In this document: in pieces, positions 1 through 11,810 of the stretch
How positions within the stretch are numbered: position 1 is the stretch's first letter
How the letters are laid out: the number at the start of each line of letters is the position of its first letter
Source: Phytoactinopolyspora endophytica
GTDB lineage: Bacteria > Actinomycetota > Actinomycetes > Jiangellales > Jiangellaceae
Direction of reading: 5' to 3'
DNA length: 11,810 nt
NCBI RefSeq assembly: GCF_004138495.1
Contig: NZ_ML142858.1
Location: forward strand, 50,054-61,863
Program-made: the position numbers and the translations under genes
Notes under the pieces: generated by a model
What the model saw: the letters and a program-made list of their open reading frames with translations, nothing else
Databases searched by the model: none
Told to the model about the DNA's origin: nothing

Positions 1-770
1 TCGATGAATACGCAGCGCTTCCCACGCTCGTCGACGAGTGTGACGCCGGAGTTCCCGCGCACCACAGCGTCTACGACAACGCAAACTTCGCGTTCCAGAA
101 CACCGAGTACTACCCGACGTTCCAGGCGAAGCTGATGAAGAAAGTGCTCGACCTCAACGCCGAGCGCCAGAGCAACATCCAGCAGGCGACCACCTGGAGC
201 TTCTACTTCGAAGGCGAGCGCTACTTCGAGGGCACGCGGGCACTGGCCACCGCCGGTGGGGTGGAGAAGCCGTTCCTCAACGCTTACCGGATCTTCGCGC
301 ACCTGGGCGAGCGCCGCTTGGACGCGGTGTCCGACGCCGCGTTCACTCCGGACAACACCGTCGCCCTCGCGCACGGCATGCCGGAGGAGATCGACGTGCT
401 CGCGTCGCGCTCCGGTGATGGTCCGGAGGGGCGGGTCGCCGTCGTCGTGTGGCGGCACGTCGACGACCAGTTCCACGACGATGAGACGCCGGCCGACGTC
501 ACCGTGGAGATCACCGGGCTCGCGGCCGGCAGCTACGTGCTCGAGCACTACCGGATCGACGCCGGTCACTCGAACGCGCACACCGTGTGGAAGTCCCTGG
601 GATCGCCGCAGGACCCGACCCCGAGTGAGTTGGAGAAGATCAAGGCGCGCCAAGGGTTGGAGCAATGCGAGCCGACACGTGAGGTGACGCCGGTCGAGCG
701 CTCGCTCCGGCTCACCGTAGCGCTTGCCCTGCCGGCTGTCTCGCTGCTGATTTTGGAGCCCCGCCGATGA
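1..770 (+). CDS. GH39-type glycoside hydrolase (beta-xylosidase / iduronidase-like), C-terminal part
   Basis: The open frame runs in from the window edge (first whole codon at 3) and stops with TGA at 768-770, so only about 255 C-terminal residues are visible. The ATG at 135 is internal, because similarity continues upstream of it. The segment TWSFYFEGERYFEGTRALA, followed by a KPFLNAYRIFAHLG block, resembles the end of the GH39 barrel. The early VDE motif (Glu codon 36-38) sits where GH39 enzymes carry the nucleophile region (family pattern DEADP...GW). The last ~120 residues look like the beta-sandwich C-terminal domain of this family. Members hydrolyse beta-xylosides or iduronides; the substrate cannot be told here. 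No signal peptide is visible because the N-terminus is missing. The family call is from remembered motifs, and another clan-A hydrolase is possible. Confidence 0.65.
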   Translation, partial: DEYAALPTLVDECDAGVPAHHSVYDNANFAFQNTEYYPTFQAKLMKKVLDLNAERQSNIQQATTWSFYFEGERYFEGTRALATAGGVEKPFLNAYRIFAHLGERRLDAVSDAAFTPDNTVALAHGMPEEIDVLASRSGDGPEGRVAVVVWRHVDDQFHDDETPADVTVEITGLAAGSYVLEHYRIDAGHSNAHTVWKSLGSPQDPTPSELEKIKARQGLEQCEPTREVTPVERSLRLTVALALPAVSLLILEPRR

Positions 771-884
771 CGTCGTGAGGTGCCCAGCGGTCTGTTCCTC
801 GACGGAGAGTGGCGCCTTGCCCGGCCGTGCGATGACCTACATCTCGGTTCGTGAGGGCTGGCAGCCCGCGTCGTGCGGTGGCCT
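771..884. other. Convergent intergenic region with a short hairpin
   Basis: This is the gap between the ends of the GH39 and TIGR03086 genes. A small inverted repeat, GGGCTGGCAGCCC (855-867), could be a weak two-way terminator, but it has no T-run. Nothing else is recognisable. Confidence 0.3.
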
Positions 885-1544
885 TCATTGGGGCCAGGCA
901 GGCGAGCGTCCGAGCATCGCGACGATCTCGTCGAGAGCTGACCCGCCGGACCAGGGAACCTCCGGGCCGAACGCGGCGCCGGGGGCGAGCCGTGCTTCGC
1001 CCCCCGGCACGATGCCGGCGACCACGCGCGCGGCGTCGAGGAGTGGCGGTTCGAAGTGCACCGGTAGATCCAGTGTCCGGGCGACGTCCCAGGCGTGCAC
1101 CACATAGTCGATGAAGTGGAAGCTGATGGCGTGCGCCGCCGGGAACGTGTTGTCCGTGGAGAACTCCGGCAGCGGGAACTCGCGGCCGAGCAGCCCGTCG
1201 ACGGAGAAGGCCTCGATCACACGTTCCGCCGAGGCGCGATAGGCCGCGACCGGATCGTCCCCGACGGGGCGCGGCTGCCATTGCGCTGGATCGGCGTCGC
1301 CGGTGGATGCGGCCGCGAAGCCGTAGTGCTGCGTGGTCATGTGGGCGAGCAGGTCATTCAATGTCCATCCGGCGCACGGCGTCGGCCTGGTCAGGTCCGC
1401 CGGCGTCGCTCGTGTCGCCAGGTCAATGCTGGTGCGGACGGCTTGCGCATCGAGCGCGACCAGATCGACATCGGGGCGGGCTGCCAGGTCGTCCAGCGTG
1501 CGTAGTGCGTCGGCGACTTCCTGCGGGACATCATTAGTAGGCAT
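885..1544 (-). CDS. TIGR03086-family metal-binding protein (DinB/MDMPI-like fold)
   Basis: This 219-residue protein has the hallmarks of the TIGR03086 family, related to mycothiol-dependent maleylpyruvate isomerase and DinB four-helix bundles. It shows CAGWTLNDLLAHM (residues 57-69) and FHFIDYVVHAWDVAR (142-156). His68, Asp146 and His150 are the likely metal triad. Family members are inferred to be mycothiol-dependent transferases or isomerases, but most, including this one, have no assigned substrate. It is soluble and probably cytoplasmic. I start it at ATG 1544 rather than ATG 1550: a TTGACA/TATTAT promoter places the transcript start on that A, giving a leaderless message, and neither ATG has a Shine-Dalgarno sequence. 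It is divergent from the MarR gene, whose product is its likely regulator. Confidence 0.85.
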   Translation of the reverse strand: MPTNDVPQEVADALRTLDDLAARPDVDLVALDAQAVRTSIDLATRATPADLTRPTPCAGWTLNDLLAHMTTQHYGFAAASTGDADPAQWQPRPVGDDPVAAYRASAERVIEAFSVDGLLGREFPLPEFSTDNTFPAAHAISFHFIDYVVHAWDVARTLDLPVHFEPPLLDAARVVAGIVPGGEARLAPGAAFGPEVPWSGGSALDEIVAMLGRSPAWPQ

Positions 1545-1578
1545 GTACATATAATACGCGCTCGCTTATTATTGTCAA
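1544..1578 (-). promoter_or_regulatory. Promoter of the TIGR03086-family gene
   Basis: On the minus strand, TTGACA (1578-1573) is followed after 16 bases by TATTAT (1556-1551), close to the vegetative sigma consensus and conspicuous in GC-rich DNA. Six bases further on, position 1544 is the A of an in-frame ATG, so the transcript is predicted to be leaderless. Confidence 0.7.
1551..1572. promoter_or_regulatory. Probable MarR-family operator (22-bp imperfect palindrome)
   Basis: The left arm ATAATACGCG and right arm CGCTTATTAT flank a 2-base centre (CT). Nine of eleven base pairs match. The palindrome covers the -10 and almost all of the spacer of the minus-strand promoter, ending 1 base before its -35 hexamer, and is centred about 33 bases upstream of the MarR start codon. 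That is the size and placement expected for a MarR dimer repressing both divergent genes. The regulator assignment is inference from position. Confidence 0.6.
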
Positions 1579-1582
1579 TGGG

Positions 1583-1595
1583 TATGGTCCTCACA
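1583..1595 (+). promoter_or_regulatory. Possible -10 element of the MarR gene
   Basis: TATGGT at 1583-1588 fits the TANNNT actinobacterial -10 pattern. The base 7 positions after it is the A of the start codon at 1595, so this gene may also be leaderless. No good -35 hexamer is seen, which makes the call weak. Confidence 0.4.
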
Positions 1596-2074
1596 TGACG
1601 GAAAGGGATGGTGGACGGCGCGACCTCGCCGCCATGCTCAGCCAGGTGATGCGCGCGCTCGGTGCAGTCGAATTACCCGTGCTGGACGCGCACGGAGTAT
1701 CCATGTGGGGGTACGTCGTTCTGACCGCGTTGCGGGAGAGCCCCGTGCGCACTCAAGCGGCGCTCGCCGAGGCGATCGGCGCTGACAAGACGCGGATCAT
1801 CGGCACCCTTGACGAGCTCCAGGAGGCCGGGCTCATCGTCCGTGAGCGCGACCCTGCCGATCGTCGCGCGCGGCTCCTGTCGATCACGGAAGAAGGACGC
1901 GAGGTACACAGCTCGACGCAGGCCGACATCCAGGAGAAGGAGAACCGCCTGCTCGCGATGCTGCCACCGGACGATCGGCGAGGATTTCTGAACGCGATCG
2001 AGGCCATGTCGGCCCTGCCGCGAGAGGACATCGTGGCCATGGCGGAACCGCCTGGTGGTGGAGCGCGTCGCTAG
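1595..2074 (+). CDS. MarR-family winged-helix transcriptional regulator
   Basis: This 159-residue protein has the usual MarR length and layout: helical dimerisation ends and a central winged helix. The recognition region runs RTQAALAEAIGADKTRIIGTLDELQEAGLI (about residues 52-80). It is followed by the wing motif RERDPADRRARLLSITEEG, in which DxRxR is the family signature. MarR proteins bind palindromes as dimers and usually release DNA on binding a small ligand. The divergent TIGR03086 gene and the palindrome between them suggest it represses that gene and itself. No Shine-Dalgarno precedes ATG 1595, and a -10-like TATGGT lies 6 bases before it. Its stop codon (TAG 2072-2074) overlaps the stop of the converging response-regulator gene. 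The ligand is unknown. Confidence 0.9.
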   Translation: MTERDGGRRDLAAMLSQVMRALGAVELPVLDAHGVSMWGYVVLTALRESPVRTQAALAEAIGADKTRIIGTLDELQEAGLIVRERDPADRRARLLSITEEGREVHSSTQADIQEKENRLLAMLPPDDRRGFLNAIEAMSALPREDIVAMAEPPGGGARR

Positions 2075-2754
2075 ATGAGGCGGCGGTCAGTGGCCCAGCG
2101 GGTCAGCTCGTAGCGGTTGGACAACTGGAGCTTGCGCAGCACCGCCGACACGTGGGTCTCCACGGTCTTGACCGAGATGAACAGCTCCTTGGCGATCTCC
2201 TTGTACGCATAGCCGCGGGCGATCAACCGCAGCACCTCCCGCTCGCGCTGCGTCAGCCGGTCGAGATCGTCGTCGACGCTGGGCGCCTCGGAGCCGGCGA
2301 ACGCGTCCAATACGAAGCCGGCCAGACGGGGAGAGAACACCGCGTCGCCGTCGGCCACACGGACGATCGCGCCGACCAGGTCGTCGCCCGTGATCGTCTT
2401 GGTCACGTAGCCGCGGGCGCCGGCACGGATGGTGCCGATGACGTCCTCGGCGGCATCCGATACCGACAGCGCGAGGAACTTGACGTCGGGAACCTCCGGG
2501 TGGAGCTGCCGCAGCACCTCGCCACCGCCACCGCCAGGGAGGTGGACATCCAGAAGCACGACCTCGGGCCGGAGCTGGGAGATCACCTTGATCGCCTCGG
2601 CCGTGTCGGCGGCCTCGCCGACGACGTCGACGGTATCGCTGGACTGGCTCAGCTCAGCACGGACACCGGTGCGGAACATCGCGTGGTCATCGACCAGCAC
2701 CACTCGCACCGGTCCGGTACGAGCCTCACCGCTGGGGTCGTTGGGCTCACTCAC
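2071..2754 (-). CDS. NarL/FixJ (LuxR C-terminal) two-component response regulator
   Basis: The protein has 227 residues from GTG 2754. An N-terminal receiver domain (about 17-135) carries the acidic pair Asp22-Asp23 (VLVDDH), phospho-acceptor Asp69 (VVLLDVHLPG), Ser97 and Lys119 (YVTK). A LuxR-type helix-turn-helix follows (about 165-227): LTQREREVLRLIARG, then YKEIAKELFISVKTVETHVSAVLRKL. GTG 2754 is chosen over GTG 2766 because GGAGG (2764-2760) lies 5 bases before it. It follows the sensor kinase gene by 69 bases on the same strand, so the two are probably co-transcribed partners. Phosphorylated NarL-type dimers bind short inverted repeats; the twin TCAGGG repeats between the two PspC genes are candidate targets. 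Functionally it resembles LiaR-like envelope-stress regulators, but the inducing signal is not known. Confidence 0.93.
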   Translation of the reverse strand: MSEPNDPSGEARTGPVRVVLVDDHAMFRTGVRAELSQSSDTVDVVGEAADTAEAIKVISQLRPEVVLLDVHLPGGGGGEVLRQLHPEVPDVKFLALSVSDAAEDVIGTIRAGARGYVTKTITGDDLVGAIVRVADGDAVFSPRLAGFVLDAFAGSEAPSVDDDLDRLTQREREVLRLIARGYAYKEIAKELFISVKTVETHVSAVLRKLQLSNRYELTRWATDRRLI

Positions 2755-2823
2755 GTCGTCCTCCACGTTGTCTTCCCACCATTCCGCTGCTATCCACGGT
2801 ACCGGCAGGAACAGCTCCTCTTC

Positions 2824-4146
2824 TCACGCCTTCTTGGACAGCAGCTTGACCTCAGTGCCCTCGCCGGGCGCGGAACGGATCCGGGCGCTTCCGCCGTGGC
2901 GTTCCATCCGGTCGATGATCGATCGCCGGACACCGAGCCGGTCCTCGGGGATCTGGTCCAGATCGAACCCGGCGCCCCGATCGCGGACGAAGACCTCGAT
3001 GCCGTCGTCCATGGCCTCGAAGAAGATGTCGATCTTGTCGGCGCCGGAGTGTTTGGCGGCGTTGACGGCAGCCTCTCGCGCCGCGTTGAGCAGGGCGCGC
3101 CCGATGTCGTCGATCGGTGCGTCGCCGACCGTCACCACCTCGACGGGCACGCCGAAGGAGTCCTCTACTTCGGCGCCTGCGGTGGTGAACGCGGCCGCCA
3201 GCGACGACTCGTCCTCACTGCGGTCTCCGTACAGCCAGTTGCGCAGGTCGCGTTCCTGGCCGCGAGCGAGCTTGATCACCGTGCGCGGGTCATGGGCCTG
3301 CTTCTGGATGAGCGCGAGCGTCTGCAGCACCGAGTCGTGCAGGTGGGCGGCGACGTCGGCGCGCTCCTGGGTGACGATGCGCTGGCGACGTTCGGTCTCG
3401 GCCGTCCGCCACAGCTGCCAGAGCCACGGACCGAGTATCAGCCCGATGCCGACGAGCAGCACCACGATTCCGGAGAGTGCGTCGACCGTCGCGTCCAGCT
3501 CACCCTGCCCGGCGAGGAACACGATGACGCCGACGACCACCACCATCACGCCCGCACTGATCCGCAGCACGGCGATGCGGCCGCTGCCCGTCACGGCGCC
3601 CAGCAGCGGGAACCGCGGCGACAGGGCGGTCATGCGCTGCCGCTCCTTGGCATCCGCGGTACGCCACATGAGAGTGAGGCCACCCGCGGCGAGCATCATC
3701 GGCACGACGTATTCCGGGCTGATGCCGAGCGGCGTCTGCCCGAAGGCGAAGATCGTGCCGGTGCCGAGCAGTGCGAGCGCGGCAAACTGGCCGAGGTCCC
3801 CGGAGCGCTGCACGAGTGTGCGGCGTCGGCGCATGTTCGCGCGGGTAGCGGCGGCGATGCCGGCGGGAGCCGCATCCTCGGCGCGTTTCGCCAGAACCTG
3901 GTCCGACGGTGTGAAGATCCACAACGCGAGGTAGAGCACGAGGCCGAACCCGGAGAACGAGCTGAGCAGGGTAAACGCGACGCGCACCGTGATCGGCTGC
4001 AACCCGAGGTGTCTGGCGACGCCCGCAGCGACCCCAGCGACGAGCCGCCCGTCGGAGCGGCGCGCGAACCTGGGCGTCCCGCCCTCTGCGCGCGCGCCTG
4101 AGCCGTCCGCCCTCGAGGCGGACGACGGCTTAGGCGCAACACTCAT
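2824..4146 (-). CDS. PspC-domain sensor histidine kinase
   Basis: The protein has 440 residues from ATG 4146. A PspC domain lies at about 27-81 (RRSDGRLVAGVAAGVARHLG, then a hydrophobic helix ending LYLALWIFTPS). Further membrane segments fall near 121-137, 148-161, 192-212 and 224-243. The HisKA_3 dimerisation segment has ERADVAAHLHDSVLQTL with phospho-acceptor His270. The ATPase domain shows the N box (EAAVNAAKHS, Asn362), G1 (DRGAGFD, 389-395) and G2 (GEGTEV). It should sense an envelope state through the PspC/membrane part and phosphorylate the response regulator encoded downstream. ATG 4146 is preferred over ATG 4182 because the latter lies inside the predicted operator, and a -10-like element sits 6 bases before 4146. 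It is divergent from a second PspC-domain gene. The combination of PspC, kinase, LuxR regulator and toastrack protein is known from Actinomycetota. Confidence 0.92.
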   Translation of the reverse strand: MSVAPKPSSASRADGSGARAEGGTPRFARRSDGRLVAGVAAGVARHLGLQPITVRVAFTLLSSFSGFGLVLYLALWIFTPSDQVLAKRAEDAAPAGIAAATRANMRRRRTLVQRSGDLGQFAALALLGTGTIFAFGQTPLGISPEYVVPMMLAAGGLTLMWRTADAKERQRMTALSPRFPLLGAVTGSGRIAVLRISAGVMVVVVGVIVFLAGQGELDATVDALSGIVVLLVGIGLILGPWLWQLWRTAETERRQRIVTQERADVAAHLHDSVLQTLALIQKQAHDPRTVIKLARGQERDLRNWLYGDRSEDESSLAAAFTTAGAEVEDSFGVPVEVVTVGDAPIDDIGRALLNAAREAAVNAAKHSGADKIDIFFEAMDDGIEVFVRDRGAGFDLDQIPEDRLGVRRSIIDRMERHGGSARIRSAPGEGTEVKLLSKKA

Positions 4147-4158
4147 ACCTTGATACTC
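4146..4158 (-). promoter_or_regulatory. Candidate -10 region of the PspC kinase gene
   Basis: On the minus strand GAGTAT (4158-4153) lies 6 bases before ATG 4146, with no Shine-Dalgarno, so the transcript could be leaderless. The hexamer is a weak -10 and has no clear -35, as expected for an activator-dependent promoter. AGTATC is mirrored exactly by the promoter on the other side of the spacer. Confidence 0.4.
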
Positions 4159-4181
4159 ACACGCGGAGGCGTTCGCCGCCA

Positions 4182-4197
4182 TGAGGGAAGCCCCTGA
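4182..4197 (-). promoter_or_regulatory. Candidate response-regulator operator, kinase side
   Basis: Read on the minus strand this is TCAGGG-GCTT-CCCTCA, a 16-bp inverted repeat with 5 of 6 arm pairs matching. Its centre (4189.5) is about 43.5 bases upstream of ATG 4146. If transcription starts at that ATG, the site overlaps the missing -35 region, the classic place for an activator. Confidence 0.5.
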
Positions 4198-4213
4198 GCT
4201 CGTCCGGGAGCAT

Positions 4214-4229
4214 TCAGGGTGATCCCCGA
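4214..4229 (+). promoter_or_regulatory. Candidate response-regulator operator, toastrack side
   Basis: TCAGGG-TGAT-CCCCGA is a 16-bp inverted repeat with 5 of 6 arm pairs matching. Its centre (4221.5) is about 44.5 bases upstream of ATG 4266. It is the mirror image of the site at 4182-4197 about position 4205.5, and both sites are followed by ATGG at the same distance. Confidence 0.5.
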
Positions 4230-4252
4230 TGGTGACACGGCGAAGTTCGCGG

Positions 4253-4266
4253 CAGTATCGATGTCA
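4253..4266 (+). promoter_or_regulatory. Candidate -10 region of the PspC-toastrack gene
   Basis: CAGTAT (4253-4258) lies 7 bases before ATG 4266, with no Shine-Dalgarno in between, so the message may be leaderless. GTGACA at 4232-4237 resembles a -35 but its 15-base spacing is short. Control by an activator bound at 4214-4229 is more likely. Confidence 0.4.
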
Positions 4267-5912
4267 TGACCGAGATGCCGTCCAACCCGTCGCCAGGCGG
4301 ACGCACCGATACGACCACTGGCGGGATGACCGAAGAACTCCGCACCTTCCGCCGCAGCCAGTCGAACCGCGTGATCGCGGGCGTGCTCGGTGGCCTGGGC
4401 CGGCGTCTCGGCGTCGACCCGCTGGTCCTGCGGATCGTCACCGGCGTGCTCGCGCTGTTCGGCGGCGTGGGTCTGCTGCTCTACGCCCTCGCGTGGCTGC
4501 TGATCCCGGCGGAACAGGAGCCGGCATCCGTGCTCGACCAGGCGATCGGTCGGCGAGAGGTGCGCGATGCCGCGGCTGTTCCGCTGGCGCTGGCTCTCGG
4601 TGCGGTGGTGGTGATCTCGTCCGGCGTGATCATCGGTTCGTCGTGGAACTCCTGGTTCCTCCTGCTGTTGGCGGCCTGTGGACTGTTCATGCTGGTGAAG
4701 CGTAGGGGAGAGACCGGCACGTCAGCGGACGAGGCGGGTGACTTCGGGTACGAGCCGCCGGCTGCCGGTATGTACGAGCCCTGGTCGGCGATGCCCGCAC
4801 CCGGCGAGGCGCCGCTCGACACGGCACAGACCGGCGCCACGGGATGGGATCTTGTGTCTCCTCCGGGAACGGCCGGTGTCGGCGAAGAGCCGTCGGGCGA
4901 CGCGGACGGGAACGCGCCACGCACGCCGGAACCCGACGCGGACGAGGTCACGGGGTCGGCTGGCGCGGCCGGACACACTGGAGAGGCCGGGCCGGCTGGA
5001 CAAACGGGGGCAGCCGGGCCAGCTGGCGCAGCCGGGCAGCGAGAGACGGAGCACGTCGAGCCGGTGGGACGGGCGGCGCCCGGCGGGCCGCAGCCCCATG
5101 TCGGAACCGGCTGGCCCGAGGGCCCGGACTGGGGGATCCCCGGGGGGCAGAGGTCGCCCTACGACGACGTCTACCTCGTCCCGGGACCGGAGCAGGCACC
5201 TCCGCTGGACAAACGGCAACGACCGCGTTCTGTTCTCGGGCTGCTGACCTTCTGCTCGGCGCTGATCTCGGTAGGTGTTCTGGCATTGATCGAGCAGGCC
5301 GCAGACGTCGACCCCGCCCTCTACGTGGCGGTGCCGCTGGCGGTCGTCGCCCTCGGGCTCCTCCTCGGTACATGGTTCGGCCGCTCTCGCGGTCTGATCT
5401 TCCTGGGCTTCCTGCTCATCCTGGCGCTCATCCCGGCCACCGCGTTGAGTAAATTGGGCGGATCCTGGGGAGACGCGACATACGTTGCGCCCGCGAGCCT
5501 CGCCGACTTGCCGTCCGAACCTTTCGAGCATGCGGCAGGAACGATTCACTACGACCTTTCCGCCCTGCAGCTGGACGACGAGGACCATGCCGATGTCACC
5601 ATCGACGTCGGCGCCGGCGAGTTGACGGTCATCGTTCCGGAGAATGTCGACGTCGTCGCGAATACGGACGTCGGGATGGGCGACTACACCGTCTTCGACG
5701 AGTCGGCGTCCGGTATCGGTGTCGGCCAGCAGGTCACCGACCTCAGCTCGGACGGAGCAGCCGGTGGCACGATCGAGCTGAACATCGATGTCGCGCTGGG
5801 CACGGTGGTCGTTGAACGGGACCACGGGGCCGAACTGCCCCGGCAGCCGGGCCCGTCAGAGACTGGGCAGGTAGGGGTGCCAGCGCCGCAGACCGAAGGG
5901 GACAACCGATGA
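4266..5912 (+). CDS. PspC-domain membrane protein with C-terminal LiaF/toastrack-like domain
   Basis: The protein has 548 residues. A PspC domain lies at about 27-82 (SQSNRVIAGVLGGLGRRLG, then a hydrophobic helix). Hydrophobic segments follow near 103-125 and 127-145. Next is a ~170-residue low-complexity Pro/Gly/Ala/acidic linker (150-320) ending in basic KRQRPR, then three more membrane helices (about 323-342, 352-369, 375-393). The C-terminal beta-rich domain (about 416-518) has repeating blocks such as ADVTIDVGAGELTVIVPENVDV and the final GTVVVERDHG, typical of toastrack/LiaF-C domains. Positive residues around the last three helices put the linker inside and the toastrack domain outside the membrane. 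Such proteins tune Lia/Psp-type stress sensing, so it probably works with the divergent kinase. It overlaps the next gene by 4 bases (ATGA). Residues 230-259 form a collagen-like repeat. Confidence 0.88.
   Translation: MTEMPSNPSPGGRTDTTTGGMTEELRTFRRSQSNRVIAGVLGGLGRRLGVDPLVLRIVTGVLALFGGVGLLLYALAWLLIPAEQEPASVLDQAIGRREVRDAAAVPLALALGAVVVISSGVIIGSSWNSWFLLLLAACGLFMLVKRRGETGTSADEAGDFGYEPPAAGMYEPWSAMPAPGEAPLDTAQTGATGWDLVSPPGTAGVGEEPSGDADGNAPRTPEPDADEVTGSAGAAGHTGEAGPAGQTGAAGPAGAAGQRETEHVEPVGRAAPGGPQPHVGTGWPEGPDWGIPGGQRSPYDDVYLVPGPEQAPPLDKRQRPRSVLGLLTFCSALISVGVLALIEQAADVDPALYVAVPLAVVALGLLLGTWFGRSRGLIFLGFLLILALIPATALSKLGGSWGDATYVAPASLADLPSEPFEHAAGTIHYDLSALQLDDEDHADVTIDVGAGELTVIVPENVDVVANTDVGMGDYTVFDESASGIGVGQQVTDLSSDGAAGGTIELNIDVALGTVVVERDHGAELPRQPGPSETGQVGVPAPQTEGDNR
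4953..5042 (+). repeat. Collagen-like Gly-X-Y coding repeat inside the PspC-toastrack gene
   Basis: Ten consecutive Gly-X-Y triplets occupy residues 230-259 with no break in register. X-Y pairs include PA (twice), AA (three times), EA, QT and HT. At DNA level the sequence GCCGGGCC[GA]GCTGG recurs (around 4988 and 5018), indicating growth by short tandem duplication. It lies in the predicted cytoplasmic linker, an unusual place for this repeat. Confidence 0.75.
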
Positions 5913-6124
5913 AACGCCACGACACTGACGTCACCTCGCTCGTCTTCGGTCTGCTGTTCCTCGGCATCGTCGTCGTCTGGATGCTGCTGGAATACGGCGA
6001 CCTCGGGCCTGATGGGGTCGAGGTCGCCGTGCCGGCACTCTTTGTGACCGTCGGCCTCGCCGGACTCGCCGCGTCGATCAGCAAACTCCGCCGCGGCCGG
6101 GACCGCGATGCAGACGCGGGCTGA
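5909..6124 (+). CDS. Small two-helix membrane protein of unknown function
   Basis: This 71-residue protein has two hydrophobic segments, about residues 8-28 (SLVFGLLFLGIVVVWMLLEYG) and 37-57 (VEVAVPALFVTVGLAGLAASI), and a basic, charged tail (KLRRGRDRD). The short polar loop between the helices is acidic and the tail basic, suggesting that both ends are cytoplasmic. Its ATG overlaps the stop of the PspC-toastrack gene (ATGA), so the two are almost certainly translationally coupled. A GGGG stretch 7 bases upstream may serve as ribosome binding site. Size and position recall LiaI-like accessory proteins in Lia/Psp loci, but I see no diagnostic motif, so its function is unassigned. Confidence 0.8.
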   Translation: MKRHDTDVTSLVFGLLFLGIVVVWMLLEYGDLGPDGVEVAVPALFVTVGLAGLAASISKLRRGRDRDADAG

Positions 6125-6162
6125 CGGAGTATCCGCATCCTGCCCTCGCGGCCGGCTAGGCG

Positions 6163-7233
6163 TCAGGAGACCGGCACGAGTGCCGAGAGCTCGTTGCGCG
6201 CCGTGACCGCGGTGTCTGGGTGGTCGGTGAAGACACCGTCCACCCCTGCCTTGAAATACGCCGCGTACTCGGCGAACGCATCGCCGAATATCGCCGCCTG
6301 CGTACCCCTGCGGTGATCCGCCGGCAGGAAAGCATTCTCGTTCCGGAAGGTCCAGGCGTGCACAACCAGGCCGGCATCGTGAGCGTGCGAGACCAAGCCG
6401 TTCGGCTGGGCGAGCCGTCCGTCAGGGTCCCGCGGGAGAACCAGCGATTTGTGTACCCCGACCGCGGCCGCGTAGCGCGATATCTCCACGAGCCCGGTGG
6501 GAGTCAGCATGTCGGCGAACCTGCGTCCATGACCGTGATGCTCCCAGTCGTACGGTCTGCCGTTCACGTCGACCAGCTGGACGAGCGGCGCGGTGGTGCG
6601 GGTGGAGACCCGGTGCAGCGCCGACGGCTCGAAGCACTGGATGTAGACCTGTCCGGAGTCGAGACCGGCTCTGGCGATGTCCTGGAGCAGGGCGGTGTCA
6701 TGCCAGAGGCCGTACCCGGCGAAATGAGTCGGATGCTTGAGCTCCGGATACACGCCGATGGTGCGTCCCAGACGACGGGTCGCCTCGGCGGCGAGGCCGG
6801 TGATCTCCGCGAACGTCGGCACCCGGTATCGATCGTCGTACATCGAACTCTGCTGGCGGATGTCGACGAGACGTTCCCGTGCCCATAGCGTCTTGATCTC
6901 GTCGACGGTGAAGTCCTCGACGAACCAGCCGGTCACATCCTTGCCGTCGAGCGGCTTGGTCCGCCGGCGGCCGGCGAACTCGGGGCGCTGCGACACGTCG
7001 GTCGAGGTTGACAGGTCCGCTTCGTGCCGGGCGACCAGAACGCCGTCGGCGGTGATGACGAGATCCGGCTCTATGTAATCCGCGCCGAGGTCGATCGCCA
7101 GCCGGTAAGCCTCGAGCGTGTGTTCCGGACGGTAGCCGCTGGCGCCACGATGGGCTATCACCAGCGGGCGTCGACTATGTGTGGCTGGCCTTCTGCCCAA
7201 CAACCCTGGTGGACGGCCGAGACGTGCTTTCAT
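6163..7233 (-). CDS. Glycerophosphodiester phosphodiesterase (GDPD/GlpQ-like)
   Basis: The protein has 356 residues. It hydrolyses glycerophosphodiesters to glycerol 3-phosphate and an alcohol. The GDPD signature is complete: IAHRGASGYRPEHTLEAY (His28, Arg29), GADYIEPDLV (metal ligands Glu55, Asp57), VARHE (His70) and VYPELKHP (Glu164). The C-terminal blocks VHAWTFRNEN (291-300) and GVDGVFTDHPD (330-340) also belong to the family. The insert between His70 and Glu164, and the overall length, fit the GlpQ-like subgroup rather than the short UgpQ type. GlpQ enzymes are often exported, but the N-terminus here (MKARLGRPPGLLGRRPATHSRR) lacks a hydrophobic signal segment, so a cytoplasmic location is more likely unless the start is wrong. 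No Shine-Dalgarno precedes ATG 7233. It converges on the 71-residue membrane protein gene, 38 bases away. Confidence 0.93.
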   Translation of the reverse strand: MKARLGRPPGLLGRRPATHSRRPLVIAHRGASGYRPEHTLEAYRLAIDLGADYIEPDLVITADGVLVARHEADLSTSTDVSQRPEFAGRRRTKPLDGKDVTGWFVEDFTVDEIKTLWARERLVDIRQQSSMYDDRYRVPTFAEITGLAAEATRRLGRTIGVYPELKHPTHFAGYGLWHDTALLQDIARAGLDSGQVYIQCFEPSALHRVSTRTTAPLVQLVDVNGRPYDWEHHGHGRRFADMLTPTGLVEISRYAAAVGVHKSLVLPRDPDGRLAQPNGLVSHAHDAGLVVHAWTFRNENAFLPADHRRGTQAAIFGDAFAEYAAYFKAGVDGVFTDHPDTAVTARNELSALVPVS

Positions 7234-7360
7234 AGGGACTAGGTCACGCCGCTCACATGTCGCATCGCCAACGGCGGGTCAAACGGAATGTGACGCGCCG
7301 ACGACAAATTGTTTCTGCGATGACAACCCCTGTGACTAGTAGTGCCGGGAGGCGTTCAGA
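7234..7360. other. Intergenic region between guaA end and GDPD start
   Basis: This region must hold the guaA 3' end and, if GDPD is expressed separately, its promoter. It is somewhat AT-richer than its surroundings and has a 9-base dyad, ACAAATTGT (7304-7312). On the minus strand TTGACC is followed after 17 bases only by CATGTG, which is too poor to call a promoter. Confidence 0.3.
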
Positions 7361-8932
7361 TCATTCCCATTCGATGGTGCCGGGTGGTTTGCTGGTGATG
7401 TCCAAGGCCACCCGGTTGACTTCACGGACCTCGTTGGTGATCCGGGTGGAGATCCGCTCCAGGAGTTCGTACGGCAGCCGTGACCAGTCGGCCGTCATTG
7501 CGTCTTCGCTGCTCACGGGGCGAAGTACGACGGGATGCCCGTACGTGCGCTCGTCGCCCTGAACGCCCACCGAGTGGACATTGGCAAGCAGGATCACGGG
7601 GAACTGCCACACATCGCGTTCCAGGCCGGCCTCGGCGAGCTCCGCCCGCGCGATGGCGTCGGCGCGCCGGAGCACCTCCAGCCGCTCCCAGTCCACCGAC
7701 CCGATGATCCGGATGGCCAGACCCGGCCCGGGGAATGGATGCCGCCAGACAATCTCGCCCGGAACGCCCAGCTGCTCGCCGACCGCCCGCACCTCGTCCT
7801 TGAACAGCCACCGCAGTGGCTCGATCAGGGTGAACTGAAGATCCTCCGGGAGCCCGCCGACATTGTGGTGGCTCTTGATGTTCGCCGCGCCCTCACCGCC
7901 GCCGGACTCGACGACGTCGGGATACAGCGTGCCCTGGACCAGGAACTCGACCTCGCCGCCCTCGGCGCCGGCCTTCGCGACGATCTCGCGTGCGGCGTCC
8001 TCGAACGCGCGGATGAACTCGCGGCCGATGATCTTGCGCTTCTCCTCCGGGTCTTCCACGCCCTTGAGCGCGCTGAGAAACCGTTCCTGGGCATCGACGA
8101 CGTACAGGTCGACTCCGGTGGCGGCGACGAAGTCCCGCTCGACCTGTTCCGCCTCGCCTTCGCGCAGCAGCCCATTGTCGACGAAGACGCAGGTGAGCTG
8201 ATCGCCGATGGCACGCTGCACGAGAGCGGCGGCGATCGACGAGTCGACCCCGCCGGACAGGCCACAGATAACCTGCTTGCTGCCGACCTGCGTCCGGATC
8301 TCTTCGACGGCATCCTCGACGATGTTGACCATGGTCCAGGTGGGCCGGGCTCCGGCGATGTTGAACAGGAAATGCTCCAGGACCGCCTGGCCGTGCTCGG
8401 TGTGCAGGACCTCGGGGTGCCACTGCACGCCGGCCAGACCGTGCTCGGTGTCCTCGAAAGCCGCGACGGGCGTCCCGTCGCTGGCGGCCAGTACATCGAA
8501 GCCGGCCGGTGCCTGGGTGACCGAGTCGTTGTGGCTCATCCACACCGTCGCCTCGGAGGGAAGGCCGTGCAGCAGCGTGCCCGGTTGAGCGACGTCGACC
8601 ACTGTGCGCCCGAACTCGGAGAAGCCGGTCCGTGCCACCTGCCCGCCGAGGGCGACCGTCATCGCCTGGAAGCCGTAGCAGATGCCGAACGCCGCCACGC
8701 CCGCGCCGAACAGCGCTGGATCGACCGACGGCGCGTCGTCCGCGTAGACGCTGGCGGGGCCGCCGGACAGGATGATCGCCTTCGGCCCCTTCGCGAGCAT
8801 CTGCTCCACCGGCATCGTGTGCGGCACGATCTCGGAGTAGACCTTGGCCTCGCGTACGCGGCGCGCGATCAGCTGGGCGTACTGCGCGCCGAAGTCGACC
8901 ACGAGCACGGTGTCATGCGTTGTCTCAACCAC
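7361..8932 (-). CDS. guaA: GMP synthase (glutamine-hydrolysing)
   Basis: The protein has 523 residues, the normal length. It converts XMP, ATP and glutamine to GMP in the last step of guanylate synthesis, in the cytoplasm. The N-terminal class I glutamine amidotransferase domain has [16 protein letters not shown], the nucleophile Cys85 ([10 protein letters not shown]), and His172/Glu174 (GVQWHPEV). The ATP pyrophosphatase domain carries the P-loop SGGVDS (226-231). The C-terminal dimerisation domain ends in the family's typical PPGTIEWE. The start is GTG 8932 ([15 protein letters not shown]). The frame is open further upstream to 9511, but that stretch overlaps the ROK gene and has no family similarity. 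There is no Shine-Dalgarno; a TAGGCT -10 element ends 7 bases before the GTG, so the message may be leaderless. Confidence 0.98.
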
Positions 8933-8945
8933 CCGCCCGAGCCTA
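8932..8945 (-). promoter_or_regulatory. Possible guaA -10 element
   Basis: On the minus strand TAGGCT (8945-8940) fits the actinobacterial TANNNT -10 pattern. It ends 7 bases before the GTG start at 8932, predicting a transcript start at 8933 or 8932. The -35 match (GAC core, 18-base spacing) is poor. Confidence 0.4.
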
Positions 8946-9034
8946 TCCGACACATGCGGTGCCAGTCGTATTGACGTCAGCCGAGTGGATTTCGGCCGCG
9001 CAGTGCGGTTGGAATCAGGGCTACTCGGCGCACG

Positions 9035-9061
9035 GTGCCACGAAGCGGCCACTTCTGGCAC
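9035..9061 (-). terminator. Stem-loop after the sugar operon
   Basis: GTGCCA (9035-9040) and GAAG (9042-9045) pair with TGGCAC (9056-9061) and CTTC (9052-9055) around a 6-base loop, giving ten base pairs and one bulged base. It lies 15 bases past the ROK stop and upstream of guaA. No U-tract follows, but GC-rich actinomycete terminators often lack one. Confidence 0.5.
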
Positions 9062-9075
9062 GGCCGGGCGTGCGG

Positions 9076-10041
9076 CTAACCACCGGCCATGGCGGCGGCG
9101 CCAACGGCGACGGCTCGCGGACCCAGGGCGCTCGGGGTGACAACGACGGGTTGGTCGGAGACCGGAGGCTCCGATGAGATCTCCGCCTTCAACGCCAGCT
9201 CCAGCAGGTCCCATGCGCAGGCCACCCCGCCGCCGATCACCACGTGCACCACGTCGATCAGCGTCGCCACCATCACCGCGGCCCGCCCGACCGCGCGCCC
9301 GGCCTCGTCGAAGACGGCAACCGCGTCTGGATCGCCGGAGCGGGCCAGCGACGCCACCTCCGCCGCGGTCAACGACACCGTGCCCGGGGTTCGTCCGCGA
9401 CTGCGTCCGTCGTTGGTGTGCGCTCTGCCGGCCGAGAGCTCCAGGTACCGTCTGGCGATCGAACGCCCGGAAGCGAGCGTCTCCAAGTGTCCGGTCCGTC
9501 CACAGGAACATGGCCGGTCTCCGAACCCGGCGACGTGCCCGATCTCGCCCGCCGCGCCGTTCGGGCCGGTGTAGAGCTCGCCACCGAGAACCAGTGCCCC
9601 GCCGACGCCCGTGCCCAGGGTGACAGCCAGCACGTCGTCGAACCCGCGCACCGCGCCGAAGCGACGCTCGCCCTCGACGAACGCGTTGACGTCGTTCTCG
9701 ACGACGGCCGGCACGCCGAGCGCCAGTCGGAGCTCCTCCGCGAGCGGGAACCCGGCCCAGTCACGGAACGAGTCCGACGCCGCGACGATGATCCCGCTAC
9801 GGCGGTCCACCACGCCGGCGGCGCCGACACCGACCGCGGTCAGCCGGTACGCCGACGCATCGAGCGTGCGGGTCACGACGTCGACGGCGGTGTCCAGCAT
9901 CGCGGCACCACCGGTCCGGGCCGGCGTCGGCGCAGACGCATGCCCGACGACCGCACCTTCGCCGTCCATGAGCACTGCCGACGTCGTCGTCCCACCGATG
10001 TCGATACCCGCGACCACGGGCCGCCGTCGTGCACCACCCAC
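9076..10041 (-). CDS. ROK-family sugar kinase
   Basis: The protein has 321 residues and no N-terminal helix-turn-helix, so it is a kinase rather than an NagC/XylR-type repressor. The phosphate-binding motif is [13 protein letters not shown] (Asp14). The catalytic base is Asp117 in VENDVNAF, with a glycine-rich GTGVGGALV block and GEIGH (Glu166, His169). The zinc motif is [10 protein letters not shown], with Cys178, Cys180 and His185; the last is cysteine in the usual CxCGxxGCxE pattern. It would phosphorylate the imported sugar at the expense of ATP; glucose, N-acetylglucosamine or another hexose is possible. GTG 10041 is the start: it directly follows the TGA of the permease gene, with GGAGG 7 bases upstream inside that gene. 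The tight coupling ties it to the importer. Confidence 0.92.
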
Positions 10042-10968
10042 TCAGCGCCCTCCAAGGCCGGCGGTGGAGATCCCCTTGACCAGGTGTTTCTGGAGAGCGA
10101 TCACGATGATCGTGGTCGGGATCATGGAGATGATGGCCGCGGCCATCTGCAGATCCCAGCGGGTGCCGTGCTGGCCGGAGAAGGACGCCAGGCCGATCGG
10201 AAGCGTTCCGTGTGCGTCGTAGTCGACCACGGTGATGAGCGGCCACAGGTAGCTGTTCCAGAACGAGAGGAAGGTGAAGACGGCGAGCACCGCCACCGCC
10301 GGCTTCGCCAGCGGAAGGATGATCTGCAGGAACGTGCGGAATGCGCTGGCGCCGTCGACCCGGGCCGCCTCGTCCAGCTCGTACGGGATGCCGCGGAAGA
10401 ACTGCCGCATCAGGAAGGTGCCGAAGGCCGTGAATGCGAACGGAAAGATCAGCGACTGGTAGCTGTCCACCCATCCGAACCACTGCATGAGGATGAACAT
10501 CGGGACGACGAGGACTTCCTGCGGCACCATCAGGGTGGCGAGGAACAGGACGAACACAAGGTCCCGTCCGCGCCAGCGCAGCCGCCCGAACGCATAGCCC
10601 GCGGTGGTGGAGACCACCAGGACCACGAGGGTGCCTGCCGTGGCGACGAGGAACGAGTTCATGATGTAGGTCGCGAACGGACCGTAGGTGAACACATCGG
10701 CGAAGTTGCTCCACCGCACCTCGGAGCCGAACAGCCCGGGCGGTGTGGAGAACACCTCGGTGTTCGGCTTGAGCGCCGAGAAGAACGCGTAGACCAGCGG
10801 CAGCGCGAAGATCGCGGCGGCCACGACGACGGCGATGTGAGCCAGGACGGTACGTACACCACGGCGGGAGTCCCCGGCGACGCTTTCGTCCAGCGCTTCT
10901 CGGCGCTTGCCGGGCTTGCGCGCCGCACCGTCCGGCTCGGGCGAGGCGGCCACCGTCTCAGTGCTCAT
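10042..10968 (-). CDS. CUT1 sugar ABC transporter permease, MalG type
   Basis: The protein has 308 residues and is an inner-membrane subunit of a carbohydrate importer. After a charged cytoplasmic N-terminal tail of about 40 residues come six predicted helices (the first near 41-63, the last near 277-293). The EAA loop that docks the ATPase is YELDEAARVDGASAFRTFLQIILP (Glu200, Gly206). Typical MalG-family stretches are FSALKPNTEVF, MVPQEVLVVPMF and FLSFWNSYLWPL. The start ATG 10968 overlaps the end of the upstream permease gene by 11 bases, with a weak GGTGGG ribosome binding site, so the two are co-translated. The substrate cannot be deduced; the binding-protein gene is not in the window. 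No ATPase gene is present here; actinomycete CUT1 importers often share a multi-purpose MsiK-type ATPase encoded elsewhere. Confidence 0.95.
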   Translation of the reverse strand: MSTETVAASPEPDGAARKPGKRREALDESVAGDSRRGVRTVLAHIAVVVAAAIFALPLVYAFFSALKPNTEVFSTPPGLFGSEVRWSNFADVFTYGPFATYIMNSFLVATAGTLVVLVVSTTAGYAFGRLRWRGRDLVFVLFLATLMVPQEVLVVPMFILMQWFGWVDSYQSLIFPFAFTAFGTFLMRQFFRGIPYELDEAARVDGASAFRTFLQIILPLAKPAVAVLAVFTFLSFWNSYLWPLITVVDYDAHGTLPIGLASFSGQHGTRWDLQMAAAIISMIPTTIIVIALQKHLVKGISTAGLGGR

Positions 10969-11810
10969 AGTGCACCCACCGTTTCTGTGCCTTGAACTGC
11001 ACTGCCGTGATGAGGATGATCAGCACGAACAACACCCACGCGGCAGCGGCCGCCAAACCCAGGTTCTGGAACGCGAACCCCTGGTTGTAGATGAACTGGA
11101 CCAGCGGGATGGTCGCGTTCCCCGGTCCGCCTCCGGTGAGCAGCTGCGGCTGGGCGAAGACCTGCAACGAGGTGATGATCGTCATCACGGTCGCGAAGAA
11201 GATTGCGGGAGACAGCAGAGGCAGGACGACGCTGCGGATCATTCTCGATCCCTTGGCGCCGTCGATCCGTGCCGCTTCGACCACCGAGGCCGGCAGCTGC
11301 TCCAGGGCAGCGGAGAAGATCAGCATGTTGTAGCCCATGCCTTGCCAGACCGACATCATCACGACCATGACCATCGCCCACTGCGGGTGAGCCAGGAAGT
11401 TCGGCAGCTCGATGTCGAATACCGAGACGGATACGCCGTTGAACAGCCCCTGCGGCTGCAACATCATCTTCCAGATCAGGGCGTTCGCGACGATCGGCGT
11501 CACGACGGGGATGAAGAACAAGACTCTGAACGCGCCTCGTCCCCGGATCCGCGGCGACAGCGCCAGCGCCAAGGACAGCGCCACGATCAGGTTGATCGGC
11601 ACGTACAGCACGGTGAACACGGCCGAGTTGCGCAGAGCGGGCCAGAAGTCGGGATGCCGGGTGAACAACTCTACGTAGTTGTCGAACCCGGCGAACGAAC
11701 GCTCCCCGAACGCGGGCCAGTTGTGCAGACTCATCACGATCGACACGACCACCGGGACGGCCGTGAACAAGGCGAGCCCCGCCAGGGCCGGGCTGATGAA
11801 GCCCAGCGCC
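10958..11810 (-). CDS. CUT1 sugar ABC transporter permease, MalF type (5' end outside the window)
   Basis: 283 residues are visible, and the open frame continues past the right window edge. The TTG at 11770 is not a true start, because the first transmembrane helix (FISPALAGLALFTAVPVVVSI) spans it. Six helices are recognisable. The EAA loop is VVEAARIDGAKGSRMIRSVVLP, followed by the MalF-family signature LLTGGGPGNATIPLVQFIYNQGF. It pairs with the MalG-type permease to form the membrane channel of a sugar importer. Its last codons (ending VHYEH) overlap the start of that permease gene by 11 bases. A solute-binding-protein gene would be expected just beyond the window. Confidence 0.94.
   Translation of the reverse strand, partial: ALGFISPALAGLALFTAVPVVVSIVMSLHNWPAFGERSFAGFDNYVELFTRHPDFWPALRNSAVFTVLYVPINLIVALSLALALSPRIRGRGAFRVLFFIPVVTPIVANALIWKMMLQPQGLFNGVSVSVFDIELPNFLAHPQWAMVMVVMMSVWQGMGYNMLIFSAALEQLPASVVEAARIDGAKGSRMIRSVVLPLLSPAIFFATVMTIITSLQVFAQPQLLTGGGPGNATIPLVQFIYNQGFAFQNLGLAAAAAWVLFVLIILITAVQFKAQKRWVHYEH

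Follow-up and report, generated by a model that had tools for sequence, protein, structure and literature searches.

A conserved candidate operator in the divergent promoters of a putative EsrISR/LiaFSR-like locus of Jiangellaceae

Introduction

Among the described systems closest to the locus analyzed here is EsrISR of Corynebacterium glutamicum, for which the primary paper is reportedly that of Kleine et al. 2017. EsrISR, also named CgtSR7, is described as a three-component system (PMC6975037, PMC9960051, PMC9239133, PMC3353115). Its kinase CgtS7 (Cg0707) consists of PspC, HisKA_3, and HATPase_c domains, and CgtR7 (Cg0709) is a regulator of the LuxR type (PMC3353115). EsrI (cg0706) has been termed an inhibitor of EsrSR; the regulon given in the same source includes esrI, cg1325, and rsmP and has bacitracin and vancomycin as inducers, and expression of esrI increased 2.31-fold during secretion of AmyE, not of cutinase (PMC6975037). 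In another report, EsrISR represses nlpC under envelope stress (PMC9960051). Other systems relevant for comparison are LiaFSR/VraTSR of the Bacillota and MacRS of Streptomyces coelicolor.

Here we describe a divergent pair of PspC genes and the spacer between them in an 11,810-nucleotide stretch of DNA (referred to below as the window) from contig C10 of the 7.6 Mb genome (G000) of Phytoactinopolyspora endophytica, a member of the Jiangellaceae, which is the family meant throughout the text.

Results

Gene content of the locus and its relation to known systems

The genes considered in this study are the following:

2071-2754, minus strand: NarL/LuxR-type response regulator with Response_reg and GerE domains; start codon GTG 2754 or GTG 2766
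2824-4146, minus strand: PspC-domain histidine kinase, 440 aa (PF04024, HATPase_c)
4266-5912, plus strand: membrane protein with a PspC domain and a LiaF-like C-terminal (toastrack) domain, 548 aa (PF04024, PF09922)

As described for EsrISR, the histidine kinase has an N-terminal PspC domain (PF04024 at residues 26-81, with HATPase_c at 351-435), the gene of a LuxR/GerE-type response regulator of about 230 aa stands beside it, and a third PspC membrane component is also adjacent to the kinase (cg0706 and cg0707 in C. glutamicum, where a role in envelope stress is described). A divergent PspC neighbor of the kinase is found in 76 of 80 named loci. Features that set the locus apart from EsrISR as described are the LiaF-like C-terminal domain of its third component, twin operator-like sites at nearly fixed distances, and a DUF1707 gene as a probable target.

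The LiaF-like domain, the NarL-type regulator, and the envelope-stress logic are shared with LiaFSR/VraTSR, whereas the N-terminal PspC domain of the kinase and the divergent orientation of the LiaF-like gene are not. The toastrack protein scores 31.9 bits against PF09922 (cut-off 29) and 30.7 bits against the NCBIfam model LiaF_C_term, below its cut-off of 57. By its kinase the locus does not belong to LiaFSR, since the score is 42.1 bits against the Strep_LiaS cut-off of 450. The best NCBIfam model for the kinase is MacS, and here too the 93.9 bits obtained are far below the cut-off of 300, so that membership in MacRS was rejected. Moreover, the MacR motif, which is said to be TGAGTAC-N2-GTACTCA, differs from the sites described below. 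Judging from its parts, the locus is best read as an EsrISR/LiaFSR-like three-component system, in which the product of the toastrack arm is, by analogy, a probable inhibitor of the kinase.

A relative of the response regulator is present in all 110 loci checked. Residues of the window's regulator are shared, on average, by 92% of loci in the DNA-binding domain and by 72% in the receiver domain, and the proteins of solved structure closest to it are NarL, DevR, and VraR. A third PspC domain is encoded in the same genome about 46 kb from the window's pair (L259, G000:C10:100875-101033), located C-terminally in an open frame of 506 residues, part of which is masked.

Symmetry of the spacer and parts of the two promoters

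The spacer between the kinase gene (minus strand) and the divergent PspC/LiaF-like gene (plus strand) occupies positions 4147-4265 (119 bp). An earlier note on this DNA had proposed a dyad centered at 4205.5, and this is indeed the best axis of the spacer, with all of its coordinates reproduced. Around it, 31 of 59 position pairs are complementary, a value reached by none of 2000 dinucleotide-preserving shuffles (mean 22.1, sd 1.7). With a looser criterion, the best match between two 19-nt arms (14 of 19 positions), 16 of 500 shuffles did at least equally well; since this signal is weaker, the strength of the dyad lies in the whole register and not in any one pair of arms. In particular, TCAGGG at 4214-4219 (plus strand) is mirrored at 4192-4197 (minus strand), AGTATC at 4254-4259 is mirrored at 4152-4157, and TCCC and ATGG stand at the same offsets from the axis on both strands.

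The same note held that each TCAGGG heads an inverted repeat of its own about 44 bases 5' of the start codon. Both repeats are present, in imperfect form: TCAGGGTGATCCCCGA at 4214-4229 on the plus strand, with its center 44.5 bp upstream of ATG 4266, and TCAGGGGCTTCCCTCA at 4197-4182 on the minus strand, with its center 43.5 bp upstream of ATG 4146. Among 59 toastrack sites, the third base is complementary between the half-sites in only eight, and a perfect covarying palindrome is thus ruled out. The elements recognized in the spacer, in order of position, are:

4153-4158, minus strand: -10-like GAGTAT preceded by TG-N, 6 bp before ATG 4146
to 4179, minus strand: extended core of the kinase arm
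4182-4197, minus strand: candidate operator of the kinase arm, TCAGGG-N4-CCCTCA, 51 bp before ATG 4146
4203-4208, plus strand: third half-site TCCGGG, beginning 11 bp upstream of 4214 and centered on the dyad axis
4214-4229, plus strand: candidate operator of the toastrack arm, TCAGGG-N4-CCCCGA, 52 bp before ATG 4266
to 4232, plus strand: extended core of the toastrack arm, TCAGGGTGATCCCCGATGG, ending about 33 bp before the ATG
4253-4258, plus strand: -10-like CAGTAT, 7 bp before ATG 4266

The third half-site, which was absent from the earlier note, distinguishes the two arms. At -11, roughly a helical turn further upstream, 15 of the 20 toastrack arms of the family and 21 of 38 from outside have a half-site matching TCAGGG in at least five of six positions; any other offset from 6 to 20 is matched by at most three loci. 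The kinase arms have it in none of 19 family loci and in six of 12 outside. The equality of the arms that the note assumed is therefore not borne out within the family (15/20 vs 0/19). In the window itself, TCCGGG stands at -11 of both operators, since its center coincides with the dyad axis, and is oriented towards the toastrack arm; the arrangement is identical in the nearest relative, G002.

Inspection by eye revealed no Shine-Dalgarno sequence at proper spacing on either arm. Because -10-like elements are located 6-7 bp before the ATG codons, the mRNAs of both arms are probably leaderless, and a start at the ATG would place the operators near -44. A dimer centered near -44 occupies the classical activator position. 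Across loci, a -10 element resembling CATCAT/CANNNT is conserved before the ATG of the toastrack arms, and GTGTGA-N2-ATCGA is strongly conserved before the ATG of the family kinase arms. Neither sigma-70 consensus promoters nor terminators were found in 3900-4500, and no Rfam model matched this interval at gathering score. In Mycobacterium tuberculosis, leaderless transcripts with a TANNNT -10 element and without a -35 consensus are reported to be common (PMC3898074).

Conservation of the site among divergent PspC loci

Spacers were collected in three sets. The first genome search gave 29 of 30 loci (L016 is cut by a contig end and was dropped), the second set yielded 34 out of 35 additional stretches (L144, which is that same truncated locus, was dropped), and the third of 76 of 80 named loci, where L196, L204, L237, and L250 were dropped for lack of either a kinase PspC match or a divergent PspC neighbor; the divergent PspC pair is kept in exactly these proportions. 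Kinase orthologs at E <= 1e-30 are present in 71 genomes, 64 of which were examined, the other seven having partial or contig-end matches. Deduplication left 134 spacers, 20 from the family and 114 from outside. Family members in which the kinase locus was matched include Haloactinopolyspora alba, Jiangella aurantiaca, and J. asiatica.

The string TCAGGG-N3-TCCC-N2-ATGG was defined on the window alone and tested out of sample. On the toastrack strand it occurs exactly in 18 of the 114 outside spacers (in none of 60 shuffle rounds), and with up to two mismatches in 47 (shuffle mean 0.4). On the kinase strand there are no exact occurrences and, among the 114 spacers, 17 with up to two mismatches (shuffle means, 0 and 0.23 respectively); part of the 17 are toastrack sites read in reverse, as the site is nearly palindromic. 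Phylogenetic footprinting, the check suggested in the earlier note, thus shows the site to be conserved beyond the Jiangellaceae, in the form TCAGGG-N4-CCC(C/T)(G/C)AT(G).

Positions were counted allowing up to three mismatches and requiring an in-frame ATG. In the toastrack arm the site begins 51-52 bp before the ATG in all 20 family loci. Outside the family, the sequence taken for analysis included an in-frame ATG in 89 of 114 cases, 50 of which also have the site, in 39 cases at 51-53 bp; in the other 75 of the 114 arms no site in this register was found with up to three mismatches, 25 of the 114 being without an in-frame ATG in the sequence taken. For the kinase arm, 19 of 20 family loci have the site at 51-53 bp from the ATG, the exception (L003) having a GTG at 51 bp. 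Of the 114 outside spacers, 85 have an ATG, both site and ATG are present in 18, and in 12 the site is at 51-55 bp. Many Streptomyces have at best a variant of the site.

The distance between the two operators behaves differently. Of the 23 loci in which both arms are in register, those of the window and of G002 have a gap of 16 bp, 13 belonging to two sister genera have 17-20 bp, and the remaining eight have 28-55 bp; in L003 simple arithmetic gives about 300 bp. Since the gap varies (16-55 bp in the 23 loci) while the distance from site to ATG is nearly constant, the symmetry is explained by two similar promoters placed back to back, and the mirror as a functional unit, as originally suggested, is ruled out. 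The spacer is one promoter module used twice, with the mirror as a by-product.

Occurrence of the site elsewhere in the family

The exact core TCNGGGNNNTCCCNNATG occurs three times in the genome of P. endophytica, in both arms of the spacer and upstream of an MMPL transporter gene. When one mismatch is allowed, the count rises to 66, vs 15 for the reversed pattern; many of these matches lie in coding frames, and several candidate promoters among them were rejected for this reason. In 22 family genomes the exact core is found 59 times vs three for the reversed pattern, an excess that is partly due to coding sequence. The exact matches TC(C/A)GGGACGTCCCGGATG in six Jiangella-like genomes were likewise discarded as promoters, as they map within or at a single conserved gene region and have the appearance of coding sequence.

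Adding the distance to the ATG as a criterion singled out a second conserved target, the gene of a DUF1707 (SHOCT-like, PF08044) membrane protein, which is unlinked to the window (G000:C4:171610-172083; L290:1608-2084). Of the 22 family genomes, 21 have the inverted repeat upstream of the best homolog of this gene, at a distance of 51-52 bp from the ATG (with one mismatch in a single genome), and the -10 element of these promoters is (G/C)ATACT. In the remaining genome, G007, which is 81% complete and without a kinase ortholog, the best homolog is no more than a distant relative (37% identity). The site was not found in the 75 bp shown before eight lower-ranking DUF1707 homologs. A third half-site (at least five of six matches) accompanies six of the 21 repeats. 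Most DUF1707 sites share a conserved center of their own, GTTA, and for this reason a second regulator of similar specificity is possible. Based on the repeat and its position, the DUF1707 gene is a probable member of the regulon. The DUF1707 family has been tied to PSP systems through domain architectures (PMC11237479).

Other occurrences are observed in one or two genomes each. The exact core lies between TetR-like and MMPL genes in P. endophytica (L090, G000:C5:292630-292647) and in G002 (L092); as only these two of the 29 MMPL loci examined, paralogs included, have the site, the MMPL gene was rejected as a family-wide target. In the same two genomes, a site-like repeat precedes both the conserved stretch CGTGACCTAGACCACAGGAGCCGCCATG and an adjoining short ORF (L291, G000:C8:232749-232801; L292, G002:C7:123908-123961); the ORFs (17 and 43 aa) begin with MR-(E/A)-(L/S)-RTGTNLYGS and look like a conserved small peptide or leader. 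In L100 (G000:C13, about 182500), TCAGGGCGTTCCCTGAGG is located upstream of a gene for a membrane protein of 60-69 aa, for which no Pfam match was found and which is followed by the gene of a longer multi-pass membrane protein. Finally, a 55-bp stretch containing a site-like core is repeated almost identically at 14 places in the Jiangella-like genome G015 and is probably a mobile element.

Occurrence of the module in genomes of the class

A strict form of the module has 24 occurrences in 21 of 148 genomes of the class, and the reversed control has none. Translations inspected by eye place 19 of the 24 before a PspC gene; the other five precede an MMPL gene, a TetR gene, the gene of a 149-aa membrane protein (in two genomes), and an uncharacterized ORF. 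An MMPL gene follows the module in L349, and the conserved 149-aa protein, which has no assigned family, is that of L345 and L350 (genomes G104 and G037 of one genus).

Among 99 relatives, 20 genomes contain a similar module, with 29 occurrences in total (control, 1). Each of the 20 belongs to the 71 genomes with a kinase ortholog, and none is among the 28 without one, a co-occurrence that is partly circular, since many of the matches are the kinase locus itself; the genomes without the kinase are also smaller on average. Under a loose filter, 11 of 16 stretches from a Nocardia-like family have at least one match and five have none. The exact core is found 50-51 bp before the kinase ATG in two of four stretches from one genus with genomes of 2.2-2.9 Mb. 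This genus is possibly Corynebacterium; the 62-70% G+C of the four stretches is presumably too high for C. glutamicum. No kinase at E <= 1e-30 was found in three further sampled genomes of the genus.

Discussion

The recurrence of the site in many relatives, and again before at least one further membrane-protein gene, suggests that it is probably bound by the partner regulator of the kinase, and the site is best read as the operator of the response regulator encoded at 2071-2754. The earlier proposal is supported with respect to two operators of the NarL type, centered near -44 in promoters that are probably leaderless, with the adjacent regulator as the best candidate for the binding protein. 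We consider it likely that this regulator activates both copies of the module, in a circuit with mixed feedback and a wider regulon. In favor of this reading, the kinase is present in 20 of 20 genomes with the module, and the module in none of the 28 kinase-less genomes; on the other hand, outside the family the kinase-arm site is in register in only 12 of 114 spacers. In a literature search covering titles and abstract openings, no paper on the motif was seen, although it may already be in print.

Starting from the sites, their positions and conservation, and their recurrence at an unlinked gene, we infer the following scheme. The PspC kinase would sense envelope stress, and the phosphorylated regulator would bind both operators of the spacer as well as unlinked ones. 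On each arm, a dimer bound to TCAGGG-N4-CCC(C/T)(G/C)A would be centered near -44, adjoining the position of a poor -35, and would recruit RNA polymerase to the -10 element that precedes the ATG by 6-7 bp, giving rise to a leaderless mRNA. The third half-site at -11 may strengthen the toastrack arm, making the inhibitor arm the more sensitive or the stronger one. More kinase and regulator would mean positive feedback, and more of the PspC-LiaF-like protein negative feedback, if it damps the kinase as EsrI/LiaF does; the feedback is expected to be mixed because the toastrack arm encodes the probable inhibitor. Other genes bearing the module, such as that of the DUF1707 SHOCT-like membrane protein, would join the regulon.

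This circuit differs from the symmetric positive-feedback switch that the earlier note read from the mirror, with both arms responding equally. The nearly equal distances of the sites in the two arms of family loci agree with such a switch, but the gap of 16-55 bp in 23 loci, the third half-site serving one arm only in the family, and a toastrack-arm product that resembles the inhibitor EsrI, so that both signs of feedback are expected, make it highly improbable. A different question is whether the operators are real but bound by another regulator of the NarL type, with the neighboring one acting elsewhere. NarL-family regulators with GGG/CCC half-sites are known (the DevR-type motif), DevR is one of the closest solved relatives of the window's regulator, and most DUF1707 sites have their distinct center. 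Set against this are the 19 of 24 strict modules that precede PspC genes in 148 genomes, the lack of the module in all 28 genomes without a kinase ortholog, and the regulator relative present at 110 of 110 loci, and we regard binding by another protein as unlikely.

The adjacent regulator could also bind and repress one or both arms, with the outer half-site reaching towards -35. The extended core of the window, which ends about 33 bp before the ATG, is compatible with repression, as is the effect of EsrISR reported for nlpC; nevertheless, we think repression improbable, given that esrI, the counterpart of the toastrack gene, was reported to be induced during AmyE secretion, that the interval 3900-4500 contains no match to the sigma-70 consensus, and that a dimer near -44 is in the usual activating place.

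Beyond activation by the adjacent regulator, a class-wide grammar can be imagined, with half-sites starting at about -63, -52, and -42 of leaderless start codons, that marks the actinobacterial PspC regulon across many families and in which one central half-site could be shared by both arms. Such sharing is suggested by the window and its nearest relative, where the single central half-site lies on the dyad axis at 11 bp from either operator, and we put the grammar forward as a tentative and rather doubtful extension. If true, it would connect the PspC stress response with DUF1707 SHOCT-like membrane proteins that stand alone and with some MMPL transporters, and the shared central half-site could set the ratio of kinase to inhibitor.

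The site provides a candidate operator for a widespread envelope-stress system outside Corynebacterium, whose regulon may be predicted from sequence, and the DUF1707 protein is tied through DNA to the same probable regulator as the PspC pair. The spacer further illustrates that a striking mirror can arise from a single promoter design deployed twice.
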